A DNA stretch of 64,000 nucleotides from assembly GCA_951828515.1 (NCBI GenBank), contig OX639992.1, positions 5,496,217-5,560,216 on the forward strand, in the 5' to 3' direction. How positions within the stretch are numbered: position 1 is the first letter of the stretch; the number at the start of each line of letters is the position of its first letter. The position numbers were made by a program, and so were the translations under genes. This document shows positions 1 to 64,000 of the stretch, piece after piece. The DNA comes from an uncultured Poribacteria bacterium. GTDB taxonomy: Bacteria > Poribacteria > WGA-4E > WGA-3G. The notes below the pieces were generated by a model. It saw only the letters and a list, made by a program, of their open reading frames with translations. It ran no database searches and was not told the DNA's origin.

Positions 1-1
1 G

Positions 2-445
2 TTACTGAGCCCACAAAGTTATGCGAAACTTGTTGCGGAACTCGCCGAAAAACTTGGGTGTCAAGGTGTATCACATTTGCAACTCGCGCATCACCTTGCC
101 TTGCCGGTCTCTATCCAACAAGAAAATACGGACTTGGTCGTCCTGAAGGAATTGACCCCGAATTCTTGTCCGATCTGCCACCGTCGATTGACGTTCCTTC
201 GAGAAACAATGGAACGTTTCGAGAATGATAGTTCCGATCTAATCCGTTGCCCGATGGGACACCGTTATGAGGGTGTGCTAAAGGTGTATTATTTGAATAT
301 CCTTCAACACAGTGAACGGGATGAAACCGAAAAGCCGATCAAAATGTGTCCGGAGTGTGATGGCAAAAACATCCAGTACTTGGCACCGAAGGTAATGTTT
401 TGTCTCGATTGTGACTGGGATAGCGGGATGGAAGCACGGTATTAG
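2..445 (+). CDS. Zinc-ribbon protein, 5' end outside window
   Basis: The frame is open from base 2, so the gene starts upstream of the window; a TTG at 77 is only an internal possibility. The visible 147 residues end in two four-cysteine zinc-ribbon modules: CPICHRR followed by CPMGH, then CPECDGKN followed by CLDCDWD. The upstream part (SYAKLVAELAEKLG) looks helical. Paired zinc ribbons suggest nucleic-acid or protein binding, but no family is recognised and no catalytic motif is visible. It reads toward groEL, which is on the other strand, with a hairpin between them. Confidence 0.6.
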   Translation, partial: LLSPQSYAKLVAELAEKLGCQGVSHLQLAHHLALPVSIQQENTDLVVLKELTPNSCPICHRRLTFLRETMERFENDSSDLIRCPMGHRYEGVLKVYYLNILQHSERDETEKPIKMCPECDGKNIQYLAPKVMFCLDCDWDSGMEARY

Positions 446-547
446 ACAGTAGAACGGATAGAATAAAGTCGTGTATTTGTGTAGGTAGGCGCGCCTTCTG
501 AAGTTTGAATAAATATTTCGGTAATACGATCGAAAAAACGGTTGTAG

Positions 548-568
548 GGGCAGGTCTTGTGCCTGCCC
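548..568. terminator. GC-rich hairpin between convergent genes
   Basis: GGGCAGG and CCTGCCC form a 7-bp stem around a 7-base loop. It sits between the convergent zinc-ribbon gene and groEL, so it could end either transcript. No long T-run follows, so this may be an interspersed palindrome rather than an efficient intrinsic terminator. Confidence 0.4.
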
Positions 569-612
569 ACATTACTTAATCTTTATAAAAGCGCGCCCAA
601 CGATGAATGAAC

Positions 613-2259
<1,647 letters not shown>

Positions 2260-2323
2260 TCAATTTTTTTAGTGTTGCAATATTAAATAATCAAAAGTGT
2301 TGCGACTATAGATCGCTGATATA

Positions 2324-2352
2324 ATTATAGCATACACGACGTATAAAGTCAA
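2324..2352 (-). promoter_or_regulatory. Sigma-70 promoter of groEL
   Basis: On the minus strand TTGACT (2352-2347), a 17-bp spacer and TATAAT (2329-2324). The predicted leader (about 2316-2245) holds two direct copies of an 8-mer, AGTGTTGC on the plus strand, at 2271-2278 and 2296-2303. These could be a regulatory site, but CIRCE is absent. Confidence 0.75.
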
Positions 2353-2377
2353 TTTTATTATAGTAGGACGCAGAGAT

Positions 2378-2411
2378 AAAAAAATAGGCGAGGTTTCTGA
2401 CACCTCGCCTA
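2378..2411 (-). terminator. Intrinsic terminator (minus strand)
   Basis: A perfect 10-bp stem (TAGGCGAGGT at 2385-2394 with ACCTCGCCTA at 2402-2411) is followed, reading the minus strand, by seven T residues. It lies just beyond the stop of the gene fragment at 2426-2710 and would have ended that transcript. The GGCGAGGT hairpin recurs inside the repeat at 6620-6734 and at 57550-57571. Confidence 0.75.
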
Positions 2412-2425
2412 CGAGTAAAGTGATT

Positions 2426-2710
2426 CTAACGTCCACGTGGATTTTTCAAACTTCCCCAAGTGACCGCCAATTTCTCCACTGGATCGACAGCGAGTGTCGC
2501 TTCACCTAAGGTAATCGCTGGAATCACAGGCACTGAACCTAATTCCAAAGAAACGGCATCTATGGTCTCAATCCAATCATCGGGTCTCGGGTTTTCCCAT
2601 TTTGTGGTAACCAACCCGGCGTGTCCACAAGGATCGCCTTCCTTCTTTACCCACCCCCAGACAGAGTTATCGTCTTTGAGTGCGGCATCGTCGTGGCACC
2701 AATCATCGGA
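2426..2710 (-). pseudogene. C-terminal part of a secreted-type protein, split by IS
   Basis: On the minus strand the frame reads SDDWCHDDAALKDDNSVWGW through to a C-terminal KLAVTWGSLKNPRGR. It continues the fragment at 4116-4241 once the intervening element (2711-4115) is removed: ...EMISGFN joins SDDWCHDD in frame. The gene is therefore disrupted by the IS. The terminal KLAVTWG phrase is nearly identical to the end of the LamG protein at 60508-61407 (KLSVTWG), which points to an exported or surface protein. Its 5' end is missing: the upstream fragment runs back into the rqcH stop codon. Confidence 0.65.
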
Positions 2711-2870
2711 GGTCAATGGTACCCACAACCTAAAGGTTGGGGCTTGTGCTTCCTCGCGACTGCGGTTTTCTCAGAGAGTCCACCGTCTGACTGTCGCTCC
2801 ACTTTAGGCAGCCAAGCCTGCCCGTTTGATATTGATAGCAGCGTTTACGTCTCGGTCATGGTGTGAACCA
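2711..2870 (-). ncRNA. Presumed omega-RNA of the tnpB element
   Basis: By analogy with characterised TnpB systems, the right end transcribed from the tnpB strand is the guide-RNA scaffold and the flanking bases are the guide. Hairpins: GGCAG-CCAAGC-CTGCC at 2807-2822, overlapping the tnpB stop, and CAACC-TAAA-GGTTG near 2725-2738. Both recur in the solo element at 19481 with the same loops but different, still complementary stems. The guide would be minus-strand sequence running down from 2710 (TCCGATGATTGGTGCC). The 5' limit is a guess. Confidence 0.6.
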
Positions 2871-3916
2871 CAGTCGGGACATGACCACTGTCTATCCGAA
2901 AGAGAGAGTGCTTTGTTAGGGTATCCACAATCACTGCAAGGTTTTGTTGTTGCTGTCCATTGACCGATTTTGACGAAGGTTTTACCGTGCTTCGCACACT
3001 TCTGTTCGAGTCTCTGCAGAAACTGGTAGAAGGCGTGATCAGAGACTTTGCGTCCCCAAAGGCGTTTCATACCGTCAAGGTTCAACGTTTCAAAACAGAG
3101 TGTGTCAAACTCTGTGCAAAGTTCGGTCGCAAGTTTCCATTGCCAATCTTCTCTTTGTCTGGCAACTTTCCTGTGTTGTCTTGACAAGGCACGACATGCC
3201 CGATAGGAGTTATTAGAACCTTTGACTTTACGACTCAGTGCTTTGCTCAGGGATCGCAACGTTTTCAGGGATTGTTTGAAAAACTGCGGAGATTCTATCT
3301 TAGTGCCTGCGTCGCTTGTCAGGAATGTTTTGTTTCCGTAATCAAACCCTGCGCTCTTACCCGTCTTGGGCTTGGGTTCGGAATCGTCAACATTCTCGCA
3401 CGAAAAGCATATCCAATAGTCGCCGCACGTGTCGCGTTTGAGTGTGATCGTCTTGATTATACCTGTGATTTCACGGTGTTTGTGGAAGGAAAACCAAGTC
3501 TCTATACAATTGATTTTGATACGATTCCCTTCAAGTTCGTATCCGGCTTGTGTGAAAGTCATGGAATTGTATTTATGACGGGGTTTGATTTTCGGTCTAC
3601 CTACTTTGCGGGTTGTTTTACCCGCTTTTCGGTCTTTGATATTCTGAAAAAAAGCGTCTTGGGATTTACCATAACGCAGCACAACGTCTTGCACAACTTG
3701 ACTCGGCAGGTCTTTCCAATGCGGTTTTGTCCGCTTTTTGAGTTTCGCAACATGGGCATTTATCCGATATGCAGATAGGTTCTTACCAAATATGCGATAA
3801 TACCGACGTGCCAAAAGCAAGATATGAACGTGTATATCCCACATATCGTCAATCATATTGCCGAGTTTGATTGTGTTAGATTGATTTTGAAGTCTGAATT
3901 TGTAAGATTTTCTCAT
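2804..3916 (-). CDS. tnpB: TnpB, RNA-guided RuvC nuclease
   Basis: TnpB proteins are compact omega-RNA-guided DNA nucleases of IS605-type elements and ancestors of Cas12. Seen (numbered from the upstream GTG at 3967): RuvC Asp209 in GFDYGNKT, Glu293 in CFETLNL, a CSDCG...CPDCG zinc ribbon (Cys 344, 347, 363, 366) and Asp373 in HDRDVNAAINI. All catalytic positions are intact. The ATG at 3916 starts MRKSYKFRLQ, the usual family N-terminus, and is preferred (370 aa); the GTG at 3967 adds 17 residues and has a weak AAGG upstream. The last codons overlap a hairpin of the presumed omega-RNA. Confidence 0.93.
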   Translation of the reverse strand: MRKSYKFRLQNQSNTIKLGNMIDDMWDIHVHILLLARRYYRIFGKNLSAYRINAHVAKLKKRTKPHWKDLPSQVVQDVVLRYGKSQDAFFQNIKDRKAGKTTRKVGRPKIKPRHKYNSMTFTQAGYELEGNRIKINCIETWFSFHKHREITGIIKTITLKRDTCGDYWICFSCENVDDSEPKPKTGKSAGFDYGNKTFLTSDAGTKIESPQFFKQSLKTLRSLSKALSRKVKGSNNSYRACRALSRQHRKVARQREDWQWKLATELCTEFDTLCFETLNLDGMKRLWGRKVSDHAFYQFLQRLEQKCAKHGKTFVKIGQWTATTKPCSDCGYPNKALSLSDRQWSCPDCGSHHDRDVNAAINIKRAGLAA

Positions 3917-4115
3917 TGGAATATCAGGTATCAGGCGTTTATGCCCAGTCAAGTGGGAGGCAGACACGTAACCTTGCGATTACGCTTGATTTGTCTGCTA
4001 ACCTGATACTATAATTACACAACATTTCTATGTTAATGTCAAGTTTAATTTAGACTATCAACCCAAACGCTGCCTACATCCCATAAACTAAAGCATGGGG
4101 ATTTGGCGGAGGATT

Positions 4116-4241
4116 GTTAAAACCTGAAATCATTTCAAGATCTTCCTTCTTTCCAGTCCGATAGTGCATCACGAACTTGTAGCTTGGAACGCCGTTCTGT
4201 TCCCGTCCGATCGCATGGAAGAAATAGACGAACTTTGCCTT
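4116..4241 (-). pseudogene. Upstream fragment of the IS-split gene
   Basis: On the minus strand, starting directly after the rqcH stop codon and in the same frame, a coding-like stretch reads KFVYFFHAIGREQNGVP, then YKFVMHYRTGKKEDLEMIS and GFN, where the element begins. With the fragment at 2426-2710 it forms one continuous frame. No start codon or ribosome site precedes it, so the gene had already lost its 5' end, perhaps by a rearrangement that placed it against rqcH. Confidence 0.55.
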
Positions 4242-4244
4242 ACC

Positions 4245-5957
4245 TTATTTATCCTTCAACTTGGGCACAGCAGGTTCAACAAATAACGTCTTTTCACGCG
4301 TGTAATGCACATACCCGGCGACGTTGCCTTTACGCTTCACGACATACCGTGTCCATGTATAATCAACTGGTACATTGCTGGCATGATGTGCTTTGCTGTA
4401 GTATGCCGCGAGTTGCGCGGCTTGCAACAACGTCGGCATAGGAATATCCTGGCGATTCTCTGGGTTGCGGATGATGACATGTGAACCGTGAATCTGCTTG
4501 GCATGAAGCCACATATCGCGGGGTTTAGCAATCTGACGTAAGAGCAGGTCATTCGACTGACTGTTACGCCCAACATACATCTGGAAACCGTTGACAGAGG
4601 TATATCTTCGGAAAGGACCTGCGCCTACCTCCTGCTTCTGCTTACCACGCTGTGGTGCCTTGAGATAGCCATTCGCGATAAATTCTCTACGTAGACGCTG
4701 CAGTGCGTCTAAAGTATCAGCGGTATCTAATTTGGAAGCGGACACTCGAAGCGTCTCCTGATCCGCCTCTACATCCGAGATGAGTTGCTGGATGCGTGAA
4801 CGTCCCCGTTTCGCTTTTGTGTATTTCTTGAAATATGCTTGTGCGTTATCGGACGGACTTTGCTCCGGATTCAGTGGAATTGATAGCATTTCAAGGTCAG
4901 GACTGTAATAGTTCTGCAACGCTACCTGTTTCTGCCCGCGGGTAATCGCGTGTAGGTTCGCGAGCAGTAACTCTCCCTGAATGCGATACTCCTCCGCTTT
5001 CTCCGCCCGTCCGAGATCGGCGTACAACCCTTGCGCTTTTCGCAGAAGCAGATTCTCTTGTTTCGTCAACGCCTGCGTGAGGGTTTGACGTTCTGAGGCG
5101 ATAGCCTCTTTCAGGGTGACTGCCCCGTAGTATGCGTTGAGCGCGTCGCTCATTGTGTCAAACGTCTGAGAGGAAGCATGCGAAAATTGATGGAGCATCA
5201 TAGCTGACGCGGCAATCGGTTCATCTCCATCCATGAGGAGTTGCGGTGACGCGTGCATCGCATCGAAACAACTGATAACCTGTTGGTACGCCTCCCAGAG
5301 TCCCATTTCCGCTGCCCGAGCGACAACCTCTTTTGCGAGCGTTGGACTAAAACCATCAATTTTGTTAAAGAGTTGCCGCCAACCGATCTCTTTTTGCCCA
5401 CCAACAAGTTCAGCGAACGCTGTCTCATCCAGTGTTAGTGGATTTAACTTCTCCTGTTGCGGTGGCAGCGTATAGGTTTCACCGGGCAAAATCTCTCGAT
5501 GTCGGCTCATTGTTTCATCAATACGTTTGAGACTCTCCAAAATCCTGTCGTCGGTTGCATCAATCAGGATAATGTTGCTATGTTTGCCCATAAATTCGGC
5601 AATAATGGCTTTAAGGGACGGCTGTATCGGTTCATCAGAAACGGGTTGAACGGTTATCTTGAGTATCCGATCCCAACCGAGTTGTTCAATCGCAGTAATA
5701 GTGCCACGTCTGAGATGTGTTGTGAGAAAATCCGCCAGATAGGATTGTTTTTGTCCGGGTGGCGGTTTCTCGATGAGGTGTGCGCGGGCATGCAATGAAT
5801 GCGCCGACAAAGCGAACCAATCCGTCTGGGGACCGCGACCGATCTTAAATGAAAAGGTATGGGGATTCGCCTGTTCAATGTGCCGAATTGTGCCGCCCAA
5901 AAGGGTTTCACGCAATTCTTGGACAACCAGACGAAGTGCTAAACTATCGTAAGACAT
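4245..5957 (-). CDS. rqcH: NFACT-family ribosome quality-control protein RqcH
   Basis: RqcH (Rqc2/NEMF family) binds obstructed 50S subunits and, in characterised bacteria, recruits tRNA-Ala to add alanine tails to stalled peptides. At 570 aa it has the usual layout: N-terminal NFACT-N, a central helix-hairpin-helix and coiled-coil region (about 270-430), and a C-terminal NFACT-R domain with VGRNSQSNDLLL, DMWLHAKQIHGSHVII and GYVHYTREKTLFVEP. The conserved Asp-Arg of NFACT-N, needed for tailing in Bacillus RqcH, is present (WDRILK, residues 96-97). Older annotations call this family fibronectin-binding protein A. It ends directly against the pseudogene fragment. Confidence 0.93.
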   Translation of the reverse strand: MSYDSLALRLVVQELRETLLGGTIRHIEQANPHTFSFKIGRGPQTDWFALSAHSLHARAHLIEKPPPGQKQSYLADFLTTHLRRGTITAIEQLGWDRILKITVQPVSDEPIQPSLKAIIAEFMGKHSNIILIDATDDRILESLKRIDETMSRHREILPGETYTLPPQQEKLNPLTLDETAFAELVGGQKEIGWRQLFNKIDGFSPTLAKEVVARAAEMGLWEAYQQVISCFDAMHASPQLLMDGDEPIAASAMMLHQFSHASSQTFDTMSDALNAYYGAVTLKEAIASERQTLTQALTKQENLLLRKAQGLYADLGRAEKAEEYRIQGELLLANLHAITRGQKQVALQNYYSPDLEMLSIPLNPEQSPSDNAQAYFKKYTKAKRGRSRIQQLISDVEADQETLRVSASKLDTADTLDALQRLRREFIANGYLKAPQRGKQKQEVGAGPFRRYTSVNGFQMYVGRNSQSNDLLLRQIAKPRDMWLHAKQIHGSHVIIRNPENRQDIPMPTLLQAAQLAAYYSKAHHASNVPVDYTWTRYVVKRKGNVAGYVHYTREKTLFVEPAVPKLKDK

Positions 5958-5997
5958 AGTGGATATCTATCTTCATGGACTTTGCGTTGTAGCGTTC

Positions 5998-6588
5998 CTA
6001 ATCAGAAAAGGCAACGCGTTCGTAAATTTCCTGCAAGGGTAATTCGCACTGAATGGAAGGAAGCGACAGAATCTCATCACGTTTTTCAAAATCGGTAAAA
6101 ATCCACTGCCTTTCTTGACGGTAGTAGTGTTCAACACGAATCTGGTCTTGGGCAACGAGGACGTACTCCTGAAACGATGTGACGTGGCGATAGTGGGCGA
6201 ATTTTTCGCCTCTGTCAAACGCTTCGGTTGATGGTGAAAGGACCTCTACGATAACAATCGGGTTCAGGAGCGTGTCAAAGACATCGTCTTCAAAACAGGG
6301 TTCCCCACAGACAACGCCAACATCGGGATAAAAATAGGATTTTGCTGTCGGAATACTGATACGCATGTCATTCGCGAAAACAGCACACTCTGTGCCCTTC
6401 AAGCGAGCGCGGAGTTCACCAAAGATATTACCTGTGACAAGATTGTGTGCGAAACTGGCACCGGGCATGTTGATAATCTCTCCATTGATGTATTCGCTTC
6501 TGACTGTTTCAGCATCAGGTATCGCTTTGCGTTCTAAAGCGATGTACTCCACTGGCGTGAGATATGTTTGAACTGCCCGAGTTGCCAT
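5998..6588 (-). CDS. Uma2-family (DUF820) predicted nuclease
   Basis: 196 aa with the PD-(D/E)XK-like Uma2 core: FYPDVGVVC, IVIVEVLSPST and EYVLVAQD, where the Asp, Glu and Gln/Glu are the expected active-site positions. Biological role of the family is unknown; it is greatly expanded in cyanobacteria and some other phyla. It is a close paralogue of the protein at 36400-37017 (shared YFYPDV, DDVFDTLLNPI and VLSPST blocks). GGAGG precedes the ATG. Its promoter lies at 6743-6772, and a 115-bp palindromic repeat occupies the leader between promoter and gene. Confidence 0.9.
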   Translation of the reverse strand: MATRAVQTYLTPVEYIALERKAIPDAETVRSEYINGEIINMPGASFAHNLVTGNIFGELRARLKGTECAVFANDMRISIPTAKSYFYPDVGVVCGEPCFEDDVFDTLLNPIVIVEVLSPSTEAFDRGEKFAHYRHVTSFQEYVLVAQDQIRVEHYYRQERQWIFTDFEKRDEILSLPSIQCELPLQEIYERVAFSD

Positions 6589-6619
6589 GATTCGCCTCCA
6601 AGAATTTTTAGGGGTTCTT

Positions 6620-6734
6620 AGGACTTAGGCAATTTTCTGATAAGGATCCACTGTCCACCATGGGCGAGGTGTTTTGCTGTCGAAGGGTGTTCCTTCTAAG
6701 AAACCTCGCCAACAAAGGAAGCTGCGTAAGTCCT
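6620..6734. repeat. MITE-like repeat with AGGACTTACGCA ends, copy 1
   Basis: Terminal inverted repeats AGGACTTAGGCA and TGCGTAAGTCCT (one mismatch) bound 115 bp with no ORF. The interior carries a GGCGAGGT/ACCTCGCC palindrome. The same termini occur at 30282-30370 and 33569-33720. It lies in the predicted 5' untranslated region of the Uma2 gene at 5998-6588. No clear target duplication is seen. Confidence 0.75.
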
Positions 6735-6742
6735 GTAATTCT

Positions 6743-6772
6743 ATTATAACATTGTTACAGGAGGGGGGTCAA
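6743..6772 (-). promoter_or_regulatory. Sigma-70 promoter of the Uma2 gene
   Basis: Minus strand TTGACC (6772-6767), an 18-bp spacer and TATAAT (6748-6743). Transcription would begin at the edge of the palindromic repeat at 6620-6734. Confidence 0.65.
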
Positions 6773-6881
6773 GATTTTTACATGCCATCATTGACCTCCA
6801 TTTTTCCTGGGTTTATATTTAGACGGTTTTCAGATGCACTGCACATGGTTCCTATCAGCGCAAGCCCTATATCTACAAACC

Positions 6882-7820
6882 TCAATGATACCGTTTTAAG
6901 TCCTGTGCTATCCCGCGGAGTTGTTCCTGAATTTCGGACGGAACACGCGGATTAAATGGACCACCGCTCCCAGCGACAATATCGTCAAAACCGCTTAAGA
7001 TCATCGCTTCAACGACAGCAGAATAATTATAGACTCGCTCGTTCATGAAACGAATCTCCTCAAGGGGTGCAATGTCGGCTTCAATACGTGCAGAGGTGTC
7101 GTAATCCCCTCGGCGTTGGGCATTGTTAATTTCGTCGGCGGCACGCGCAAAGGCGACTGCGATCCCAGAGGTATGCCCTTTCGTGCCGAGTTGGGCAGGA
7201 CGGGTACATCTATCCCCGATACCCCACATCACAATTCCACTGTCCCCGATCCCTTCAACGAGTGGCTCCACATCCGCTTCACCTGTGCCTATCTTTACAC
7301 CAACGAAATGAGGTGAATCGTTTAGGAGACGAATGACCGCTGCCATGTCGCGTTTCTGACGGAAATAGTAGAGAAACCGCGCACCACAATCGGTGCCATA
7401 TTTTTCACCGAATTCCATGTACTGTTGGTAGATACCCTCTGGGCTTGAGACTCCTGTCAGCGGCATAAGCAAATACACATCTGGCGGTCTATGAAGTTCA
7501 GACTGTGCTTCAATGAGCTGACCAGCTTGACCGATTGGATTAGGGACGATACCAGACATAAGGACACCGGTATTCCCCATTTGTCGTCCGGTTTGGTCGA
7601 TGAGACGAAGTTGCTCGGCTTCGCTGATGTGATGGATCAGACTTGTCCCAGCGATGGCGATGACTCGCTGCCGTCCTTCGTCAAGATAGTTGTTGCGCAT
7701 CAAATAGTCAATGTTTTTGGCGTGTCCGGTGTAATCAATCTTATCCCCGTCGAAAGGGACAACAGGAATCGCAGTAACCGAATTCAGAGTTTCTAAAAGA
7801 TTTGATAGTTCTAATGGCAT
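6882..7820 (-). CDS. DapA/NanA-family (DHDPS-like) aldolase or lyase
   Basis: 312-aa class I aldolase of the dihydrodipicolinate synthase / N-acetylneuraminate lyase superfamily, a TIM barrel forming a Schiff base with pyruvate-type substrates. Seen: the presumed Schiff-base lysine in HFVGVKIGTGEADV, a tyrosine-rich FLYYFRQ at the catalytic-Tyr position, and an early VTAIPVVPF strand. The usual GTTGE substrate motif reads AIAGTSL, so true DapA activity in lysine synthesis is doubtful and a sugar-acid aldolase is as likely. It follows the DUF5683-like gene by 12 bases and is probably the last gene of a three-gene operon from 9793. Confidence 0.8.
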   Translation of the reverse strand: MPLELSNLLETLNSVTAIPVVPFDGDKIDYTGHAKNIDYLMRNNYLDEGRQRVIAIAGTSLIHHISEAEQLRLIDQTGRQMGNTGVLMSGIVPNPIGQAGQLIEAQSELHRPPDVYLLMPLTGVSSPEGIYQQYMEFGEKYGTDCGARFLYYFRQKRDMAAVIRLLNDSPHFVGVKIGTGEADVEPLVEGIGDSGIVMWGIGDRCTRPAQLGTKGHTSGIAVAFARAADEINNAQRRGDYDTSARIEADIAPLEEIRFMNERVYNYSAVVEAMILSGFDDIVAGSGGPFNPRVPSEIQEQLRGIAQDLKRYH

Positions 7821-7832
7821 AGCGTCCTCCTT

Positions 7833-8651
7833 TTAAAATCTTTTTCGTAGGACAAGTGCACCTGTGAGTGCCCCAGCCGTCCTGTCAGTTTGTAAATCTA
7901 TCTCAAGTGCCTCGACGTGTGTTTGTGTCAGTGTCCTTTGTAATCGGGTATTGAAACGCTTCGTCGAAATCCGTGCCTCTACAGCACTGACAACATGGTT
8001 TAAGATCGCCACACCTAATATTGTGCGAGCGAGTTGAAAGGTGTCGTTCGCTTTTTGCCGTAAATCAAACGCCTCTAAGCGATACCCCGAGTCGAAATCG
8101 ATACCCAAATCGGGTTCGTTTTTTAAATTCGGATCGAGATCCGACCAATACCATTTGCCAGTGCGCGTCCGCGTCTCGTCTGAATCATAAACATGATTCC
8201 ATGTCTCATATTGCGTGGCGTGCTCAAAATCCTCTATAGGATCCCAGTCCTCAAAGGAACCTGGACCGATAAACGTAACGTGTTGTCTGACGACATCGCG
8301 ATAGTCTTCTCGTGTGTTTGAAGCATTGTTTCGGAGAACAAAATAGGTTGTCAATAAAACAACGTCTGCCGCGGCGTAGAGATAACCGCGTTTTGCCCCA
8401 GTATAGAGTTGCCCCATCCCCGGAATAACAAGCGAATACAGGAACGCTTCATTTGGAGATTTCCGAGTCTGGAACTCTTGGGTCGCCTCCATAACAACAG
8501 TGGATTGATTCTCAAGCGTACGGCTTCCGAGGGCAGAATCTAAATAAAAAGTTGTGAGTAGTGGCGCGCGAGGACCTTCGGATGCTACACAGAGACCGGA
8601 CGCTAAACATAACATCAGCACGATTATTAAAATTTGGGTCTTAGATTTCAC
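7833..8651 (-). CDS. DUF5683-like membrane/envelope protein
   Basis: 272 aa with an N-terminal signal peptide (about residues 1-23, ending CVASEG). The segment EAFLYSLVIPGMGQLYTGAKRGYLY, given here in part as PGMGQLYTGAKRGYLY, resembles DUF5683/TM2-like proteins with a Pro-Gly...Gln-Tyr turn between membrane helices, followed by a hydrophobic helix (AAADVVLLTTYFVL). A second hydrophobic stretch lies near LARTILGVAILNHVVSA. Molecular function is unknown. It lies 17 bases after the PorV-like gene and 12 before the DapA-like gene, so co-transcription is likely and an outer-membrane role is suggested by context. Confidence 0.65.
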   Translation of the reverse strand: MKSKTQILIIVLMLCLASGLCVASEGPRAPLLTTFYLDSALGSRTLENQSTVVMEATQEFQTRKSPNEAFLYSLVIPGMGQLYTGAKRGYLYAAADVVLLTTYFVLRNNASNTREDYRDVVRQHVTFIGPGSFEDWDPIEDFEHATQYETWNHVYDSDETRTRTGKWYWSDLDPNLKNEPDLGIDFDSGYRLEAFDLRQKANDTFQLARTILGVAILNHVVSAVEARISTKRFNTRLQRTLTQTHVEALEIDLQTDRTAGALTGALVLRKRF

Positions 8652-8668
8652 TTTTCGTTGTTTTCCTT

Positions 8669-9793
8669 CTAAAAGATGAACATCAAAGTGGTTTCATAGA
8701 GTCGCGAGCGGCTTGGACCGAAGCTCGGTCCAATTGTAAAGTCAATATTGAATAGATACCATCGGGCACCTACACCGCCAGTAAGGTAGTCTGTCAAGTC
8801 CGGTAAGTTAATGCCGGGTTCCGACTTGTAGCCAACACGCAAGGCGAGCATACCGCCGAGCCAGTACTCCAAGCCGAGATTCTTTTGAAGGTGCCGCCAT
8901 TCAAATGCTCGGACACCGACCCCACGATCGGACAGGAGTTGCTCACGCGTCAGTTTCTCCTCTCTTTCGGCGTTAAGTCGGTCCAAGTCAACGGCTAATT
9001 CGTTTTCATCCTCTGCCAATTTATCAATGTAGGCTGTGATACCACTGACGAGGCGAATGTGGTGATACCTCGACTGATAAAGGCTCACAGAAGTACCGAT
9101 TCGTAAGAACCGAGGTAAGGGATCTGCTTGGTTTTCATCAATGAAAGAGATACCGGGTCCAACATTCTGAACTGCAACACCGAGCGTTGTAGGGATAGAC
9201 TCGAACGGAAGGAGATATTGCATTCCCAAATCAACGGCATAAGAACTCCCACTCTCGCGTCCAAGGACCATCCGAATCATCTTACCGTTGATACCCGCAG
9301 ATAAAGACTCCGTAATGCGGTCGGCGTATGAGAACGTCAATGCGAAGTTGGTACCGAGACTTTCTTCACGAAGGATATCTGGAGAATCCGTTGTCACGGC
9401 GATCGTGCCCTGCCCCTGCATCTGGAGTGTCGCGCCGATAGTTCCGACATCGCCGAGAGGCATCGCGCCAGAGATGAAGGTATAGTATAACCCTTCCCCC
9501 GCTTCTCCGAAAGGTGCGCTGTAATCTGTATAAAACATTGAGGCTTGTGCTGCTTTCCTACCAGTACGGAATTTACTTTCGGGCATATCTGCCAATCCAC
9601 TTGGGTTCCAGAGTGACGTGGTTACATCACCTGACATCGCAGAAAAAGCGTCGCCGAGCGCTCTTGCCCGTGCGCCACCGCCAAGGTTTAAGATTTGCGC
9701 GCCTGTGCGTCCAGGTCCCGCAAGAGCCACCCCTGGAAAAAAGATGGCAAGACATAAAAACAGTATAAAGATTCTGCGTATAAACAAGTACAC
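8669..9793 (-). CDS. PorV/PorQ-like outer-membrane beta-barrel protein
   Basis: 374 aa from a GTG start with GGAGGG upstream. A signal peptide (about residues 1-25) is followed by the family hallmark GGGARARALGDAFSAMSGD and SLWNPSGLADM, as in PorV/PorQ and UPF0164 barrels of the FadL-like class. Alternating beta strands continue to a C-terminal Phe (ETTLMFIF), a common outer-membrane insertion signature. In Bacteroidetes PorV works in type IX secretion, but no other type IX genes are visible here, so the role is open. First gene of a likely operon with the two genes downstream. Confidence 0.8.
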   Translation of the reverse strand: MYLFIRRIFILFLCLAIFFPGVALAGPGRTGAQILNLGGGARARALGDAFSAMSGDVTTSLWNPSGLADMPESKFRTGRKAAQASMFYTDYSAPFGEAGEGLYYTFISGAMPLGDVGTIGATLQMQGQGTIAVTTDSPDILREESLGTNFALTFSYADRITESLSAGINGKMIRMVLGRESGSSYAVDLGMQYLLPFESIPTTLGVAVQNVGPGISFIDENQADPLPRFLRIGTSVSLYQSRYHHIRLVSGITAYIDKLAEDENELAVDLDRLNAEREEKLTREQLLSDRGVGVRAFEWRHLQKNLGLEYWLGGMLALRVGYKSEPGINLPDLTDYLTGGVGARWYLFNIDFTIGPSFGPSRSRLYETTLMFIF

Positions 9794-9835
9794 TTAATCC
9801 CTCCATTTGTTGATTCAAAATCAATGCTACTTAAT

Positions 9836-9864
9836 ATTATATAACAACGCGAGCAATAACGCAA
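9836..9864 (-). promoter_or_regulatory. Sigma-70 promoter of the PorV-like operon
   Basis: Minus strand TTGCGT (9864-9859), a 17-bp spacer and TATAAT (9841-9836), about 45 bases before the GTG start at 9793. Confidence 0.65.
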
Positions 9865-9922
9865 ATCGCTTTAATTTAGTTTACATTCACAGCAAGGAAA
9901 ATATTGCCACCCTTTTTTGATA

Positions 9923-9951
9923 TTGACAGAAAAATAGATACACGCTAAAAT
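9923..9951 (+). promoter_or_regulatory. Sigma-70 promoter upstream of CBM9-DUF5916 gene
   Basis: TTGACA at 9923-9928, a 17-bp spacer and TAAAAT at 9946-9951, diverging from the minus-strand promoter at 9836-9864. Confidence 0.65.
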
Positions 9952-9996
9952 CGTAAAATAGATTGACACCAAGAGGAGGCTCTGAAGACACAACCA

Positions 9997-12189
9997 ATGC
10001 GAATAATTAGGGCATGGTTCCCAAGCCCATATCTAACGTTAACAGTCTATCTCACCCTCTGTTTATGGGGACTTACAACATTAACTGCGGACACAGGCGA
10101 TGAATCCCCAGAAATTTCTACAAACCGCGCCATTAAAGCAGTACGCACCGAAACACCTCCAAAAATTGACGGAAAATTGGACGACGCCTGTTGGCAAAAT
10201 AGTACCAAAACGGGTGAATTGATTCAATTTGAACCGCAGCGCGGGGAACCAGCAACCCAGCCAACGACTATCTATCTCACCTATGACGCCAATAATCTCT
10301 ACATAGCATTTGAATGTTTTAAGACCGATATGAACAAACTCGCGGCGAATCTGACGCGGCGCGACTCTTTCTTCTTTTCCGATGATCATGTTGAAGTCTT
10401 AATCGATACCTTCCTTGATGGCAGAAACTGCTATGCCTTCGCCTTAAACCCACTCGGCACGCAAACCGACCGACGTTTGATTAATGAAGGTGCGAACAGA
10501 CGCACGGGCCAGTCCATGATCGGCACTGCCATCTCATGGGACTGCGACTGGCAAGGTAAAGCCGCAATTGGAACAGACAGTTGGACAGCAGAATTCGCTA
10601 TCCCGTTTGCCGAACTCCGATTTTCAAAGGGGATGGAAACCGCGACGTGGGGTATCAATTTTTGGCGAAACGACGAATCACCCGCCGAAGAACAGATGTG
10701 GTCAGATTTGGGGGAACGCCAGTACGCTGTCTCAAGATTCGGACATCTGACAGACCTCCCCATTTCAGGATTGGTCACCAAGCGACCCGTGAAATTCAAA
10801 CCGTATGCCACACTAAGACCACAGGTTCTGCAACCGGCAGAGGGTGACGCGTCAACGGCTCTGAAACCCGACGCCGGTTTAGATCTTCGGTATCCGATTG
10901 CCGACTTCACCATCGACTTGACACTAAATCCAGACTTTGCGCAAATTGAGGCGGATCCAGACCTCGTGAATCTCACGGATATTCCGCTCCGTTTTCCCGA
11001 AAAACGTCCGTTCTTTCTCGAAGGAAATGAACTCTTCCAGATGCCACTTGACCTGTTCTACAGCCGAAAAGTCGAAGCTTTACTCGGTGGCGGAAAAGTC
11101 ATCGGGAAATTCAGTAAGTACAATCTCGCGTTCATGCAAGCCGTCGCTGGATCTGAAAACCCTGATAAAGAAATAGAAGCGGGTGAGTTGCCCCTTGCAA
11201 ACTATAACTACTCCGTTTTTCGGTTGCAACGGGAAGTTGGCAAAACATCATCTGTCGGATTTTTAGGTGTGAACAAACAACGCGGGGGCACGTATGACCG
11301 CGCAGGAGGCCTCGATGCCCGCATTCAACTCCCCGCCGATACGAGTCTTAATCTGGAATATGCCAGAGAATGGAAGGCAGGCGGTCTGGATATGGCAGAG
11401 AGTACCGAGGATGATCTGGTTTTTGTGCAACTCGCTCGTCGGACAAATGTATTCTCAGTTGATGCGATCTACGCAGATTTTGGGGAGCATTTTAACCCTG
11501 AAACCGGATTCGTTCCACGCGTGGATAGACGCGGAATGGTCATCAGAAGCCGCTATAATAAACAGTACAAAGGGACTGTCGAAAGGTTGCGCGGTGAAGT
11601 CGAATATGAACGCCTCGCGAACCACGCAGGGGAACTCACAAATCACAGGGCGGGTTTTAGCGGACTCTTCGGCGTTAAAGATTTTTTCTTTCTCATCGGA
11701 CCTGAATGGTATAATCACATTGATGATGACGACAATCAATTATATGAGGACAGAACCGCTCGTTTCTTCGTCGGGTGGTTCCCACCGAAATATGTGCAAA
11801 TCCGAAACACCGGTAACTTCGGTCTACGTAATGACAAAAACATCTTCTTTATCCGCCCCGAAATCACAATCCGTCCAACGGCTAAACTCAGTTTTGAGTT
11901 CATTTTGCAGCGACTCCATGAAAAACAACCCGATACAGCAGCGTGGGAACTCTCCGAATGGACGCGTCGGCTCGTCGTGAACTATCAGTTTGCGCAGCGT
12001 ATGTATGCGAGAGCCAGTGCAGAATTCACATTAGAAAAAGAACGCCGCGTCTTCGCACTCTTCGCCTATGAATATCGCCCCGAAAGTAATCTGTTTGTCG
12101 TCTACAACGATAACCGCGATATCGAAGGGGATACGGAGCGAATTGTGTTCATTAAAGTTTCGCACCTGTTGAAAACGGACCTTTTTTAA
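9997..12189 (+). CDS. CBM9-like + DUF5916 outer-membrane protein
   Basis: 730 aa. A signal peptide (about 1-30) precedes a carbohydrate-binding family 9-like domain (about 45-240) recognised by PKIDGKLDDACWQ, LYIAFECF, DHVEVLIDTF and WTAEFAIPFAELRF. The remainder (about 255-730) fits DUF5916, a predicted outer-membrane barrel, with NPDFAQIEADPDLVNLT and FPEKRPFFLEGNELF as hallmarks and many alternating beta strands. The family is often linked to polysaccharide handling, but the substrate is not known. An AGGAGG-like site lies about 15 bases before the ATG. The stop codon directly abuts the lnt start, so the two are probably co-transcribed. Confidence 0.85.
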   Translation: MRIIRAWFPSPYLTLTVYLTLCLWGLTTLTADTGDESPEISTNRAIKAVRTETPPKIDGKLDDACWQNSTKTGELIQFEPQRGEPATQPTTIYLTYDANNLYIAFECFKTDMNKLAANLTRRDSFFFSDDHVEVLIDTFLDGRNCYAFALNPLGTQTDRRLINEGANRRTGQSMIGTAISWDCDWQGKAAIGTDSWTAEFAIPFAELRFSKGMETATWGINFWRNDESPAEEQMWSDLGERQYAVSRFGHLTDLPISGLVTKRPVKFKPYATLRPQVLQPAEGDASTALKPDAGLDLRYPIADFTIDLTLNPDFAQIEADPDLVNLTDIPLRFPEKRPFFLEGNELFQMPLDLFYSRKVEALLGGGKVIGKFSKYNLAFMQAVAGSENPDKEIEAGELPLANYNYSVFRLQREVGKTSSVGFLGVNKQRGGTYDRAGGLDARIQLPADTSLNLEYAREWKAGGLDMAESTEDDLVFVQLARRTNVFSVDAIYADFGEHFNPETGFVPRVDRRGMVIRSRYNKQYKGTVERLRGEVEYERLANHAGELTNHRAGFSGLFGVKDFFFLIGPEWYNHIDDDDNQLYEDRTARFFVGWFPPKYVQIRNTGNFGLRNDKNIFFIRPEITIRPTAKLSFEFILQRLHEKQPDTAAWELSEWTRRLVVNYQFAQRMYARASAEFTLEKERRVFALFAYEYRPESNLFVVYNDNRDIEGDTERIVFIKVSHLLKTDLF

Positions 12190-13851
12190 ATGATCCAAAT
12201 CCACGTCGTTTCTCCGCAAGGTAAAATTAAAATACTTGCGGTGCTTTCAGCACTGTTGCTGTTCCTCAGTTTCCCAAATTTGAATCTCTTTCCGTTTGCT
12301 TGGGTCGCGATGGTGCCACTTTTTATCGCCTTGACACGAGCGACAGACTGGAAATCCGCTTTTTGGATCGGTTACCTAACAGGTTTCCTGTTTTTCGCAG
12401 GTCTACTCCCGGCTATCCTTCTTCTCTACCCTTATGCGAATATCTTCGCTACAACGGTCGGATACCTACTATTAGTGGGATACACGGCACTCTATTTCGC
12501 TGTTTTCGCAGCACTAATGCGGTTTATACCGAGACGTTCCAACATTCTGTTTTCTCTATCCGCTGCCTGTATCTGGACAGCATTGGAGTGGGTACGGAGT
12601 TGGATGATAACAGGGTTTCCATGGGGAAGTATCGGTTATTCGCAATGGAACAACCTACCGGGAATACAGATAGCCTCGCTTGTCGGTGTACACGGTATCA
12701 GTTTCGTCATTGTGCTTTTCAACGCCAGTATCGCTACTTTGCTTTGTAACCACCATCAATGGCGACAGGAAATCCGCACCGTAATCCTGCCACTGATCCT
12801 GACACTTTTTTGTTTCGGTTATGGGATCTTCCAACTCCAAAACGCTAATCCGTTAGACCGGAGCACAAACGCAACGAATCAAGCAAATGCTGAGACCTTA
12901 AAAATTGCGCTCGTTCCGGGCAACATCCCGCAACTTCGGAAATGGGATATCCGTCAGTTTCCAGAAATTTTGCAACGCTATATCGGCTTGACACATAAAG
13001 CCAGCCGAGAAGGTCCCGAGTTAATTGTGTGGCCCGAAACTGCAACACGAAGCAGGGTATTGACAGGCGAGTGGCCCACATATCACCGAAGATTCTCGCA
13101 GATGCTTCGTGATACCGGGATTCCAATACTCCTCGGTACGGCTAACAGGGGAGAAACAGACAAAGCGATAGGTCAATTCTCCCAAAGTCGTAAAAAAAGA
13201 GATACGGAAATATACAACCGCGTCCTTTCGATAACTCCAGATGGAAAGATACATGGAGACTATGCGAAGATGCATCTTGTTCCGTTTGGTGAATACGTGC
13301 CTTTGGCACACCTCCTGCCGGATTTTATACCCAATTTTATCCAGTTTGAACCCTTCATTCATGGAAAAACAGTAAACCTTTTACCCGTGTTTGACGTTAA
13401 AAATAAGACAAACACCCGGAAGATAGAGGTCGGTGCTTCGATTTGCTTTGAATCGGTGTTTCCAGATGAATTTCGCATGCCCGTAAAAATGGGTGCCAGC
13501 GTGATGGGAATCTTCACGAATGATGCTTGGTTCAAAGGGACTGCTTTCCCCCAACTGCATCTATCCATGGCACCTTTCCGCGCGATTGAGAACCGAATTG
13601 CCGTGTTCCGATGCGCAAATGGTGGATTCACGTGCGTCGTAGACAAGTTCGGTAGGATCACGACTCCCTTGATTACGCCGGACACGGCTCAGGAAATTCT
13701 CATCGCATCCGTCCCACTTCTTTCGTCCATAGAACATGAACAGACACTCTATACCCGCTACGGCGATTGGTTCCCGATACTTTGTGCCCTTATTTGCATC
13801 GGGTGGTTTGGTAGTCAAATCATAATGTGGGCGCGTCGTAGACATTCTTAG
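12190..13851 (+). CDS. lnt: Apolipoprotein N-acyltransferase Lnt
   Basis: Inner-membrane enzyme adding the third acyl chain to lipoproteins after Lgt and Lsp. 553 aa: N-terminal block of hydrophobic helices (about 1-215), then a nitrilase-like domain. The catalytic triad is complete: Glu283 (VWPETATR), Lys360 (YAKMHLVPFGEYVP) and Cys419 (ASICFESVFPD), with a C-terminal helix near residues 530-545. The ATG immediately follows the preceding stop. Its presence with lolC/lolD nearby shows that triacylated lipoproteins are sorted to an outer membrane. Confidence 0.95.
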   Translation: MIQIHVVSPQGKIKILAVLSALLLFLSFPNLNLFPFAWVAMVPLFIALTRATDWKSAFWIGYLTGFLFFAGLLPAILLLYPYANIFATTVGYLLLVGYTALYFAVFAALMRFIPRRSNILFSLSAACIWTALEWVRSWMITGFPWGSIGYSQWNNLPGIQIASLVGVHGISFVIVLFNASIATLLCNHHQWRQEIRTVILPLILTLFCFGYGIFQLQNANPLDRSTNATNQANAETLKIALVPGNIPQLRKWDIRQFPEILQRYIGLTHKASREGPELIVWPETATRSRVLTGEWPTYHRRFSQMLRDTGIPILLGTANRGETDKAIGQFSQSRKKRDTEIYNRVLSITPDGKIHGDYAKMHLVPFGEYVPLAHLLPDFIPNFIQFEPFIHGKTVNLLPVFDVKNKTNTRKIEVGASICFESVFPDEFRMPVKMGASVMGIFTNDAWFKGTAFPQLHLSMAPFRAIENRIAVFRCANGGFTCVVDKFGRITTPLITPDTAQEILIASVPLLSSIEHEQTLYTRYGDWFPILCALICIGWFGSQIIMWARRRHS

Positions 13852-13884
13852 TGATTACGCTTAGCGACTTACGAGGAACAAAAT

Positions 13885-14989
13885 ATGCTTGTAGATTTAA
13901 AAAACCAGGTTGAAGAGATGCAAACCCGCCTCCAAGAACTCAGAGGTTATCTTTGACCTGGCTGAAAAACGAAAAGAATTAACAGAACTCGAAGAGGCAA
14001 CAATTGCCCCTGATTTTTGGAGCAATACGCAACGCGTCCAAAAGGTTAACCAACGCATCGCGCTCCTCCGAGATGAAGTTGCGGCGTACGAAGAACTCGC
14101 CCTAAAAATTGAAGACCTCCAAACGCTACTCGAACTCGCGACCGAAGAGAACGATGAGAGTTTACAAAACGAGATTGTCGACGGATTGGACACTGTCGCA
14201 CAGCGTCTTGAACAGATGGAACTCCGTTTAATGCTCACGGGTGAGTTTGATGAGAACAACGCAATTCTCAACATCCACTCTGGTGCTGGTGGGATTGACG
14301 CGCAAGATTGGGCGGGGATGTTAATGCGTATGTACCTTCGTTGGTGCGACCAACGCGGCTATCAGACCGAAATCGTAGACCTCACCTCAGGAGATGAAGC
14401 CGGCATCAAAGGAACGACGATCCTTGTTACAGGTGCTTCGGCTTACGGTTATCTTCAAGCTGAAGCAGGCGTGCACAGGCTCGTTCGATTGTCCCCTTAT
14501 GATTTCAACAAACGGCGGCACACCTCCTTCGCTGCTATTGACGTAACCCCTGAAATCGACGACACCGTGGAAGTGGATATCCAATCAGAAGATTTACGGA
14601 TAGATTTCTATCGCGCCAGCGGTGCCGGTGGTCAGCACGTCAACGTCACAGATTCAGCAGTTCGGATTACACACAAACCCACCGGAATTATCGTGCAATG
14701 CCAGAATGAACGTTCGCAGCATAAGAACCGAGAAATCGCTATGAAATTACTCCGTTCCCGTCTTCATGAGAAATACCGTGCGGAACGGGAGGCAGAACTC
14801 TCAAAACAGCGAAGCGAACGCTTAGATATCGACTTTGGCAGTCAAATCCGGTCGTACGTCCTGCACCCGTACCAACGCGTCAAAGATTTACGCACGAATG
14901 TCGAAACAGGCAATGTTAACGCCGTGTTGGACGGTGCTTTAGACCCGTTCATCGAAAGCTACCTCAAGATGAAAGCGCAGCGAAAATAA
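13885..14989 (+). CDS. prfB: Peptide chain release factor 2, programmed +1 frameshift
   Basis: RF2 reads UGA and UAA. Translation starts at the ATG at 13885 (GAGGAA upstream), gives 23 residues ending LRGYL, meets an in-frame TGA at 13954-13956, and must shift +1 at CTT-TGA-C to continue DLAEKRKEL to 14989, about 367 aa in all. This is the classical autoregulatory shift: low RF2 favours it. The peptidyl-hydrolysis GGQ is at 248-250 (GAGGQHVNVTDSAV). The stop-codon-reading tripeptide, normally SPF in RF2, reads SPY here (residues 203-205, RLSPYDFNKRRHTSF). A conventional call would start too late, at 13910, and lose the N-terminus. Confidence 0.95.
13941..13957 (+). promoter_or_regulatory. RF2 +1 frameshift site
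   Basis: CAGAGGTTATCTTTGAC contains an internal Shine-Dalgarno-like AGAGGT, the slippery CTT and the in-frame TGA followed by C, the poor-termination context of bacterial prfB frameshifts. The zero frame stops at 13954-13956; the +1 frame resumes with GAC at 13955. Confidence 0.92.
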
Positions 14990-15003
14990 TACTGATTTTT
15001 TGG

Positions 15004-15032
15004 TTGCTTTATGGGCAAAACTGAGGTATAAT
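15004..15032 (+). promoter_or_regulatory. Sigma-70 promoter of lysS
   Basis: TTGCTT at 15004-15009, a 17-bp spacer and TATAAT at 15027-15032, about 70 bases before the lysS start. Confidence 0.65.
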
Positions 15033-15100
15033 TATTAAAATATTATTGGAAGTATAGCAACGGTCTGCAATGCAAAATATAATGAAAAAGGGGAAGAGCT

Positions 15101-16573
15101 GTGGAAGAAACAAAGGACCTAATTCAGCAACGTCGCGAGAAGTTAGACGAAATTCGCAAATTTGGCGTAGAACCGTACCCACATAAATACGAACCTACAC
15201 ACACGACCTCCGCCATCCATAGAGACTTTGCTGACATCAAAGAAACGCCAGACGACACTCAAACAATCCGAATCGCCGGTCGGATCATGACGAAGCGTGA
15301 CCATGGAAAAAGTAGTTTCGCACACCTGCAAGACAGTGAAGGCAGAATTCAAATCTACGTCCGACGCGACAGTGTCGGTGCAGAGCCGTATAAAATCTAC
15401 CGACGCTTTGATACAGGCGATATCGTCGGTGCCGAAGGAACGGTCTTCCGGACACGCACAGGTGAACTCACTGTCCTTGTTGACTCCATACACCTTCTCT
15501 CGAAATCGGTTCGACCGCTCCCCGAAAAATGGCACGGTTTACAAGATAAACAGACACGCTACAGACAGCGCTACGCAGACCTCATCATGAACCCTGAGGT
15601 AAAGGACGTTTTCCTTAAAAGGACACGTATTGTTCAAGCGATTCGCGAAATGCTCAATGCGCAAAACTTTATTGAAGTGGAAACGCCAGTCCTTCAACCA
15701 ATTTACGGTGGGGCAAACGCTCGTCCCTTCACAACGTATCACAACACATTGGAGCAATCGCTCTATCTGCGTATCGCGAATGAACTCTACCTCAAGCGTC
15801 TCATCGTAGGAGGGTTCGATCGTGTTTATGAGTTCTCACGCGATTTCCGAAACGAGGGAATGGACAGGGATCATAACCCCGAATTCACAATGCTTGAACT
15901 CTACCAAGCCTACGCTGACTATATTCAGATAATGGAACTCACCGAAACCCTCATCGCTGACACAGCAAAAATCATTCACGGGACAACGAAGATTCATTAT
16001 CAAAACCATGAACTCGACCTCACTCCTCCCTGGCGGCGGTTGAGCATGGTGGACTCCGTTCGGGAATATAGTGGTATCGATCCCGTTCCTCTCTCAGCGG
16101 ATGATTTATACAAGAAAGCAACCAATGCTGGTGTCGAATTGGTAGGTGACGAAACGAAAGGGAAAATAATCGCCGAACTCTTCGACAAATTTGTGGAACC
16201 GAAACTGATTCAGCCCACATTTATAACGGATTACCCGATCGAGGTCTCACCGTTTGCGAAAAAGAAACCTGATACTCCAGAGTTCGTCGAACGTTTTGAA
16301 TTCTTTATCTGCGGAATGGAGGTCGGAAACGCTTTTAGTGAACTCAATGATCCCATTGACCAACGCCAACGCTTCCTTGAACAGGCGAACAGTTTAGAAG
16401 CGGGAGACGACGAAGCCTTTATGGTAGATGAGGACTATCTGCGCGCATTGGAATACGGTATGCCACCGACGGGGGGACTCGGCATCGGTATCGACCGATT
16501 GACAATGTTGCTAACAAACCAAGACTCCATCCGAGACGTGATCCTGTTTCCACAGATGCGTCCGGAAAGATAA
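15101..16573 (+). CDS. lysS: Lysyl-tRNA synthetase, class II
   Basis: Charges tRNA-Lys in the cytosol. 490 aa from a GTG start with AAGGGGAAG upstream. An N-terminal OB-fold anticodon-binding domain (about 55-150, RIAGRIMTKRDHGKSSFAHL) precedes the class II catalytic core with motif 2 RDFRNEGMDRDHNPEFTMLE and motif 3 GLGIGIDRLTMLLTN near the C-terminus. GGANARPFTTYHN is typical of bacterial LysS. No part is missing. It follows prfB by about 110 bases but has its own promoter. Confidence 0.97.
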   Translation: MEETKDLIQQRREKLDEIRKFGVEPYPHKYEPTHTTSAIHRDFADIKETPDDTQTIRIAGRIMTKRDHGKSSFAHLQDSEGRIQIYVRRDSVGAEPYKIYRRFDTGDIVGAEGTVFRTRTGELTVLVDSIHLLSKSVRPLPEKWHGLQDKQTRYRQRYADLIMNPEVKDVFLKRTRIVQAIREMLNAQNFIEVETPVLQPIYGGANARPFTTYHNTLEQSLYLRIANELYLKRLIVGGFDRVYEFSRDFRNEGMDRDHNPEFTMLELYQAYADYIQIMELTETLIADTAKIIHGTTKIHYQNHELDLTPPWRRLSMVDSVREYSGIDPVPLSADDLYKKATNAGVELVGDETKGKIIAELFDKFVEPKLIQPTFITDYPIEVSPFAKKKPDTPEFVERFEFFICGMEVGNAFSELNDPIDQRQRFLEQANSLEAGDDEAFMVDEDYLRALEYGMPPTGGLGIGIDRLTMLLTNQDSIRDVILFPQMRPER

Positions 16574-16704
16574 TGATGAGAACTTCGCCGACACTTCATA
16601 CAGAAAGGGATGCATTATGCTGAATATATCCCCAAAGACCCAGAAAGATATTTTTTTGAAGATACAATCGAATACCGTATACTAAAATGTGAGTTCGTAG
16701 AAAA

Positions 16705-17271
16705 ATGAGATCCGCGCCGCCCCTTCTTACGGAGAGATTGCTACTTCGGTCGCTTATACTTGAAGACGCGACGGATGTGCAACGCCTTGCTGGTGATCGC
16801 GACATAGCAGCAACGTTACCGAATATGCCGCACCCCTACGAAGATGGTATGGCTGAAAAATGGATTCGTTCTTGCTATGAACAGTTTGAAAAAGACGAAG
16901 CACTAAACTTCGCAATAACGCTGAGAACAGATAAAAATTTAATTGGCGGGATAGCACTTAGACTCGACCAAGAAAATGAGAATAGTGAACTCGGTTATTG
17001 GATCGGGAAACCTTACTGGAACAGCGGTTATGCTACCGAAGCAGCAAGAGCGGTTGTGGCGTATAGCTTTGAAGTCTTGAAGTTGAATCGAGTTCATGCC
17101 AAGCACTTCAAACGAAACGTCGCTTCCGGACGGGTACTGGAAAAAATAGGGATGCAATATGAAGGGTGCTTCCGACAACACGTAAAAAAATGGGATAACT
17201 TTGAGGATTTAATGGGATACGGGATGCTAAAAGCGGACTTCGACGCTAAAGCTGTTAAAGAGCAGTTGTGA
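16705..17271 (+). CDS. GNAT acetyltransferase, RimJ/RimL type
   Basis: 188 aa with the GNAT fold of the RimJ/RimL (Acetyltransf_3) group: N-terminal LTERLLLRSLILEDATDV, central ELGYWIGKPYWNSGYATEA (acetyl-CoA-binding region) and the C-terminal LNRVHAKHFKRNVASGRVL typical of this family. Likely acetylates an N-terminal amine or small amine; the substrate cannot be read from sequence. A poor ribosome site precedes the ATG. It sits between lysS and lolC with about 75-130 bases on either side. Confidence 0.85.
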   Translation: MRSAPPLLTERLLLRSLILEDATDVQRLAGDRDIAATLPNMPHPYEDGMAEKWIRSCYEQFEKDEALNFAITLRTDKNLIGGIALRLDQENENSELGYWIGKPYWNSGYATEAARAVVAYSFEVLKLNRVHAKHFKRNVASGRVLEKIGMQYEGCFRQHVKKWDNFEDLMGYGMLKADFDAKAVKEQL

Positions 17272-17348
17272 GGTTATCAAAGGTTTCTTACCAACTGGAA
17301 AACTGCAAGGACAACGGACGCAGCAGCTCAGGAGCAATAGCTTAAAAA

Positions 17349-18809
17349 ATGAGATTTGAATGGTTCGTAGCCTCCCGCTACCTACGCTCACGACGCAAAC
17401 AATCCTTTATTTCAATTATCAGTATTATTTCCATCGGGGGTGTAGCACTCGGTGTCGCAACAGTGATTCTTGTAAGTGCCGTATTAGATGGCGTTGAACA
17501 GGGACTGAAAGAAAGGTTTCTCGCAAACGAGGCGCATGTTGTTTTCCGGTTGCACGATAGCAGTTTCTTTAGCAATTACCAAAAGCATATTTCACAAATT
17601 GAAACAATTGATGAAGTCGTAGCGACATCACCAGTTATTTGGGCACAGAGTGCTGTCTTTCAGGAACGCAGCGACACCATTCAAGACGTAATTTACATTA
17701 AAGGCATCGATCCCGTTGAGGAAGACAAAGTCACCGGTTTCTCAAAATTCGTGGATGGCTCAACTGCGTTACAAGACTCACAGTACATTGAAAACGCTCG
17801 ACTCATCAGAGATGAAACGATCACAGGAGGGATTGTACTCGGAGGACGGTTGGCGGCTCGTCTCGGTGTCATCAAAGGCGACGTGCTGCGCCTTATCGTG
17901 AATCTTGCGAAACATCCGGTAAACGAGTCAATGCTCATACCGGACTTGGCGAACTTCGTTGTGATTGGGTTCTATGAGTCTGAATTGGCGGTTTATGATA
18001 ACAACTTTGGGTTCATCCATATAGATGCCGCCCAAAAAATGTATAATAAACCGAATCAGGTCAATACGATTTTCGTTCGATTAACCGATGCGGAATTAGC
18101 CCCTCGGACTGCAAGACAGATTGAGGATAAGGTTCAGTTCTCTGTTTTGGAAGGAATGCCGGATGCCAGAACGTGGATGGAGATGCAGGCACCACTCTTC
18201 TCAGCACTTCGATTGGAAAAGATAGCGACCGTCATTATTGAAGCACTTATCATTTTGGTCGCATCCTTTAACATCGCGAGCACGCTGATCATGACCGTGA
18301 TGGAAAAGACAAAAGATGTCGGGGCACTACGAACGCTCGGTGCTTCACGCGGCAATATTATGAGAATTTTCATAATTCAAGGCAGTGTCATCGGGATGCT
18401 TGGAACGTTGTTAGGCACGGTGTTGGGACTTGTTCTCTGCTGGCTTCTGAGTTATAATTCAGTGCGCCCGTCTTACTGGTACGCCGTTGTACTTATTGTG
18501 CCAATTTTCCTACAAGTGCTAATTGCCCTGCGACGAATAATACCACGCCGTAAAGGGTGGGTGTTCGCGATCGGTATTTTATGGCTCATAGCGATAGGGT
18601 TCGCGCTCTACTGTGCCGTTACACCAATTTCGCTCGCGGATCTCGGGTTGAGCCAAGTCTATCAGATGAATCAACTACCGATACAGGTGAATTGGTTCTT
18701 TGTTGTTTTCATCAATATACTTTCATTTTTAATCTGTTGGCTTGCGACGCTATACCCGGCATGGCAAGCGGCAAACCTGAAGCCAGTTGAAGCCCTACAA
18801 CATGAATAA
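17349..18809 (+). CDS. lolC: Lipoprotein-releasing ABC permease LolC/LolE
   Basis: Inner-membrane permease that, with LolD, extracts lipoproteins for the outer membrane. N-terminal ASRYLRSRRKQSFISIISII leads into the first membrane helix; a large periplasmic domain spans about 55-290; the FtsX-type core TLIMTVMEKTKDVGALRTLGA follows; the end is TLYPAWQAANLKPVEALQHE, the classical family tail. At 486 aa it is longer than the usual 400-415. The excess lies between the second core helix and the last one (about 365-425) and contains two extra hydrophobic segments (WYAVVLIVPIFLQVLIAL and FAIGILWLIAIGFALYCAV). Only one permease gene is present, so it may work as a homodimer. Confidence 0.92.
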   Translation: MRFEWFVASRYLRSRRKQSFISIISIISIGGVALGVATVILVSAVLDGVEQGLKERFLANEAHVVFRLHDSSFFSNYQKHISQIETIDEVVATSPVIWAQSAVFQERSDTIQDVIYIKGIDPVEEDKVTGFSKFVDGSTALQDSQYIENARLIRDETITGGIVLGGRLAARLGVIKGDVLRLIVNLAKHPVNESMLIPDLANFVVIGFYESELAVYDNNFGFIHIDAAQKMYNKPNQVNTIFVRLTDAELAPRTARQIEDKVQFSVLEGMPDARTWMEMQAPLFSALRLEKIATVIIEALIILVASFNIASTLIMTVMEKTKDVGALRTLGASRGNIMRIFIIQGSVIGMLGTLLGTVLGLVLCWLLSYNSVRPSYWYAVVLIVPIFLQVLIALRRIIPRRKGWVFAIGILWLIAIGFALYCAVTPISLADLGLSQVYQMNQLPIQVNWFFVVFINILSFLICWLATLYPAWQAANLKPVEALQHE

Positions 18810-19503
18810 AGACAAACTTATCCGCATCGTAGATTTACACAAATCCTACTACGATGGCGAGTCAGAACTTCCGGTTCTTCAAGGCATCGACCTTGAAATA
18901 TACATGTCAGAATTACTCGCAGTCGTCGGGGCATCAGGTGTAGGGAAAAGCACGCTGCTTCATATTATTGGGACACTTGACAGACCCACAGCAGGCAGCG
19001 TTTTATACAACGAACAAGACGTATTCACACTCTCCGATACAGAGCTTGCTCGGTTTCGGAACAAAGAAATCGGTTTTGTGTTTCAATTTCATCATTTATT
19101 ACCGGAATTTACAGCACTCGAAAACGTCGCAATGGGTGCATTAATTACAGCATCAAATAATAAGACAGTTTATAAAGAGGCAGAATCATTACTCGCTTAT
19201 GTTGGGCTATCCGAAAGGCTTTCACACTATCCGAGCCAATTGTCTGGTGGTGAACGGCAACGCGTCGCAATTGCACGCGCACTGATTAATCAACCGAAGA
19301 TTGTACTCGCTGACGAACCTACGGGTAACCTTGATCGACGGAGCAGCGAGGCGGTCTTAGAACTACTTTGGGATTTGAACGCCACATCTGGGCAGACCTT
19401 TGTTATCGTAACTCACAATCAAGAACTCGCCCAGCAAGTAGATCGGGTTATCCAACTCGTTGATGGAAAGGTTGTTGACACGTCAATGGTACCCACACGC
19501 TAA
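18802..19503 (+). CDS. lolD: Lipoprotein-releasing ABC ATPase LolD
   Basis: Cytosolic ATPase of the Lol exporter. Walker A GASGVGKSTLL, Q-loop in FVFQFHHLLPEF, signature LSGGERQRVAIARAL, Walker B IVLADEPTGNLD and the H-loop in VIVTHNQE. The ATG at 18802 overlaps the lolC stop by 8 bases, a tight translational coupling; a TTG at 18787 would add five residues and is less likely. The last residues after KVVD (TSMVPTR and the stop) are encoded by the inserted element at 19481-19890. Removing the element restores KVVDS and a TAA stop, so the native protein was a few residues shorter. Confidence 0.94.
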   Translation: MNKDKLIRIVDLHKSYYDGESELPVLQGIDLEIYMSELLAVVGASGVGKSTLLHIIGTLDRPTAGSVLYNEQDVFTLSDTELARFRNKEIGFVFQFHHLLPEFTALENVAMGALITASNNKTVYKEAESLLAYVGLSERLSHYPSQLSGGERQRVAIARALINQPKIVLADEPTGNLDRRSSEAVLELLWDLNATSGQTFVIVTHNQELAQQVDRVIQLVDGKVVDTSMVPTR

Positions 19504-19600
19504 AGCGTGGGGCTTGTGCTTCATAGCGACTGCGGTTTGCTCAAAGAGTCCACCGTCTAACTGTCGCTCCACAATAGCTGCCAAGCCAGCTATGCACCGA
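19481..19600 (-). ncRNA. Presumed solo omega-RNA
   Basis: Homologous to the right end of the tnpB element. Hairpin 1: ATAGCTG-CCAAGC-CAGCTAT (19574-19593), same loop as the tnpB copy but a different stem. Hairpin 2: CACGC-TAAA-GCGTG (19495-19508), same loop, different stem. Loops conserved with covarying stems suggest selection on RNA structure. The guide would be TGTCAACAACCTTTCC, read on the minus strand down from 19480, within lolD. Confidence 0.55.
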
Positions 19601-19890
19601 AGTGCCTGATCTTATGCAACATGTGATTTATCAACGGGGGCGGACGTTACGCCTGCTCCCCTATACATGCAACGGATACCCGAAAGGGCTTTGTCAATAT
19701 AGAGGCGTGTGAGGCTTTTACGTGATAGTCTCAATTGACGAGCGTTCCGACAACACATCAATCACAACCTATGCCGAACACTATGATATATCTTATCGGA
19801 TTTTGATGAGAGTGTCAAGTTTATTTTTACGACAAACCTAAACACCGTCTACATCCCGCAAGCCAAAGCATGCGGATTTGACGGGGGAGT
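19481..19890 (-). mobile_element. TnpB-less IS605-type element with conserved omega-RNA end (410 bp)
   Basis: Both ends match the tnpB element at 2711-4115: right end with GGGTACCATTGAC on the minus strand and the block around GCGACTGCGGTTT / AGAGTCCACCGTCT; left end with ATCCGCATGC...GCGGGATGTAG after TTAAC. It encodes no protein; the middle (about 19600-19790) has no clear match to tnpB. It sits precisely at the former lolD stop codon: joining 19480 to 19891 gives GAC AGT TAA. Non-autonomous, presumably moved by a Y1 transposase elsewhere. Confidence 0.82.
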
Positions 19891-19992
19891 GTTAAGGGAA
19901 TCTTACAGCTCCTCAGTCGTGTTGGAATTAACCAGAAACCATAGCGGAACGTAGTGAAACAATGAGCAGAAGCCCATAATTAGAAAAAGGAA

Positions 19993-20880
19993 ATGTATAT
20001 GTTGATTTATATCGACGGAGAATTTTTACCAAAAGCAGAAGCAAAGGTTTCGGTGTTCGATCACGGCTTGCTCTATGGTGACGGTGTTTTTGAAGGCATC
20101 CGTTCCTATAATGGCAGAGTCTTTAAACTCGATGAACACCTTGAGCGACTTTACGATTCTGCGAAATCAATCATGTTGCAGATCCCTATCCCCATAGAAA
20201 CGATGAAGGAAACGGTTCTGGAAACGCTCCGTCGAAACCATCTCAGTGAAGCCTATATTCGATTAGTTGTAACTCGCGGCGTCGGAGATCTCGGACTCGA
20301 CCCGGATAAATGTCCAAAGCCGAGTGTCATTATTATTGCAGATAAAATCACCCTCTACCCACAAAAATTCTACGAAGAGGGCTTGGAAATCGTAACCGTC
20401 TCTGTCCGAAGGAACTATTCAGAAGCCATTAACCCACGTATTAAGTCGCTGAATTATCTAAATAATATTTTAGCTAAAATTGAAGGTAAACAGTCGGGGG
20501 CAGAAGAAGTATTGATGCTCAACGCAGAGGGTTACGTTGTTGAATGTAGCGGCGATAATATTTTCTGGATAAAGAATGAAGTTCTTGTCACGCCACCGGT
20601 TCACATGGGGATTCTGGAAGGTGTAACCCGGAACAGCGTTATCGATCTTGCACGTGATGCTGGAATGCGAGTTGAAGAGCGCGTTTTTACACGGCATGAT
20701 CTCTATATTGCAGATGAATGTTTTCTCACCGGCACTGCCGCCGAGGTTATACCGGTCGTGAAAATAGACCAACGCGCCATCGGAGATGGGCAGCCCGGAA
20801 AGGTGACAGAAAAACTCATCGCGGCGTTCCGGCAGTTCGCACATAGTTGCGGCACCCCAATTTACGCGACCGAAGCATGA
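19993..20880 (+). CDS. ilvE: Branched-chain amino acid aminotransferase (class IV PLP)
   Basis: 295 aa fold-type IV aminotransferase, which transfers amino groups between branched-chain 2-oxoacids and glutamate. Seen: FDHGLLYGDGVFEGIRSYNG at the N-terminus, RLVVTRGVGDLGL, the PLP lysine Lys151 in INPRIKSLNYLNN, and the cofactor-phosphate region VECSGDNIFW with ITRNS-like GVTRNSVIDLA. D-amino-acid aminotransferase and 4-amino-4-deoxychorismate lyase share this fold; the RIKSLNYLNN context and length favour IlvE. AAGG lies upstream of the ATG. It stands alone between the solo element and bamA. Confidence 0.88.
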   Translation: MYMLIYIDGEFLPKAEAKVSVFDHGLLYGDGVFEGIRSYNGRVFKLDEHLERLYDSAKSIMLQIPIPIETMKETVLETLRRNHLSEAYIRLVVTRGVGDLGLDPDKCPKPSVIIIADKITLYPQKFYEEGLEIVTVSVRRNYSEAINPRIKSLNYLNNILAKIEGKQSGAEEVLMLNAEGYVVECSGDNIFWIKNEVLVTPPVHMGILEGVTRNSVIDLARDAGMRVEERVFTRHDLYIADECFLTGTAAEVIPVVKIDQRAIGDGQPGKVTEKLIAAFRQFAHSCGTPIYATEA

Positions 20881-20948
20881 CAGTTTGGACTGGACAGCCC
20901 ACTACACGCGCGTGAAACAGTCTACAGCACACAGGAGGAGATTTGATT

Positions 20949-23399
20949 ATGAATGCGTCAAAAGACATTTTTATTCTCATAAGTCTATTCATAGGACTTG
21001 CAGCGATCACTGCTTTTGCAGAAGAAACAGAAACGCCAGTATTCGGTCCCCAGGCAGCTTCTATCACTGAACAACAGGTAGAAACTGAACCTGATAAAGA
21101 TACCACAGTTGACACCAGCAAACCAGCTGGCGATTCAATGCTCCTTGTCAAGAAAATTTCCTTTCAAGGCGTGAAAACTACCTCCGAAGATATGCTGCGC
21201 ACGCTTATCCAAACACGAATCGGGCAAGAAGTCTCTGAAGAACTCCTTACGCAAGATATGAAAAGCCTCTTCAAAGACACAGGTTTTTTCTCTGAACTCA
21301 CAGTAGATGTAGAACCCTTTGAAGACGGTGGATTAGAAATTATTTACAAGGTCGTCGAAAGTCCTAAAATCTCTGGAATTAACATTATCGGAAACGAAGA
21401 TTTGAGTACTGGCAAACTCAAGAATGAGATTATACTTCGCCCTACAGAAATTTATAGTGACCGGCGACGATGGGAAAGTGAGCGAGCCCTACAGCAACTT
21501 TATCATGAAAAGGGATATTACCTTGTTGGTATCCAAACCCACCTCGGAGATAAAGATGAAGATGCTAACACCGTCCAAATCACGTTTGAGATAACCGAAG
21601 GACCGAGGGTGCGAATTGAGGAAATCAACTTTATTGGAAACACATACATTTCCGCAAATACGCTACAGAAAAAACTCAAAACCCGGACCGGTAAACCGTT
21701 CGATCAGATGTTGTTTGAGGAAGAAGACTTATCTCTGAATCTCCGAAACTATTATCAGGACCGGGGCTTTGCACAGGTGAAAGTCGTCGGCTACGAAAAA
21801 CGGTTCACGGAAGATAAGACCGGTTTAATGCTTGATATAACTGTTGACGAAGGTCCCGAATTTATTCTCGGAACCTACACACTTGAAGTGGAAGCCGGTG
21901 CTAAAAACCTCTTCTCTGAGAAAAAGATACGCGGGATGCTCGACCCTGCGGAAGGTGAAGTCTTTAACCGCGCCACTTTTGACGAATCAATCGCAAAGTT
22001 ACAACAAGCTTACCTCGATAAAGGTTACCTACTCTCAGAGGTACTACCGGCTCCCGTTTTCAATGAAGCGGATGGCGTAGTTGACATTACCTTGAAAATC
22101 AACGAAGGAGATGTCATAATCATCGACAAGGTAATCATTACCGGGTTAGAAAAAACGCAAGAACACGTCGTTAAACGTGAGTTGGATTTTTTGGACATCA
22201 AGTCCGACGAGTTATTAGATGTAAAATCTCTACGTAAAGCGCGGCAACGTCTGTTCCAGATGGGTTCCTTTATCCGTGCTGTTGATTTCGTCCCAAGTGA
22301 TACCTCCGAAGAGAACCGCAAGGAGTTAAGAGTTAATATTGCGGAAACGCCACGAACAGGAATGTTAAGTCTTGGCGGTGGTTATGGCAGCGAAGGCGGT
22401 ATCTTCGGTGTTGCAGAGGTCGGACAAAACAACTTCCGCGGACGGGCATATCGAGTGCACTTAAAAGGCGAATTAGGCACAAGAGATCACCACACCGCCG
22501 AACTCAGTTTTGGTACCCCTTGGATTTTAGGAACACCCACGCGACTTAACGCCCGGATCTATGACAATCGCCGCTTCCGCCGCTATTACGGAACAGTCGG
22601 TGCCCTCCTTAATCGTCGTGTCGGAAGTAACTACCTCTACGACCGGTACGTTTGGGCAAGACGCGGGGCATCTCTAACACTCGGAAGACCGATCGCACAC
22701 GACATCGACCTGTCCGTGCGTTTTCGGAATGAACACGTAGAATCACACAATCCGGATCGGGAACTCTACAACCGTTCCACACGAAGTATTCTGTTCGCTC
22801 TCGGAAGAGATACCCGCGATTATCGTACCTCCCTGTTCGACCCAACAGCAGGTTCATTTCATACACTTTCTTATGAATACTCCGGTGGTATTCTTGGAGC
22901 GGACAACAAATTCCAAAAATATTACGCGGACACGAGTTGGTTCTACAGCGGGTGGTGGAACCACGTTATTGCTGTGCATGGTCGCGCAGGTATCATGCGA
23001 AGCGAAAGCTCGGATGCCTATTTCCTGTTCTATGAGAGGTTCTTCCTTGGCGGTGTAGATAGTATTCGTGGCTACGAAGATTGGGAAATCTATCCTGATC
23101 CAGATGAAACAGGTTTTATCAATCCGTACGGTGGCGATAAGGTGTTTTTTGCAAACATTGAGTATCGTGTCCCAATTTCTCAGCAACTTACAGCAGCTTT
23201 GTTCCTTGACATAGGGCAGGTGTGGGATGAAAGCACTACGAACGTCTTCAGCGAAATTAACATGAAAAAAGGCCTCGGTCTTGAGGCTCGGTTTACGATG
23301 CTCGGTATGTTAGTTCGATTAGGTTGGGGATATGGTTTGGATCGCGTTAGCGGCGAACCCGCTGGCAAATTCCATTTCACGGTTGGACCCGGCTTCTAA
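20949..23399 (+). CDS. bamA: Outer-membrane protein assembly factor BamA
   Basis: Core of the BAM machine that folds and inserts outer-membrane barrels. The ATG at 20949, after ACAGGAGGAG, is preferred over the TTG at 20943. A signal peptide (about 1-24, ending AFAEE) is followed by POTRA repeats (about 60-440, beginning LLVKKISFQGVKTTSEDML) and the Omp85 barrel (about 450-816) with the lid-loop motif FFLGGVDSIRGYE, the VRGF/Y-type signature of the family. The C-terminus ends in Phe (FTVGPGF), the usual barrel signal. Followed by ompH and lpxD, the conserved envelope-biogenesis gene order. Confidence 0.96.
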   Translation: MNASKDIFILISLFIGLAAITAFAEETETPVFGPQAASITEQQVETEPDKDTTVDTSKPAGDSMLLVKKISFQGVKTTSEDMLRTLIQTRIGQEVSEELLTQDMKSLFKDTGFFSELTVDVEPFEDGGLEIIYKVVESPKISGINIIGNEDLSTGKLKNEIILRPTEIYSDRRRWESERALQQLYHEKGYYLVGIQTHLGDKDEDANTVQITFEITEGPRVRIEEINFIGNTYISANTLQKKLKTRTGKPFDQMLFEEEDLSLNLRNYYQDRGFAQVKVVGYEKRFTEDKTGLMLDITVDEGPEFILGTYTLEVEAGAKNLFSEKKIRGMLDPAEGEVFNRATFDESIAKLQQAYLDKGYLLSEVLPAPVFNEADGVVDITLKINEGDVIIIDKVIITGLEKTQEHVVKRELDFLDIKSDELLDVKSLRKARQRLFQMGSFIRAVDFVPSDTSEENRKELRVNIAETPRTGMLSLGGGYGSEGGIFGVAEVGQNNFRGRAYRVHLKGELGTRDHHTAELSFGTPWILGTPTRLNARIYDNRRFRRYYGTVGALLNRRVGSNYLYDRYVWARRGASLTLGRPIAHDIDLSVRFRNEHVESHNPDRELYNRSTRSILFALGRDTRDYRTSLFDPTAGSFHTLSYEYSGGILGADNKFQKYYADTSWFYSGWWNHVIAVHGRAGIMRSESSDAYFLFYERFFLGGVDSIRGYEDWEIYPDPDETGFINPYGGDKVFFANIEYRVPISQQLTAALFLDIGQVWDESTTNVFSEINMKKGLGLEARFTMLGMLVRLGWGYGLDRVSGEPAGKFHFTVGPGF

Positions 23400-23556
23400 G
23401 TTAAAAGATGCTATCATGACTTTCAGGGTCAAAAACCGTAGTCCGTAATGAAACGGAGAAGTTTTGCTTGGGTATTGCTTCAAATAGATGGAACGCAGAC
23501 AATCGTTCAAACCCCTTCATGATTCCGCAAGGAAAAATTAAAAAAGGATTTACATT

Positions 23557-24102
23557 ATGAAACCATTTCAGTTGGGTGCTTGCAAGGCACGCCTAACTCT
23601 ATTAATTATCGGTCTCACAGTTTTCTGTTTCAGTTCGGGAAGTATCGGGCAAGAATCTTTCAAAATCGGTGTCGTGAACACACAAGTGGTTTTGGAAGGC
23701 TCCCAAAAAGCGACGGATGCAACCGAACTGCTCCAATCGGCAAGCGAACGCCTGAAAACGAAGTTGCAGCAGTTAGCAGACGAGATCAGAACGCTACAAG
23801 AAAAAAAGGCGAAAACTGAACTTTTCGTTGAAAGAGCACAGACCGCGGATTTGGATAACGAAATCCGTCTCAAACAGCAGGAATACCAACGTGAGGTCGA
23901 AATCGGTCAGCAGGCACTGCTTGAAAAAGAGCAAGAGCTGATGGAACCGATTTACAACAGCCTTCAAGAACTGATTGTTAAAGTGGGTGAGTCCGAAGAT
24001 TTCGACATCATCCTCGAAAAACGGCTCATCACACTTTATGTGAAAAAGGACTACGATTTGACCCAACAGTTAATCGGTTTGATGAACGAGGACTCCGAAT
24101 AA
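23557..24102 (+). CDS. skp: OmpH/Skp-family periplasmic chaperone
   Basis: 181 aa. An N-terminal signal peptide (about 1-32; hydrophobic LTLLIIGLTVFCFSS) precedes FKIGVVNTQVVLEGSQKA, the usual start of mature OmpH/Skp, and a long charged coiled coil (about 60-145) forming the tentacles of the trimeric holdase that escorts outer-membrane proteins to BamA. The C-terminal beta segment follows (DFDIILEKRLITLYV). Gene order bamA-skp-lpxD is typical. The 157-base gap from bamA has no clear promoter but contains the phrase GTTTTGCTTGGGTATT, seen again near 32569. Confidence 0.9.
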   Translation: MKPFQLGACKARLTLLIIGLTVFCFSSGSIGQESFKIGVVNTQVVLEGSQKATDATELLQSASERLKTKLQQLADEIRTLQEKKAKTELFVERAQTADLDNEIRLKQQEYQREVEIGQQALLEKEQELMEPIYNSLQELIVKVGESEDFDIILEKRLITLYVKKDYDLTQQLIGLMNEDSE

Positions 24103-24185
24103 CGCTACACTGCCTAAACTCCGGTTGTGGGCGGGATGTTTCCCGGAATAACCCTTCACATCATCGGAGAAAGGATTAAGGCGAA

Positions 24186-25238
24186 ATGCGTATGAAACTC
24201 AAGGAAATTTGTGAACGGTTGAATGGCGATCTTTCTGGGGATGGTGATATTGAAATAACAGGCGTTTCTGGAATCAAAGAGGCACTCCCAAGTCAGATTA
24301 CCTTTGTTGCTAACCCAAAGTACCTCGCCGCCATAGCGACAACACAAGCTGGCGCAATTATTATTGGCCGCGGTGTCAACGGTAACGGTAAGCCTACTAT
24401 AAGTGTGGAGAACCCCTATTGGGCTTTCGTCAAAGTTATAGAAATGTTCGCGTGGGACAAAAACCATCGCGCACTTCCCGGGGTTCATGAGACCGCAATT
24501 TTAGGAAAGAACGTCAAACTCGGTGAGCGCGTCTCAATCCAAGCATTTGCCTATATCGCTGACAACGTTGAAATTGGAGATAATACCGTTATTCAGCCGT
24601 TCGTTTACATCGGTGAAGGCACCAAGATCGGCTCCGAAGGTCTTATCTATCCACACGTCAGTATTCGAGAAGAAGTAACCATCGGTAACCGAGTGATCAT
24701 CCACTGCGGCGCAGTTATTGGTAGCGATGGCTTCGGATTCGCACCTGTTAGCAACCAACACTACAAAATCCCACAAATCGGAACCGTGGTTATTGAAGAC
24801 GATGTTGAAATTGGAGCGAATACTACCATTGATAGAGCAACGCTTGCTGAGACGCTTATCAAACGCGGCACTAAATTGGATAATCTCGTCCAAATCGCGC
24901 ACAACGTTGTTATCGGAGAAGATTGTTGCCTCGCGGCACAAGTCGGTATCGCCGGCAGCACGACGCTCGGTGACCGAGTCAATATTGCGGGGCATGGAGG
25001 TGCGGCAGGACATCTGACACTCGGTGAAGACAGTGTCGTCTACGCCAAATCCGCGGTTACAAAGGATATGCCTGCTGGCAGTCATCTGTCTGGATTCCCC
25101 GCCCGTCCTCACAAACAGGAACTACGTATTCACGCGGCGACTCGAAAATTGCCGGAACTGCTCCCCGAATTCACGAAACTCCAAAAACGGGTTGCGGAGC
25201 TGGAAACGAAAATTCAAGAACTGGAGGACGAATCGTAA
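24186..25238 (+). CDS. lpxD: UDP-3-O-(3-hydroxyacyl)glucosamine N-acyltransferase
   Basis: Third enzyme of lipid A synthesis. 350 aa: N-terminal uridine-binding domain (about 1-100; GVSGIKEALPSQITFVANPKY), a left-handed beta-helix of hexapeptide repeats (about 105-310), including IGDNTVIQPFVYIGEGTKIG and IGSDGFGF, and a C-terminal helix rich in Leu/Glu. The catalytic histidine lies in NLVQIAHNVVIGED. Its presence shows the cell makes lipid A and hence has an LPS outer membrane, notable beside the archaeal-type lipid genes that follow. Starts 84 bases after skp. Confidence 0.95.
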   Translation: MRMKLKEICERLNGDLSGDGDIEITGVSGIKEALPSQITFVANPKYLAAIATTQAGAIIIGRGVNGNGKPTISVENPYWAFVKVIEMFAWDKNHRALPGVHETAILGKNVKLGERVSIQAFAYIADNVEIGDNTVIQPFVYIGEGTKIGSEGLIYPHVSIREEVTIGNRVIIHCGAVIGSDGFGFAPVSNQHYKIPQIGTVVIEDDVEIGANTTIDRATLAETLIKRGTKLDNLVQIAHNVVIGEDCCLAAQVGIAGSTTLGDRVNIAGHGGAAGHLTLGEDSVVYAKSAVTKDMPAGSHLSGFPARPHKQELRIHAATRKLPELLPEFTKLQKRVAELETKIQELEDES

Positions 25239-25263
25239 TTTTTTCATACGCTTTTGTTGAAAA

Positions 25264-26106
25264 ATGAAGACATTGATCGCGTATCTTGAGTTGGCGCGTC
25301 CACTTAACGGAATTATTGCCTTCATCTCTGCCTATCTGGGTGGGATGTTCGCCAGCCAAGGGAACGTGGAAAATCTCGCCGATATCCGACTCTTGTTGGT
25401 TTCTATCTCTGCCCTTGTCCTGCTTTCTGCCGGAAACGCCATAAACGATTACTGTGATTATGACATTGACCGTATCAATCGCCCGAGGCGACCGTTACCT
25501 TCTGGACGGATTCGGCGTACCAATGCCCTCATTTTTGCGATAGTCCTGACTGTAATCGGCATCTGGTTGGGGACTCTTATTAACAGAAATGCTACAGGCA
25601 TTGCCATCCTTGTGTTCGTTGCGCTCGCAAGTTATGCTTTCTGGTTGAAACGCACCCCTTTCGTCGGCAATTTAGTCGTCAGCGGATTAACGGGTTTAAC
25701 CTTCATTGCTGGTGGTGTAGCGATAGATTCGGTACGAGGTACACTCATTCCAGCAATCTTCGCCTTTTTGTTCACAACGGCGCGGGAAATCGTCAAAGAC
25801 CTTGAGGACACAGAAGGAGACCTGAAAAATAACGCGACAACCCTTGCGACGCTCAACCCGAAGATTGCAGTCCGAACAGCCATCGGTTTCATGGCATCTG
25901 TTATTCTGTTTAGCCCCATCCCTTATGTATTTGGTTGGTATTCATGGCACTACTTGATTGCGGTCCTAATTGGTGTTGACGTGGTGCTCATCGGTTTGGC
26001 GATTCGCCTGTTTCAAGATGCCTCGAAAGAGAGTTGCGCCTCCATTCAGCGTTGGATGAAATGGGATATATTCGTCGGACTCGGAGCAATCTATCTCGGT
26101 TTTTAA
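25264..26106 (+). CDS. UbiA-family prenyltransferase, DGGGP-synthase-like
   Basis: 280-aa integral membrane prenyltransferase with about eight or nine hydrophobic helices. The first Asp-rich motif (NAINDYCDYDIDRINRPRRP) and LPSGRIRR that follows, plus the second motif VKDLEDTEGDLKN, match archaeal (S)-2,3-di-O-geranylgeranylglyceryl phosphate synthase more closely than UbiA or MenA. That enzyme adds the second prenyl ether to GGGP. A GGGP synthase gene lies 1.4 kb downstream, which supports this reading; menaquinone or other prenylation remains possible. It begins 25 bases after lpxD. Confidence 0.8.
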   Translation: MKTLIAYLELARPLNGIIAFISAYLGGMFASQGNVENLADIRLLLVSISALVLLSAGNAINDYCDYDIDRINRPRRPLPSGRIRRTNALIFAIVLTVIGIWLGTLINRNATGIAILVFVALASYAFWLKRTPFVGNLVVSGLTGLTFIAGGVAIDSVRGTLIPAIFAFLFTTAREIVKDLEDTEGDLKNNATTLATLNPKIAVRTAIGFMASVILFSPIPYVFGWYSWHYLIAVLIGVDVVLIGLAIRLFQDASKESCASIQRWMKWDIFVGLGAIYLGF

Positions 26107-26123
26107 TTTTACCTTAATTACCA

Positions 26124-27344
26124 ATGATACATTATGATGAAATTATCGCATTTTTGGAGAAAAAAAACTCCGATGTAGATGCCATTTCTCGCTTTAAGCA
26201 GGCGTATTATACTTTCTGCAAAACGGGTACATGGTCCCCCGCATATCAAGTATTTGTTACAGGTTGGCAACAACTTGATGGGGTTATGCTGTTAGAACCG
26301 GAGGACACTTATGACAGTGACTACCGAGTTCATCTCACAACGACAACCGAACGGAGCTTGAGAGAACTCCTAATCGCTTTTCCGAGACGATACACAGGTC
26401 TGTTCCATCCCAACGAAAAGTGGGTAGAAAATAGAATCCATGATGTTTTAGAAGGGGACGTCATTCAGACCGATGCTGGCTCTTTCTATCGGTGCATCAA
26501 ACGGGGTAGCAGCAGAAGTGCGGAACAACGAACTGTCTCGAAACGGAAGGATACAATAGCATCGCATATTCGCAAATTAACCTCTCTGAAGGGGAAACTT
26601 GAACATTCTCAATTCATCATCGAAGGACATCTGATAGTAGAACGAGCAGTAGCAGATGGACTGCCGATCGAAACACTTCTGTATACGACCGGATTTGCGG
26701 CGACATCCGAAGGGAAAGCTCTGCTCACGCGTGCAGTATCAGAAAACCTATCGTCGTATCAGGTAAACGATGGCGTGATGGGTTCAATTACGACGACGCG
26801 ACCGGTACCCTCTATAATCGCTTCGGTTTATCTCAGCTATCCCAACTTCCTTTCGGCGTCCGGAAACCTCAATTTTCACTTTAGTCCGAGATGTATATTG
26901 CTCATCGCAGAGAACATTGGTAATCCTGATAACCTTGGAATGACATTACGGACGGCAGACGCGGCGGGTGTATCCGCTGTTCTATTGAGTGGTGGCGGCG
27001 CGAGTCCTTTTCATAAAAACTGTATCCGTGCCTCCCGCGGAGCAGTTGGTCGTCTACCTTTATTTTATACACCAGACACCAGCGATGCAATTGAGGCACT
27101 CCGTGTCTCAGGCTGGCACGTGTTGGGTGCCACAGCAAGTGCCAAAAACCAACTGCATGAAATGGAATTTACGCTACCTACAGCTATCGTCGTAGGCAAC
27201 GAGAATACAGGTCTCTCCACTGACGCACGTGAATGCTGCCCGGAATTAGTTCGTATCCCTATGGCATCAGGACAATCATCACTCAACGTCGGAGTCGCCG
27301 CAGGTGTTCTGCTTTATGAATTAACACGACAATACAGAATTTGA
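26124..27344 (+). CDS. TrmH/SpoU RNA methyltransferase with N-terminal extension
   Basis: 406 aa. The C-terminal 260 residues are a SpoU/TrmH 2'-O-ribose methyltransferase with trefoil-knot motifs: NPDNLGMTLRTADAAGV (motif 1), AIVVGNENTGLS (motif 2) and SGQSSLNVGVAAGVLLYE (motif 3), preceded by a substrate-binding domain (FIIEGHLIVERAVADGLP). Residues 1-145 are unusual for the family: a helical and beta mix without recognised motifs (FKQAYYTFCKTGTWSPAYQV). The target may be tRNA or 23S rRNA. It follows the UbiA gene by 17 bases and ends just inside the GGGP synthase promoter. Confidence 0.88.
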   Translation: MIHYDEIIAFLEKKNSDVDAISRFKQAYYTFCKTGTWSPAYQVFVTGWQQLDGVMLLEPEDTYDSDYRVHLTTTTERSLRELLIAFPRRYTGLFHPNEKWVENRIHDVLEGDVIQTDAGSFYRCIKRGSSRSAEQRTVSKRKDTIASHIRKLTSLKGKLEHSQFIIEGHLIVERAVADGLPIETLLYTTGFAATSEGKALLTRAVSENLSSYQVNDGVMGSITTTRPVPSIIASVYLSYPNFLSASGNLNFHFSPRCILLIAENIGNPDNLGMTLRTADAAGVSAVLLSGGGASPFHKNCIRASRGAVGRLPLFYTPDTSDAIEALRVSGWHVLGATASAKNQLHEMEFTLPTAIVVGNENTGLSTDARECCPELVRIPMASGQSSLNVGVAAGVLLYELTRQYRI

Positions 27345-27369
27345 CAAATAGCCATAAATATGATAAAAT
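27341..27369 (+). promoter_or_regulatory. Sigma-70 promoter before GGGP synthase
   Basis: TTGACA (27341-27346), a 17-bp spacer and TAAAAT (27364-27369). The -35 box overlaps the stop codon of the TrmH gene. The predicted leader is about 88 bases. Confidence 0.75.
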
Positions 27370-27463
27370 TCTTTAAATCACTGGCGATCCATAAGTCCTC
27401 AACATCAGAAAGGACATCGCATTTAAACTGATATTTAGTACAGGCAAAGAAGGAAAATCGCAT

Positions 27464-28210
27464 TTGAGATCAAATTGGGTTCTTAACTACTTTCACGAGG
27501 TATTGAAAAAGCACCATGCTGGTTATTTCGTTCTAATTGATCCGGAGCAGTGTGAAATTGAAAAATGCGTTAAACTTGCAAGCGAAATAGAGCAGGCGGG
27601 TGCGGACGCAATTTTGCTCGGTGGCAGTTTTTTAACGAACGATTTGCACCACATCGCGAAAGCACTTAAGCAAGAAACAGAACTCCCGCTGGTGTTATTT
27701 CCGGGTGATTCGATGCACCTCACCCCGCACGCTGATGCGATCCTGTATATCAGCCTCATAAGTGGACGCAACCCGAACTATCTCATTGGCGAACAGGTCA
27801 AAGCGGCACCGTGGATACAACGTTACGCCCTTAAACCCATTCCAACTGGCTACATGCTGATTGAAGGTGGTAACAAAACCGCCGTTGAATTTATGAGCGG
27901 CACAACGCCCATCCCACGCGATAAACCCGACATTGCGGGACCCCATGCATTGGCGGCACAGTATCTCGGTATGCAAATGGTATATCTGGAGGCAGGTAGC
28001 GGTGCTGTGCACTCTGTACCAGAAGAAATGATCACAACAGTGAAAAATCAAATCAGCATCCCGATCATCGTCGGTGGCGGTATTCGCACACCAGCAATTG
28101 CCGCTAAAAAGGTAGAAGCAGGTGCTGATTTCATCGTCACAGGCAACATTCTTGAAGAAAACGGATCCCTCGAACTCATGAAAGCATTCGCTAACGCCAT
28201 TCACGGCTAA
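27464..28210 (+). CDS. Geranylgeranylglyceryl phosphate synthase (GGGPS/PcrB family)
   Basis: 248-aa TIM barrel of the GGGPS family, forming the first ether bond of archaeal-type lipids from sn-glycerol-1-phosphate and a prenyl diphosphate. Seen: HAGYFVLIDPEQ at the N-terminus, ADAILLGGSFL, LVLFPGDSMHLTPHADAI, the family motif MVYLEAGSGA and the phosphate-binding IIVGGGIRTP. The length and the GGSFLT element fit group II GGGPS, known from Bacteroidetes-type bacteria and some archaea, better than the Firmicute PcrB (heptaprenyl) group. The start is a TTG with GAAGGAAAA upstream. No glycerol-1-phosphate dehydrogenase is present in the window. Confidence 0.88.
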   Translation: MRSNWVLNYFHEVLKKHHAGYFVLIDPEQCEIEKCVKLASEIEQAGADAILLGGSFLTNDLHHIAKALKQETELPLVLFPGDSMHLTPHADAILYISLISGRNPNYLIGEQVKAAPWIQRYALKPIPTGYMLIEGGNKTAVEFMSGTTPIPRDKPDIAGPHALAAQYLGMQMVYLEAGSGAVHSVPEEMITTVKNQISIPIIVGGGIRTPAIAAKKVEAGADFIVTGNILEENGSLELMKAFANAIHG

Positions 28211-28269
28211 AAAATAGACGACTCAACCAAACGTGCTTCCCAAGCACAGAAAGATAAAGGGACTTCATT

Positions 28270-29118
28270 ATGGCTGAAGTTAAAGAAATACACATAGAAA
28301 CAGAAGAAACAGAAACAGAAGCGTCTGCCGATAACGATTCCACCGACGGTAAAGAAAAAACACTTGTCGAACGGATGCGAGAAATAGCGGAGACAGCACT
28401 TGATACAGTCAAATCAGAAGTGAAAAAGGAGATAGAGGAACGCATCGCGCCTGTCGAAAAAACGGCTGCCAATCTCACCTCGGAAGTCAAAGAAGAAGTA
28501 GAGTCGATCGTACAAAGGGTACGCGAGCAATACGAAGCAGAACGCGAAGACTTATTGCACACTGAAATCGAAAAAGAGGTAGAGACAGCTGTGCAACAGG
28601 TACATGAGGAATACAAGGCGGAACGCGACCGCCTTCTACGCACAGCCGCCGAAGCGGAGAATACCAAAAAACGCTTGCAAGCTGATTATCAACGGCAACT
28701 TAAATTCGCAAATGAAGGAATTTTAGAAGGGATGATTCCGGTCTTGGATAGCCTGGAAGCCGCGATCAAAAGCGTAGCAGAACAGGGTGAAACGAGCGAT
28801 ACATCACCAACCTTTACAACCTTCAACGAAGGCGTGCTGCTTGTCCATAAACAACTCTTAGATGCCCTCAAAATACACGGACTGACACCGATTGAAGCAG
28901 TCGGTGAAACATTCGATCCGAATCAGCACGAGGCACTCCTTGTGACAGCATCGGATGATGTGCCAGAGGGAAAAATTATTGAGGAATTTCGGCGTGGTTA
29001 TATGTTGCGTACCCGTGTCCTGCGCGCCTCTCAAGTTGTCGTCTCACAGGGACCTGCCGAAGAAGAAACATCAGACGATGTGCCAGATGATACGGATGCT
29101 ACTGACACTACTGAATAG
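28270..29118 (+). CDS. grpE: Nucleotide exchange factor GrpE with long N-terminal extension
   Basis: DnaK nucleotide exchange factor. At 282 aa it is well over the usual 180-210. Residues 1-130 are highly charged and Glu/Lys rich with coiled-coil character, including two related segments (SIVQRVREQYEAEREDLL and TAVQQVHEEYKAERDRLL), suggesting internal duplication of the dimer helix. The conserved core follows: FANEGILEGMIPVLDSLEAA and the signature GETFDPNQHEALL with a C-terminal beta-wing (LRASQVVVSQG). dnaJ starts 18 bases later; dnaK is not in the window. Confidence 0.92.
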   Translation: MAEVKEIHIETEETETEASADNDSTDGKEKTLVERMREIAETALDTVKSEVKKEIEERIAPVEKTAANLTSEVKEEVESIVQRVREQYEAEREDLLHTEIEKEVETAVQQVHEEYKAERDRLLRTAAEAENTKKRLQADYQRQLKFANEGILEGMIPVLDSLEAAIKSVAEQGETSDTSPTFTTFNEGVLLVHKQLLDALKIHGLTPIEAVGETFDPNQHEALLVTASDDVPEGKIIEEFRRGYMLRTRVLRASQVVVSQGPAEEETSDDVPDDTDATDTTE

Positions 29119-29136
29119 ACACAGGAAGGGCAATAT

Positions 29137-30261
29137 ATGACGCAAAAACGCGATTATTATGAGATTCTAAACGTCAATCGTGGTGCCGATGAAGACGAAA
29201 TAAAGAAGGCTTACCGCAAACTCGCCATCCAATTCCATCCGGATAAAAATCCGGGCGATGAAGTCGCTGAAGATAAATTTAAAGAAGCCACAGAGGCTTA
29301 TGAAGTGCTGCGAGACCCTGAGAAGCGGGACCGTTATGATAGATTCGGGCACGCAGGACTGGAGGGCATGGGTAGCGACTTCGGAGGCTTTGGTGTGGAC
29401 CTTGACGACATTTTCGGTGATGTTTTCGGCGACCTCTTCGGAGGATTCAGCGGTGGTACGCAGCGTACACCTAAACGTGGACGCAGTTTACAATATAACC
29501 TTGACGTAACACTGGAAGACGTTATTCACGGCAAAGAAGTCACAATCGAAGTGCCACGGGTTGAATCGTGTCCCACATGTGAAGGCAGTGGCGCGAAAAA
29601 AGGAACGAATCCTGTAACGTGTCCTCAATGTTACGGCAGGGGACAAATCAGCCAATCACAAGGTTTCTTTACAATGTCCCGCACGTGTCCGAGATGTCGT
29701 GGGGAAGGTGAAATTATTCAAGATCCCTGCCAACCCTGTGGTGGAAGAGGTGTTGTTCGAAACACGCGCGACATTAAGTTAAATATTGACCAAGGCGTTG
29801 ATACAGGTTTCAAGTACCAACTACGAGGCGAAGGCGAAGCGGGGGCAAACGGCGCGCCTCCAGGTGATCTGTTTGTCGTTATCAACGTCGAAGCGCACCG
29901 ACGTTTCCAACGTGATCGAAACGACCTAATTACATCAACCAAAATCTCATTCGTCCAAGCCGCCCTCGGTGGGAAAATTGAAGTTGATAGTATTGATGGA
30001 AAGGAAGAATTGCATATTCCACCGGGTACACAGTACGGTGCCCAACTGCGTATCCCTAACAAAGGGGTACCGCATTACAGACGCTCTTATTCAGGAGATT
30101 TGGTCGTGAGGATGGAAATTGAAACCCCAGTGCACCTCAATGCGGAGGAGCGAAAAACATTAGAAGAATTTGCGAAACTAAGAGGAGAATCCTATCAGAG
30201 CGAGCACGGCGGATTCTGGGATAAACTCCTCGGTAGACACGAAGATGAGGAACCCGAATAG
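29137..30261 (+). CDS. dnaJ: Chaperone protein DnaJ
   Basis: Hsp40 co-chaperone stimulating DnaK ATPase. 374 aa: J-domain (1-70) with the essential HPD in [11 protein letters not shown], a Gly/Phe linker ([20 protein letters not shown]), four CxxCxGxG zinc modules ([32 protein letters not shown]) and two C-terminal beta domains ([17 protein letters not shown]). A complete type I DnaJ. AGGAAGGG precedes the ATG. The grpE-dnaJ pair is co-directional; GroEL is far upstream on the opposite strand. Confidence 0.97.
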
Positions 30262-30281
30262 AACTATCTACTAATTTCCTT

Positions 30282-30370
30282 AGGACTTACGCACTTCCCC
30301 GGTAGGTGCGGTTTCCAACCGCACCGAATGCGTCCGAATAGATGAAATTTAGTGATTTTGCGTAAGTCCT
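30282..30370. repeat. MITE-like repeat with AGGACTTACGCA ends, copy 2
   Basis: Perfect 12-bp terminal inverted repeats, AGGACTTACGCA and TGCGTAAGTCCT, 89 bp in all, between dnaJ and prmA. The interior holds GGTGCGG-TTTCCAA-CCGCACC, a hairpin that could also act as a terminator after dnaJ. Copies 1 and 3 share the ends but not the interior. Confidence 0.75.
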
Positions 30371-30407
30371 GTTCCTGAGAAAGTACGAACGCATAAATGT
30401 AGTAAAT

Positions 30408-31304
30408 ATGGACTGGGCAAGAATCACGGTAACGACCTCTCAAGAGGCATCAGAAGCTATCGCGAACCTTCTTTTTGAATTAAATGCAACTGGCGTTGAA
30501 TTCAAGGATAACGAAGCCTCCACAGTAAACCTCATCGCCCACTACCCTCTAGACGACAGAGTCGGCGCACGCATGCAGAAACTCCGCGACTTCCTTGCGG
30601 AACTTCCAGCATGGGGTATCCAACCACACCCTGCAACGATTGACTTAAAACATATCAAATCCGAGAAGTGGGAAGAGGCATGGAAATCCGCCTTTCCACC
30701 GCGGCGTGTTGGCAGAGGGATCCTCATTGCCCCAACATGGAGCGATGTCCCCCACGACAAAATGGAAATCTTGATTCAACTTGATCCGGGTTTGGCATTT
30801 GGGACAGGTTACCATCCGACCACACGGCTCTCCCTCGAACTGTTAGAACGCACCGTCGAACCTCACTACAGCATTGCCGACATCGGGACGGGTTCTGGTA
30901 TCTTAACAATTGCTGCTATTAAGTTAGGGGCGAAACACGTTGACGCGATAGAGATTGATTCAACAGCAATCCCTGTTGCCGCCGCAAATTTTCAGGCAAA
31001 CGGTGTGGCATCGCAGGTGTGTTTATCTCAAGGCGATGGACTCAAAGGAATAGAGAATAGATACCATCTCATCATTGGGAATATCCTAACAAAGGCAATT
31101 CTCCCCATCATTCCGTTCTGCGCACAGCGGCTCTATCCTGAAGGGATCGTCATCTTCTCTGGGGTTTTGGAGACGGAGTTTGCACAGGTTCAATCGGTTT
31201 TAGAAGCAAATCAATTTCAATGTCTTGAGGTTGTGCGCGAAGCAGAAGACAATGTTACTTGGGTAGGAATCAAAGCCACTCATCGCTCCATTGCTACGCC
31301 GTAG
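30408..31304 (+). CDS. prmA: Ribosomal protein L11 methyltransferase PrmA
   Basis: Methylates the N-terminal amine and lysines of ribosomal protein L11. 298 aa: an N-terminal substrate-recognition domain (about 1-90; MDWARITVTTSQEASEAI), a linker with WKSAFPPRRVGRGILIAPTW and GLAFGTGYHPTTRL, then a class I SAM-binding core with DIGTGSGILTIAAIKLGA (motif I), VDAIEIDSTAI, and HLIIGNILTKAI at the catalytic-motif position. Length and motif order are standard. It ends against the convergent diheme gene. Confidence 0.93.
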   Translation: MDWARITVTTSQEASEAIANLLFELNATGVEFKDNEASTVNLIAHYPLDDRVGARMQKLRDFLAELPAWGIQPHPATIDLKHIKSEKWEEAWKSAFPPRRVGRGILIAPTWSDVPHDKMEILIQLDPGLAFGTGYHPTTRLSLELLERTVEPHYSIADIGTGSGILTIAAIKLGAKHVDAIEIDSTAIPVAAANFQANGVASQVCLSQGDGLKGIENRYHLIIGNILTKAILPIIPFCAQRLYPEGIVIFSGVLETEFAQVQSVLEANQFQCLEVVREAEDNVTWVGIKATHRSIATP

Positions 31305-31311
31305 TACTGTG

Positions 31312-31581
31312 TCATTTACGATCTTGCGGTTCTTCCTTCGATAATCCGTGGCAGAGACTACAACTGCCCACATTGAGATGGGGCATTGTCGGTGATTTTT
31401 CATCACCTTTTAAATGGCACTTCAGACACTCAACCGCTTCCTCTGAACCACGATGTACCTCAATATTAGAGCGTGCCGGTGCGGCATTAAAAAAAAGAAC
31501 AACCATAACAATTGCAAAAATAAGACCAATAACGCTGACAATCACAAAAAGCGTTTTGGGACTGGCTTGATCCGTTGGCAT
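31312..31581 (-). CDS. Small membrane-anchored diheme c-type cytochrome
   Basis: The ATG at 31581 gives 89 aa: short N-terminus, one membrane helix (TLFVIVSVIGLIFAIVMVV), and a C-terminal domain with two CxxCH heme-attachment sites, CLKCH and CSLCH. Topology would place the hemes in the periplasm, so it may pass electrons to or from a membrane complex; no such partner is next to it. The frame continues upstream to an ATG at 31713 inside the LmbE gene, but that extension is hydrophilic and overlaps, so the shorter form is preferred. NapC/NrfH-like families are larger with four hemes, so its family is unassigned. Confidence 0.65.
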   Translation of the reverse strand: MPTDQASPKTLFVIVSVIGLIFAIVMVVLFFNAAPARSNIEVHRGSEEAVECLKCHLKGDEKSPTMPHLNVGSCSLCHGLSKEEPQDRK

Positions 31582-31600
31582 ATCGTTAAAACGAGACTCC

Positions 31601-32455
31601 TTACTCGAAAAATGGAAAGAGGGTTGGGATATTGTCTGCGGTGAGTGCGGAACCGTACTCGCATCCCTCAAATGCCTCCGCACACTTGATTTGTGCTCCC
31701 ACTTCTTCGCCATAGAGTGCGATTAGCACATCTCGATGCCTTTCAGCAACATCTCGGAACCGATTTAACATGCGTTCAGCGAGCCAAGCACGCCGTTCCG
31801 ATGCCACATCAGGGACAGAGGCTAACGAGCCGCCATTGTAAGGAAGCCATTCGTAAAACTGCGATACGTGGCAGTGGAGCATATCTATTTTCTGTTCAAC
31901 AACAGCATCAATACCAACGACGACATCCGGCGTGAACGGATAGGGTTTCACGAAACCATCACTCAAATAAGCAATAACGGGATTTTTCTCCAAATGCGGT
32001 GTCAGGGCACAGATGTTCGGCACAGTAACCATGTATGCCGCGTCCTGAACCAAGGTTGACGTATACCGATGGTCGGGATGATAATCGTTAGGTCGGTGGG
32101 TCATAATTAAATCTGGACGGAATTCACGAATGGCACGAATAATCTTATATCGGTTTTCTAAGGTCGGCATAAGTTCGCCATCGTGAGTGTCCAACAATTC
32201 ATATTCAATACCGATGACTTCAGCGGCGGCTTGCGCTTCTTCATTTCGCCGCTGTGCCAAAGGAGCACCCCCCATTTCGTGATGTCCGGCATCGCCGTTC
32301 GTCACAGAGATAAATTTGACGCGATGTCCCTGTTGGGTATACAAGGCAGCGACACCTCCCGTTTTTATATCACAATCATCGGGATGTGCACCGAAAACTA
32401 AAATACTCAATGGCGGAGTTTGCGAATCCATATTAGAAGTCTGCTCAGTTGGCAT
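31601..32455 (-). CDS. LmbE/PIG-L-family deacetylase
   Basis: 284-aa zinc-dependent deacetylase of the PIG-L/LmbE/BshB type, which removes acetyl groups from GlcNAc-containing substrates. Seen: the metal-binding FGAHPDDCDIKTGG near residue 22, a second histidine motif in HRPNDYHPDHRYTS (about 120-133), and LDTHDGELMPTLENR typical of the family. There is no signal peptide, so action is cytosolic; mycothiol or bacillithiol-like synthesis or cell-wall sugar turnover are both possible. The C-terminus is 19 bases before the diheme gene on the same strand. Confidence 0.85.
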   Translation of the reverse strand: MPTEQTSNMDSQTPPLSILVFGAHPDDCDIKTGGVAALYTQQGHRVKFISVTNGDAGHHEMGGAPLAQRRNEEAQAAAEVIGIEYELLDTHDGELMPTLENRYKIIRAIREFRPDLIMTHRPNDYHPDHRYTSTLVQDAAYMVTVPNICALTPHLEKNPVIAYLSDGFVKPYPFTPDVVVGIDAVVEQKIDMLHCHVSQFYEWLPYNGGSLASVPDVASERRAWLAERMLNRFRDVAERHRDVLIALYGEEVGAQIKCAEAFEGCEYGSALTADNIPTLFPFFE

Positions 32456-32719
32456 TTTTCATTATCCTTTAAAAACTCGAAATAAGTAATATACGGTCTT
32501 ATTCCTAATTTTCTGTTATCCTATTATTGCAAATGTGAGTTCGATAATAAAAAGGCAGGTGTTTTGCTTGGGTATTTTCCTCCAGGTTGAGCGGTAAAAC
32601 ACCAAGTATCCCCAAGGTATATGGAGAATTTGGGTTCTTAATGCACGATTGATATAGGAAGATAGAGCGAGACCCAGCGATCCAAACTTAAACCGAATTC
32701 ACGTTAAAAGCACACTTTG

Positions 32720-33250
32720 TTACAAAAGTGTTTCACCTGCCTCGTCAAGTACAGCGTCAATCAATCTATTGCTGAGTCGGAAGCCTTTTTGTAGTAGTTG
32801 TAATAGCAACGGCCGAACCTCTCTAATTTTTCCTTTCTTTTTAGCAAACAAAAGAAAGCCTGCCACACCAACCACTTGCAATCCTAAAGATTGAGCAACT
32901 TTTCGTCCGCGTAAATCGTCAACAAACACCTTCGTTACACTCAGTTCCGTTGCTAATACAAGTGTTTCAGCCTCTCCTGCATCCAAGGTCGCCATTAGCA
33001 TTGTAACCGCTGATGTGTTAGAAACGGTTCGTCTTCCAACAAAAGTCGCTTGGCGCAATTCTTTTTCACCCGGTTGCCCTTCTCCTCGTTCAACAATTTC
33101 CTCCCAAACTTTGTCCGCAATAATCAGATTTTCGACAAGTACTTCCAAAGTGTCCCACTGTTGACAAAGAGAGATACCAATCACAAATGAAGCATCAGCC
33201 ACGGCAGTTAACTTGCTCCCAGTAGCTACTTTGTTTGCTGTGTTAAGCAT
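32720..33250 (-). CDS. DUF3368 PIN-domain toxin
   Basis: 176 aa. PIN-like RNase fold of the DUF3368 family: first acidic position in VADASFVIG, a GEAETLVLATEL segment with the second acidic residue, and FVDDLRGRKVAQSLGL with the third. Members pair with UPF0175 antitoxins as type II toxin-antitoxin modules. The ATG overlaps the end of the antitoxin gene by 25 bases, which fits translational coupling. The true N-terminus may lie a few residues downstream. Confidence 0.8.
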   Translation of the reverse strand: MLNTANKVATGSKLTAVADASFVIGISLCQQWDTLEVLVENLIIADKVWEEIVERGEGQPGEKELRQATFVGRRTVSNTSAVTMLMATLDAGEAETLVLATELSVTKVFVDDLRGRKVAQSLGLQVVGVAGFLLFAKKKGKIREVRPLLLQLLQKGFRLSNRLIDAVLDEAGETLL

Positions 33251-33510
33251 GCGACCGTCTTCAATTCCTGTTGGATTTCTTCATCATCATATTCAGCAAT
33301 AGGAATGTCCCGCTGACTCAGAATCTGAATAAAATCCCATAAGTGTAGTTCTGCCAATTTTGCAGCCTGCCCCAAAGAGAGAATGTTACGTTCAAAGAGG
33401 GAAACCGCAAGTACCTGTTTCGCCTCCTCAGTCAGTTTCTCTTGATTATAGCCGGAGATAGAAAGTGGTGTTGAAAGTTCACTGGGGACATCCAACGTAA
33501 TAGAAAGCAT
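33226..33510 (-). CDS. UPF0175 antitoxin
   Basis: 94 aa. The UPF0175 hallmark is a short helical DNA-binding protein: LTEEAKQVLAVSLFERN, ILSLGQAAKLAELHLWDFIQ and IPIAEYDDEEIQQEL. It likely neutralises the PIN toxin downstream and represses the operon. GAGGTAAAAATC lies before the ATG. Confidence 0.82.
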   Translation of the reverse strand: MLSITLDVPSELSTPLSISGYNQEKLTEEAKQVLAVSLFERNILSLGQAAKLAELHLWDFIQILSQRDIPIAEYDDEEIQQELKTVACLTQQTK

Positions 33511-33568
33511 GATTTTTACCTCTGTATTGGATTAAGGATATTGCCAAAATGTAGTTCACTTTTTTATC

Positions 33569-33720
33569 AGGACTTACGCAATCATGATTTTATCAGGTGC
33601 TGTTAGATGTGAGTTCTCGAAAAAAACGTCAATATCCTTGGCACAAACTAACAGTTTTGCGGCGTACTCGCCCAGATGCGACGTGCATCATGCTACAAAA
33701 GAGCGTTATGCGTAAGTCCT
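33569..33720. repeat. MITE-like repeat with AGGACTTACGCA ends, copy 3
   Basis: Perfect 12-bp terminal inverted repeats bounding 152 bp without an ORF, in the 404-base gap between the toxin-antitoxin pair and the PurS-like gene. AT-rich flanks (TTTTTTATC left, ATTTTATTG right) might hide a short AT target duplication. Confidence 0.75.
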
Positions 33721-33791
33721 ATTTTATTGCAAGCCACTGCATGTATATAAGTTAACATTATAACATCTTTCAGAAGAAAACGTGATTTAAT

Positions 33792-33819
33792 TTGACTTTA
33801 TTGAAATTTCTCATACAAT
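33792..33819 (+). promoter_or_regulatory. Possible promoter of the PurS-like gene
   Basis: TTGACT (33792-33797), a 16-bp spacer and TACAAT (33814-33819), about 95 bases before the start. Confidence 0.5.
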
Positions 33820-33914
33820 TGAAAAAAGATTGTTAAAAGACTAAGGAATTTCTATGGAGGCGATGTAAGAGATCGTGGTAAAAGATTCCCAAGCCCGATA
33901 CGACTTATTGTAAA

Positions 33915-34391
33915 ATGAATACTATGAAAAACTGGAAAGTTGAAGTTTATTATAAACCTGAAGTCCCCGATACCGTTGGACACGGCATTCTTGAGGATAT
34001 AACCGATCTCGGTATTAATGGTATTGATTCTGTACACACAGCCACGGTCTATTGGATCGAAGGATCCCTTGACGCACAAACCATCAACCGAATCGGAACT
34101 GAACTCCTCGCTGACCCCATTACACAAGCTTATACCTTTGGCACCGAAAATGATACCGAGACAGATTGGACGCTTGAAGTGCAATTCAAGCCCGGTGTTA
34201 CCGACGCAGTCGGCGATAGCACCGTCAAAGGTATCACGGACTTAGGCATTGCGGGTGTAACAGCCGTTCGCACGGGACATAAATACTGGTTCACTGGTAC
34301 CTTGAATGCAGAAGTCCTTGAGACTATTGCTCAGCGGTTGCTCATGAACGAGGTGATTCAAACATTCACTTATCAAGCACCGAGATCGTGA
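33915..34391 (+). CDS. purS: Tandem PurS-domain protein
   Basis: 158 aa made of two PurS-like halves (about 6-75 and 84-153). Both contain the paired phrases VEVYYKPEVPDTVGHGI / LEVQFKPGVTDAVGDST, ITDLGINGIDSV / ITDLGIAGVTAV and YWIEGSLDA / YWFTGTLNA. PurS is a roughly 80-aa subunit needed for small-type FGAM synthase (PurSLQ) in purine synthesis and acts as a homodimer, so a tandem fusion is plausible. No purL or purQ is adjacent, and the flanking genes are unrelated. It could be a single-chain PurS dimer or a diverged relative. Confidence 0.75.
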   Translation: MNTMKNWKVEVYYKPEVPDTVGHGILEDITDLGINGIDSVHTATVYWIEGSLDAQTINRIGTELLADPITQAYTFGTENDTETDWTLEVQFKPGVTDAVGDSTVKGITDLGIAGVTAVRTGHKYWFTGTLNAEVLETIAQRLLMNEVIQTFTYQAPRS

Positions 34392-34401
34392 ACCGCACCT
34401 C

Positions 34402-35214
34402 CTAACGCGCATACACTCGGATCACTGTGCCTAAATGAAACCGAACTAAGGTAGCAGTCGCGGCTTGGCGAAGTGCGAACCCGACCCCAACTGTCGGGTT
34501 AACGCGCTTGGGTTTCCCCAACGTAATGTCCTGAAAACCGTGCTTCCGAAGTAATTTTGGTAAGGAACGCGCAGAGAAATAGTAGAGATGGTCATGCGGG
34601 TGGACATAGGGCCACTCCGCTTTCTGGAGACGGCTCTGCAAACTCTCACCGTTCGGCACCTCAATGACAAGGGTCCCTGTCTGAGGCTTCAGAACCCGGC
34701 GTAACTCGCTGAGGAGTGGATTCAATTCCGGGATATGCTCCAATACATGGTAGAGTGTAATTGCGTCGAAATGCGCAGTCGGGAAATTCGCATCAAAGAC
34801 CTCCCCACACTGCACATCTAATTTATGTATCTCTTGTGCGAAAGTGATACCACTCTTGGATGGATCAACGCCGTGCGATTCCCAACCGTGTTCGCGCGCG
34901 AGGTGAAGGAAGGTCCCGATACCACATCCGACATCCAGGAGTCGTCCCTTATCCTGACGCTGTGTTTCCAACTCAGATAGACGCTCCGCCATCTGCAACC
35001 ACTCCATGCTGTCCGTATGGATGCGTTCTACTTTATCGGATGGATAGTAGGTGTCAATATACCCCTCTTCAAGCGTCTGACGATTGATTCTCGGATTTAC
35101 ATAGCGCAACTGACATCGTTTGCAGAGGACCACCGATAAGGTGTCCTTACTGAAAAGTTCTTCCGTTTCATCCCGTTCACAAATCGGACAGTTAATATGT
35201 TCTAAGGTATCCAT
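34402..35214 (-). CDS. Class I SAM methyltransferase with N-terminal zinc ribbon
   Basis: 270 aa. Residues 1-40 hold a zinc ribbon (NCPICERDETEE and LCKRCQLRYVNPR) seen in methyltransferases that act on nucleotide-sugars or surface-glycan precursors. The SAM-binding core follows, with LLDVGCGIGTFLHLAREHG (motif I), SHGVDPSK, and ITLYHVLEHIPELNPLLSEL. The substrate is not evident. The C-terminal 30 residues are basic and hydrophobic (ATLVRFHLGTVIRVYAR). Confidence 0.82.
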   Translation of the reverse strand: MDTLEHINCPICERDETEELFSKDTLSVVLCKRCQLRYVNPRINRQTLEEGYIDTYYPSDKVERIHTDSMEWLQMAERLSELETQRQDKGRLLDVGCGIGTFLHLAREHGWESHGVDPSKSGITFAQEIHKLDVQCGEVFDANFPTAHFDAITLYHVLEHIPELNPLLSELRRVLKPQTGTLVIEVPNGESLQSRLQKAEWPYVHPHDHLYYFSARSLPKLLRKHGFQDITLGKPKRVNPTVGVGFALRQAATATLVRFHLGTVIRVYAR

Positions 35215-35238
35215 GCGCTTTACCGTTCGGCTGGTGTA

Positions 35239-36207
35239 CTAAGATATCGGCACTCCTTGTGCTTCTACATAAACTGAATAAAGAGACTGGCTACCCATCA
35301 TAAACAGTCTATTCCGTTTCACACCACCGAAACAGAGATTTGCACAAATTTCTGGGAGATGGATTTGCCCAATACGTGTTCCGTCTGGTGCGAAGACATG
35401 CACGCCATCGTATCCATCGCCAACCCAACCAGCGCTTGCCCACAGGTTTCCGTCAACATCACACCGAATACCGTCAGCAATCCCGGGCGATGTATCACAG
35501 AAAACCTCTTGTTTACCTAACCGCTCACCATCTATTACGTCATAGACGAAGAGATGCCGCGGGGTTCCCTCTTTATGCGTAACCCCCGTATCCACGAGAT
35601 AGAGTTTCTCGTAATCGGGTGAAAAACAGATGCCGTTCGGTTTCTCGAGTTCATCCGTCGCGATGGTCGCTTCTCCCGTATCTGGATTGAGTCGATACAC
35701 GCAGGTCGGCAATTCAAATTCGGCTACGTGCCCTTCATAGTTGAGCATAATACCGTATCCGGGATCGGTAAACCAGACATGTCCATCGGGATGAACGGCG
35801 ACATCGTTGGGCGCGTTGAGCGGTTTCCCATCAAAGTTGTCCATCAGCACGGTAATTGTGCCATCATACTCTGTCCGTGTGACGCGTCGTGCTCCATGTT
35901 CACAACTAATAAGCCTTCCCTGCCGATCACGGGTGTGCCCGTTGCTATAGTTGGACGGTTTTCGGTAGACGCTCACTTCGCCGGTGGATTCCTCCCATTT
36001 CAGAATCCGATTGTTCGGAATATCGCTCCAGAGCAGATACCCGCCATCGCCGAACCAGACAGGTCCTTCTGCCCAGCGCGATCCTGTCCATAACCGTTCA
36101 ACAACAGAATTGCCAATCTTATATTTCCCAAAACGCGGGTCCAGCACCTCAATCGCGGGGTCTGGATAGCGGACAATTGAATCATCCCATTTTCTTTCTG
36201 TACTCAT
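35239..36207 (-). CDS. SMP-30/gluconolactonase-family protein
   Basis: The ATG at 36207 with AAGGAG upstream gives 322 aa; an ATG further up is possible but lacks a ribosome site and adds non-family residues. Six-bladed propeller of the SMP-30/gluconolactonase/LRE type with GPVWFGDGGYLLWSDIPNN, LNAPNDVAVHPDGHVWFTDP and KPNGICFSPDYEKLYLVDT, where Glu, Asn and Asp positions bind the catalytic divalent metal. Probably a sugar lactonase; there is no signal peptide. It is divergent from the Uma2 gene downstream at 36400. Confidence 0.88.
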   Translation of the reverse strand: MSTERKWDDSIVRYPDPAIEVLDPRFGKYKIGNSVVERLWTGSRWAEGPVWFGDGGYLLWSDIPNNRILKWEESTGEVSVYRKPSNYSNGHTRDRQGRLISCEHGARRVTRTEYDGTITVLMDNFDGKPLNAPNDVAVHPDGHVWFTDPGYGIMLNYEGHVAEFELPTCVYRLNPDTGEATIATDELEKPNGICFSPDYEKLYLVDTGVTHKEGTPRHLFVYDVIDGERLGKQEVFCDTSPGIADGIRCDVDGNLWASAGWVGDGYDGVHVFAPDGTRIGQIHLPEICANLCFGGVKRNRLFMMGSQSLYSVYVEAQGVPIS

Positions 36208-36339
36208 GCAAATCTCCTTACAAATAGCACTGCAAACAGCAAAATACTTTCGATTTCTGTAAACAGTATACCACAAATTGAGAAGATATATGTAGCAAAA
36301 TCTTAGAGGTAGTCGGTTATCAATACTGATCTCGCCTCC

Positions 36340-36368
36340 TTGACATCTTCTCAGAGTTACGCTATAAT
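36340..36368 (+). promoter_or_regulatory. Consensus sigma-70 promoter of Uma2-helicase operon
   Basis: TTGACA (36340-36345), a 17-bp spacer and TATAAT (36363-36368), a perfect consensus. It would drive the Uma2 gene and the PLD-SNF2 helicase gene 13 bases after it. Confidence 0.85.
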
Positions 36369-36399
36369 GCAAGTTATCAAGACATCATTGGAGGAAACC

Positions 36400-37017
36400 A
36401 TGGCAGCTTCTGCGGCACAAACACGTCTTACGCCTAAGGAGTACATCGCTTTTGAACGCAAAGCACTCCCAGACGCAGAAATAATCAGACACGAGTACAT
36501 AAACGGTGAGTTAATTGCAATGTCCGGTGCGAGCCGCGCCCATAATCTGATTACAGGGAATATATCTGGTGAGCTCCGCACTTTATTAAGAGACAGCAGG
36601 TGTGAAACTTATGCGAACGAGATGCGCGTGAGCACACCTACGACAACCTCCTACTTCTACCCAGATGTCGTTGTCGTTTGCGAAGAACCGCGCTTTGAAG
36701 ACGATGTCTTTGACACACTTCTCAACCCCATTATCTTGGCAGAGGTCCTCTCACCTTCAACTCAAGTTTATGATCGACGCGAAAAATTCGCACATTACCG
36801 ACAACTTGCGTCGTTGCAGGAATACGTCCTCGTCGCCCAAGATAAGATTCTTGTTGAACACTACCACCGCCAAGAAAAACAGAGGAGCACATCTGTTACG
36901 CCAAAGGACTGGATTTTCACCGATTTCCAAGAACTTGAGGAAAGTCTGCCGCTCGCCTCTATCCAATGTGAACTATCCTTACGGGAAATCTATGAACGCG
37001 TCACATTTCCTGATTAA
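36400..37017 (+). CDS. Uma2-family predicted nuclease
   Basis: The ATG at 36400 with GGAGG upstream gives 205 aa. Predicted PD-(D/E)XK core: FYPDVVVVCEEPRFEDD, NPIILAEVLSPST and LQEYVLVAQD. A close paralogue of the protein at 5998-6588, with an extra segment near 160-172 (RSTSVTPKD). It lies under a perfect promoter and ends 13 bases before the helicase, so it is likely co-transcribed with the defence-type genes that follow, which is unusual context for this family. Confidence 0.9.
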   Translation: MAASAAQTRLTPKEYIAFERKALPDAEIIRHEYINGELIAMSGASRAHNLITGNISGELRTLLRDSRCETYANEMRVSTPTTTSYFYPDVVVVCEEPRFEDDVFDTLLNPIILAEVLSPSTQVYDRREKFAHYRQLASLQEYVLVAQDKILVEHYHRQEKQRSTSVTPKDWIFTDFQELEESLPLASIQCELSLREIYERVTFPD

Positions 37018-37030
37018 GGTTGAGGCATCC

Positions 37031-40000
37031 ATGTCAAACAAAAACCCATCCCTAAAATCCGGTATCCGAGATAACCTTCTCCGCGAAACAGTTTACGATT
37101 TTTTAGAACAAGAAATTAAGAACGGTTCCGCACTCTCCATCGTATCCGCCTACTTCACCATCTATGCTTACGAAAAGATGCAACACTCCCTCAACAAAAT
37201 AGAGGAACTCCGTTTTCTTTTTGGGGACCCTGATTTTGTCAAGCGTATGGATCCGAATAATGCAGATACAAAAGCGTTTGACATAACGGATACAGGTTTA
37301 GCACTCAACCAGCAACTTCGACAGAAACCGATTGCCAAAGCGTGTGCTGAATGGATAAAAGAGAAGGTAGAAATCCGCACGACCCGCGAATCAAATCTGA
37401 TACACGGGAAAATGTATCATATCGCCAATAACGGAGTTGAAAAGGCGATTATGGGCAGCTCGAACTTTACCATGCGAGGCTTAGGGTTAACTCAGGATAA
37501 CAACAATATTGAACTCAATCTGGAAGTGGATAGCAATCGCGACCGTCAAGATCTAAAAGCGTGGTTTGACGAAATCTGGAACAACGATAAACTCGTCGAA
37601 GATGTCAAGGAAAAAGTGCTTGCCACACTCGGACAGATAGGCAAAGATTACGCCCCAGAACTCATCTATTACAAAACCCTATACGAACTCTTCCGAGACG
37701 AGATCGAAACCCGAAAAACTAACGACCAAACCCTTGAAGATACGCATCTGTATGACACCCAAATCTGGGAAACGTTGTATGAATTCCAGAAAGAAGGCGT
37801 GAAAAGTGTGATTGCCCGTTTGTTACGGCACAACGGCTGTATCTTAGCGGATAGCGTAGGGTTAGGAAAAACCTATACGGCACTCGCGGTCATCAAGTTC
37901 TTTGAACTGCGAAATGAACGGGTGTTGGTGTTATGTCCCAAAAAACTGCACGACAACTGGGCACTCTATCCCGCTTATAACTCGCAAGACACGAACCCAT
38001 TTCTTGATGACAAGTTCGGCTTCACCGTGCGATGGCATACCGACCTCTCCCGCTATAGCGGCGATTTGGAAAACTTCAATTGGCGTAACTTCGATATGAT
38101 CGTGATTGACGAATCACACAACTTCCGCAACGACACGAAACCCACGCGTGATGCCGACGGCACCTTCGTCCGTCACAGTCGTTATACGCGGCTCTTAGAA
38201 GAAGTTATCAAAGAAGGCACGAAAACAAAGGTCCTGATGTTGTCGGCAACACCGGTGAACACATCGCTTATTGACCTCCGCAATCAGATTTATCTCATGA
38301 CCGAAAAGCGCGAGGATGTCTTTAGAGAAAGTTTAGGCATCGGTAACATCGGTTCACTGCTGCGACAGGCACAAAAGGAATTCAAAAAATGGGAAGAGGA
38401 AGGCGGTGAGAACGGGAAAAAAGACAAAGCGAAGTTGCTGGAAACACTCGGTGCCGAGTTCTTCCAACTGCTCGGCGGAATTTCTATTGCCCGTTCCCGA
38501 CGGCATATTAAAACCTTCTATGCCGAAGAAATGGTTAGAATCGGCGAGTTCCCGACTCCGCAGAAACCGGAAAATTGCCATCCACCGACCGATTTGACAG
38601 GTGAACTCTCCTATAAAGCCTTGGCAGATCAGATAGCCGAATTCACACTCTCCATCTATCAACCCTCCAGTTACGTCATCAGCGAAGCAGCGAAACAACG
38701 ATTAGCAGATGAAAAACAGAAATTCCGTTTCAATCAAGCAGACCGCGAGCGATTCCTTATCGGTATGATGCAGACCAACTTTCTGAAGCGACTGGAAAGT
38801 TCAGCACACTCCCTCTCGGAAACGCTCGAACGCACCGTCGGTAAAATTGATGAGATGCTGGAGAAGATTGACCAATATGAACAAAACCCGCGTATACAGG
38901 ACGCAGAGGCAGACCTTCTCCCCGATGATGACGAAGACGATGAGGAGTTTTTGGTGAACCGAGCGCGCAACCCGTATCACCTTCGCGAATTGGATCGCAC
39001 CCGTTGGAAAAAAGACCTCATCATGGATAAAGAGACTTTGACCGCCGCCTGGGATAACGTCACAGCCATCACAGCAGAAAGGGACGGCAAACTCAAGGCA
39101 ATCAAAGCGCATATTAGGAATAAGGCACAAAATCCAACTACCGACAAAGACGGAAAAATTAACCGCAAGGTGCTGGTTTTCACAACCTTTAAAGATACAG
39201 CGGACTACCTCTATGAAAACCTATCAGACCTCGCAGAAGCATTAAAACTGAAGATGGCTATAGTTTCAGGAAGCGACACACAAAACAAATTCAACGTCAC
39301 CTTAAACAATTTCGCGCCAAAAGCACGGACTCAGAAAAACAGCACCGCTGACGAAATAGACTTACTCATCGCCACAGATTGTATCTCAGAAGGACAAAAC
39401 CTTCAGGACTGCGATACCGTGCTGAACTACGACATCCACTGGAATCCCGTCCGTATCATCCAACGCTTTGGACGTATCGACCGGATCGGCAGCCGTAACG
39501 CAACGGTGAAGATGATTAACTACTGGCCCACTGAAGATATGGAGGTTTACCTCCGTCTGCAAAGCCGTGTAGAATCCCGCATGGCACTCGCCGACACAGC
39601 CGCCAGTGGCGATGACGATCCGTTGAACGAATTCACTTATGAACAGGCACAGATGGAACTCAACTTCCGTGATCAACAGTTGAAACAACTCCGTGAAGAC
39701 GTTTTAGACCTCGATGATCTCTCCGACGGAGTCGTCATGAGCGATTTTACGTTTGATTACTTCTTTGCCCAGTTGCTAAAGTATATCGAAAGAAATAGAG
39801 CGGAATTAGAAGCCACACCGAAAGGAGCTTATGCCGTCACGACCCACGAAAACAGTCCGACGGAAACCGGTGTCATTTTCTTCCTCCAGCAACGCAATGC
39901 CACAACGGATATTGAGAAAAAAACGCCGAGTCCCATCTATCCATATTACACCGTCTACATCCGCAAAAACGGCGACATCCGTTACGGGTGTGCAAACGCC

Positions 40001-40294
40001 AAGCAAGTGTTGGATCTGTTTGAAACCGTTGCTGTCGGCAAGAGCGATGAATTGCGAGAATTGTGTCTCCAATTCGACCAAGAGACCCAACACGGTCAGA
40101 ATATGGAAGACTACAACAGACTGCTGAACGCTGTGATTACACACATCACACGATCACATCAAAAAACGCAAACCAAAAATCTCGGTAGAAGTGGAACGCG
40201 CGGTTTCAAATTACCAGTCGCAACCGAAGCTCCCAGGGATTCCAGCGATTTTGAACTGGTGACGTGGCTAATCATAACAACTCGACAATCTTGA
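37031..40294 (+). CDS. PLD-nuclease / SNF2-type helicase fusion
   Basis: The ATG at 37031 with GGTTGAGG upstream gives 1,087 aa. N-terminal phospholipase D-like domain (about 10-170): the HKD-type motif is partial, HGKMYHI (about 125) and GSSNFTMRGL (about 143). Superfamily 2 helicase core: ADSVGLGKTYTAL (Walker A, about 273), VIDESHNFRN (about 360), MLSATPVNTS (about 403), VFTTFKDTADYL, TDCISEGQNLQ (about 783) and IIQRFGRIDRIGS (about 811). The acidic insert LLPDDDEDDEE lies near 635. Such proteins occur in phage-defence and restriction loci beside adenine methylases; DrmD of DISARM is a comparable SNF2 protein. Its stop overlaps the next promoter. Confidence 0.9.
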   Translation: MSNKNPSLKSGIRDNLLRETVYDFLEQEIKNGSALSIVSAYFTIYAYEKMQHSLNKIEELRFLFGDPDFVKRMDPNNADTKAFDITDTGLALNQQLRQKPIAKACAEWIKEKVEIRTTRESNLIHGKMYHIANNGVEKAIMGSSNFTMRGLGLTQDNNNIELNLEVDSNRDRQDLKAWFDEIWNNDKLVEDVKEKVLATLGQIGKDYAPELIYYKTLYELFRDEIETRKTNDQTLEDTHLYDTQIWETLYEFQKEGVKSVIARLLRHNGCILADSVGLGKTYTALAVIKFFELRNERVLVLCPKKLHDNWALYPAYNSQDTNPFLDDKFGFTVRWHTDLSRYSGDLENFNWRNFDMIVIDESHNFRNDTKPTRDADGTFVRHSRYTRLLEEVIKEGTKTKVLMLSATPVNTSLIDLRNQIYLMTEKREDVFRESLGIGNIGSLLRQAQKEFKKWEEEGGENGKKDKAKLLETLGAEFFQLLGGISIARSRRHIKTFYAEEMVRIGEFPTPQKPENCHPPTDLTGELSYKALADQIAEFTLSIYQPSSYVISEAAKQRLADEKQKFRFNQADRERFLIGMMQTNFLKRLESSAHSLSETLERTVGKIDEMLEKIDQYEQNPRIQDAEADLLPDDDEDDEEFLVNRARNPYHLRELDRTRWKKDLIMDKETLTAAWDNVTAITAERDGKLKAIKAHIRNKAQNPTTDKDGKINRKVLVFTTFKDTADYLYENLSDLAEALKLKMAIVSGSDTQNKFNVTLNNFAPKARTQKNSTADEIDLLIATDCISEGQNLQDCDTVLNYDIHWNPVRIIQRFGRIDRIGSRNATVKMINYWPTEDMEVYLRLQSRVESRMALADTAASGDDDPLNEFTYEQAQMELNFRDQQLKQLREDVLDLDDLSDGVVMSDFTFDYFFAQLLKYIERNRAELEATPKGAYAVTTHENSPTETGVIFFLQQRNATTDIEKKTPSPIYPYYTVYIRKNGDIRYGCANAKQVLDLFETVAVGKSDELRELCLQFDQETQHGQNMEDYNRLLNAVITHITRSHQKTQTKNLGRSGTRGFKLPVATEAPRDSSDFELVTWLIITTRQS

Positions 40295-40320
40295 CTTTTT
40301 ATGTTGGTAGATGGTATTAT
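40291..40320 (+). promoter_or_regulatory. Promoter of HigBA-like module
   Basis: TTGACT (40291-40296), an 18-bp spacer and TATTAT (40315-40320), overlapping the helicase stop codon. It gives the toxin-antitoxin pair its own transcription. Confidence 0.6.
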
Positions 40321-40400
40321 ATTTCAGGTGTCGATGCAGACGCTTATTTCTTCAATTTTGCGTAACCACTTATTGCTTATTGATAGACGAAAGATCATCA

Positions 40401-40742
40401 ATGCGTAATGCACATCCGCGGATCATAGATTTTTACCAGATTCCAAACGGTCACGAACCTTTTACAAGATGGTTATTTTCAATTCGGGATACAAGTATAC
40501 GACGACGGATTCAAGCGCGACTTATTGCTATTGAAACCGGCAATCTTGGCGACCATAGATATGTAGGTGATGGGGTTTGGGAACTACGCCTTGACTTCGG
40601 ACCAGGCTATCGTATCTATTATGGCGAAGTAGATAACACAGTTGTTCTGCTCCTCTGTGGGGGCGATAAGTCTTCGCAGAGACGGGATATAGAACGCGCA
40701 AAAAATTATTGGAGAGAATACAAAGAGAGGCACAAACAATGA
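40401..40742 (+). CDS. RelE/HigB-type toxin (Gp49-like)
   Basis: 113 aa from the ATG at 40401; upstream in-frame sequence is not family-like. Matches the addiction-module killer proteins of the RelE/HigB fold: FTRWLFSIRDTSIRRRIQARL, GVWELRLDFGPGYRIYYGE and VVLLLCGGDKSSQRRDIERAK. Such toxins cleave mRNA at the ribosome. It overlaps the antitoxin start (ATGA), the toxin-first order of HigBA. It lies between the helicase and the methylase. Confidence 0.88.
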   Translation: MRNAHPRIIDFYQIPNGHEPFTRWLFSIRDTSIRRRIQARLIAIETGNLGDHRYVGDGVWELRLDFGPGYRIYYGEVDNTVVLLLCGGDKSSQRRDIERAKNYWREYKERHKQ

Positions 40743-41128
40743 AAATCTACGGAACATGGCATGCCTTCATGGTAGAACAACTCAAAGAACAAGAAGAGGT
40801 GAGAGGGTTTCTCGATGCAGTCATGGAAGAGTATCAGATCCACGGGAATCTCGCCATAATTCAGTTGGCTCTTCAGTATGTCGTTGAAGCGCAGGGCGGA
40901 ATTTCTGAACTCGCCAAGAAAATAGATATTGAACCACACGTCCTATCAGAAGTATTAGATAGGACTAAAACACCAAAGATTGACACGCTTAGCACCGTCC
41001 TCAGTACTTTAGGATGCTGTCTTCCTATTGAGTCTTTAGAAACCGCAAACACATCTGTTGCAGTCGCCACTGATGGATCCACAGTTACCCCTATGAAAGC
41101 CGCAGACCGTAATCCTAACCTTGATTAA
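40739..41128 (+). CDS. HigA-type antitoxin with HTH
   Basis: The ATG at 40739 overlaps the toxin stop as ATGA (129 aa). An upstream in-frame ATG at 40709 would add 10 residues. The helix-turn-helix region is LAKKIDIEPHVLSEVLDRTK..PKIDTLSTVLSTLG, matching the putative addiction-module antidote family. The C-terminal 30 residues are low-complexity (TSVAVATDGSTVTPMKAAD). Presumed repressor of its own promoter at 40291. Confidence 0.85.
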   Translation: MKIYGTWHAFMVEQLKEQEEVRGFLDAVMEEYQIHGNLAIIQLALQYVVEAQGGISELAKKIDIEPHVLSEVLDRTKTPKIDTLSTVLSTLGCCLPIESLETANTSVAVATDGSTVTPMKAADRNPNLD

Positions 41129-41221
41129 TACCAAAGTTTACCATAGTTTGCGCCTTATAGAACACAATCTAACAGTAAAACTGCTCAAGTCGTTAGGCTC
41201 CATCCATAGACAAAAATAACA

Positions 41222-41252
41222 GGGGTTGGCACACACTGCCACCCCATTTTTT
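41222..41252 (+). terminator. Intrinsic terminator between antitoxin and methylase
   Basis: GGGGT-TGGCA-CACAC-TGCCA-CCCC forms a strong stem with one bulged base, followed by A and six T residues. It stands only 16 bases before the methylase start, so the methylase would need read-through or a promoter in the 41129-41220 gap, where none is clear. It may work as an attenuator. Confidence 0.7.
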
Positions 41253-41267
41253 ATAGGAAACAGCATA

Positions 41268-44200
41268 ATGAACAAGGAAGCAATAAAATCTGCTCTGGCA
41301 GCAATGCCCACCGGCGATCTTTTAGAAAAATCAAAAAACCTCTTGGCAACGATAGGCTACCGCAGCGAACGCACACTCGAACTCTCAGGAAGTGTGGATG
41401 ACTTCATACAAGAATTTGAAGCACTGAACCTGAACACCAAAACAGAACAGGAATTCCAAGACAATACCCAATCCGTGCAACTCGTGTTCCAGTTTACAAG
41501 TGATGAAATCGCCGATGATCTACAGCAGACGCTTTTTGAAGCAGCTTCCTTCGATAAGGGAAACACAGACAGTTTCCTTTTCTGTGCAGTTGAACTGAAA
41601 GATAACAATTACTCCCGAACCAAATACGCTGAGTTTACACGAGAAATCAACAAGCGATTAGGGGCACCGACTGTCGTATTCTTTCGCGTGGCAAACCGCC
41701 TGACAATAGGCTTCACCGATCGCCGTCCACATAAAACTGACGAGGCGCGTGATGTATTAGGGCAGGTTACGCTGATTAAGGACATCCGCTTGGAGAATCC
41801 ACACCGCGCACACCTCGACATCCTGTCCGAACTCTCATTTGAAGATCGCGTGGATTGGATAGCTGCCAACAACAAACCGAAAAACTTTGACGGTTTGCTC
41901 GCTGCATGGCTCGCCAAACTCGACACTGAGGAACTCAACAAGCAATTCTATCGAAAACTGTTCGCGTGGTATGAATGGGCAATAGAGACAGCAACGTTTC
42001 CCACAGACGAAAACCGCATCTTAAAACCCGAAGAACATGTGATACGTCTCATCACGCGCCTACTCTTTATCTGGTTCATCAAGGAAAACGGACTGGTAGC
42101 GGAGGCATTGTTCAACAAAGCACAAATCCAAGACCTACTGAAAGAGGATGACTTTGACAGCGGAGATTCCTACTACCGCGCCGTGCTCCAAAACCTCTTT
42201 TTCGCCACGTTGAACACCGAAATAGAGAAGCGAAAGTTTAGCACTGTTGGGTATTCCACCAATCGTGATTTCTCACGGTATCGCTATAAAGATCAGATGC
42301 TCGACCCCGATAAATTATTGGAGATATTCGGTCAAACACCGTTCATCAACGGTGGATTGTTCGATTGTCTGGATAGCTGGGAAGCGACGGGCAAAGAGAG
42401 TTACCGAATAGACTGTTTCTCTGATAATCAGTATAAAAAATTAAGCATTCCCAACCGCCTCTTTTTTGATGCACATCATGGACTGATCCCGCTACTTGAG
42501 CATTACAAATTCACCGTCGAGGAAAACACACCGATAGAGCAAGAAGTGGCCTTAGACCCTGAATTGCTCGGTAGAGTATTTGAAAACCTACTCGCCGCCT
42601 ACAATCCAGAAACCGGGGCAACGGTGCGAAAACAAACGGGTTCCTACTACACCCCGCGTCCCATTGTCGATTACATGGTGGAAGAAGCATTAGTCGCTAC
42701 GCTCTCCCAAAAATGCGACCCAACCGATGGCGACACAGAACTATGGGATGAACGGTTACATTATCTCCTCGACTATGCACAAGCGTTTGATGATGCCAAT
42801 GAATGGTTCGATGATGCTGAAAAAGACGCTGTTGTCCGAGCGATTTCCGAACTCAAGATATTGGATCCGGCAGTCGGTTCTGGTGCATTTCCTATGGGGA
42901 TGCTACACAAACTGACACTGGCACTGCGACGGCTTGATCCGGATAACAGTCGATGGGAAAAGTTACAAAAGGAACGCGCACTCCAGCGAGCAGAAATCGC
43001 CTTTGATACACAAGACGACCCAACGCGACGGGAAGAACTCATCGAAATTGATGAGACTTTCAAACGTTACCGAGATTCAGACTTCGGACGAAAGTTGTAT
43101 CTGATCCAAAACAGTATCTTTGGTATAGACATCCAACCTGTGGCGTGTCAAATCGCCAAACTCCGCTTTTTCATATCTCTCGCCATTGAGCAAGAACCGG
43201 AGCAAGGTGCAAAGAACTTTGGCATCAAACCATTGCCGAATTTGGAGACGCGTTTTATTGCGGCAAACACACTGATAGGTCTCGAACAACAACGAACATT
43301 GACAAGCAACAAAGCACGGGATTTAGAACGCGAACTGGGCGACAACCGTGAGCGGCATTTCCACGCCACCACCCGCCAACGCAAACGTGAATGCCAGCGA
43401 AGAGACGAAAAGTTACGCGCGGAATTGGCAGCAGAATTACAAAGCATGGGCACCCCAGCAGACGATGCTGAAAAGATTGCCCATTGGGATCCCTATGACC
43501 AGAACGCCACCACCGATTGGTTTGACTCAGAGTGGATGTTCGGAATCACAGAGGGGTTTGATGTAGTGATTGGAAATCCGCCTTACATTAGTCACGATAA
43601 GATCCCAAAACAACTTAAAGCCAAAATTAAGGATCATTACCAGTCATACCAGCCATTTGCAGATGTATATTGCTACTTTATTGAGAAGGCGTTAGAACTA
43701 CAGAGTAAGAAAGGTATTCTTAGTTTCATTACCTCAAATTCGTACTTAAGAGCAGAATATGGATCACCAATCCGAAATCTACTGCTAAGTAAAAATATAC
43801 TACTTAGGATGTTAAATATTGAGGACTCACAGGTTTTCGAGAGTGCCATTGTTAACGTTGCGATAATTGTGTCTCGTACACTCACAGGTTCCACCGATGA
43901 CCCTTGCCGTGTTGTTAACTCTCCATTTTCAGGTAATAGTTTTGCCGACTTTGTGAAAATCAATGGCTTTAACCACCCTCAATCGCACTTCAACTCAAAA
44001 TCATGGAATCTCGCAGAGCCAAAACTTGTCGAATTTCAAAAGAAACTGGAATCATCAGGAAAAACTCTTGAAGAATTTCAGACGAAAATCAGACTTGGTA
44101 TCGCTACTGGCAGCAACGAAGCTTTTCTCATAAATGAAGATCAAAAACGGAAATTTTGTAAGAAAAACCCCATAAATGCTGAAATCATAAAACCCATTTT

Positions 44201-44819
44201 GAGAGGACGGGACATTTCACGTTACAGTTATACTTTACCCGGGCAGTATATTTTACTCACCAAAAATGGAGTTAATGTAGAAAGGGATTATCCTGATATA
44301 TACGAACATTTAGAGTCGTTTGGAGATAGATTCAAAAATCGTGGAGCGCGGGGACAACATTGGACAAACCTAAGAGCTTGCTCATTCTATGATGATTTCA
44401 AAAAAGAAAAGATCGTGTGGATCGAATTATCGGATATGGGAAGATTCGCACTTTGTAATGAAGAAATCTATCTACTTAACTCGGCGTACTTTTTATTAAC
44501 ACCTTTGGGTATAGACTCCAAATTCCTTCTTGGCATCCTAAATTCAAGCACAATCCGCTTTTACTTGAATCTTGTCGCAGAAACAAGTGGAATGGGAACA
44601 AGCCGTTGGATCAACAATTATGTGAAAGAATTTCCAATACCAATAGTTTCCCATGAGCAACAAACTGAAATCATCGAAATCGTTAATCAAATCCTTGATG
44701 CAAAACGCACGGACCCCGACTCGGACGTTTCCAACCTTGAAAACGAGATTGACAAACTGGTATACGTCTTATACGACTTAACCCCCGATGAGATTGCAAT
44801 TGTGGAGGGGAGTGTCTGA
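41268..44819 (+). CDS. Large Eco57I-type N6-adenine DNA methylase
   Basis: The ATG at 41268 with AGGAAAC upstream gives 1,183 aa. Methylase signatures: TGSYYTPRPIVDYMV (about 458), motif I ILDPAVGSGAFPMGML (about 532) and motif IV DVVIGNPPYISHDK (about 767). A C-terminal TaqI-like specificity region (about 900-1170) follows, with WINNYVKEFPIPI. The N-terminal 250 residues could be a nuclease-like domain (FFRVANRLTIGFTDRR) but no PD-(D/E)XK triad is clear. The shape resembles type IIG enzymes and BREX PglX. The last two codons and stop fall in the border of the repeat at 44814. Confidence 0.9.
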   Translation: MNKEAIKSALAAMPTGDLLEKSKNLLATIGYRSERTLELSGSVDDFIQEFEALNLNTKTEQEFQDNTQSVQLVFQFTSDEIADDLQQTLFEAASFDKGNTDSFLFCAVELKDNNYSRTKYAEFTREINKRLGAPTVVFFRVANRLTIGFTDRRPHKTDEARDVLGQVTLIKDIRLENPHRAHLDILSELSFEDRVDWIAANNKPKNFDGLLAAWLAKLDTEELNKQFYRKLFAWYEWAIETATFPTDENRILKPEEHVIRLITRLLFIWFIKENGLVAEALFNKAQIQDLLKEDDFDSGDSYYRAVLQNLFFATLNTEIEKRKFSTVGYSTNRDFSRYRYKDQMLDPDKLLEIFGQTPFINGGLFDCLDSWEATGKESYRIDCFSDNQYKKLSIPNRLFFDAHHGLIPLLEHYKFTVEENTPIEQEVALDPELLGRVFENLLAAYNPETGATVRKQTGSYYTPRPIVDYMVEEALVATLSQKCDPTDGDTELWDERLHYLLDYAQAFDDANEWFDDAEKDAVVRAISELKILDPAVGSGAFPMGMLHKLTLALRRLDPDNSRWEKLQKERALQRAEIAFDTQDDPTRREELIEIDETFKRYRDSDFGRKLYLIQNSIFGIDIQPVACQIAKLRFFISLAIEQEPEQGAKNFGIKPLPNLETRFIAANTLIGLEQQRTLTSNKARDLERELGDNRERHFHATTRQRKRECQRRDEKLRAELAAELQSMGTPADDAEKIAHWDPYDQNATTDWFDSEWMFGITEGFDVVIGNPPYISHDKIPKQLKAKIKDHYQSYQPFADVYCYFIEKALELQSKKGILSFITSNSYLRAEYGSPIRNLLLSKNILLRMLNIEDSQVFESAIVNVAIIVSRTLTGSTDDPCRVVNSPFSGNSFADFVKINGFNHPQSHFNSKSWNLAEPKLVEFQKKLESSGKTLEEFQTKIRLGIATGSNEAFLINEDQKRKFCKKNPINAEIIKPILRGRDISRYSYTLPGQYILLTKNGVNVERDYPDIYEHLESFGDRFKNRGARGQHWTNLRACSFYDDFKKEKIVWIELSDMGRFALCNEEIYLLNSAYFLLTPLGIDSKFLLGILNSSTIRFYLNLVAETSGMGTSRWINNYVKEFPIPIVSHEQQTEIIEIVNQILDAKRTDPDSDVSNLENEIDKLVYVLYDLTPDEIAIVEGSV

Positions 44820-45006
44820 ATCGCGGATTTTCGCGGATTACACGGATTACGCGGATTTTAAGGGTTTCTGCTGCAGGAAGGGCATCGTAAGGAAAAACAT
44901 CAAAAATTGACGAAGAAAAACATTCTGTCATTCGGGAAAATAACTTACCGACACCAAAATCAATAATCTGCGTAATCCGTGTAATCCGCCTAATCCGCGA
45001 TTCAGA
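44814..45006. repeat. CGCGGATT-type repeat element, short form
   Basis: Begins TGTCTGAATCGCGGATT and ends with the inverted counterpart AATCCGCGATTCAG. The interior (CATTCTGTCATTCGGGAAAA and AACTTACCGACACC) matches the interior of the element at 51047-51783. It supplies the stop codon of the methylase gene and sits just before the first FRG-TPR gene. No ORF. Confidence 0.75.
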
Positions 45007-45058
45007 AAGTTGTAAGGTTTCATTCACAAAGAAATTGCCATTATGGAGGTGAACGAAA

Positions 45059-47230
45059 ATGCCAAATCAATCCAGCACATCAAATGATAAACAACTTACA
45101 CTTCAGGACATTATCCACGAAATAGAGCAAAAATCGAAAGGGGGCGGTTATATTTATCGTGGTGAACGCGAACTACATAAAGATCCTCCACACAATGGAA
45201 AAGTTTCTTCAAATCTTTGGCGCGAATACGGTATTGAGGAAGGACACTTTGATATAGAACTCGTGCAAAAAGAGATGTTGGCTGCTGCGAAAAAACATAC
45301 AGGGGACCTCCCGCAGGACTTTCGTCTGGATGTCATAGCATCTCCGAATACGGTAAGCAAGTCCACACAAGAAGCAATAGATTTTGAAATTCTTACTGAA
45401 ATCCAACACTATGGCGGTAAAACAAACCTTATTGACTTCACAACAGACTACTTTATTGCCCTTTTCTTTGCTTGCGACGGTCATGATGACAAAGATGGAC
45501 GAGTTATCCTTCAAAAAACAGATGAGATAAGAGGCGTGATAAAGCATCCACAAAATCCACGACATAGAGTCATCGCCCAAAAAAGCGTATTCATAAAACC
45601 TCCTAAGGGATTTATTGAACCGCGCGAAGACGCGATAATCATTATACCATCACACCTCAAACAACCGATGCTGGAACACTTACGGAATTACCACGCTATC
45701 TTTACAGAAACCATCTACAACGACATCCACGGATTTATTAGAAACCAGAATATTCACGGAGATGCGTACACAGAATTTTATAGAGGTTTCGCTTCTCATG
45801 ATAGAGCCGATGAGGCGAAAACACCTAAAGGAAAACAGCAGGAGTGTGAAGCAGCCATCACGCATTATACCAATGCCATAGAATTGAAGCCTGATTTTGC
45901 CAATGTCTATAACAATCGGGGTTATACTTACGCTGATAAAGGCGAACTTGATAATGCTATCAGAGACTATACCACAGCAATACAACTGCGACCCTATCTT
46001 GCCGATGCCTATAACGGTCGGGGCAGTGCTTATGCTGACAAAGGTGAACTTGATAACGCCATAAAAGACTATAATAAGGCTATAGAATTGAAACCTGATT
46101 ATGCTGAAGCCTATTATAATCGTGGCATTGCTTACAAGGAAAAAGACGAACTTGATAACGCTATCAGGGACTATAACGAGGCTATAGAATTGAAACCCAA
46201 TTTTGCCGCTGCCTATAACAATCGTGGCATTGCTTACGAGAAAAAAGGCGATTTCGATAGTGCTATCAACGACTACAACGCCGCTATAAAACTTCAACCC
46301 GATGATGCCGAAGTCTATAACAATCGCGGTAACGCTTACCAGAAACAAGGCGATTTTGACAAAGCTATCCAAGATTATACCCAAGCCATACAACTCAAAC
46401 CAGACTATGCCGAGGCACATAACAATCGTGGTGCTGCTCACGGGCGCAAAGGTAACTTTGACCAGGCTATTCAAGATTATACCCAAGCCATACAACTTAA
46501 GCCCGATTATGCCGAGGCACATAACAATCGCGGTAACGCCTACCAGGAAAAGGGCGATTTTGACAAAGCTATCCGAGACTATACCCAAGCCATACAACTT
46601 AAGCCCGATTATGTCGGAGCCTATAACAATCGTGGAAACGCTTACAACGAAAAAAGTGAGTTTGACAAAGCCATCCGAAACTATAACCAAGCAATGGCAT
46701 TGAGGCCGAATTTTCCGGAAGCCTACAGTGGTCGCGGGGTGGCCTACATGGAAAAAAAGGATTTTGCCCAAGCTATCCGGGATCACACTCAAGCAATAGC
46801 ATTCAAATCAGATTATGTCGAAGCCTATAACAATCGCGGGGTCGTTTACCTGAAAAAAGGCGACTTTGCCCAAGCTATCCGAGATTATACCCAAGCCATA
46901 CAACTCAAACCAGACTATGCCGAGGCACATAACAATCGTGGGGTCGCTTATGAGGGCAAAGGCGACTTTGGCCAGGCCATCCAAGGTTATACCCAAGCCA
47001 TACAACTTGAACAGAATTATGCCAATGCTTATAGAAATCGTGGTGAAGCATGGTTACGCCTGCGAGAATGGGAAAAAGCCAAAGCAGATCTGACTACAGC
47101 AAGAGACCTGGGGATGGATATCATTGCTAAGTTTCATAGCACGTTCGGAAACATTGCGAACTTTGAACGGAAGACCGGTGTTCAGTTACCAGCAGACATT
47201 GCTGCCTTGCTGACTTTCCCACAGGCATAG
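45059..47230 (+). CDS. FRG-domain protein with eleven TPR repeats
   Basis: 723 aa; GGAGGTGA precedes the ATG. The N-terminal FRG domain (about 15-215) has YIYRGERELH, LTEIQHYGGKTNLIDFTTDY and HRVIAQKSVFIKP; its chemistry is unknown. Eleven near-perfect 34-residue TPRs run from about 284 to 657 (consensus YNNRGNAYQEKGDFDKAI). The tail EWEKAKADLTTARDLGMDII and VQLPADIAALLTFP recurs in the protein at 49778-51025 and in remnants at 48110 and 53500. TPRs 5-7 and 10 are almost identical at DNA level, so repeat number may vary. Neighbours suggest a defence or effector role; that is inference. Confidence 0.85.
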   Translation: MPNQSSTSNDKQLTLQDIIHEIEQKSKGGGYIYRGERELHKDPPHNGKVSSNLWREYGIEEGHFDIELVQKEMLAAAKKHTGDLPQDFRLDVIASPNTVSKSTQEAIDFEILTEIQHYGGKTNLIDFTTDYFIALFFACDGHDDKDGRVILQKTDEIRGVIKHPQNPRHRVIAQKSVFIKPPKGFIEPREDAIIIIPSHLKQPMLEHLRNYHAIFTETIYNDIHGFIRNQNIHGDAYTEFYRGFASHDRADEAKTPKGKQQECEAAITHYTNAIELKPDFANVYNNRGYTYADKGELDNAIRDYTTAIQLRPYLADAYNGRGSAYADKGELDNAIKDYNKAIELKPDYAEAYYNRGIAYKEKDELDNAIRDYNEAIELKPNFAAAYNNRGIAYEKKGDFDSAINDYNAAIKLQPDDAEVYNNRGNAYQKQGDFDKAIQDYTQAIQLKPDYAEAHNNRGAAHGRKGNFDQAIQDYTQAIQLKPDYAEAHNNRGNAYQEKGDFDKAIRDYTQAIQLKPDYVGAYNNRGNAYNEKSEFDKAIRNYNQAMALRPNFPEAYSGRGVAYMEKKDFAQAIRDHTQAIAFKSDYVEAYNNRGVVYLKKGDFAQAIRDYTQAIQLKPDYAEAHNNRGVAYEGKGDFGQAIQGYTQAIQLEQNYANAYRNRGEAWLRLREWEKAKADLTTARDLGMDIIAKFHSTFGNIANFERKTGVQLPADIAALLTFPQA
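45908..47029 (+). repeat. Tandem 102-bp TPR-coding repeats
   Basis: Eleven direct copies of a 102-bp unit encoding one TPR each. The phrase TATACCCAAGCCATACAACT recurs almost unchanged in units 5, 6, 7, 10 and 11, which makes this stretch prone to copy-number change and to misassembly. Confidence 0.85.
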
Positions 47231-47245
47231 TGGTGAAACACAAAC

Positions 47246-47614
47246 TGTCTGAATCGCGGATTATCACGGATTACGCAGATGACGCGGATTTTAAGGAGAT
47301 CCGCTACCGGAAGTGCATCGCACAGAATACACACCAAAACCTATCGGCACCCGCAGAGCAGATTTTGTAGTAGCAGGAGACGTGTTGGTGGAATTAAAAG
47401 CAATCTCTGCCCTGGCAGATGTGCATGAGGCACAGATATTAAACTACCTGAAGGCGTATCGCTTAGAAATAGGCTTATTACTCAATTTCGGGGCAAAAAG
47501 TTTGGAAATCAAAAGACTGATTCTCACACAATCCAATCACGGATTCAAAAGCAGACAGCGGCAATAGAACAGCCTCTTCAATCCGCGTCATCCGTGTAAT
47601 CCGCGATTCAGACA
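47246..47614. mobile_element. Decayed GxxExxY repeat element, internal deletion
   Basis: Starts TGTCTGAATCGCGGATT and ends AATCCGCGATTCAGACA, the same ends as the full element at 51047-51783. It keeps the left interior (CCGGAAGTGCATCGCACA) and the 3' half of the nuclease gene, but lacks about 370 bp between, including the gene's 5' half. It begins 16 bases after the FRG-TPR stop. Confidence 0.75.
47334..47567 (+). pseudogene. GxxExxY nuclease fragment
   Basis: From KPIGTRRADFVVAGDVLVEL to the C-terminus it is nearly identical to the protein at 51317-51736. The first 60 residues, including the GxxExxY motif itself, are missing; a deletion joins CACACC to the PKPIGT codons. It keeps the ELK catalytic residues but is unlikely to be functional. 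Confidence 0.8.
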
Positions 47615-47917
47615 ACAAAAAACCCCGAACACACAAACCCACTGCTCTCCTGAACACGCACCCCTTATCTCAACATTCCCTTGAAAATGAGAGCGTCCGC
47701 TGCTATATTCATAATATCCTGTAACGCAGATTTTAAAGGCATCACATCGGCATAGCCTACAAGCGCGTCAACACCCTATATTAGCAAACATAAGAATACA
47801 ACTTGATGACACAAAAGGCAATAATCCGCGTCATCCGTGTAATCCGCGAGAATCCGCGATTCAGACGACTGCCTTGACTGAAGTGCCAACGTTAATTCAG
47901 ACCCAAAATTATCAAAG

Positions 47918-48066
47918 TTAAGACAAGTTTTGTTGCTCAAATTTGGCAGGTGTTAAATACCCTAATGCCGAATGTGGCGTTTCTGGTGATATACCTATGT
48001 GATAAATGACCGATGCGTTCTCTCGCCTCGGTTATATCTTCATACGCATTGAAATGGACTTCCTCC
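47918..48066 (-). pseudogene. IS3-family transposase C-terminal remnant
   Basis: The minus strand reads EVHFNAYEDITEARERIG, then after a frameshift PETPHSALGYLTPAKFEQQN and a stop. This is the recognisable end of an IS3-group OrfB integrase (PHSALGYLTP). The rest of the element is gone; no ends could be placed. Confidence 0.7.
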
Positions 48067-48109
48067 TCCTTCGCAGCATTTCGCTAGATTTCGCAGCATT
48101 TCGCAAGAA

Positions 48110-48205
48110 GGAATACGAAACGTTGCCGACTTTGAGCAGAAACATAACGTTAAACTACCAAAGGAGATTGCCGCAATGCTAACTCCCCCGCAGGCACAGC
48201 AGTAA
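48110..48205 (+). pseudogene. FRG-TPR gene C-terminal remnant
   Basis: RNVADFEQKHNVKLPKEIAA and MLTPPQAQQ then a stop, homologous to the extreme C-termini of the two FRG-TPR proteins (VADFEQRYDIQMPADLVALL). Upstream coding sequence is lost. It is followed by a repeat end (AATCCGCGTCATCC) at 48252, as the intact genes are. Confidence 0.75.
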
Positions 48206-48313
48206 AACAAAAAACCGTTTCTTAATAGATTATCTGACGTTACAGATTTCCAATCCGCGTCATCCGTGTAATCTGTGATAATCCGCGATTCAGACTCCTT
48301 CACAAAATTGAGA

Positions 48314-48343
48314 TTGACAAACGGGGTACGTCCATGGTATGAT
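48314..48343 (+). promoter_or_regulatory. Promoter of the TIR gene
   Basis: TTGACA (48314-48319), an 18-bp spacer and TATGAT (48338-48343). The surrounding bases resemble the region before 51937: GAGATTGAC upstream, and AGGAAATTCACATTGT versus AGGAAATCCACACTGT downstream. Confidence 0.65.
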
Positions 48344-48449
48344 TTAATAACAGAGGAAATTCACATTGTGGGGAAAGAAACGAAGTGAAGTGTCTGAATC
48401 GGGGACTACCCAGAAGATACAGCCTGCAAGGATTTAAAGGGTGCCAAAA

Positions 48450-49658
48450 ATGCAAAAATACGATGTTGCATTGTCATTTGCCGGAGAAGATCGACAATAT
48501 GCCAAGGCATTAGCAAATCTGCTTAAAGCAGGGGGGTATTCATGCTTTTACGATGAAGATGAGTTAGCGGATCTTTGGGGCAAGAATCTCTACGATTATC
48601 TGTCATCCGTTTACAAAGATAGGGCGCGCTATTGTGTGATGTTCCTGTCTAAGCATTACGAGCAAAAGTTATGGACACACCATGAACGCCAACTTGCACA
48701 AGCCAGGGCATTTCAGGAAAACCGTGAGTACATTTTGCCAGTTCGCCTCGACGATACAGAAATACCGGGGATCCCACCAACGGTCGGGTATCTTGATTTA
48801 CGTTCAATAACTATTGAAGAAGTCTATGAAGCTTTAGTAATGAAGTTATCAGACACAACACCAAAACCCACTACAACTGATAGAACGACTTCCAGAGTTG
48901 TTGAGAAAGACCCAACTGAATATGTCTTGTTAGTCTCTGAAGACGGAAAGTCGTATTTCATTCCATTTCAAAATGCACATTGGGATTCAACAGAAATTTC
49001 GCTCGAACTGCTTCCAGAATCCCCCGAAGAAACCGCTTTTCTCCGGACATTAAGAAGGCATATCAATGAGGCATTTGCACGGGATGTTCATATTGCACTT
49101 ACACTCAGAGAAGATGCCGCGTGGGTAAAACCCCAGGAAATTATAGAAACCGCATCCGGTTCTCAAATCGTTTGGAAAGTCGTTTTCAACGAAGAAAGAC
49201 ACAGACAAAATGAGAGCCCTCTTGGTGAGGTCACTTTCGGATCCTTTACACCGGAAAAGATTGCAGAAGAGCGTGCAAAACGGATTTTGCTTGATAAGAA
49301 ATTAGGTGAACTCCCCACAGATTTCCAAAATCAAATGGGATCCGTAGGGTTACTCAACGAAGCTACTTTGGAAATGTATGTTCGAGGTACAAACGGCTTT
49401 CAAATTTCTGCATCACCCATTCCATCCTTATACCGCTCTTTCGGAAATAGACCAGGCCAATTTGAGAAATGCGCCCGTTTAATGTCTATTCTTTATCTGA
49501 AACTCTCAAACACAGTTGAGGAGATACTTCAATTTGATTTGAAACTTTTAAATTCTAATCAGGTAGAAGTCAAATTTAAAGGACGGCGACACAAACGGTT
49601 TATGAACGTTGAACCCCATACCTTTGAAGTTAATGGCACCTGCCAACTCTCTGAATAA
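48450..49658 (+). CDS. TIR-domain protein with unknown C-terminal domain
   Basis: The ATG at 48450 (AAAGGG upstream) gives 402 aa; a GTG at 48441 adds three. The TIR domain spans about 1-140: YDVALSFAGEDRQYAKALA, CFYDEDELADLWGKNL and YCVMFLSKHYEQKLW. Glu79 in LWTHHERQLAQAR aligns with the NADase glutamate of SARM1-type TIRs, so NAD+ cleavage is plausible. Residues about 155-402 are unrecognised: mixed alpha/beta with YVLLVSEDGKSYFIPFQ and GEVTFGSFTPEKI, possibly a sensor domain. It sits between two FRG-TPR genes, a context suggesting immunity. Confidence 0.85.
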   Translation: MQKYDVALSFAGEDRQYAKALANLLKAGGYSCFYDEDELADLWGKNLYDYLSSVYKDRARYCVMFLSKHYEQKLWTHHERQLAQARAFQENREYILPVRLDDTEIPGIPPTVGYLDLRSITIEEVYEALVMKLSDTTPKPTTTDRTTSRVVEKDPTEYVLLVSEDGKSYFIPFQNAHWDSTEISLELLPESPEETAFLRTLRRHINEAFARDVHIALTLREDAAWVKPQEIIETASGSQIVWKVVFNEERHRQNESPLGEVTFGSFTPEKIAEERAKRILLDKKLGELPTDFQNQMGSVGLLNEATLEMYVRGTNGFQISASPIPSLYRSFGNRPGQFEKCARLMSILYLKLSNTVEEILQFDLKLLNSNQVEVKFKGRRHKRFMNVEPHTFEVNGTCQLSE

Positions 49659-49777
49659 CCCGTCTTTTGAAAACTCAAGATGTCCCACCGTTTAAGTGTG
49701 GTATTGATCTGGATCCATTCCTCCGCTTCATCGAAACCCAAACAAAAGCAAAACTTGAATAGGAATAAATAATCATT

Positions 49778-51025
49778 TTGGAAGATAAAAATAACACCAT
49801 TGCTAAAACCATAAACGAGTTTATAGAGTGGGCGGCACAATTTAGCGATGGACAATACCTATTCCGCGGTGTTTCAACAGAAAGCTACAAAATAGAGGCA
49901 TCCGCTTATCGTCGCCTCCGAGAAATGGACAGAAACGATCCAAAAAAGTTGCTAAAAATCAACAAGGATTTGATAGAAAAAGCACGAAGTCTGGGACACG
50001 ACCAGAGAGATGGCAGACAACTTCCCGATCTTGAACTACTGGCAGAACTTCAGCATTTCGGCGCAGCCACCTGTCTAATAGACTTCACGCGTAGTGCATT
50101 GGTCGCACTCTGGTTCGCCTGTCAGCAAGGATCCCAAAGAGAAGCAAATGGTAAAGTGTTTGCCGTCCGTCACGATGATATGGTCCGTTTGAAAACAGTT
50201 AATCCCGAATTGATAAAAGAAGATATTGACTATTTCCTCGAACCGGACGAAAACGGTAGATATCCCCTCTATCAATGGCAACCCAAACTCCAGAATAACC
50301 GTATCATTGCCCAACAATCTGTCTTTGTATTTAGTGGGACCCAAATTGAAGCAGAGGCTGAATGTGTCATTGATAAAAATAGCAAGCAAAACATCCTAAT
50401 CGCTCTGGATAAAGTATCAGGTATCACCGAAGCTAATATTTATCCTGACTTCGATGGATTCGCTCGCTTACATGCCCACAATAAATCTTACATTGAACCC
50501 GATGCCCAAGACTATCTGCAACGCGGTATTGAAACTCACCAAAATGATAATTTAGATGATGCCATTGAGTACTACACCGAAGTTATACGGTTAGATCCAG
50601 CGGATACCTCTGTTGTCTCCATGGCTTATTACAATCGTGGCGTTGCGTATGATGAAAAAAATGAGGTTGACCTTGCCATCCAAGACTATAACCAAACTAT
50701 ACAACTCAATCCAAATTTCGCCGAGGTCTATAACAATCGTGGTTATGCTTACCGTCAAAAAGGCGAAATTGAACGCGCTATTGAAGATTATGACCGAGCT
50801 ATACAGATCAAATCAGATAACGTTCTGTTTTACAACAATCGCGCTATCGCACTATTACACCTGAAAGAGTGGGAAAAAGCCAAATCGGACTTGACGATTG
50901 CCCGAAACATGGGAGTAGATATCATGGCTTTATTTCATAACGCTTACGCGAGCGTTGCAGATTTTGAGCAGAGATATGATATTCAAATGCCAGCGGACCT
51001 CGTTGCACTCCTAACTCCCCCGTAG
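49778..51025 (+). CDS. FRG-domain protein with short TPR array
   Basis: 415 aa from a TTG start (TAGGAATAAATAATCA upstream). FRG domain about 10-215: YLFRGVSTESYKIEASAYRR, LAELQHFGAATCLIDFTRSA and NNRIIAQQSVFVFSG. Three or four TPRs follow (about 245-375; YNNRGYAYRQKGEIERAIED), then EWEKAKSDLTIARNMGVDIM and IQMPADLVALLTPP as in the larger paralogue at 45059-47230. The two share layout and both conserved FRG blocks but have diverged strongly. It is followed after 21 bases by the intact GxxExxY element, as the other is by the decayed one. Confidence 0.83.
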   Translation: MEDKNNTIAKTINEFIEWAAQFSDGQYLFRGVSTESYKIEASAYRRLREMDRNDPKKLLKINKDLIEKARSLGHDQRDGRQLPDLELLAELQHFGAATCLIDFTRSALVALWFACQQGSQREANGKVFAVRHDDMVRLKTVNPELIKEDIDYFLEPDENGRYPLYQWQPKLQNNRIIAQQSVFVFSGTQIEAEAECVIDKNSKQNILIALDKVSGITEANIYPDFDGFARLHAHNKSYIEPDAQDYLQRGIETHQNDNLDDAIEYYTEVIRLDPADTSVVSMAYYNRGVAYDEKNEVDLAIQDYNQTIQLNPNFAEVYNNRGYAYRQKGEIERAIEDYDRAIQIKSDNVLFYNNRAIALLHLKEWEKAKSDLTIARNMGVDIMALFHNAYASVADFEQRYDIQMPADLVALLTPP

Positions 51026-51046
51026 GCATAGTAGTGAAACAAAAAC

Positions 51047-51783
51047 TGTCTGAATCGCGGATTTGCACGGATTACGCAGATGACGCGGATTTTAAGGATA
51101 TCCGCTACCGGAAGTGCATCGCACACAATACACACCAAGGATTGACACAGAAAAACGCTCTGTCATTCGGGAAAATAACTTGCCGATACCAAAATCGATA
51201 ATCCGCGAAATCCGTGTAATCCGCCTAATCCGCGATTCAGAAAAAAAATAATCCGTATAATCCACCTAATCCGCGATTCAGAAAAGGCGCGCGAACAAAC
51301 ACAAGGATACTACAAAATGAACGGTAATCTGAAACATAAAGACATAACCGAAAAAATCATCGGAGCAGCATTTGAGGTGCATAAGTTTTTGGGTAACGGC
51401 TTCCAGGAAGTAGTTTATCAACGAGCGTTAGCAATTGAAATGAAAAAAGCTGGGGTGGAATTTGTTAGGGAAATTAAGCAGGATATTTTTTATAAGGATT
51501 TTCCGAAACCTATCGGTACACGTAGAGCAGATTTTATAGTAGCAGGAGACGTGTTGGTGGAATTAAAAGCAATCTCTGCCCTGGCAGATGTGCATGAGGC
51601 ACAGATATTAAACTACCTGAAGGCGTATCGCTTAGAAATAGGCTTATTACTCAATTTCGGGGCAAAAAGTTTGGAAATCAAAAGACTGATTCTCACACAA
51701 TCCAATCACGGATTCAAAGGCAGACAACGGCAATAGAACAGTCTCTTCAATCCGCGTCATCCGTGTAATCCGCGATTCTGACA
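51047..51783. mobile_element. GxxExxY nuclease repeat element, intact form
   Basis: 737 bp from TGTCTGAATCGCGGATT to AATCCGCGATTCTGACA with one gene inside. Internal repeat cassettes (AATCCGTGTAATCCGCCTAA and variants) lie at about 51200-51285 just before the gene. Related copies: 47246-47614 (deletion), 44814-45006 (no gene) and 52632-52797 (3' part only). Bare end repeats occur near 47822-47872 and 48252-48297. No transposase is visible. Confidence 0.7.
51317..51736 (+). CDS. GxxExxY protein (PD-(D/E)XK-type nuclease)
   Basis: 139 aa. The name motif is present (GFQEVVYQRAL, residues about 27-37), and the nuclease core shows ADFIVAGDVLVELKAI with Asp, Glu and Lys in PD-(D/E)XK spacing. The family (TIGR04256) is widespread, of unknown function, and often found inside short repeat elements like the one here. 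It is the only gene of the element at 51047-51783. Possibly a homing-type or repeat-cutting nuclease; that is inference. CAAGGATACTACAAA precedes the ATG. Confidence 0.9.
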   Translation: MNGNLKHKDITEKIIGAAFEVHKFLGNGFQEVVYQRALAIEMKKAGVEFVREIKQDIFYKDFPKPIGTRRADFIVAGDVLVELKAISALADVHEAQILNYLKAYRLEIGLLLNFGAKSLEIKRLILTQSNHGFKGRQRQ

Positions 51784-51862
51784 ACAAAACTCCCCGAACA
51801 CACAAACCCACTGCTCTCCTGAACACGCAACCCTATACCGATGGTTCCTCTTGAAAATGAGA

Positions 51863-51892
51863 TTGACGATCCAAATCTATAAATTGTATAAT
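51863..51892 (+). promoter_or_regulatory. Promoter of the unknown two-gene unit
   Basis: TTGACG (51863-51868), an 18-bp spacer and TATAAT (51887-51892). It shares flanking sequence with the TIR-gene promoter at 48314-48343. Confidence 0.7.
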
Positions 51893-51936
51893 TTAACATT
51901 AAAGGAAATCCACACTGTAAAAAAATGGAGAACATA

Positions 51937-52302
51937 ATGGATGATTTAACTAACACTCTATTACAAGAATTAGAAGAGAACGCTGGAAAAAGTAAAGCCG
52001 AAATGGATAGAGCATGCGACCAAGCGATCGACATTCAACGAGGAACCGGCACACATCCGGCTGGTATTACTGGGGTTTCGGTGGAATGTGCAGAAGGTGT
52101 TCCCATTATGGAATTGGCAAAAGCCATTCCGCATGGGCAAATTGGTAGAACAACCGCTGCAGAAGTCCGAAAAGCAGGCGGTGATGTGGTCCGAACTGCT
52201 GGACGGAGCCCTTATCATGCAACGTTGACAGGACTCGCCCCCGAACAAGTTAGTAAACTACTTACACCGACAGTCCCAAATCCTGGGAGGAAAAGAAGAT
52301 GA
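51937..52302 (+). CDS. Unrecognised protein, first of an overlapping pair
   Basis: 121 aa from the ATG at 51937 (GGAG six bases upstream); an ATG at 51925 adds four. The N-terminus is helical and charged (LLQELEENAGKSKAEMDRAC). The remainder is Gly/Thr-rich with THPAGITGVSVECAEGVPIM, IGRTTAAEVRKAGGDVVRT and SPYHATLTGLAPEQVSKLLT. It ends in a basic GRKRR. No family recognised. The stop overlaps the next start by ATGA, and the unit has its own promoter, an arrangement common for toxin-antitoxin modules, though that role is only a possibility. Confidence 0.75.
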   Translation: MDDLTNTLLQELEENAGKSKAEMDRACDQAIDIQRGTGTHPAGITGVSVECAEGVPIMELAKAIPHGQIGRTTAAEVRKAGGDVVRTAGRSPYHATLTGLAPEQVSKLLTPTVPNPGRKRR

Positions 52303-52634
52303 ACAAACTCAGAGTTTTTGCAGACTTCCACAACGCAGACCCAAAAGGCAGGTTGCGGTTGAACTGCGCTGGGACGATAGAAGATCTTAAACGTCAGGGA
52401 ATTATGCTGCAAGATGGGCAATCCCTTATCATTTATAGCGAAGAGTTGGAAGTTGATGGTGTTGTTCACTACTCAGAAGCAGAAAAATTGTGGACAGCAG
52501 TGATTGATTGGAATGCCATTCGAGAAGTAGAACCTATAGTCCCTCAACCCGTAATTCAGGACATCAGCCGCATGATGGAGAAAAAATGGGTAAACGGTAG
52601 CGACATTACCGAGATGAAAGTGAATACTATGTGA
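52299..52634 (+). CDS. Unrecognised protein, second of an overlapping pair
   Basis: 111 aa with GGAGG directly upstream, inside the end of the preceding gene. Residues LRVFADFHNADPKGRLRLNC and LKRQGIMLQDGQSLIIYSEEL suggest a small beta-rich domain followed by helices (IQDISRMMEKKWV). No family recognised. The last codons run into a degraded GxxExxY fragment, so the C-terminus may have been altered by that insertion. Confidence 0.72.
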   Translation: MNKLRVFADFHNADPKGRLRLNCAGTIEDLKRQGIMLQDGQSLIIYSEELEVDGVVHYSEAEKLWTAVIDWNAIREVEPIVPQPVIQDISRMMEKKWVNGSDITEMKVNTM

Positions 52635-52735
52635 GTTTGAAATAGGCTTACTACTCAATTTTGGATCAAGAAGTTTAAAAATCAAAGGACTGATTTTCAC
52701 ATAACCCACTCACAGATTCAAAGGCGGACGGAGAC
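52632..52735 (+). pseudogene. Third GxxExxY fragment (3' end only)
   Basis: TTGAAATAGGCTTACTACTC and following bases match the end of the gene at 51317-51736 (EIGLLLNFG, then SLKIKGLIFT), with a stop replacing the final SNHGFKG part. The element's right-end repeat follows at about 52752-52797 (AATCCGCGTCATCCGTGTCA). Confidence 0.7.
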
Positions 52736-52870
52736 GATAAAACAGCCTCTTCAATCCGCGTCATCCGTGTCATCCGTGAGAATCCGCGATTCTGACAATA
52801 GAGAAATCCATTATCTTCACAAAAACACTCATCTCAGACCCTGCCAATTAGAAATTTTCCACTAAAACCG

Positions 52871-52899
52871 TTGATAATCAACGCAAGTTGTGATATACT
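52871..52899 (+). promoter_or_regulatory. Promoter of DUF433/DUF5615 pair
   Basis: TTGATA (52871-52876), a 17-bp spacer and TATACT (52894-52899), about 33 bases before the antitoxin start. Confidence 0.65.
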
Positions 52900-52931
52900 T
52901 TCTTAACTATTTGTAGGAAGAGGTGAATACT

Positions 52932-53225
52932 ATGAACGACTATAGAGACATTATTACCATTGAACCGGGTAAACGCAGCGGACAGCCGTGTATTCGGGGA
53001 ATGCGGATCACCGTTTACGATGTCTTTGAATACTTGGCATCGGGTATGACAGTCGCGGAAGTGCTTCACGATTTTCCCGAGTTAACCGAGACAGATATTC
53101 GCGCCTGTTTTGCTTACGCTGCGGACAAGGAAAAATCGCAGATGGTCGTTTACACAGATGAAGCTTCTATTCGATCAGAACCTATCCGACCAACTGGTGA
53201 CGCTGCTGGCGGACCTGTTTCCTAA
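52932..53225 (+). CDS. DUF433 antitoxin
   Basis: 97 aa from the ATG at 52932 (AGGAAGAGG upstream). The DUF433 core is clear: IITIEPGKRSGQPCIRGMRI, VYDVFEYLASGMTVAEVLHDF and LTETDIRACFAYAADKE. DUF433 proteins are VapB-like helical antitoxins paired with DUF5615 PIN proteins. The C-terminal 25 residues overlap the toxin gene by 68 bases and look non-family, so the reading frame was probably extended by loss of an earlier stop. Confidence 0.88.
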   Translation: MNDYRDIITIEPGKRSGQPCIRGMRITVYDVFEYLASGMTVAEVLHDFPELTETDIRACFAYAADKEKSQMVVYTDEASIRSEPIRPTGDAAGGPVS

Positions 53226-53490
53226 TTCTACCCATGTCAAAACGATCGGGTTAAATACGGCAGTGGATACCGAGTTATGGGATTACGCTCGTGATAACGG
53301 CTATCTCATCGTTTCAAAGGATACAGACTTTAGGAATAGGAGCGTTATTCACGGCTATCCCCCAAAAGTGATTTGGATCAGGATAGGGAATTGTTCGACA
53401 AGTGCTGTCGAATACAATTTGAGAAAGCATTTCGCTGATATTAAAGAATTTGCGAGGGACGCAAATGCGGGATTATTTATCCTGCGGTAA
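53158..53490 (+). CDS. DUF5615 PIN-like toxin
   Basis: 110 aa from the ATG at 53158. The PIN-like DUF5615 family: KLLFDQNLSDQLVTLLADLF with the first acidic residue, DTELWDYARDNGYLIVSKD with two more, and DFRNRSVIHGYPPKVIWI. Presumed RNase neutralised by the DUF433 partner just upstream. Confidence 0.88.
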   Translation: MKLLFDQNLSDQLVTLLADLFPNSTHVKTIGLNTAVDTELWDYARDNGYLIVSKDTDFRNRSVIHGYPPKVIWIRIGNCSTSAVEYNLRKHFADIKEFARDANAGLFILR

Positions 53491-53499
53491 TCGGATTAA

Positions 53500-53556
53500 A
53501 CGCCGACAACCAACAGAGAAATCGCCGTGTTGTTAATTTCCCCATAAGCATAGCAG
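53500..53556 (+). pseudogene. Fourth FRG-TPR C-terminal remnant
   Basis: The bases CCAACAGAGAAATCGCCGTG, TTAATTTCCCCATAAGC and ATAGCAGTAAAG align with the final codons and downstream flank of both intact FRG-TPR genes (TCCCACAGGCATAGTGGTG). Only a few codons survive (REIAVLLISP then stop). Weak on its own, convincing by position and flank. Confidence 0.5.
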
Positions 53557-54052
53557 TAAAGTGATTTATCGCCGGTCTGCAAAATGTTACACTTTCCGCC
53601 AAATTATTTTTTTCGCACAGAAAAAATTGAATAAAAAAAACGCGCCTAAACCCACACATGCATTGGATTCTCAGACAATTTTTAGCAAGTTACCCAAAAC
53701 ACAAAAAAGTTACCAAATCGTAACTTTTTAGCAAATTAGTTAAAAATAAATTAACATTTGTTATCCATAAGAACTGATTGAAAACCGAGCCTGAAGTTTC
53801 AGAGTAAACGTTTCAGAAATCTCCTATCAAAACCGTTCAAAATCCAGTCAGGGTCTATATTCACGACCTTTTTCAAACCTACCCTTTTTCAGATTTTACC
53901 CTGAATACTCTGAAACTCGCCACATTTTCTGATCCTTTACTGGAGAGTATGTCGGGAATCGGAGTTCCCTCCTACAGAAGAACTGAATGCTTCTGCTCCG
54001 TGATTGCGACCTGATTGACTGCTAACAACTGAATCCTTCTGAACAAAAAATC
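53557..54052. other. Non-coding AT-rich stretch
   Basis: No ORF of coding character. It holds runs such as AAAAAGTTACCAAATCGTAAC and an inverted pair TTTCAGAGTA (53797-53806) / TACTCTGAAA (53906-53915). A CTCCTACAGAAGAAC phrase near 53972 resembles phrases at 56318 and 63649. It closes the island on the right. Confidence 0.6.
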
Positions 54053-54081
54053 TTGAAAAAAGTATCCAAATATGAGATAAT
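54053..54081 (+). promoter_or_regulatory. Promoter of the Gfo/Idh/MocA gene
   Basis: TTGAAA (54053-54058), a 17-bp spacer and GATAAT (54076-54081). Confidence 0.55.
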
Positions 54082-54159
54082 GTATTTTGGAATCAAAATA
54101 CCCTTATAGGGCAGAATTTGCAAGCCCATTTCACAAAAGTAAAGGAGAAAATACGCAAG

Positions 54160-55332
54160 ATGCCACTGAACAGAAAAGTCCGTTACGGCATGGTAGGGGG
54201 TGGACCGGATGCATTCATCGGTGCTGTCCACCGTAAAGCTGCTGCGCTCGATGGAGAAATCGATCTCGTTGCGGGCGCGTTCTCATCATCACCCGAAAAA
54301 TCCCGACAACAAGGTGCTGAACTCTTCCTCGATGCGAATCGGGTCTATGGCTCCTACCAAGAAATGGCAGAGAAAGAGAGCCAACTTCCTGATGGCGAAC
54401 GCATTGACTTCGTCTCAATCGTGACACCGAATCACGTCCATTTCGATGTCGCCAAAACATTTATTGAAGCCGGGTTCCACGTCGTCTGCGATAAACCGAT
54501 GACAACGACAGTCGCCGATGCTGAAACGCTATGCAGCCTCGTCAAAGAACACGATGCCGTTTTTGCACTCACACACAACTACACAGGCTATCCGATGGTG
54601 AAGCAGGCGCGCGAACTCGTGAAAGATGGAAAACTCGGAACACTTCGCAAAATCGTCGTAGAATACCCTCAAGGCTGGCTCGCCACATTTTTAGAGGACG
54701 AAGGCGCGAAACAAGCCGTCTGGCGCACCGATCCGAATCAAGCGGGTGCCTCCTCATGTATTGGGGACATCGGTTCCCACGCAGAGAACTTAGCACACTA
54801 TATCACCGGACTCGACATCGAAGAAATCTGTGCCGATATGACGACCTTTGTAGAGGGACGCTTGTTAGAAGACGATGGAAATCTGCTCGTGCATTATGAA
54901 GACGGAGTCCGTGGCGTGCTGTATGCGTCACAAATTTCGGTAGGTGAAGAGAACAATCTGCGTATCCGTGTCTACGGCACTGACGCATCGCTGGAATGGC
55001 AACAAGAAAATCCGAATTATCTTTACGTTCGCTTCCCTGATGGTCCCGAACAGGTATACAAACGCGGCAACGACTATCTATCCGAGGTCGTCCAGCACAA
55101 CTCACGGATACCTTTCGGACACCCGGAAGCTTTTATTGAAGCATTCGCAAATATTTATGTAAACGCCGCACGGACAATATCCGCGAAAATAGCGGGCGAT
55201 GCTCCAACTGAGTTTGACACAGATTTTCCAACCGTCCAAGATGGTGCGCGGGGCGTGCATTTCATTAACGCCGCTGTAGACAGTGGTAAACAACGCGCGT
55301 GGATCGATGCGAGATATTCGCCACCGGCATAA
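54160..55332 (+). CDS. Gfo/Idh/MocA-family oxidoreductase
   Basis: The ATG at 54160 (AAAGGAGAAA upstream) gives 390 aa; an in-frame TTG at 54118 is less likely. NAD(P)-binding Rossmann start VRYGMVGGGPDAFIGAVHRK, then VSIVTPNHVHFDVAKTFIEAG and the conserved VVCDKPMTTT with the catalytic-type Lys. The C-terminal domain has SCIGDIGSHAENLAHYITGL, where the Asp-x-x-x-His pair is the usual active-site signature. Acts on a sugar or cyclitol; the substrate is unknown. An isomerase of the same general pathway type is 1.1 kb downstream. Confidence 0.9.
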   Translation: MPLNRKVRYGMVGGGPDAFIGAVHRKAAALDGEIDLVAGAFSSSPEKSRQQGAELFLDANRVYGSYQEMAEKESQLPDGERIDFVSIVTPNHVHFDVAKTFIEAGFHVVCDKPMTTTVADAETLCSLVKEHDAVFALTHNYTGYPMVKQARELVKDGKLGTLRKIVVEYPQGWLATFLEDEGAKQAVWRTDPNQAGASSCIGDIGSHAENLAHYITGLDIEEICADMTTFVEGRLLEDDGNLLVHYEDGVRGVLYASQISVGEENNLRIRVYGTDASLEWQQENPNYLYVRFPDGPEQVYKRGNDYLSEVVQHNSRIPFGHPEAFIEAFANIYVNAARTISAKIAGDAPTEFDTDFPTVQDGARGVHFINAAVDSGKQRAWIDARYSPPA

Positions 55333-55402
55333 TCTTTTCATCAGGTGACATAGAACAAAATGCTCGTGTATTCAGGCATCACAAGAAATGGGAGGGATAC
55401 TG

Positions 55403-56191
55403 ATGAACACGTATAAAGAAGGGACGCATATCCCTTATGCCCCTACAGAGGACGATGAACTTTATCCTGACTCGGATGGAAAACCTATGGCGGTTAGCGA
55501 CCTGCACAGACGTATCCTCACGCGAACTTTACAAGTCCTTGATGCGCATTTTGAAAAAAGACCGGAAGTTTATGTTTCTGGCGATATACTCATGTATTAT
55601 GTCGAGGGAGACCCACGTCAATCGGTGTCGCCAGATGTCCTGGTCGCTTTTGGCTTAGGTAAGAAGCCCCGGCGGAGCTATCTCGTCTGGAAGGAGGGGA
55701 AGGTCCCTGATTTCGCAATGGAGTTCTCCAGCAAAAGCACCTATCGCAACGACTTAGGTCGTAAGATGGAACTCTACGCTTCATTGGGAATCCAAGACTA
55801 TTTCTTGTATGATGCGGAGGCCTTATATTTATCATCTCCGATAATGGGTTTTACCTTGGTTGAGGGTTCGTATATCCCGATTTCGGCAGGTCCAGATGGA
55901 GGTCTGCACTCCACTGCTCTCGGTTTAGATTTCTATGTCGGTGATGTGGGTTTAGGTATTTACGACTCGGTTAAGAGCAATTGGCTGCAAACACCAGCGG
56001 AGTCAGCGTTAGCATACGCGGAGTTAGCATTAGCACGAGCTGAAACTGCTGAAATACGCGCTGAACAGCACGCCACACGCGCACAAACCGCTGAAACACG
56101 CGCTGAACAGGAAGTTGCCGCACGCCAGAAGGCGGAATCGGAACTCGCACAACTCAGAGAGGAACTCGCTCGTTTGAAAGAAAGGACTTAA
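55403..56191 (+). CDS. Uma2-family protein with coiled-coil tail
   Basis: The ATG at 55403 with GGAGGG upstream gives 262 aa. Uma2 core at about 25-190: QSVSPDVLVAFGL, PDFAMEFSSKST and LGIQDYFLYD carry the Asp, Glu and Gln/Asp positions. The C-terminal 60 residues form a coiled coil of repeated A-E-T/I-R-A-E-Q units (AETAEIRAEQHATRAQTAET) ending LREELARLKERT. This long-tailed Uma2 type is known from cyanobacteria. It belongs to a different subgroup from the other two Uma2 proteins in the window. Confidence 0.88.
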   Translation: MNTYKEGTHIPYAPTEDDELYPDSDGKPMAVSDLHRRILTRTLQVLDAHFEKRPEVYVSGDILMYYVEGDPRQSVSPDVLVAFGLGKKPRRSYLVWKEGKVPDFAMEFSSKSTYRNDLGRKMELYASLGIQDYFLYDAEALYLSSPIMGFTLVEGSYIPISAGPDGGLHSTALGLDFYVGDVGLGIYDSVKSNWLQTPAESALAYAELALARAETAEIRAEQHATRAQTAETRAEQEVAARQKAESELAQLREELARLKERT

Positions 56192-56398
56192 TTTTTCTAT
56201 CTATCTGCCAAGTGTCTGGCACCCTATTTGTGATGTAGGCATCGCGAGCTGGGGGAAATTGGGGAAAGGGAAGTTTGAGGAAACGCCCTATCAAAAACCC
56301 CTATCAAAAACACTCGCTCCTACAGAAAGATAAAGTTAATACAGCACTGGGCAAGAAATTACCCCGAAATCGGGGCATTACGAAGGAGACATAATACT

Positions 56399-57397
56399 AT
56401 GGCAAGACCTGTAACACTCTTTACAGGCCAATGGGCAGACTTAACATTAGAGGAATTAGCAGAAAAAGCGAGTGGATGGGGCTATGATGGCTTAGAACTC
56501 GCCTGTTGGGGCGACCATTTCGAGGTTGACAAAGCACTCGCAGACGATAGCTACTGCCAAGGTAGACACGATCTACTCGCGAAATACGGACTCAAAGTTT
56601 GGTCAATCAGTAATCACCTCGTCGGACAGGCAGTCTGCGATAATATTGACAGCCGACATCAAGGCATCTTGTCAGAGGCGATCTGGGGCAACGGAGATCC
56701 CGCAGGCGTTCAGGAACGCGCCGCCGAAGAGATGAAAAACACAGCGCGCGCAGCTGCGAAACTCGGCGTAGGGGTCGTCAACGGTTTCACCGGTAGCTCG
56801 ATATGGCATCTTCTGTACTCTTTCCCTCCGAACGACCCAGGACAAATTGATGCTGGTTTTGAAGACTTCGCCAACCGCTGGAACCCGATTTTCGATGTTT
56901 TCGACGAAGTCGGTGTCAAATTTGGGCTCGAAGTTCACCCGACCGAAATCGCCTTTGACATCGTCACCGCAGAACGTGCCATAGAAGCAGTCAACGGCAG
57001 AGAAGCGTTCGGATTTAACTACGATCCAAGCCATCTCGGCTATCAAGGCGTTGATTATGTAGCATTCCTTGAACGATTGAGCGATCGGATCTATCACGTC
57101 CACATGAAGGATGTCTGGTGGGCAGATACACCGAGGCTGTCTGGTGTGTTCGGTGGACACCTTAACTTCGGCGATGCTCGGAGAAATTGGGATTTCCGTT
57201 CCATCGGTCGTGGTAATGTTAACTTTGAAGAAATTATCCGTGCTCTCAACCATATAGAATACGACGGTCCGCTCTCCATTGAGTGGGAAGACAGTGGTAT
57301 GGACAGAGAACACGGCGCACGCGAATCGTGTGCGGCTGTCAAAGGCTACGATTTTGAACCGTCTGCTGTTGCCTTTGATGCGGCGTTCGAGGAATAA
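56399..57397 (+). CDS. Sugar phosphate isomerase/epimerase (TIM barrel)
   Basis: 332 aa. Xylose-isomerase-like TIM barrel: [49 protein letters not shown] with a metal-binding Glu, [19 protein letters not shown] with Asp and His, [10 protein letters not shown], and [11 protein letters not shown] with the final Glu. The metal-site residues are all present. GAAGGAGA lies before the ATG. Often partnered with Gfo/Idh/MocA oxidoreductases in inositol- or keto-sugar pathways; that context is present here but the substrate is open. Confidence 0.9.
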
Positions 57398-57405
57398 ATT
57401 GGTAG

Positions 57406-57571
57406 TCAGTTGTCAGTTAGCAATTAGCGGTTAGCAATTAGTGGTTAGTAAAGAGGGAATCCCTAATTACGAATCGCTAATTGCTAAAAGGGTTTCGTAG
57501 AAACCCGCCCTAATCGCTAATTGCTGAATTACCTATACACCAGCAAATTGGCGAGGTTAGGAAACCTCGCC
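57406..57571. repeat. Palindromic repeat cluster
   Basis: Within a 349-base gap. GTCAGTTAGCAATTAGCGGT and TTAGCAATTAGTGGTTAG are followed by inverted copies (AATCGCTAATTGCTAAAAG and CTAATCGCTAATTGCTG), able to form a long hairpin. Then a GGCGAGGTT-AGG-AAACCTCGCC hairpin at 57550-57571. Related GTCAGC-type strings follow the genes ending at 58838 and 60383. The remainder (57572-57746) holds no gene. Confidence 0.65.
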
Positions 57572-57746
57572 AGCAGGATGGCATAATTATTAACACGTCA
57601 AGGACACCCAGCGTTATCAAGTGCCGAAATTAAAATAACAACAAGGACGTGGTCTGAAATGAAATGGTTCTCACTGCGAAGCAGGATTTAAAAAAAGGGC
57701 ACTCAAAGACAAACCCTGTCGTTTAACCACAAGGAAAATTAAAAGA

Positions 57747-58838
57747 ATGGCGAAAGGGACAGTTCACGCACCTGAATCTCGAACATTTACCGATCAACAC
57801 ACCGGAACACAGATCCGGCAGGTGACAACAGCGTCCGCGTTGCACCACCATCCATTCTTTATTATACCTGCGTATGACGACGCAATGCAGCGGCTGATAT
57901 TTGTCTCACATCGAACCGGAACACCACAAATATTCGCAGAAGAAAGAAGCACGGGTGAACTTCGCCAATTAACAGATAGACCCGACCTCTCAGAGTGGTC
58001 GGTGCATCCCTCGCGCGACGGAAAAGCAGTCTACTTCACAGCCGGCACAAGCGGATGGAAAATAGATTTGGAGACGCTTGAGGAACACGAACTCGTGAAT
58101 TTCGCCACAACAGCGATGCGTGAAGAAGGCATGGTCGCCGCCGCTATGGGCACAACTGCCTTAAGTCCCGACCATCGATGGTGGGCTGTCAGATTTAACA
58201 TCGGCAAAGAATCCGCACTCGCTATTATAGATACAGAGACTGCCGAGCACGAGATTATCTTGCGGAGAGACAGCATCGGACACCTGCAATTCTGTCCGGA
58301 TGATTCCAACCTGCTCTACTATGCGGGTCCCTTGACTGATCGGGTCTGGGTAATCCATCGCGACGGAAGTGGAAATCGTCGTCTCTATGCCCAGAACATT
58401 GAAAAGAACGAATGGATCACACATGAAACATGGGTCCCAGGGACGCGCGAACTCGCTTTTGTCGATTGGCCCCGCGGTGTGAGGTGTGTCAACGTCGATA
58501 CTGGAATAGAGCGACAAGTGGCAACGTTCAATGCATGGCATGCCATTAGCAATCTTGCGGGAACACTTATGGTAGCAGATACCAATTTCCCGGATATCGG
58601 CATCCAAATTTTTGATCCACGTGACGGTATTGGTGAACCACAAACGTTATGCCATCCTGGTGCCTCATCTATTGGCGAGCATTGGAATGGACCGTTCCCG
58701 TATGCGTCGGGTCCAATTCAGGTTTACGCACCACAACATACACATCCACATCCGTCTTTCAGTCCGGACGGCAAACACATTGTATTCACATCGGATCGGA
58801 GTGGGTATGCGCAAATTTACGAGGCAACCCTTGAATAG
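57747..58838 (+). CDS. PD40 beta-propeller, oligogalacturonate-lyase-like
   Basis: 363 aa without a signal peptide. A WD40-like PD40 propeller: LIFVSHRTGTPQIFAEE, WSVHPSRDGKAVYFTAGTSG, LQFCPDDSNLLYYAG and the last blade HPHPSFSPDGKHIVFTSDRS. Repeated histidines (ALHHHPFF, HTHPHPSF) and Gln-rich loops recall the metal site of PL22 oligogalacturonate lyases, which split unsaturated digalacturonate inside the cell. The neighbouring UxuA-like gene fits uronate breakdown, but assignment to PL22 rather than a generic TolB-like propeller is tentative. AAGGAAAA precedes the ATG. Confidence 0.7.
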   Translation: MAKGTVHAPESRTFTDQHTGTQIRQVTTASALHHHPFFIIPAYDDAMQRLIFVSHRTGTPQIFAEERSTGELRQLTDRPDLSEWSVHPSRDGKAVYFTAGTSGWKIDLETLEEHELVNFATTAMREEGMVAAAMGTTALSPDHRWWAVRFNIGKESALAIIDTETAEHEIILRRDSIGHLQFCPDDSNLLYYAGPLTDRVWVIHRDGSGNRRLYAQNIEKNEWITHETWVPGTRELAFVDWPRGVRCVNVDTGIERQVATFNAWHAISNLAGTLMVADTNFPDIGIQIFDPRDGIGEPQTLCHPGASSIGEHWNGPFPYASGPIQVYAPQHTHPHPSFSPDGKHIVFTSDRSGYAQIYEATLE

Positions 58839-58988
58839 CAGTCAGCGGTCAGCAATCAGGAGTCAGCAAGAGCCAGGAGTCGATAATTCCTCCTACAAGA
58901 AAACTAAATATCCCTGCATAAGAAAGCAACTTCATCAAAATGAACACTGAAAGCCGATACCTGATGACGAATAAAAAAGGAGAAAAGA

Positions 58989-60383
58989 ATGCCTGTTGTC
59001 ATACCGCGCCTCGTTGTTGAGGTGTTCCAACATACAAACTTCCGAGGCAGAATGGGATATGTTGTAGAGCCTGTTTCCTTTACGCGCGACATCGGATTTC
59101 AAGACAATATCTCTTCTGTTCGCGTTTATAAGGGTCCGAACTTCTCATCGAATCCGAACTACAAAGTCATCCTTTACCAGCATCGCAACTTCCGCGGTAA
59201 AAAGTTGGCACTCGGACCTGGATTTTACCCGAACTTACACGATACTGCCTACAACTTCGCCGACAGAATCTCATCAATCAACTTCGGTTCCACACTGGAA
59301 GTGGTTGGACCGGAATGGGGCACGGTTCCGCTGATTGTGGACTGCTACGAGCATGTCGAATTTCGAGGCAGAAAAATCACTATCCTGCGCGATATCGCCA
59401 ATTTACGGGATGCCCAAGGCGGAACTTGGTTTGAAGACCGAATTTCGTCAATTCGTATCTTCAAAGGACCAGATTTTCCGCGCCACGGAGCGGAGGTTGT
59501 TTTTTACGAACACCCTGACTTTGAGGGAGCACCTCTACCGATCCGTATGGAACCGTCGGAGTATAAAAAAGAATTGCCGAACCTCCATTTACTCCCCCAA
59601 AACTTCGGAGACTCTATCTCCGCTGTGAAAATCGAAGGATGGGCATCTTCGGGTGAATTCACAGAGATGGTATTTGAAGATGAGTTCATCGGAAACCGCA
59701 TGCGTCCGGAATGGCGGTGGGATGATCCGAAGGGTGGCGGCTCCTGGGCAGAACGCCAAGGCTACTTAGAAATGCGAACTGAACCCGGTCAAGACCTTTG
59801 GCACGGTCCAGATGGCAGAAGCGGCGATATAAGTGCCCCACGCTTGCTCATGGAAGTCGCTGGAGACTTCGCTATTGAAACCCGCATGCGAATTTCACCA
59901 CAACTCAAAGAACACGGTGGCTTATTAGTATGGAAAAATCCGAACCGATTCCTCAGACTTGAGAAGACCTCAGGACCGCATGCCTTCAGAGGCGATGTCC
60001 GATTTGAACGTCATGTTGGACGCGCATTCAATTTACGCGGACGCAGCAGCGGGCTTCGAGATGTCCGAGAACTTTTCTTACGTTTGGAACGCAGAGGGAA
60101 CCAATTCTCCTCTTTCGCCAGCCATGATGGCATCCAATGGAAAAGTTGCGGACAAACGAATGTCGGCATGGGCAATTCGGTGCATGTTGGACTACACGCA
60201 CTATGTCCCGGAAATATCCCACCAACATTAACTCGTTTCGATTTCTTCCGGGTGTTCAAGCGGAAGAGCGAGGTTGCCGAATACCGTCCTATAAGCAGCG
60301 AAGGACATGGACAGATGTCTGATGAGGAACGTGAACGTCAAATCGCCGATCGGCGCGAACGCGCCATGCGTGACATGTTTTAA
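58989..60383 (+). CDS. Four-motif beta/gamma-crystallin + DUF1349 protein
   Basis: 464 aa. Residues 1-220 have four crystallin-type Greek-key motifs, each with an aromatic-Gly hairpin (VFQHTNFRGRMGYV, LYQHRNFRGKKLAL, CYEHVEFRGRKITI, FYEHPDFEGAPLPI) and then a calcium-binding-type phrase (QDNISSV, ADRISSI, EDRISSI, GDSISAV). Residues about 230-430 are DUF1349-like (MVFEDEFIGNRMRPEWRW, HGGLLVWKNPNRFLRLEK), a concanavalin-fold domain of glycan-binding or hydrolase-related proteins. The C-terminus is charged (EERERQIADRRER). No signal peptide is obvious, which is odd for such domains. AAAAGGAGAAAAG precedes the ATG. Confidence 0.82.
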   Translation: MPVVIPRLVVEVFQHTNFRGRMGYVVEPVSFTRDIGFQDNISSVRVYKGPNFSSNPNYKVILYQHRNFRGKKLALGPGFYPNLHDTAYNFADRISSINFGSTLEVVGPEWGTVPLIVDCYEHVEFRGRKITILRDIANLRDAQGGTWFEDRISSIRIFKGPDFPRHGAEVVFYEHPDFEGAPLPIRMEPSEYKKELPNLHLLPQNFGDSISAVKIEGWASSGEFTEMVFEDEFIGNRMRPEWRWDDPKGGGSWAERQGYLEMRTEPGQDLWHGPDGRSGDISAPRLLMEVAGDFAIETRMRISPQLKEHGGLLVWKNPNRFLRLEKTSGPHAFRGDVRFERHVGRAFNLRGRSSGLRDVRELFLRLERRGNQFSSFASHDGIQWKSCGQTNVGMGNSVHVGLHALCPGNIPPTLTRFDFFRVFKRKSEVAEYRPISSEGHGQMSDEERERQIADRRERAMRDMF

Positions 60384-60507
60384 ATAGCCGTCAGCAGTCG
60401 GAAACCATCAGCAATCAGTCAGAAACGCTTGTGGCAGGTGAAAACAATAGCAACCGCCACAACGATCTACCAACAACCGATGACGAAATATAAGGAGGGA
60501 ACGACTC

Positions 60508-61407
60508 ATGCGTCTACAGAACGGCACTCGTTTTCAGAACAGATATTTTGTGGAAAATTCACGGTTCTTTACAGTCTTTGCGAATGCTAAACGCGCATTC
60601 GCCTTTCTCCTACTCGCGTTTCTTGCATGGAACGTGCAGACTGCCGATGCAATTGTCGGAGCAGTCGAAGATGGGTTAGTCGCTTACTGGTCCTTCGACA
60701 AAGACACAGTAAAAATTAAAGCGGAGGCGGTAGACATCCTGTCGGGACTCGCTGCCGCTGTTCATGGGGACCCCGAACTCGCACCTGCCGCCGATTGCAA
60801 AGTAGGCGAGTGCGTCCTTTTTGATGGCAGTGTTGACCGCTTCCTTGTCGAAGATTCAAAACCCCCGAAAATCGATCGTGATTGGGAGGAGATCACCCTG
60901 GAATGTTGGGTCTATATCAATGCCTTAGATGACAGTTGGAATAGGATTATCTCACTTGACGATATGCCAACGAACAGCGCAGTGGTGAGCCTCTATTACG
61001 ACGATGACGACAACCAGCACGGTTTCTTCGTCCGAGCCGGTGGCAAATCAACCGTGGCGGCACAAGACAATGTACTGGAGGACATCCCAATTGAGGAGTG
61101 GTTGCACCTTGCAGGCACCTATGATGGCGCGACAGTTCACTATTATGTGAATGGAAAACAGGAAAAGAAGTATGCCATGAAGGGCGGCAAGATTCCGAAA
61201 GGAGGACTCCTCCTCGGCATTGGAGATCGATCGGATGGATGCGATTGCGATACAATCCAAGGATATATTGATGAATTCCGCATCTATGATCGCGTTCTGA
61301 GTGCGGCGGAAGTCGAGAACAATATGAAAGCGACAGGGCTCGATGTCAGTCCTTCTGCGAGCAAGCTGAGCGTTACATGGGGGCATATCAAAGCAAGACG
61401 GAGATAA
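60508..61407 (+). CDS. LamG/concanavalin-fold secreted protein
   Basis: 299 aa. An N-terminal hydrophobic segment (AFAFLLLAFLAWNVQTADA, about 31-49) acts as a signal peptide after an unusually long 30-residue charged lead. LamG-3-type domain (about 55-275): LVAYWSFDKDTV, VLFDGSVDRFLV, TLECWVYINALDDSWNRI, WLHLAGTYDGATVHYYVNGK and GYIDEFRIYDRVLSAAEV. The tail SKLSVTWGHIKARRR matches the end of the split gene at 2426-2710 (EKLAVTWGSLKNPRGR), so it may be a C-terminal processing or anchoring signal. AAGGAGGGA precedes the ATG. Confidence 0.87.
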   Translation: MRLQNGTRFQNRYFVENSRFFTVFANAKRAFAFLLLAFLAWNVQTADAIVGAVEDGLVAYWSFDKDTVKIKAEAVDILSGLAAAVHGDPELAPAADCKVGECVLFDGSVDRFLVEDSKPPKIDRDWEEITLECWVYINALDDSWNRIISLDDMPTNSAVVSLYYDDDDNQHGFFVRAGGKSTVAAQDNVLEDIPIEEWLHLAGTYDGATVHYYVNGKQEKKYAMKGGKIPKGGLLLGIGDRSDGCDCDTIQGYIDEFRIYDRVLSAAEVENNMKATGLDVSPSASKLSVTWGHIKARRR

Positions 61408-61573
61408 TCCTTTTAATTTACCTTGCGGTTAAACAACGCGAGATTGACAATTGACGTTCCTTTCTCAAACCCGTCCTCCACTACGTTACGGACTACGTGC
61501 TCTGTTTTTTTAGGACAATTGGAAGTCTGCGCGTAATGAAGTGGAGCGCAGCCCAGGAGGCCATAAATTAAAA

Positions 61574-62581
61574 ATGGAAACGATTGGAGTTGGTGTTATC
61601 GGATGTGGTGGCATGGGTAGAAGCCTTGCCACCAGTGCACATGCTGTTGAGGGAATAGAGGTCATTTCCGTCAGTGATGTTCAAGAAGCATTGGCTGAAA
61701 AACTTGCGACAGACCTTGGTGTGTCCTATAAGTTAGATTACCACGAATTACTCGCCGATGATCGGATTCGTGCGGTCCTTATTGCATCGCCCCCATTTAT
61801 GCACTCGCCGATGGCTGTGGATGCCGCGAATGCAGGAAAACACGTTTTTTCCGAAAAACCGATGGCACCTACGTTGGAGGCTTGCGATGCCATGATTACC
61901 GCCGCAGAGGATAACGGTGTCAAACTTACCATCGGTTTGGTATGTCGTTACCACGGGACGCATTCCGTTGTTCGCGAAATCGTTCAGAGTGGCGAACTTG
62001 GTGTCCCCGCCTGTATGATGGTGCATCGCATCGGTGGACCGTGGCGCAGCGGGTATAGTCACACGCCATGGCGACTGGAGCGCGCGAAGTCTGGTGGGAC
62101 CCTCATGGAAATCAACGCCCACGAAATCGACTTTATGCGCTGGACCTGTGGTGATGTAACCTCTGTCTATGCCACCGGTGGACAATACGGACCAGATAAG
62201 AGCGACTATCCAGATGTGGTGCTTGCTTCTTTGCAGTTTGCAAACGGAGCCGTCGGTTTGCTCCATTCCAGTCATGTCTCCGCTGTTGGTGGATATGGTG
62301 GACGTGTCGATTGTGAAGGTGGTTCCATCTATTTTCCACAGACTTGGGGAGCGGATGCGACTATTCAGATTAAACCCTTTGAGGGTGAAGGACGACGAAT
62401 CAAAATTTCGGATATCAAAGTGCCGCCGCCAGTTCAAGAAGAGATTCGCGTCTTCGTAGACGCAATCCGTAACGACACGCCTCCACCTATCATAGGTTTA
62501 GATGGTCGCGCCGCGGCTGAAATCGCATTAGCCGCATACCAATCTGTTGAGAGCGGACACCCCGTCCCGTTACCCCTTTAA
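61574..62581 (+). CDS. Gfo/Idh/MocA-family oxidoreductase
   Basis: The ATG at 61574 gives 335 aa (CAGGAGG about 14 bases upstream); an upstream in-frame start at 61541 lacks a ribosome site. VGVIGCGGMGRSLATSAHAV (Rossmann), VLIASPPFMHSPMAVDAANAG, HVFSEKPMAPT with the catalytic Lys, and GGTLMEINAHEIDFMRWTCG with the active-site His. A standard sugar dehydrogenase, distinct from the one at 54160. The downstream UxuA-like gene (99 bases) suggests a uronate or aldonate pathway. Confidence 0.9.
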   Translation: METIGVGVIGCGGMGRSLATSAHAVEGIEVISVSDVQEALAEKLATDLGVSYKLDYHELLADDRIRAVLIASPPFMHSPMAVDAANAGKHVFSEKPMAPTLEACDAMITAAEDNGVKLTIGLVCRYHGTHSVVREIVQSGELGVPACMMVHRIGGPWRSGYSHTPWRLERAKSGGTLMEINAHEIDFMRWTCGDVTSVYATGGQYGPDKSDYPDVVLASLQFANGAVGLLHSSHVSAVGGYGGRVDCEGGSIYFPQTWGADATIQIKPFEGEGRRIKISDIKVPPPVQEEIRVFVDAIRNDTPPPIIGLDGRAAAEIALAAYQSVESGHPVPLPL

Positions 62582-62680
62582 TGGCAAATGCCGTAGCCTG
62601 CAACAACGGCGCAGGCGGATTTAAGAAACGCACGCAAGCGTCTAAACGACCGTTATTTAACCGCAAGGAAAATTAAAAGA

Positions 62681-63619
62681 ATGAAAATTTCAGTCTGGGA
62701 TGGTGGACTTTCTGATAGTTATCTCAAACAGGTTACACAGCTCGGGGCAGACTGTATCGACTTCGGAGGTGGTAACGCCTTTCCCGGTGTCGATGAGCAG
62801 GGTTACCCGGATTTGGATGAGGTATTGAAAATAAAAAAACGGATCCGTTCCTGGGGACTCGACATCAATCGTGTGACACTTCCGAATATCACAGAAAAGT
62901 TCATGCGGGGTCAACCTGATGGCGAACAGGAATTAGAGAACACGTGTAATGCCCTCCGAGTCTTCGCTGAAGCCGGTGTCCCTATTGCACGCCAAAGGTT
63001 TTGGGGTGATACGTTTGACTATCTAATGACCCGCTATTCATCCGTACATAGAGGTGGCTATACCTCCCGTGGTGAAAGCCGCGCCGCGACCGAAAATCCA
63101 CCACCTACACCGACGATGGAAACCCTCGACGAATGGTGGAAACGTTTCACTGAAATCTACGGAGCACTCGTCCCTATCGCCGATGAATACGATATTAAAC
63201 TCGCCATCCATCCATCGGACGTGCCGAATCCTGACACACCGCTCGGTAGTCTCGGTTTCCACCGTGTCACCGATACCTTCCCGAGCAAAAACGTTGGCTA
63301 TCTTTACTGTTGTGGCACTCGGGCGGAAGCCGGAGGTAGTGCGATCGTCCTTGACGAAATCAACAACTACGGACGTAAAGGACGCATCTTTATGGTTCAT
63401 CTACGGAACGTCCGTGGGAGCCTTGCGACAGCAGGAGCGTTCGAGGAAGTTCTGCTTGACGATGGTGATATGAACGCTTTCAAAATCGTCCGTGAACTAC
63501 AAAAAGTCGGATTTGATGGATGCATCAACGCCGATCACATCCCGAAATTGGAAGGCAATGTTGGGTTAGCTTACTCCGTCGGCTATATCAAAGCACTGTT
63601 CGCGGCACTGGCGGCATAA
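62681..63619 (+). CDS. uxuA: Mannonate dehydratase-like protein (UxuA family)
   Basis: 312 aa. UxuA-type TIM barrel that dehydrates D-mannonate to 2-keto-3-deoxygluconate in glucuronate breakdown. Seen: NRVTLPNITEKFMRGQPDGE, the metal-site IKLAIHPSDVPNPDTPLG, VGYLYCCGTRAEAG with the conserved Cys, FMVHLRNVRGS and the C-terminal LLDDGDMNAFKIV with FDGCINADHIPK. At 312 aa it is shorter than the E. coli enzyme (about 394), as in many bacterial homologues. AAGGAAAATTAAAAGA precedes the ATG, identical to the site before the gene at 57747. Confidence 0.88.
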   Translation: MKISVWDGGLSDSYLKQVTQLGADCIDFGGGNAFPGVDEQGYPDLDEVLKIKKRIRSWGLDINRVTLPNITEKFMRGQPDGEQELENTCNALRVFAEAGVPIARQRFWGDTFDYLMTRYSSVHRGGYTSRGESRAATENPPPTPTMETLDEWWKRFTEIYGALVPIADEYDIKLAIHPSDVPNPDTPLGSLGFHRVTDTFPSKNVGYLYCCGTRAEAGGSAIVLDEINNYGRKGRIFMVHLRNVRGSLATAGAFEEVLLDDGDMNAFKIVRELQKVGFDGCINADHIPKLEGNVGLAYSVGYIKALFAALAA

Positions 63620-63659
63620 CTCTATAGGAATCGCGAGCTGGAACTCGCTCCTACAAGAT

Positions 63660-64000
63660 GTGCATGTGTACACCTTAGATCCCTTAACCCCTCAAAATCA
63701 GGATAAGTGGGATGCCATTCTTCGGGAATGTCCAGATACGACCGCCTTCCAAAGCCTTGCGTGGCGAGATGCCTTAGCGAACGCGTTCAGTCAGCTCATC
63801 CCAACTTATTTACTCATCAATCAAGATGATTCAGTGATAGGTGGGCTGCCTGGCTTCGTTTTTCAACCGATACCGGGCATCCGTCTTTGGCACTCGATGC
63901 CGTGGAATCTGTTTGGTGGTATACATCTTATCGGATCGGGGCAAATAAATCCTGAACCCCTGATAAGGTCCATCGAAACCGAAGCAGCGGCAAAGGGATG
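63660..64000 (+). CDS. FemAB/GNAT-like acyltransferase, 3' end outside window
   Basis: The GTG at 63660 (or 63666) opens a frame that runs off the end, 113 residues seen: WDAILRECPDTTAFQSLAWR, then QLIPTYLLINQDDSVIGGLP and PIPGIRLWHSMPWNLFGGIH. The opening W...TAFQS..W pattern is typical of FemAB-type / BioF2-like acetyltransferases of cell-wall or exopolysaccharide systems. The start codon lies just after an AATCGCGAGCTGGAACTCGC repeat phrase. Confidence 0.55.
   Translation, partial: MHVYTLDPLTPQNQDKWDAILRECPDTTAFQSLAWRDALANAFSQLIPTYLLINQDDSVIGGLPGFVFQPIPGIRLWHSMPWNLFGGIHLIGSGQINPEPLIRSIETEAAAKG

What the first reader, a model, noticed from the sequence alone, without database searches (positions are those of the whole stretch)
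19481..19890. Solo TnpB-less element keeps a covarying omega-RNA structure that could be served by the TnpB at 2804-3916
Two IS605-type elements 15 kb apart share both ends. At three hairpins the loop is unchanged while the stem differs but still pairs: CCAAGC loop (GGCAG/CTGCC vs ATAGCTG/CAGCTAT), TAAA loop (CAACC/GGTTG vs CACGC/GCGTG), and the left-end hairpin (CCCAT/ATGGG vs CCGCA/TGCGG). Covarying stems suggest selection on the RNA, yet the second copy has no tnpB. One nuclease with two guide RNAs, one from a 410-bp solo locus, would be a trans-acting omega-RNA arrangement.
Basis: partly seen in the sequence, partly recalled or inferred. Interest (0 to 1): 0.78.

Follow-up and report, generated by a model that had tools for sequence, protein, structure and literature searches.

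The report
Guide-RNA-only jumping genes in sponge bacteria
A 410-bp mobile element in a sponge-symbiont bacterium carries no protein gene, yet keeps a complete, structurally constrained guide RNA that most likely programs a TnpB nuclease encoded elsewhere in the genome, and it belongs to a large, previously unnamed set of such guide-only elements.

Summary
Element A (2712-4116, TnpB) and solo element B (19482-19891, 410 bp, no ORF) share both ends. The host is a Candidatus Poribacteria relative. A 21-sequence omegaRNA alignment covaries strongly (0/500 shuffles). The same is true of 29 tnpB-less copies alone, with the terminal TnpA-type hairpin left out.

B is one of many. In three well-assembled genomes, 39 of 103 omegaRNAs have no tnpB within about 1.5 kb. 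B's family has 16 aligned copies in 12 genomes, with target-precise insertions: filled = TTAA-[element]-guide, empty = TTAA-guide. This is exactly a TnpB target arrangement. A is the only close TnpB in this genome with the same insertion motif and RE ending. Complete tnpA+tnpB elements with these ends exist in a relative.

Unexpectedly, most solos also carry a ~200-nt covarying 5' RNA module. D1 is a pseudoknot also found as the leader of most tnpB genes examined. D2 is a junction found in solos only. Neither has an Rfam match.

Best reading: B is a PATE-like non-autonomous IS605 derivative whose omegaRNA guides an A-type TnpB in trans. Anatomy is shown; expression and trans loading are inferred. 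New variant of a known kind.

The parts
19482..19891 (-). Solo element B (410 bp), PATE-like IS605 derivative without ORF
   Evidence: Ends shared with A; precise empty sites for sister copies; 16 aligned family copies
19892..19895 (-). Target / transposon-adjacent motif TTAA at B's left end
   Evidence: Empty sites of sister copies read TTAA|guide or TTAG|guide
19856..19875 (-). Left-end hairpin (CCGCA/TGCGG), DNA hairpin of the TnpA type, outside the omegaRNA
   Evidence: Sequence
19790..19818 (-). Sigma-70-like promoter TTGACA-17-TAAGAT pointing into the element
   Evidence: Consensus scan 10/12, 1 found vs 0.6 expected; the region is not conserved in the family (64%)
19707..19782 (-). 5' RNA module D1 (leader-type, pseudoknot GTGATTG/CAATCAC in sister copies)
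   Evidence: Most conserved part of the B family, 92%; equivalent D1 of other solos covaries; related leader fold before tnpB genes
19596..19706 (-). Module D2, solo-specific RNA segment between D1 and the omegaRNA
   Evidence: 87% conserved in the family; D2 probes hit 24 of 39 solos and 0 of 65 tnpB-bearing elements
19482..19595 (-). OmegaRNA scaffold of B (114 nt): P1 19574-19593, P2/P3 19525-19570, UUUA-loop hairpin P4 19491-19513
   Evidence: CM R1 match 98 bits; covariation in solos only; length and UUUA loop as in ISDra2 (PMC10097598)
19462..19481 (-). Guide encoded by the flanking DNA, GTGTCAACAACCTTTCCATC
   Evidence: First bases beyond the right end
18787..19503 (+). lolD-like ABC transporter ATPase ORF whose stop codon lies inside B's right end
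   Evidence: ORF, Pfam ABC_tran; relatives with this junction lack B
2712..4116 (-). Element A (1405 bp), TnpB-only IS605-type element; TTAA target at 4117-4120
2804..3916 (-). TnpB (370 aa), RuvC D/E/D and zinc finger kept; candidate partner nuclease
   Evidence: Pfam OrfB_IS605 and Cas12f1-like_TNB; aligns with ISDra2 TnpB 8bf8, E 1e-41
3928..4009 (-). D1-type pseudoknotted leader RNA of the A tnpB gene
   Evidence: Alignment A4, 97% paired, score 0.447 vs 0.162 shuffled
2712..2823 (-). OmegaRNA of element A
   Evidence: R1 match 100 bits
2692..2711 (-). Guide of element A, CTCCGATGATTGGTGCCACG

Best explanation
B is a non-autonomous (PATE-like) derivative of an IS605-type transposon. It keeps the left-end hairpin, an outward transcription unit and the entire omegaRNA plus right end; the tnpB reading frame is replaced by a structured noncoding segment. 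It was inserted 3' of a TTAA by a Y1 transposase acting in trans. Its transcript ends in the omegaRNA followed by a guide copied from the flanking lolD DNA. A TnpB of the A clade (here the one at 2804-3916) should load that RNA and cut alleles that lack the element (TTAA followed directly by the guide sequence). Cutting of the empty site would favour retention or homing of B, as proposed for omegaRNAs expressed with their own TnpB (PMC10278001). Shown here: anatomy, insertion specificity, absence of tnpB, structural constraint in solos, matching TnpB and TnpA families. Inferred: transcription, 5' processing, loading in trans, retention.
For: Scaffold stems covary in 29 solo copies alone: 95.6% paired, 9 of 12 pairs with double changes, 0/500 shuffles. 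39 of 103 omegaRNAs in three well-assembled genomes lack a nearby tnpB. B's family has 16 aligned copies in 12 genomes. Exact empty sites of sister copies place TTAA directly before the guide, including one with an unchanged guide for copy L186. A-clade TnpBs (83-90% identical) mostly carry the same TTAA/TTAG start, GCACAAG and TTGAC/TATGAC end as B's family, unlike the other close TnpBs read here. B and A-clade TnpB co-occur in 10 of the 12 genomes with B (Fisher p = 0.013). A keeps D/E/D and the zinc finger. tnpA+tnpB elements with these ends and an A-type TnpB exist in relative G005. B's scaffold is 114 nt with a UUUA loop; the functional ISDra2 scaffold is 116 nt with a UUUA loop (PMC10097598).
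Against: No RNA data. Two genomes (G019, G025) have B-family solos but no TnpB over the A-clade cut-off. No Y1 transposase with matching ends is in this genome. The shuffle controls and the Fisher test do not correct for relatedness. The A/B-type scaffold shows only a weak candidate (UGG/CCA) for the terminal pseudoknot known from ISDra2. The promoter match is near chance.
Confidence: 0.66

Rival explanations
1. B is an ordinary ends-only MITE/PATE. Its ends are kept only because the TnpA transposase needs the DNA hairpins; the omegaRNA is not used.
For: Both end hairpins are TnpA-type structures; PATEs without any known RNA role exist (PMC3119063).
Against: P1-P3, which TnpA is not known to need, covary in solos when the terminal hairpin is left out (P2-P3 counted). 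The kept right end spans the whole 114-nt scaffold. D1/D2, far from the ends, are more conserved than the left end and covary in other solos.
Confidence: 0.14
2. The pairing in solos is inherited: solos arise repeatedly from, or exchange right ends with, tnpB-bearing copies, so there is no selection on solo RNA itself.
For: L261 is a chimera of A-type ends with the module of the other solo group, so exchange happens. The P2 variant in L190/L203 resembles that of other elements.
Against: D2 was not detected in any of 65 tnpB-bearing elements yet 99.6% of cells pair over D1+D2, so it has no tnpB-bearing donor in the set. The B family is old (roughly 75-86% identity to B) and still structured.
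Confidence: 0.1
3. The solo RNA acts on TnpB but not as a cutting guide: it is a decoy that sequesters TnpB, or a regulator whose active part is D1-D2.
For: D1-D2 is the most constrained part of B. Its D1 is shared by solos with three different omegaRNA types. TnpB mRNA is reported to feed back on TnpB cleavage (PMC10278001).
Against: Guides and target motifs remain in the correct arrangement at the insertion sites examined, as needed for cutting; this follows from insertion and is not proof of use, but a decoy would not need it.
Confidence: 0.1

Closest known systems
PATEs of Haloquadratum walsbyi (PMC3119063)
   Same: Short, transposase-free, subterminal palindromes, no inverted repeats or target duplication, many copies, related to IS605-type ends.
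   Different: No guide-RNA role or conserved internal RNA was described there; some are only 52 bp, whereas B keeps the whole omegaRNA scaffold and a conserved ~200-nt 5' RNA module.
PATE-like element of Halanaerobium hydrogeniformans (PMC7290912)
   Same: Has the LE hairpin, the last 58 nt of tnpB and the whole 160-nt RE, which would span an omegaRNA.
   Different: Single copy, looks like a simple deletion; no structured insert, no family, no covariation test.
ISDra2 TnpB-omegaRNA (PMC8612924, PMC10097598)
   Same: RE-derived RNA, ~116-nt scaffold, UUUA loop, guide from flanking DNA, TAM at the left end, homologous nuclease with the same catalytic residues.
   Different: ISDra2 carries its nuclease in the same element and uses TTGAT; B uses TTAA and must be served in trans.
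IStrons (group I intron plus IS605/607 ends; own knowledge)
   Same: Noncoding structured RNA inside an IS605-type element.
   Different: No Rfam match to any intron in the solos scanned.

Membership tests
PATE / non-autonomous IS200-IS605 element | No transposase gene, too short to code for one | tested here: met
   No own ORF in 19482-19891; no tnpB within about 1.5 kb upstream
PATE / non-autonomous IS200-IS605 element | Subterminal palindromes matching an IS605 element | tested here: met
   LE and RE hairpins shared with A and with tnpA+tnpB elements in G005
PATE / non-autonomous IS200-IS605 element | Insertion 3' of a short fixed motif without target duplication | tested here: met
   Exact empty sites of sister copies: TTAA|guide, no duplication; B's own site is only shown to be B-free in relatives
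PATE / non-autonomous IS200-IS605 element | Mobilised in trans by a Y1 TnpA | tested here: inconclusive
   Matching tnpA element in relative G005, none in this genome
TnpB omegaRNA (OMEGA guide RNA) | RE-derived conserved scaffold structure | tested here: met
   Covariation 0/500 in all copies and in solos alone
TnpB omegaRNA (OMEGA guide RNA) | 3' guide from flanking DNA, with TAM plus guide contiguous in the empty allele | tested here: met
   for sister copies; B itself by analogy
TnpB omegaRNA (OMEGA guide RNA) | Transcribed and bound by TnpB | not testable with these tools
   No RNA or protein data
Active TnpB (for A) | RuvC D/E/D and zinc-finger cysteines | tested here: met
   Alignment with 8bf8, the ISDra2 TnpB structure
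IStron | Group I intron in the element | tested here: not met
   No Rfam intron match at permissive threshold

The most novel reading that the evidence does not exclude
Guide-RNA-only transposons form a widespread class in Poribacteria. They encode a composite noncoding RNA (pseudoknot leader D1, solo-specific junction D2, omegaRNA, guide) and live by supplying guides in trans to the TnpB nucleases of other elements; D1-D2 is a dedicated module that works with at least three omegaRNA types.
Probability: 0.45. Interest if true: 0.8.

Novelty: new variant of a known kind. Interest (0 to 1): 0.64.

Why it matters
TnpB is the ancestor of Cas12, and how guide RNAs became separate genes from their nucleases is an open question. 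A large natural set of mobile, nuclease-free guide genes with defined targets (empty sites in sister genomes) is a direct model for trans-acting guides. It also makes 'does a parasite of the parasite use the nuclease?' testable. The conserved D1 leader before most tnpB genes examined and the solo-only D2 module are structured RNAs without an Rfam family, possibly needed to express or load a guide that is not part of the tnpB mRNA.

Tried and rejected
1) Single-sequence folding of B's omegaRNA: z = -1.2, no evidence alone. 2) Rfam at permissive thresholds on A, B and a dozen other loci: nothing relevant, so no known intron, ribozyme or HEARO-type RNA. 3) Viral contigs for the D2 core: none. 4) A Y1 transposase with matching ends in this genome: none; the six hits found are IS200- or RAYT-like with unrelated flanks. 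5) Exact empty site at B's own locus: relatives with the junction lack B, but the intergenic DNA has diverged, so the exact boundary comes from sister copies. 6) Nuclease-dead (TldR-like) TnpB considered for A: rejected, catalytic residues present. 7) Coding potential of B's interior: rejected, 1- and 2-nt indels among conserved copies. 9) Literature searches for trans omegaRNA in MITEs found no such report in the open-licence library; subscription papers could not be checked.

Full report
What is there. The window lies at 5,496,217-5,560,216 of a single-contig 5.85-Mb genome. Its close relatives are Candidatus Poribacteria MAGs (that these are sponge symbionts is largely own knowledge). Element A is a TnpB-only IS605-type element, and B is a 410-bp element with the same ends and no gene. 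On the minus strand the right ends are 96/110 identical and the left ends 74/97. The left-end hairpin is not part of an omegaRNA, and both it and the right-end hairpin are the kind of DNA hairpin a Y1 transposase recognises.

Exact borders. I joined the two flanks of 14 solo copies and searched the genus. Many relatives have the uninterrupted site. Filled sites read TTAA-C...TTGAC-guide and empty sites read TTAA-guide, or TTAG-guide for one copy; this is clean for copies L182, L183/L350, L186, L189 and L192. Three pairs (L183/L346 and L184 against L353 and L354) are less clean around the motif. There is no target duplication. So the target motif is TTAR, the element starts with C, and B is 19482-19891. 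In the empty allele the motif sits directly before the sequence that the solo's guide copies, which is the arrangement TnpB cleaves. For copy L186 one relative keeps an unchanged 20-nt guide match after TTTTAA (L359). At B's own locus the relatives with the lolD-aminotransferase junction lack B, but their intergenic DNA has diverged. B's right end now supplies the stop codon of lolD.

Covariation. Seventeen right ends next to tnpB, three solo right ends and B gave alignment A1 (21 rows): 12 of 21 pairs with changes on both sides, score 0.334 vs 0.120 in shuffles, 0/500, and sliding controls fail. The stronger test uses 29 tnpB-less copies only (A3): 96.9% of cells paired, score 0.397 vs 0.157. 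Without the terminal hairpin it is still 95.6% paired, 9 of 12 pairs with double changes, 0.420 vs 0.173. The shuffles ignore relatedness and some variants descend from few events, so this is strong but not tree-aware evidence. By length and arrangement B's scaffold (114 nt, UUUA loop) matches the functional ISDra2 scaffold (116 nt, UUUA loop; PMC10097598).

How common solos are. The covariance model finds 28 omegaRNAs here at E <= 0.001 and matches in 36 of 60 genomes searched, nearly all in the same genus. I fetched about 1.6 kb upstream of each strong hit in the well-assembled genomes G005 and G017 and used the 24 strong hits of G000: 56 have a full tnpB, 8 a partial one, 39 none. The 39 include some end fragments. 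B's own family has 16 aligned copies from 12 genomes. One solo in G017 exists as five nearly identical copies at different sites (L301, L302, L305, L306, L307), a sign of recent movement.

Which TnpB. TnpBs of the A clade (83-90% identical) mostly sit in elements starting after TTAA or TTAG and ending in GCACAAG...TTGAC or TATGAC, as B's family does. The other close TnpBs of this genome mostly have a CCGAAG...TATCAC end and different left-end motifs; L040, L041 and L043 share the TTGAC end but are only 49-53% identical to A. So A is the best partner in this genome. Across 38 genus genomes B and A-clade TnpB co-occur in 10, B alone in 2, A alone in 9, neither in 17 (Fisher p = 0.013, not corrected for phylogeny). 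A keeps the catalytic D/E/D and the zinc finger of ISDra2 TnpB. Complete tnpA+tnpB elements with A-type TnpB and these ends exist in G005 (L128 read in full; adjacent tnpA hits next to three other A-type tnpBs). This genome has no Y1 transposase with such ends, so B may now be immobile here.

An unexpected RNA module. Between promoter and omegaRNA most solos carry about 200 nt of structured RNA. D1 is a pseudoknotted fold. In 15 solos of the commonest type D1+D2 have 99.6% of cells paired, 21 of 38 pairs with double changes, score 0.527 vs 0.207. D1-type leaders of the same topology precede most of the tnpB genes examined, 97.1% paired, 0.447 vs 0.162 in 19 of them. D2 was detected in 24 of 39 solos and in none of 65 tnpB-bearing elements. 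B's version of D1 is the most conserved part of its family (92%, against 76% for the left end) and is shared, at about 66-71% identity, with solos whose right ends belong to two other TnpB types. L261 joins A-type ends to the other solo group's D1-D2, so the module is exchanged. No Rfam family matches in the loci scanned. The module was found by sequence in 23 of 85 phylum genomes, 21 of them in this genus.

Mechanism. I think B is transcribed from its own promoter region (19790-19818 is a good match, but one match is near chance) or by read-through. TnpB trims the RNA to the scaffold, as shown for other TnpBs (PMC10278001), and the complex cuts alleles lacking B. That would help B persist although it pays for neither TnpA nor TnpB. 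Steps from transcription onward are inferred. D1-D2 may substitute for what the tnpB mRNA normally provides, such as stability or loading; this is a guess.

Comparison and novelty. As an element B meets the tested definition of a PATE (PMC3119063). One Halanaerobium PATE-like sequence also keeps a whole right end (PMC7290912). What seems new is the scale, the evidence of constraint on the guide RNA inside solos, and the dedicated 5' RNA module. I found no report of this in the open-licence library, but subscription papers were not searchable. I therefore call it a new variant of a known kind.

Noticed in passing
window 3928-4009 (-) and upstream of most tnpB genes examined: A conserved pseudoknotted leader RNA (D1), with the 3' closing strand present as a direct repeat just before the tnpB start codon; no Rfam match.
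   Followed up: partly
L196, L197, L205-L207 (ends ..GGGGGGAGTATGTCAA) and L208/L209: Solo elements with two further right-end types that carry a homologue of B's D1 module; the L196-type right end belongs to a TnpB family not identified here.
   Followed up: partly
L250 and L277 (genome G005): Two copies of another A-type-ended solo with an unrelated ~250-nt interior (GTGATGGACAGCACGAAATGTCC...), no Rfam match; in L277 the omegaRNA is interrupted by a repeat.
   Followed up: no
L059-L063 (genome G000): Y1 transposase genes flanked by their own short palindromic or direct repeats, resembling RAYT/REP systems.
   Followed up: no
TATCAC-type omegaRNAs, e.g. L034, L243: Stem-1 loop GATAGC is complementary to GCTATC at the right end (GGTACC/GGTATC in L032), probably the terminal pseudoknot known from ISDra2; B has only a weak UGG/CCA equivalent. 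Not counted statistically.
   Followed up: no
window 19501-19503: The insertion of B replaced the end of lolD, so the transporter ATPase now ends in codons supplied by the transposon.
   Followed up: partly
genomes G019 and G025: B-family solos without a TnpB above the A-clade cut-off; either a more distant TnpB serves them or they are stranded.
   Followed up: no

Follow-up and report, generated by a model that had tools for sequence, protein, structure and literature searches.

Both enzymes that form the ether bonds of archaeal-type diether lipids, GGGPS and DGGGPS, have already been reported from bacterial phyla of the FCB group (Coleman et al. 2019, PMC6431249; Villanueva et al. 2020, PMC7852524). 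When the Cloacimonetes orthologues were expressed in E. coli, unsaturated PG-archaeol was obtained (PMC7852524). It is still debated, as part of the lipid-divide question, whether living bacteria really make membranes of mixed archaeal and bacterial type. Here we analyzed a stretch of 64,000 nucleotides (the window) from an uncultured Poribacteria bacterium whose genome is a single contig of 5.85 Mb. The window holds a gene pair of the already known bacterial kind, whose clustering in Poribacteria was not reported before. The sequences further suggest two new features among its relatives: a cluster that also takes in a ferredoxin and a digeranylgeranylglycerophospholipid reductase (GGR), and a candidate selenocysteine form of this GGR. 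Both genes of the pair are closest to those of the FCB group, which the first-pass annotation invoked, although NCBI taxonomy places Poribacteria as incertae sedis, outside that group.

That annotation had described a UbiA and a GGGPS gene flanking a TrmH gene downstream of bamA-skp-lpxD, and every element of this arrangement was recovered, all on the + strand:

20943..23399, + strand, bamA (4 POTRA domains plus Omp85; Pfam, synteny), a conserved neighbour upstream
23557..24102, + strand, skp/ompH (Pfam OmpH, synteny)
24186..25238, + strand, lpxD (TIGR01853 379 bits, cut-off 242)
25264..26106, + strand, DGGGP synthase-like UbiA prenyltransferase, 280 aa (Pfam UbiA 150 bits, PDB match, residues, fold)
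26124..27344, + strand, SpoU/TrmH-family RNA 2'-O-methyltransferase, 406 aa, between the UbiA and GGGPS genes
27341..27369, + strand, sigma-70-like promoter match TTGACA-17-TAAAAT (11 of 12 consensus positions, extended TG)
27464..28210, + strand, group II GGGP synthase, 248 aa (Pfam PcrB family 163 bits; TTG start after AAGGA)
28270..29118, + strand, grpE (synteny), a conserved neighbour downstream
29137..30261, + strand, dnaJ (Pfam, synteny), a conserved neighbour downstream

Gaps of 25, 17 and 119 bp lie 5′ of the UbiA, TrmH and GGGPS genes, respectively, and ubiA stands directly 3′ of lpxD in the place of fabZ/lpxA/lpxB. The TrmH gene is a passenger that family f2 and a single f3 genome (G016) also carry at this position. 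The bamA ORF as listed starts with TTG, and the true start may be slightly downstream. The promoter-like sequence, a consensus match of a type that shows no enrichment in the region, occupies the gap where relatives have ferredoxin and GGR genes.

The UbiA protein resembles DGGGP synthase by several measures. Its best PDB match is the M. jannaschii enzyme 6m31 (E=1.5e-37; next best 1.8e-7), and its AlphaFold model (pLDDT 89.8) finds its best fold match in the same DGGGPS (7bpu/6m31, E~1e-15, 34% identity), with other UbiA structures at ~1e-7 and 17% identity. The catalytic and positioning residues of MjDGGGPS, including the Asp motifs, N62, Y125, K130 and D180/D183/D187, are all kept (N61, D65, D69, Y124, K129, D179, D182 and D186 in the window protein), as are the residues mutated in studies of MjDGGGPS. 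PRK12884 and PRK12882 are by far its top families, with scores of 227 and 205 that fall below the equivalog cut-offs of 269 and 296. In a free tree, archaeal DGGGPS and quinone UbiA are separated with 99/92 support; attachment of quinone UbiA to the Poribacterial stem was not rejected by an AU test (p=0.33), so that the tree leaves the quinone root unfixed. Because of the equivalog scores and the unfixed root, we consider DGGGPS-like to be the right label for this protein.

The partner protein passes the curated GGGP model TIGR01769 (224.3 bits, cut-off 161.6) and fails the heptaprenyl model (33.9 bits, cut-off 260). Its best PDB matches are Methanothermobacter 4mm1 (2.6e-56) and Flavobacterium 4jej (2e-52), with B. 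subtilis PcrB at only 1.4e-5. In the alignment with 4mm1 and 4jej, the Tyr, Tyr and Glu near G1P (GY... and YLE motifs) and the phosphate-binding glycines are invariant; motifs were compared because the numbering given for MtGGGPS in a review (Y134/Y178/E180) disagreed with the chain. A Phe (F143) occupies the hexamer 'aromatic anchor' site described in PMC9385802. The last phosphate loop reads VTGN, with the Asn of group I rather than the Thr of group II, at a position that varies among N, S and T in other Poribacteria, and we regard this Asn as a minor feature of a protein that belongs to group II by overall similarity. The tree places it with FCB/group II sequences; the outgroup was one very-long-branch group I haloarchaeal sequence, and exclusion of PcrB comes from profile and PDB scores instead, since the plasmid search gave no PcrB reference. 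From these comparisons we assign the window protein as a group II GGGP synthase, not a heptaprenyl PcrB, with predicted activity on GGPP. The archaeal-enzyme family motifs pointed out in the first-pass annotation are present in both proteins. Against the grouping with quinone UbiA and PcrB that it named as the contrary outcome, profiles, residues and PDB matches side with neither, while the trees are not decisive.

We then consider the pair across the phylum. Both genes occur in 69 of 81 Poribacteria, neither in 9 and only one of them in 3, a joint presence and absence (Fisher p=2e-9) whose p-value overstates the coupling, because related genomes are not independent and neighbouring genes drop out of drafts together, where joint absence may reflect one missing contig. 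The two genes are co-localised in 57 of the 69 genomes, with UbiA always upstream and on the same strand. Absences are confined to three genera, and five of the nine fall in a single genus whose closed genome, G023, retains both genes. The gene set bamA-skp-lpxD-ubiA-(trmH)-gggps-grpE-dnaJ recurs throughout the order, and the UbiA and GGGPS genes are also close together in several deeper lineages. Recent transfer is not indicated, because each gene forms one Poribacterial clade within a bacterial clade apart from the archaea. We consider it likely that the pair catalyses the two ether-bond formations of an archaeal-type pathway to diether lipids and has been vertically inherited in Poribacteria.

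In 8 of 10 Poribacterial families (f2, f3, f4, f6, f8, f9, f10 and, with two genomes, f7), an archaeal-type GGR gene lies between the UbiA and GGGPS genes or where their contigs end; for G006, only the UbiA side yielded it. The best PDB match of the Poribacterial GGR is T. acidophilum TaGGR (3oz2, E=2.6e-81), and it scores 234 bits on TIGR02032 (cut-off 159), with relatives' complete GGRs at 224-234. In 13 of 14 cases, GGR is preceded by a ferredoxin ORF that ends near its start. This ORF encodes a small, two-cluster protein, 72 aa in most; the ORF as called at L240 is 232 aa, with the ferredoxin part at its end. According to the account of Isobe et al. 2014 in PMC9385802, a Methanosarcina ferredoxin-like protein encoded beside GGR boosts GGR activity in E. 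coli. None of the stretches examined from the window's own family, f1, showed GGR or ferredoxin at the locus, and a search of the window genome that read through stops found no GGR. We conclude from these searches that GGR, together with its ferredoxin, was lost from the window genome. One protein there (L161) reaches 139 bits on TIGR02032 and was rejected, its best PDB matches being FADH2-dependent halogenases; a long UbiA-GGGPS gap in G027, considered as a site for a hidden GGR, contains a duplicated TrmH.

In the pathway that we propose, GGPP would be supplied by an IdsA-like short-chain synthase of the window genome (L221). This GGPP-type enzyme scores 230 bits on the IdsA model, below cut-off, and has a Trp five residues before DDxxD, a feature of archaeal type-I synthases (PMC9385802); L220 is a longer-chain synthase. 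GGGPS would join GGPP and glycerol phosphate into GGGP, the membrane UbiA would attach the second geranylgeranyl chain to give DGGGP, and the ordinary bacterial CdsA (L060) and PgsA (L222) could add a head group; an archaetidylinositol/phosphatidylinositol-phosphate synthase-like protein (L226, below cut-off) is also encoded. The CDP-archaeol synthase for which the first-pass annotation had suggested a search was not found in the window genome, where the sole CarS match is L060, the CdsA located between frr and dxr. PlsY was likewise not found in this genome, where the acyltransferases seen were a PlsC-like enzyme, one unassigned protein and an Aas-like fusion. Because GGR and its ferredoxin are lost, the window genome's lipid is predicted to be unsaturated unless another reductase acts. 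Elsewhere in the phylum, the cluster's ferredoxin and flavin reductase GGR would saturate the chains, with what appears to be selenocysteine (Sec) at the catalytic Cys position of GGR in one order.

As for the source of glycerol phosphate, no G1PDH-type gene lies within the window, as first noted. The suggested genome-wide search did yield a candidate, L001, the only G1PDH-like protein in the window genome, which retains the D/H/H metal ligands but scores 116 bits against a cut-off of 413. Of the 70 genomes with GGGPS 40 have it, as do 2 of the 11 without (p=0.02); it is missing from genus g3, where the pair is kept, and occurs in G070 and G071, where the pair is absent, a distribution that does not follow the pair and gives no support to L001 as a dedicated G1P source. 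Four other candidates were rejected: L003 is AroB and adjoins shikimate kinase, and L002, L004 and L005 look by eye like ordinary iron alcohol dehydrogenases. A better, AraM-like G1PDH candidate occurs in the class-level relatives G003 and G004. It is possible that the glycerol phosphate is G3P or comes by some G1P route, as in Cloacimonetes (PMC7852524).

The window genome is without CarS, its own GGR and a convincing G1PDH, and the pair is missing from several lineages, features that would also fit a minor isoprenoid glycerol ether outside the membrane as the product, comparable to Bacillus heptaprenylglycerol, rather than a bulk membrane phospholipid. We regard this as unlikely, though less so than the alternatives that follow: DGGGPS would add a second chain, whereas the Bacillus product is made without one, and work cited in PMC7852524 has archaeal substrates accepted by bacterial CdsA and PgsA in E. 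coli.

It is improbable that the UbiA instead prenylates a quinone precursor or an aromatic compound, with a superficial likeness to DGGGPS. UbiA enzymes are diverse, the tree does not settle the root against quinone UbiA, and for the ebo-cluster Ubi-297, which prenylates quinolines, the closest characterised relative is a putative DGGGPS (PMC9235831). However, UbiA/MqnP and CtaB are encoded separately elsewhere in the window genome, as is a further UbiA-like paralogue, and the protein studied here reaches only 84 bits on the EboC model (cut-off 250). Its catalytic residues follow DGGGPS, also at the D180 equivalent, where MenA has Asn and where E. coli UbiA, like the UbiA/MqnP and CtaB of the window genome, has Ala. 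In addition, it is paired with GGGPS, jointly absent with it, and clusters with GGR and ferredoxin.

Archaeal-type diether synthesis, our preferred reading, extends in some relatives to a GGR that appears to be a selenoprotein. An in-frame TGA occupies the catalytic Cys codon in 8 of 8 GGR genes from three families (f2, f3 and f4) and eight genomes (L045, L046, L047, L048, L050, L051, L052 and L235). These genes are otherwise open for 397-399 codons with the motif EKRQEIGxPVR[TGA]AEG, have no other stop or indel past the TGA, and show purifying selection downstream of it (dN/dS ~0.03 for the closest two pairs). At this site (Cys-48), six genomes of f6-f10 carry Cys, like archaeal GGRs; the alignment of the catalytic Cys is exact for TaGGR and within one gap for SaGGR, and in the Sulfolobus enzyme this Cys was reported to be essential for catalysis (PMC10821996). 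The 45 bases starting with the TGA form a hairpin common to the TGA genes, in which three pairs are compensated; it is 90.6% paired compared with at most 56% when slid, and is absent from the Cys-form genes. Covariation is the stronger evidence for the hairpin, because its folding energy is just moderately low against shuffles (z -1.1 to -2.9 in six tested). Its spacing and loop G are in line with the bacterial SECIS pattern. The Sec forms cluster in the GGR tree (80/98), and G023, the closed genome in which the Sec machinery was examined, has a selA-selB-tRNA-Sec cluster at C1:47913-51502; selD was not found within the 1.2 Mb sampled.

A pseudogene or a general reassignment of TGA would be compatible with the Rfam search, which found no SECIS family in L050, and Sec in GGR is itself a prediction. 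We nevertheless hold either explanation to be very improbable, given the position of the TGA at the catalytic Cys in all eight genes, the intact and constrained frame beyond it, the covarying hairpin confined to these forms and the Sec genes of G023; moreover, TGA still terminates genes, two of these GGRs included. Least credible is the idea that the enzymes run in reverse to degrade ether lipids of sponge or sediment archaea, which was put forward for FCB bacteria without G1PDH in a passage of Coleman et al. 2019 (PMC6431249) and would suit the window genome's want of a convincing G1PDH, since GGR and its adjoining ferredoxin in the wider cluster suit saturation during synthesis, and the transcripts and E. 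coli lipid production of the Cloacimonetes orthologues favour synthesis (PMC7852524).

A mixed archaeal/bacterial membrane is to be considered possible in Poribacteria. We tentatively suggest, with somewhat less than even confidence, the fuller account that an inherited operon (DGGGPS, ferredoxin, GGR, GGGPS) leads to such a membrane beside LPS, and that in one order GGR became a selenoenzyme, which would found a new selenoprotein family and connect selenium with archaeal-type lipid synthesis for the first time. Our literature search returned no description of a selenocysteine GGR, which papers beyond those searched could contain; if real, it would add a family unmentioned in a 2026 review of prokaryotic selenoproteins, where the word geranylgeranyl is absent (PMC13188914). 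The DGGGPS-ferredoxin-GGR-GGGPS cluster carries more weight as genomic evidence than the scattered homologues described so far and makes Poribacteria organisms to test, with a natural comparison among Sec-GGR families, Cys-GGR families and the window's family, which has none.

One of the closest known systems is that of Ca. Cloacimonetes (PMC7852524), where a group II GGGPS and a DGGGPS-type UbiA are also co-localised beside bacterial lipid genes and where neither G1PDH nor CarS was found. That study reports bacterial co-localisation in Cloacimonetes only and leaves Poribacteria unmentioned; unlike the Cloacimonetes pair, Poribacterial relatives have ferredoxin and GGR in between, the latter apparently a selenoprotein. 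The FCB orthologues of Coleman et al. 2019 (PMC6431249) similarly comprise both genes with G1PDH usually missing, but that paper does not name Poribacteria, and the sections covered here give no operon or GGR linkage. The window UbiA shares its fold, motifs 1-3 and 34% identity with M. jannaschii DGGGPS (6m31/7bpu) and differs in belonging to a bacterial clade and in having F170 for S171 and L25 for I29, both tunnel-2 sites. B. subtilis PcrB has a common superfamily and reaction type with the window GGGPS, but it is a group I enzyme with a C35 substrate. The GGGPS of M. thermautotrophicus (4mm1) and F. johnsoniae (4jej) share YLEAGSGA, VGGGI, the aromatic anchor site and 42-45% identity with the window protein, which differs in its VTGN Asn where Thr is usual in group II. 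Finally, the Poribacterial GGR is like TaGGR (3oz2) in its 40-45% identity and its PVRC motif with the catalytic Cys, whereas f2, f3 and f4 have the in-frame TGA (Sec) for this Cys and the window genome is without the gene.

In eight loci (L045, L046, L047, L048, L050, L051, L052 and L235), a gene for an archaeal-type digeranylgeranylglycerophospholipid reductase (GGR) lies between those of the DGGGP synthase-like UbiA (DGGGPS) and the group II GGGP synthase (GGGPS). The catalytic Cys codon of this GGR is an in-frame TGA with a covarying hairpin on its 3′ side, and on these sequence features we consider the GGR of these loci a candidate selenoprotein. Selenocysteine machinery was observed in the related genome G023; no selD was found within the 1.2 Mb of it that was read.

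L246 7913-11502 (G023:C1:47913-51502): selA, selB and tRNA-Sec(tca), adjoining one another, with mutL adjacent

AraM-like candidates for glycerol-1-phosphate dehydrogenase (G1PDH) were seen in two class-level relatives, G004 (L141; top PDB match 9h4x, E=2e-43) and G003 (L142). The window's genome encodes a G1PDH-like iron dehydrogenase (L001, G000:C1:3516908-3520210), whose neighbour appears by eye to be oligogalacturonate-lyase-like; it is frequent within the genus, yet its occurrence is not linked to the UbiA-GGGPS pair. A CDP-alcohol transferase (L226, 1408-2046) is nearest to archaetidylinositol/phosphatidylinositol phosphate synthases, with scores below the curated cut-offs.

Regarding acyl lipids, no match to PF02660 (PlsY) was found in the window's genome; acyltransferases present are a PlsC-like one (L227), an Aas-like one (L228) and an unassigned NHx4D one (L229). 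At 24186-25264 of the window, the next gene after lpxD is ubiA, instead of fabZ/lpxA/lpxB. A second, divergent UbiA (L039 1441-2364, G000:C1:5659654) scores weakly against the DGGGPS model, and its type occurs in nearly all Poribacteria, including those lacking GGGPS. The DGGGPS to GGGPS order of Poribacteria is identical in a DHVE2 archaeon (L121), where DGGGPS (9183-9998) lies directly upstream of, and overlaps, GGGPS (9995-10732).
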